From a bacterium (GTDB lineage: Bacteria > JACRDZ01 > JAJRWM01): DNA of 6,314 nt. Location: NCBI GenBank assembly GCA_024276815.1, contig JAJRWM010000147.1, positions 1 through 6,314 of the forward strand, given 5' to 3'. Below are positions 1 through 6,314 of the stretch, piece after piece. The position numbers and the translations under genes are program-made. The notes below the pieces were generated by a model, which made no database searches, had not been told where the DNA came from, and saw nothing but the letters and a program-made list of their open reading frames with translations. Each line of letters begins with the position of its first letter. Within the stretch, counting starts at the first letter, position 1.

Positions 1-849
1 TATCATTTCTTACGGAATAATGACAAAGGTAAAGCCGTAAAATTATTAATAGAGTTATATCGAAACAAGGCGGGCGGGGAAGTCCTCAGCGCCGCTGTGG
101 GAGACAGCCCCAACGATTTATCGATGCTGGAAACGGTCGATTATCCCGTGCTGGTCCAAAAGAATAATCGGGAATTTGACAAGCGGGTTAACCCGGCCAA
201 TCTTCACAAAATCAAGCAGCCAGGCCCCTTGGGCTGGAACGAGGGAATCCTTGGTTTGCTGGACCGCTTCACTGAAATTCCGCTCATCCTGGCTTCCCAG
301 TCACCCCGCCGGGCCGCTCTCCTGAAAAAGGCCGGTGTTAATTTTGAGGTTATTGTCAGCGAGATCAAAGAAGATATTCCGCCCGCTGCCACGCCGGTAC
401 AAGCGGCCGAACATCTGGCCTGGTTAAAAGCCCGGGCCGTCGCTGAAAAACATCCGGACCGCTGGGTCCTCGGGGCTGATACTATCGTTGTGCTGAATAA
501 TAAAATTTTTGGCAAACCTCATGATGAAAAAAACGCTTTGGGTATGCTTCGGCGGTTGAACAATCAAAGCCACGACGTGATTACCGGAGTCTGTTTCATG
601 AATCCGGGGGGGCAAACCAATCATATTTTCTCGGAAAAATCGGTGGTTGTCTTTAAAAACAACAGCGGGGAACAGTTGGCGGATTATGTTGCGACCGGCG
701 AGTGTCTGGACAAAGCCGGCGGCTACGCGATCCAGGGGCAAGGCGCCGCCCTGGTAGATCATATTGAGGGAGAACTTAACAATATCATCGGGTTACCCAC
801 CGGCAGCGTGAAGTTCCGGACAATTTTGACAACCATCAGGAGGGCTTGA
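1..849 (+). CDS. Mannosyl-3-phosphoglycerate phosphatase-like (HAD) C-terminal half fused to Maf nucleotide pyrophosphatase; 5' partial
   Basis: Frame 1 is open from the first base to the TGA at 847-849, giving 282 visible residues; the start lies outside the window. Visible residues 1-90 match the end of the HAD-IIB mannosyl-3-phosphoglycerate phosphatase family: NNDKGKAV (6-13, with the HAD motif III lysine), GDSPNDLSML (34-43, motif IV metal-binding aspartates) and PGPLGWNEG near 74-82. That family dephosphorylates mannosyl-3-phosphoglycerate to the compatible solute mannosylglycerate. Residues 93-282 form a full-length Maf domain (usual size about 190): LASQSPRRAALL (97-108), GADTIVV (158-164), GKPHDEK (171-177), GECLDKAGGYAIQGQG (233-248) and NNIIGLPTGSV (260-270). 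Maf proteins are cytosolic pyrophosphatases that hydrolyse non-canonical or methylated NTPs and are linked to septum control. No stop separates the two parts. The GTG at 97 is an internal valine codon of the HAD domain, not a start. Domain calls are firm; activity of the fusion is inferred. Confidence 0.9.
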   Translation, partial: YHFLRNNDKGKAVKLLIELYRNKAGGEVLSAAVGDSPNDLSMLETVDYPVLVQKNNREFDKRVNPANLHKIKQPGPLGWNEGILGLLDRFTEIPLILASQSPRRAALLKKAGVNFEVIVSEIKEDIPPAATPVQAAEHLAWLKARAVAEKHPDRWVLGADTIVVLNNKIFGKPHDEKNALGMLRRLNNQSHDVITGVCFMNPGGQTNHIFSEKSVVVFKNNSGEQLADYVATGECLDKAGGYAIQGQGAALVDHIEGELNNIIGLPTGSVKFRTILTTIRRA

Positions 850-931
850 TCCCGTGGCTGAATCAGGTGATTGCTTCCCAGCCGTTCAAAGATGATGAAC
901 TTTCCATTAGTAAATTATAATTAAAATATTA

Positions 932-937
932 TATAAT
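932..937 (+). promoter_or_regulatory. Putative -10 box upstream of the GAF-HD-GYP gene
   Basis: A perfect TATAAT sits in an AT-rich stretch (about 911-940), 29 bases before the ATG at 967. No good -35 hexamer is found 16-18 bases upstream (AGTAAA at best), so this could be an activator-dependent promoter or chance AT-richness. It suggests that the HD-GYP gene starts its own transcript rather than relying only on the upstream Maf fusion gene. The rest of the 850-966 gap holds no convincing gene or terminator. Confidence 0.4.
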
Positions 938-966
938 GAGAAAACTGATTTCCAATCGAGGTTGTC

Positions 967-2184
967 ATGCAGACTGAGGATTTACAAAAACAGATTATAA
1001 AGCTTAACAAAATCGGTATTGCCTTAACCAGTGAACATGACCTGGATCAATTAATGTTTTTAATTGTCAGCGAGGCCAGGGATTACACCAATTGCGACGC
1101 CGGCAGTCTTTATATTCGCGAAGACGATAACTTGATCTTCATGGTGAGCCAGAACGATACCTTGGCCCGGCGCACTGGGGTTGATGACGAGCAGGTGATG
1201 TTCAAACCCTTTTCAATTCCCCTGACCAGGGAGAGTGTGGCCGGCTATACCGCCTTAACCGGGGAGATTATTAATATTGAGGACGCCTACCTCATTCCGC
1301 CGGAAAAAGACTATAAAATAAACCGGGAGTTTGATCGAAGAAATAATTATCGAACCAAGTCGATTATGTCGGTGCCTTTGATCGATAACGAGGGAAAAGT
1401 GATTGGCGTGCTTCAGTTAATAAACGCTCTTGACGATAAACAAAATGTGATAACGTTTCCCAAGGAATCAGAAAACCTGGTTAAGTCTCTGTCTTCTCAA
1501 GCCGCGGTGGCTATCAAAAACGCGCAGTTAACCAAATGTTTGAAGAAAGCGCATTACGACACCATCTTTCGCTTAAGCGCGGCGGCGGAATATCGCGACC
1601 TGGACACCGCCCAGCATATCCGGCGCATGAGCAGCTATTCCGGGCTGATCGCCCAGGGGATGGGTTTTTCCAAGTATGATGTTGAAATGATCGTTAACGC
1701 TTCCCCCATGCATGATGTCGGCAAGTTGGGAATTCCCGACTCCATCCTGCTTAAACCGGGTAAATTGACGGCGGAGGAATTCAAGATAATGGAATCTCAT
1801 ACCACGATGGGGTCCAGTATTCTGGCTAATTCAGATTCGGAGTTGATGAAGAAATCCGAGCTGATCGCCATCTCTCACCATGAAAAGTTTGATGGTTCCG
1901 GGTATCCCAACAAGCTTACCGGCGAAGACATTCCCATTGAGGGGCGGGTCTGCGCCCTGGCTGACGTGTTCGACGCTCTTTCCTCGCCCCGGTGTTATAA
2001 ACCGGCGTTCCCGTTAGAAAAAGTTCTGAGCATTATTGAAGAAGGGCGGGGAACTCATTTTGACCCCCGGGTTGTCGACGCTTTTCTCGACAATCTGGAC
2101 GACGCTCTTGAGATAAAAGAGTTATACCAGGACGAAGAAGAGATGACCGGGGAAGAGGCGCCGCGAGATATTAAAGCCAATTAA
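967..2184 (+). CDS. GAF-HD-GYP domain protein, predicted cyclic-di-GMP phosphodiesterase
   Basis: This 405-residue protein has no signal peptide or membrane segment, so it is probably cytosolic. Residues about 10-187 form a GAF sensor domain, including YRTKSIMSVPLID (128-140) and a following GVLQLIN strand. Residues about 195-385 form an HD-GYP domain with its metal and signature residues visible: H217, MHDVGKLGIPD (248-258; HD pair at 249-250), H278, HHEKFDGSGYP (304-314), ADVFDALSS (332-340) and GTHFDP (362-367). HD-GYP enzymes hydrolyse cyclic-di-GMP to pGpG or GMP, and the intact motif set argues for an active enzyme. The acidic tail (388-398) is outside known domains. The ATG at 967 is preceded by GAGGT at 958-962 with a 4-base spacer. 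The GAF ligand is unknown; it may be a small molecule or a cyclic nucleotide. The next gene lies 164 bases downstream on the same strand and may be co-transcribed. Confidence 0.93.
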   Translation: MQTEDLQKQIIKLNKIGIALTSEHDLDQLMFLIVSEARDYTNCDAGSLYIREDDNLIFMVSQNDTLARRTGVDDEQVMFKPFSIPLTRESVAGYTALTGEIINIEDAYLIPPEKDYKINREFDRRNNYRTKSIMSVPLIDNEGKVIGVLQLINALDDKQNVITFPKESENLVKSLSSQAAVAIKNAQLTKCLKKAHYDTIFRLSAAAEYRDLDTAQHIRRMSSYSGLIAQGMGFSKYDVEMIVNASPMHDVGKLGIPDSILLKPGKLTAEEFKIMESHTTMGSSILANSDSELMKKSELIAISHHEKFDGSGYPNKLTGEDIPIEGRVCALADVFDALSSPRCYKPAFPLEKVLSIIEEGRGTHFDPRVVDAFLDNLDDALEIKELYQDEEEMTGEEAPRDIKAN

Positions 2185-2230
2185 GTTCGACTTTATGTGT
2201 TCTGTTCACGGAGATTGTCAGTTAGAACGC

Positions 2231-2250
2231 GTTACGCCCGGCGGCGTGGT
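2231..2250 (+). other. Small GC-rich hairpin between the HD-GYP and MBL genes
   Basis: ACGCC (2234-2238) and GGCGT (2243-2247) form a perfect 5-bp stem around the tetraloop CGGC. Three further G-U pairs could extend it to 2231-2250 in RNA. No T-run follows directly, so it is not a classical intrinsic terminator. It could modulate readthrough or mRNA stability between the two genes. Confidence 0.4.
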
Positions 2251-2252
2251 TT

Positions 2253-2285
2253 GTCATTGCGGGTCGTTTCACTCCTTGCGATGGC
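2253..2285 (+). repeat. Degenerate REP-like inverted repeat (GTCATTGCG type)
   Basis: GTCATTGCGGG (2253-2263) can pair along its whole length with CTTGCGATGGC (2275-2285), using four G-U pairs, around an 11-base loop. The GTCATTGCGAG...CGCAATGAC pattern is a familiar dispersed palindrome in many bacterial genomes, and this looks like a decayed copy. It lies only 63 bases before the next gene's ATG, so it may also act on its transcript. The 2185-2348 gap otherwise contains no supported gene. Confidence 0.5.
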
Positions 2286-2348
2286 ATTATACCTGTTCGT
2301 AATTTGTTTAACATGTCGGCGCCGGGGGTAGGGCGGCTTGGAGTATTT

Positions 2349-3191
2349 ATGAAAATAGAGTTTTGGGGCACCCGGGGATCAATACCTTCGCCCGGTCCGG
2401 ACACCATTAAATATGGCGGGAATACGCCTTGTGTCGCCGTAACCCTGGAGGACGGCGCTCTGCTCATCCTGGACGCCGGCACCGGGATCAGGAAACTGGG
2501 CCTGGAACTGGAAAAAAACAATCAGACAATCAAAGGTAATATTTTTATCACCCATTCTCACTGGGATCATATTCAGGGGGTTCCTTTCTTCACGCCGGCC
2601 TACCGTGAGGGCAATGAGTTCAACATTTTAGGTTGCGCCAGCGTTAATCAGCAAATTCAGAAGAGTCTTTCCGACCTGATGCTCAGCCCTTATTTTCCGG
2701 TCAGTTTTGAAACGCTGAAAGCGACCATGAATTTTATCGACCGTGACCACGACGCGTTGGAGGTTCATAACGCCAAGGTCGAGTTAATCACGATTAATCA
2801 TCCCGGTGATGGTCTTGGTTTCAGGATCACGGAAAACGGCAAGGTCTTCGTGTTTTTAACGGATAATGAGTTGAACTCGCCGCAGTTTAATAAAACGTCT
2901 TACGGCGATCAGGTTGAGTTCTGCCGGGGCGCGGACCTGTTGGTTCACGACGCTATGTATACCAGGGAAGAATGGCAAGAGAAGCGGGGCTGGGGTCATT
3001 CTTATTATGTTGACGCGTTGCATTTGGCGATTGACGCCGGCGTAAAGCAACTGGCGTTGTTTCATCATGAACCGGAGCACAATGACGAGGCGATAGATAA
3101 TATTGTGGCTGACTGTCAGCGTATCCTCAGGAAGAAAGGTCTTTCTCTGACTTGCTTCGGCGCCCGGGAAAATCAAATCATTGAATTATAA
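2349..3191 (+). CDS. Metallo-beta-lactamase-fold hydrolase (PhnP / cyclic phosphodiesterase-like)
   Basis: This 280-residue cytosolic protein has an MBL fold of the COG1235 kind, a group that includes the cyclic phosphate phosphodiesterase PhnP and the WalJ/YycJ proteins. Metal-binding motifs are complete: HSHWDH (69-74), H151 in NHPGDGLGFRI, D172 in the LTDNE segment, HD (200-201), H217 in GWGHS and HH (239-240) in LFHHEP. The N-terminus MKIEFWGTRGSIPSPG is the usual family start. An in-frame TTG at 2304 would add 15 residues, but ATG 2349 is preferred because GGAG (2340-2343) lies 5 bases upstream and the family sequence begins there. It follows the HD-GYP gene on the same strand, and members of this family often occur near two-component or cyclic-nucleotide signalling genes. 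The substrate is unknown; a phosphodiester is the reasonable guess. Confidence 0.88.
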   Translation: MKIEFWGTRGSIPSPGPDTIKYGGNTPCVAVTLEDGALLILDAGTGIRKLGLELEKNNQTIKGNIFITHSHWDHIQGVPFFTPAYREGNEFNILGCASVNQQIQKSLSDLMLSPYFPVSFETLKATMNFIDRDHDALEVHNAKVELITINHPGDGLGFRITENGKVFVFLTDNELNSPQFNKTSYGDQVEFCRGADLLVHDAMYTREEWQEKRGWGHSYYVDALHLAIDAGVKQLALFHHEPEHNDEAIDNIVADCQRILRKKGLSLTCFGARENQIIEL

Positions 3192-3224
3192 TTACCCCTT
3201 TAAAATATCCACCCTCTGACCATG

Positions 3225-3315
3225 CTGGAGCAAAGTGCGACCAAGCGAACGAACTCCAGTCGGATTGACACCGTTTAATAAACAGACTCGTTGCAATCAA
3301 AGGTAACGTCCTTTG
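3225..3315 (+). other. Two hairpins in the convergent gap after the MBL gene
   Basis: CTGGAG (3225-3230) is an inverted match to CTCCAG (3254-3259) around a 23-base loop. CAAAGG (3298-3303) pairs perfectly with CCTTTG (3310-3315) around a 6-base loop. Neither is followed by a T-run, so neither is a clear intrinsic terminator. The 3192-3330 stretch contains no convincing ORF or RNA gene. These may simply be 3' UTR structures of the MBL transcript. Confidence 0.3.
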
Positions 3316-3330
3316 CGATCAGGCATATTT

Positions 3331-3387
3331 AAGTTTTTGCAGGGGGTTATAGGGGGACGGTTTTTTTTCTAAAAAGAGTCCCCCTAA
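3331..3387 (+). repeat. Palindromic repeat element, copy A; possible bidirectional terminator
   Basis: A 57-base unit begins AAGTTTTTGCAGGGGG and contains a strong hairpin. AGGGGGAC (3351-3358) pairs perfectly with GTCCCCCT (3378-3385), and the 19-base loop is itself T-rich then A-rich, so the stem can continue as TTTTT/AAAAA. It sits between two converging genes, 13 bases past the end of the ATPase gene, where a bidirectional terminator would be expected. A related unit in the opposite orientation lies at 6260-6310. The sequence type (GGGGGAC...GTCCCCC around a T/A core) resembles REP/MITE-type dispersed palindromes. Confidence 0.6.
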
Positions 3388-3399
3388 CAAAATTTACCC

Positions 3400-4587
3400 T
3401 TATTTTTTAACGATCTTGACGTTGCGGTGACGACAATAAGGGCAGACTTTCCATTGAGGATCAAGGACTCTGCCGCAGTTAAAACAATTGTTGACCAGGT
3501 TGTAGTTACAGTTGGGGCAGACCACAAACTCAGGCAGGACACTGTTCTTGCAGCGGGGACAAAGAGACTGCAACTCAACCTGGAACATAATAATCCGAAT
3601 AAGTTCTTCCGGAGTGGTTAAACCCTCCCGGGCTTTGGCCAGGCCGTCTTCAGCCAGAGTCCGCATCCCCTGCTGGATCGCCTTGTTCCTGATTTCCGCT
3701 TCGCCGGGCACGGACTGGTTCAGCATTTCCTGGATCTCGGGAGTTAACGGCAGCATTTCATAAATACCAATCCGCCCGCGGTAGCCGCTGCCGCCACAGT
3801 AATTACAGCCCTTGCCGTGGTAAAACTGGTAATCTTTCCGGTCGGTCGGTAAATTCAACTTGCTCAGGACTTCAGGGGTGGGAGTATGCTCTTCCGTGCA
3901 GCGGGGACAGACCTTTCTCACCAGGCGCTGAGCGACAATGCCGTTTAGCGAGGAAGCGATAATATACTGCGGCACTCCGATATTAACCAGCCTGGTGATA
4001 GCGCTGGGAGCGTCGTTGGTATGCAGCGTGCTGAGCACCAGATGCCCGGTCAGAGCCGACTGGCAGGCGATTTCAGCGGTTTCGAGGTCCCGTATTTCTC
4101 CGACCATGATGACATCAGGGTCCTGACGTAAAATTGATCTGAGACCGCTGGCGAAGGTCAGACCGGCTTTTTCGTTGACCTGAACCTGGTTGATGTTTTC
4201 CATGTTATATTCAATCGGGTCCTCCACGGTTATGATATTCTTCACGTCGTCCTTAATCTGGTTGATGACAGCGTAAAGGGTGGACGACTTACCGCTGCCG
4301 GTGGGGCCGGTTACCAAAATCATACCCTGCGGCCGGTTAACCATGGTCAGCAAAAGATCGTGCGCCCGCTGTTCAAGCCCGATACTGTCCAGGGTGAAAA
4401 CGGCGTAGGCCTGATCCAGGATCCGGATTACAGCCGCCTCGCCGTGCTGAGTGGGTAAAGTCGATATCCGCAAGTCAATGTCGCGTTCCCTGGCCCGGAT
4501 CTTGATGCGGCCGTCCTGGGGGACCCGCTTCTCGGCGATATCCAGTTGGGCGACGATCTTGATGCGCGAAACGATAGGCCCCTGAAC
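3400..4587 (-). CDS. C-terminal part of the GspE/PilB ATPase: catalytic domain plus extra double zinc ribbon
   Basis: Directly after the TAG the same frame reads VQGPIVSRIKIVAQLDIAEK, which completes the N2E subdomain, then the RecA-like ATPase. Codons counted from ATG 5283: Walker A GPTGSGKSST (326-335), Asp box TVEDPIE (352-358), Walker B DPDVIMVGEIRD (388-399) and His box LSTLHTNDA (417-425). The CxxC pairs at 459/462 and 493/496 are the family's tetracysteine zinc site. The normal family end is around TPEELIRIIM. After it come four more CxxC pairs (575/578, 589/592, 600/603, 614/617), a double zinc ribbon, and a basic tail. There is no plausible independent start: the first candidate is TTG 4473, inside a conserved strand and without a good ribosome-binding site. 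This part is therefore probably expressed only by reading through the TAG. Confidence 0.85.
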   Translation of the reverse strand, partial: VQGPIVSRIKIVAQLDIAEKRVPQDGRIKIRARERDIDLRISTLPTQHGEAAVIRILDQAYAVFTLDSIGLEQRAHDLLLTMVNRPQGMILVTGPTGSGKSSTLYAVINQIKDDVKNIITVEDPIEYNMENINQVQVNEKAGLTFASGLRSILRQDPDVIMVGEIRDLETAEIACQSALTGHLVLSTLHTNDAPSAITRLVNIGVPQYIIASSLNGIVAQRLVRKVCPRCTEEHTPTPEVLSKLNLPTDRKDYQFYHGKGCNYCGGSGYRGRIGIYEMLPLTPEIQEMLNQSVPGEAEIRNKAIQQGMRTLAEDGLAKAREGLTTPEELIRIIMFQVELQSLCPRCKNSVLPEFVVCPNCNYNLVNNCFNCGRVLDPQWKVCPYCRHRNVKIVKK

Positions 4588-4590
4588 CTA
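4588..4590 (-). other. In-frame TAG codon within the ATPase gene
   Basis: The plus strand reads CTA here, TAG on the coding strand, between AAA (Lys231) and GTT (Val233). The site is between the N2E strands, where homologues usually carry a polar residue. One base change from GAG, AAG or CAG would create it. It could be a nonsense mutation, a base-calling error, a pyrrolysine codon or a suppressed amber codon. The other genes ending in this window stop with TGA (847-849, 5428-5426) or TAA (2182-2184, 3189-3191, 3402-3400). Confidence 0.9.
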
Positions 4591-5283
4591 TTTGGGCAAA
4601 TTAAAGATTGTTTTAAGCAGACCGTCTATCCGGAACCGGACCTGAACGTCGTTTTCCCGAGGCTCGATGTGGATATCGCTGGCTTTAGTGTCAACCGCCT
4701 TGTGTAATATCATGTTGAGCATCCGAACGATAGGCGCCATCTCGCTGCGTTTTTTCAGGTCCTGGATTTCTTTGTCGTCGAGGTCTTTACTCTCGGCGAC
4801 GATTTCGATATAAGCATCGTCGCCTATGCGTTGCAGAGTTGTTTCAACATTTTCCGGCAGGTGATAATTTTTGGTAATAGCGCTCATAATGGCGTTTTCC
4901 AAGGCGGCTACCGGGCGGATCTCCAGGTTCGCCGCGAACTTTAAATCTCTCAACGCGTCAAAATCCATGGGATCGGACATGGCGACCCAAAGTTCTTTGT
5001 CTTTCAGCCGGAAGGGCATAACCAAATACTTTCGCACAATATCAACCGACACTTTGGCGACAGCTTCTTTTTCTATTTTTTCCTCATTTAAGTTAACGAA
5101 GGGGATTTTGAGCTGATAAGCGACTGTCTGGGCTATATCCTGTTCCGAAGCGAGGTCTAGTTGAATCAGGACTTTTCCCAGTTTGATGTTATCTTTTTTC
5201 TGTATTTTGAGGGCTAATTTAAGCTGCTCTTCCGTAATCAGGCCTGATTCAACCAGCAGTTCGCCCAGTCTTTTTTTGACCAT
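4588..5283 (-). CDS. N-terminal part of the GspE/PilB ATPase: MshEN domain plus start of the N2E domain
   Basis: The 231 residues ahead of the TAG contain an MshEN (T2SSE_N) domain at about 1-145. Two 24-residue motifs are visible, RLGELLVESG...KIQ (5-28) and KLGKVLIQLD...AYQ (34-57), separated by exactly five residues. This is the arrangement by which MshEN domains bind cyclic-di-GMP. Residue D43 replaces the usual Gly/Asn in the second motif. A short charged linker (about 160-180) leads into EMAPIVRMLNMILHKAVDTK and ASDIHIEPRENDVQVRFRIDG (181-221), the beginning of the N2E ATPase subdomain. The fragment stops in mid-subdomain at NLPK. If translation truly ended at the TAG, the product would lack the Walker motifs and could not hydrolyse ATP, though it might still bind the nucleotide signal. 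Confidence 0.85.
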   Translation of the reverse strand: MVKKRLGELLVESGLITEEQLKLALKIQKKDNIKLGKVLIQLDLASEQDIAQTVAYQLKIPFVNLNEEKIEKEAVAKVSVDIVRKYLVMPFRLKDKELWVAMSDPMDFDALRDLKFAANLEIRPVAALENAIMSAITKNYHLPENVETTLQRIGDDAYIEIVAESKDLDDKEIQDLKKRSEMAPIVRMLNMILHKAVDTKASDIHIEPRENDVQVRFRIDGLLKTIFNLPK

Positions 5284-5301
5284 CGTTTCCCTTGTCAAGA
5301 C

Positions 5302-5321
5302 AAACCATAACAAAATGGTTT
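5302..5321 (-). other. Inverted repeat in the leader of the ATPase gene
   Basis: AAACCAT (5302-5308) and ATGGTTT (5315-5321) are perfect 7-bp inverted arms around a 6-base spacer. The inner edge is 19 bases upstream of the ATPase start codon. It could be an operator half-site pair or an mRNA hairpin close to the ribosome-binding site. No regulator is identified. Confidence 0.4.
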
Positions 5322-5348
5322 TAATGTTGTCGCTGGAACCTATACAAT

Positions 5349-5354
5349 ATTATA
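5349..5354 (-). promoter_or_regulatory. Putative -10 box for the ATPase gene
   Basis: TATAAT on the minus strand lies about 65 bases upstream of ATG 5283, in the 142-base gap after the DUF3786-like gene. The nearest -35-like TTGATT (5384-5379) is 24 bases away, too far for a standard sigma-70 promoter, so the -35 is weak or absent. An AT-rich stretch alone could explain the match. If it is real, the ATPase gene has its own transcript in addition to possible readthrough from upstream. No clear terminator is visible between the two minus-strand genes. Confidence 0.35.
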
Positions 5355-5425
5355 TATATCCATTATTCGGAAAATGTAAATCAACTTTTTTCTGTTACGG
5401 CCGCGAGCGGAACAAACGCAAAGCG

Positions 5426-6094
5426 TCACAAAGTGTTGTCCAGCTCTTTTTTCATGCTGTACATCCTGATCAACTGGTGGATTACCATCTGTGCCAGGAC
5501 AACCAGATCCTCGAGGGAAAGGTAATGGAGGGCGGTCTCGTCAAACAAAACATTCAGAGCGGAATCCATTTCCTCATCGCCTCGCCAGTAGATAATTAAA
5601 ACCGGAACCCGGGGCAGAACTCTCAGGTGGCAGGAAAAATCGCCAAAATCGGTGGCGCGGCCGGGTAATTCCCTCAGCCAGGTGAAAAAGGCCTCCGGCT
5701 CCCGGTCAATAAACTTGCGCAGGGGTTCATTAGCGCGTTTGCAAAAGTTACTGAAGTAAGCGTGCCCGCCGGGAAGATCACGATACGACACCCATTTCCC
5801 GCTCAGGGAAACGCCGTCCGCGGTATTCAGGTAATGAAGCGTAATCAATTGCTGATAAATTATCACCTCGTCGTCCGAATCAAGGTCGCGGATTTTTTTC
5901 GCGGTCCGATTGACTACCAGCCGCTGGCTTAACCAGGGGAGTTCAATTGTAACCTGTCCGTCCACCTGGTTAACCGGGCAGCCGCTTTTTCTGGCCAGAG
6001 CCTGACAAGCTTTAGCGTCCAGTTCTTTCCAAGCCAGCGTCAACGCTGATTCATAGCCGTTTTTTAAATTGTTAAAATGGGGCTGGTTTTCCAT
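5426..6094 (-). CDS. DUF3786-like protein of unknown function
   Basis: This 222-residue soluble protein has no signal peptide or membrane segment. Conserved-looking blocks are YRDLPGGHAYFSNF (104-117), FGDFSCHLRVLPRVPV (150-165), IIYWRGDEEM (167-176), LFDETALHYLSLEDL (183-197) and a short C-terminal tail. These match my memory of the DUF3786 family, found mainly in anaerobic bacteria and archaea and without an established biochemical role. Two cysteines (30 and 39) near the N-terminus might bind a metal, but this is speculation. ATG 6094 is supported by AGGAGA (6104-6099), 4 bases upstream. It has a good promoter of its own and lies upstream of the ATPase gene on the same strand, with a 142-base gap between them. 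I see no evidence that the two proteins work together. Confidence 0.7.
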   Translation of the reverse strand: MENQPHFNNLKNGYESALTLAWKELDAKACQALARKSGCPVNQVDGQVTIELPWLSQRLVVNRTAKKIRDLDSDDEVIIYQQLITLHYLNTADGVSLSGKWVSYRDLPGGHAYFSNFCKRANEPLRKFIDREPEAFFTWLRELPGRATDFGDFSCHLRVLPRVPVLIIYWRGDEEMDSALNVLFDETALHYLSLEDLVVLAQMVIHQLIRMYSMKKELDNTL

Positions 6095-6160
6095 GTTTTC
6101 TCCTGAACGAGCCTGGTTTCACCCGGGGCGGCGTGATAAAGGGTAACGCTTTTTTACGGT

Positions 6161-6188
6161 ATTATACTTTAAAACCAGTTTCGAGCAA
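6161..6188 (-). promoter_or_regulatory. Sigma-70-like promoter for the DUF3786-like gene
   Basis: On the minus strand TTGCTC (6188-6183) is followed after 16 bases by a perfect TATAAT (6166-6161). Transcription would start near 6155, giving a leader of about 60 bases before ATG 6094, including GC-rich sequence at 6121-6134. The -35 region overlaps the AAAGCCACC arm of an inverted repeat at 6187-6271, so binding there could control this promoter. Confidence 0.55.
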
Positions 6189-6271
6189 AGCCACCGGCTG
6201 TCACTTCCAGGGCAATCGCAAACTCCAATTAAGGCATTAAAAATCAAAAAGCGAAAACCTTAGGTGGCTTT
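6187..6271. other. Long-spaced 9-bp inverted repeat AAAGCCACC / GGTGGCTTT
   Basis: AAAGCCACC (6187-6195) and GGTGGCTTT (6263-6271) are perfect inverted arms separated by 67 bases. On the plus strand the right arm continues into a seven-T run, giving a terminator-like shape with a very long loop. The right arm is also part of repeat copy B, so two mutually exclusive pairings are possible. The left arm touches the -35 region of the minus-strand promoter. The remainder of 6196-6259 contains no supported gene. Confidence 0.4.
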
Positions 6272-6310
6272 TTTTGAAAAAATCGCCCCCTAAAACCCCT
6301 AAAAAAACTT
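6260..6310 (-). repeat. Palindromic repeat element, copy B (inverted relative to copy A)
   Basis: Read on the minus strand this 51-base unit begins AAGTTTTTTTAGGGG, then TTTTAGGGGGCGA, a T-run, an A-run and GCCACCTAA. It aligns block by block with copy A at 3331-3387 (AAG-T run, AGGGGG, TTATAGGGGG, CG, T-run, A-run, CCNCCTAA). Its own hairpin arms, TTAGGTGGC (6260-6268) and GCCCCCTAA (6285-6293), pair with one mismatch. The element lies beyond the promoter of the DUF3786-like gene and may continue past the window end. Confidence 0.55.
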
Positions 6311-6314
6311 CCAA

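Follow-up and report, generated by a model that had tools for sequence, protein, structure and literature searches.

Does a lone in-frame TAG in an otherwise well-conserved bacterial gene reflect a real mutation, a split gene or an altered genetic code, or is it a fault in the assembled sequence? The window analysed here, a stretch of 6,314 nucleotides that makes up an entire contig (C73) of a draft assembly, raises this question through a gene for a PilB/GspE-type ATPase with a TAG codon on the minus strand at 4590–4588. The original prediction, made from the letters and their reading frames, offered a sequencing error, a recent nonsense mutation or a genome that reads TAG as an amino acid. 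Here we compare the window with the rest of its assembly and with related genomes, and find the first option favoured, the second still with some claim and the third unsupported. The TAG is most likely not a real feature of the organism, and it most likely signals no new genetic code.

The interrupted ATPase gene

The frame that carries the TAG spans 637 codons on the minus strand, from 5313 to 3403, and terminates with TAA at 3402–3400; the likely start of the gene is an ATG at 5283. In translation, the TAG (window 4588–4590) is residue 242 of the read-through frame and falls within the T2SSE Pfam domain (residues 190–573). The PilB/GspE match spans it with no change of frame, confirming the predicted single stop in an otherwise intact gene, and relatives from other genomes align straight through the position. 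Profile matches assign the upstream piece (4591–5313, minus strand) a complete MshEN domain and the start of the core domain. The downstream piece (3400–4587, minus strand) holds the remaining ATPase core, with the nucleotide-binding and zinc motifs, and a C-terminal double zinc ribbon. The roughly 395 conserved codons predicted to follow the TAG are borne out by a score of 480.8 bits for that segment by itself against GspE (TIGR02533), and the motifs said to be intact are all seen in the translation: Walker A (GPTGSGKSS), Walker B, the Asp box, the His box and CxxC...CxxC. The N terminus also fits an MshE-type c-di-GMP-binding motif.

Only with the TAG read through do the T2SSE core domain and these motifs lie in one frame and so place the gene in the PilB/GspE family. 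The read-through protein reaches 629.3 bits against PilB (TIGR02538; residues 16–574), below the cut-off of 675.65, and 601.5 bits against the GspE equivalog TIGR02533, below the cut-off of 630.25. As both equivalog cut-offs are missed, the exact role, in a pilus or in secretion, is not assigned. The gene matches the PilB/GspE assembly ATPases (TIGR02538, TIGR02533 and PF00437) in the order of its domains and in its nucleotide-binding and zinc motifs, but differs from them in its TAG interruption, in falling short of both cut-offs and in its additional C-terminal double zinc ribbon (PF12773; window 3400–3600), which extends past the usual PilB/GspE end. Two relatives from other genomes (L033 and L035) align over this tail too.

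The nearest relatives compared are no closer than the phylum; the best match is 46% identical over nearly the full length, and a scan of genome contigs for a close relative returned identities of only 32–44%. The assembly contains two other, uninterrupted GspE/PilB genes (on C42 and C183) and a partial one at the start of a contig (C103), and holds no second copy of the TAG region against which the base could be checked. The neighbours of the ATPase gene encode a GAF plus HD-GYP-like protein, a metallo-beta-lactamase-fold protein and a DUF3786 protein (967–2184, 2349–3191 and 5426–6094, respectively), and no further pilus genes were seen on the contig.

In-frame stops across the assembly

The assembly comprises 246 contigs and 2.39 Mb, with an estimated completeness of about 91%. 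We scanned 80 contig stretches, amounting to 816 kb, for coding frames that are broken by one in-frame stop and resume immediately, and many were seen; each broken frame was translated across the stop, entered as X, and the product scanned against NCBIfam, Pfam or PDB sequences. We kept only those coding-strand sites that agreed with the gene calls. A homology scan over all in-frame stops without filtering and a split-hit scan were both contaminated by mirror frames of conserved genes; with that limit, the split-hit scan showed no clear excess of frameshifts.

In these 816 kb, 26 in-frame stops fell within one family or one domain (16 TAA, 9 TAG and 1 TGA, the window TAG included). The interrupted genes include rpsA (S1; L070:11089–11091), rplA (L1; L156:1668–1670), tig (trigger factor), prmC, which has two stops (L131:9847–9849 and 10360–10362), and cysS (CysRS; L065:3781–3783), whose interrupted copy is the single copy in the assembly. 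They also include plsX, glmU, ilvB (acetolactate synthase), ptsI (L141:16099–16101) and nuoG (L135:14474–14476), together with genes for adenosylhomocysteinase, a UbiA-family enzyme and an SbcC-like protein. Several apparent interruptions, among them those at atpE/atpF, at rplI/dnaB and at the end of an arginine decarboxylase gene, are ordinary gene borders and were dropped. A PAS histidine kinase gene, a PilM-like gene and others appear broken with the stop outside a matched domain, and were left out of the 26.

The same scan was applied to 629 kb from two genomes of the same phylum (229 kb of G001 and 400 kb of G003), where it mainly returned neighbouring genes with a start just past the stop. 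Ten suspicious control cases were scanned, one of which had a broken domain, and the other control pairs were assessed by eye. The sole broken case is an in-frame TAA in a histidine-kinase ATPase domain of G001 (L179:6316–6320). The excess of in-frame stops in the assembly over the controls, computed with 24 against 1, has p = 1.8e-5. The stops are spread over essential genes, at a level above that of the control genomes, as base errors would be.

The kind of change involved can be read where the displayed homologues agree on the residue that was lost. At all seven such sites the residue is Glu, which implies a G-to-T change from GAA or GAG to TAA or TAG. If all substitutions are equally frequent, Glu codons account for 22% of the codons one step away from TAA and TAG, and seven out of seven has a chance of 2.8e-5; were G>T and C>A the only changes, the Glu share would rise to 68% and the chance to 0.07. 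The homologues vary at the GlmU, PlsX, L1, S1, PilB and first PrmC sites, which are uninformative on the original residue. The seven Glu sites are a pointer to G-to-T errors, and the bias fits consensus base errors in a fragmented assembly. Such errors are perhaps oxidative in origin: oxidised guanine in sequencing libraries is known to leave G>T changes (PMC12390751).

Origin of the TAG

Essential genes of this assembly carry such lesions much more frequently than do those of two genomes of the same phylum, and we therefore conclude that the TAG is probably a consensus error at one base, in a short contig from a fragmented assembly. Substitutions would arise during sequencing or assembly, and G-to-T errors, of which oxidised guanine is one known source, could survive where read depth is thin, as it may have been here; the window TAG would then share its cause with the other in-frame stops. 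The actual gene of the organism is probably an ordinary, uninterrupted gene for a PilB/GspE-type ATPase that, by analogy with its relatives, would drive pilus assembly or type II secretion. The scattered single-base stops in essential genes and the GAA/GAG bias resemble consensus errors in draft assemblies, including G>T artefacts of oxidised guanine (PMC12390751), cases from which the present one differs in that its cause is inferred.

Two observations qualify this explanation. The TAG at the PilB site need not derive from a Glu codon, since homologues show a mixture of residues there (K, R, S, D, N, W, E and others), with Trp in the two best full-length relatives; given such variation, the homologues do not determine the base change behind the TAG. 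In addition, the ATPase gene has paralogues and could be lost harmlessly. We therefore leave a smaller share of the probability, well short of even, to a real nonsense mutation of recent date, whether fixed or polymorphic, that would have struck one of several PilB/GspE-type ATPase genes and be tolerated on account of the other copies. The intact remainder of the gene agrees with such a mutation, as does the Trp codon of the two best full-length relatives, which is one base from TAG, and the two uninterrupted genes, along with the partial one, make a genuine fresh mutation more possible. However, stops of this kind occur in many of the assembly's essential genes, a pattern for which real mutation cannot account.

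Translation of TAG and the status of the locus

Translation of the TAG through pyrrolysine or a suppressor tRNA, with a full-length ATPase as the product, would account for the conserved frame on either side of the codon, and an in-frame TAG within a conserved gene is what pyrrolysine decoding looks like. Here, however, the decoding machinery was not found. Profile searches of the genome, which is about 91% complete, gave best scores of 18.5 bits for PylS (cut-off 178) and 23.8 bits for PylD (cut-off 150). MttB, the only methylamine methyltransferase family searched, had no match in the genome, and PylS exceeded its cut-off in none of four genomes of the phylum. None of 33 tRNAs has a CUA or other stop anticodon, in a genome of which about 9% may be missing and under a general tRNA model that an unusual pylT may evade.

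Release factor 1 is present (539.5 bits), and TAG is a common terminator. The 686 called coding segments that have a terminator end in TAA (285), TGA (231) or TAG (170, about 25%), whereas a reassigned TAG would be rare or absent in this position. The GspE/PilB paralogue on C183 (L098:1283–2983) itself ends in TAG, and the next gene, which from its sequence reads like gspF/pilC, begins two bases on; this speaks directly for TAG as a translational stop, and an ordinary one, in this genome. It is true, as the original prediction noted, that no gene of the window terminates with TAG, but with TAG at about 25% of gene ends the chance of this for five genes is 0.24. In the same 816 kb, genes are interrupted by TAA and TGA as well as by TAG. 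Ordinary TAG termination, no suppressor tRNA and a further intact GspE/PilB copy had been named as findings that would reduce the case to an error or a fresh pseudogene; TAG termination is ordinary here, no suppressor tRNA was found and two other GspE/PilB genes are uninterrupted. A translated TAG is accordingly very improbable, and a published screen for alternative codes likewise reports that in-frame stops in pseudogenes, and also contamination, gave it false signals (PMC8629427).

We also reject, as highly unlikely, a split of the gene into an N-terminal regulatory protein and a separate ATPase, both functional: the upstream piece does contain a complete MshEN domain, but the TAG lies inside the core T2SSE domain, away from a domain border, the first candidate restart is a TTG 38 codons on without a clear ribosome-binding site, and none of the relatives examined is split at this position. 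That TAA and TAG are at times translated as glutamate in essential genes of this lineage, by context-dependent stop decoding, an idea that stems from the Glu residues of relatives at all seven interpretable sites, is scarcely credible.

Collectively, an isolated in-frame stop in a draft genome has to be weighed against the rate of such stops across its assembly, and this assembly is unfit for calls of pseudogenes or recoding without its reads. The useful result is the unusual load of in-frame stops that the assembly carries and their strong bias towards Glu codons.
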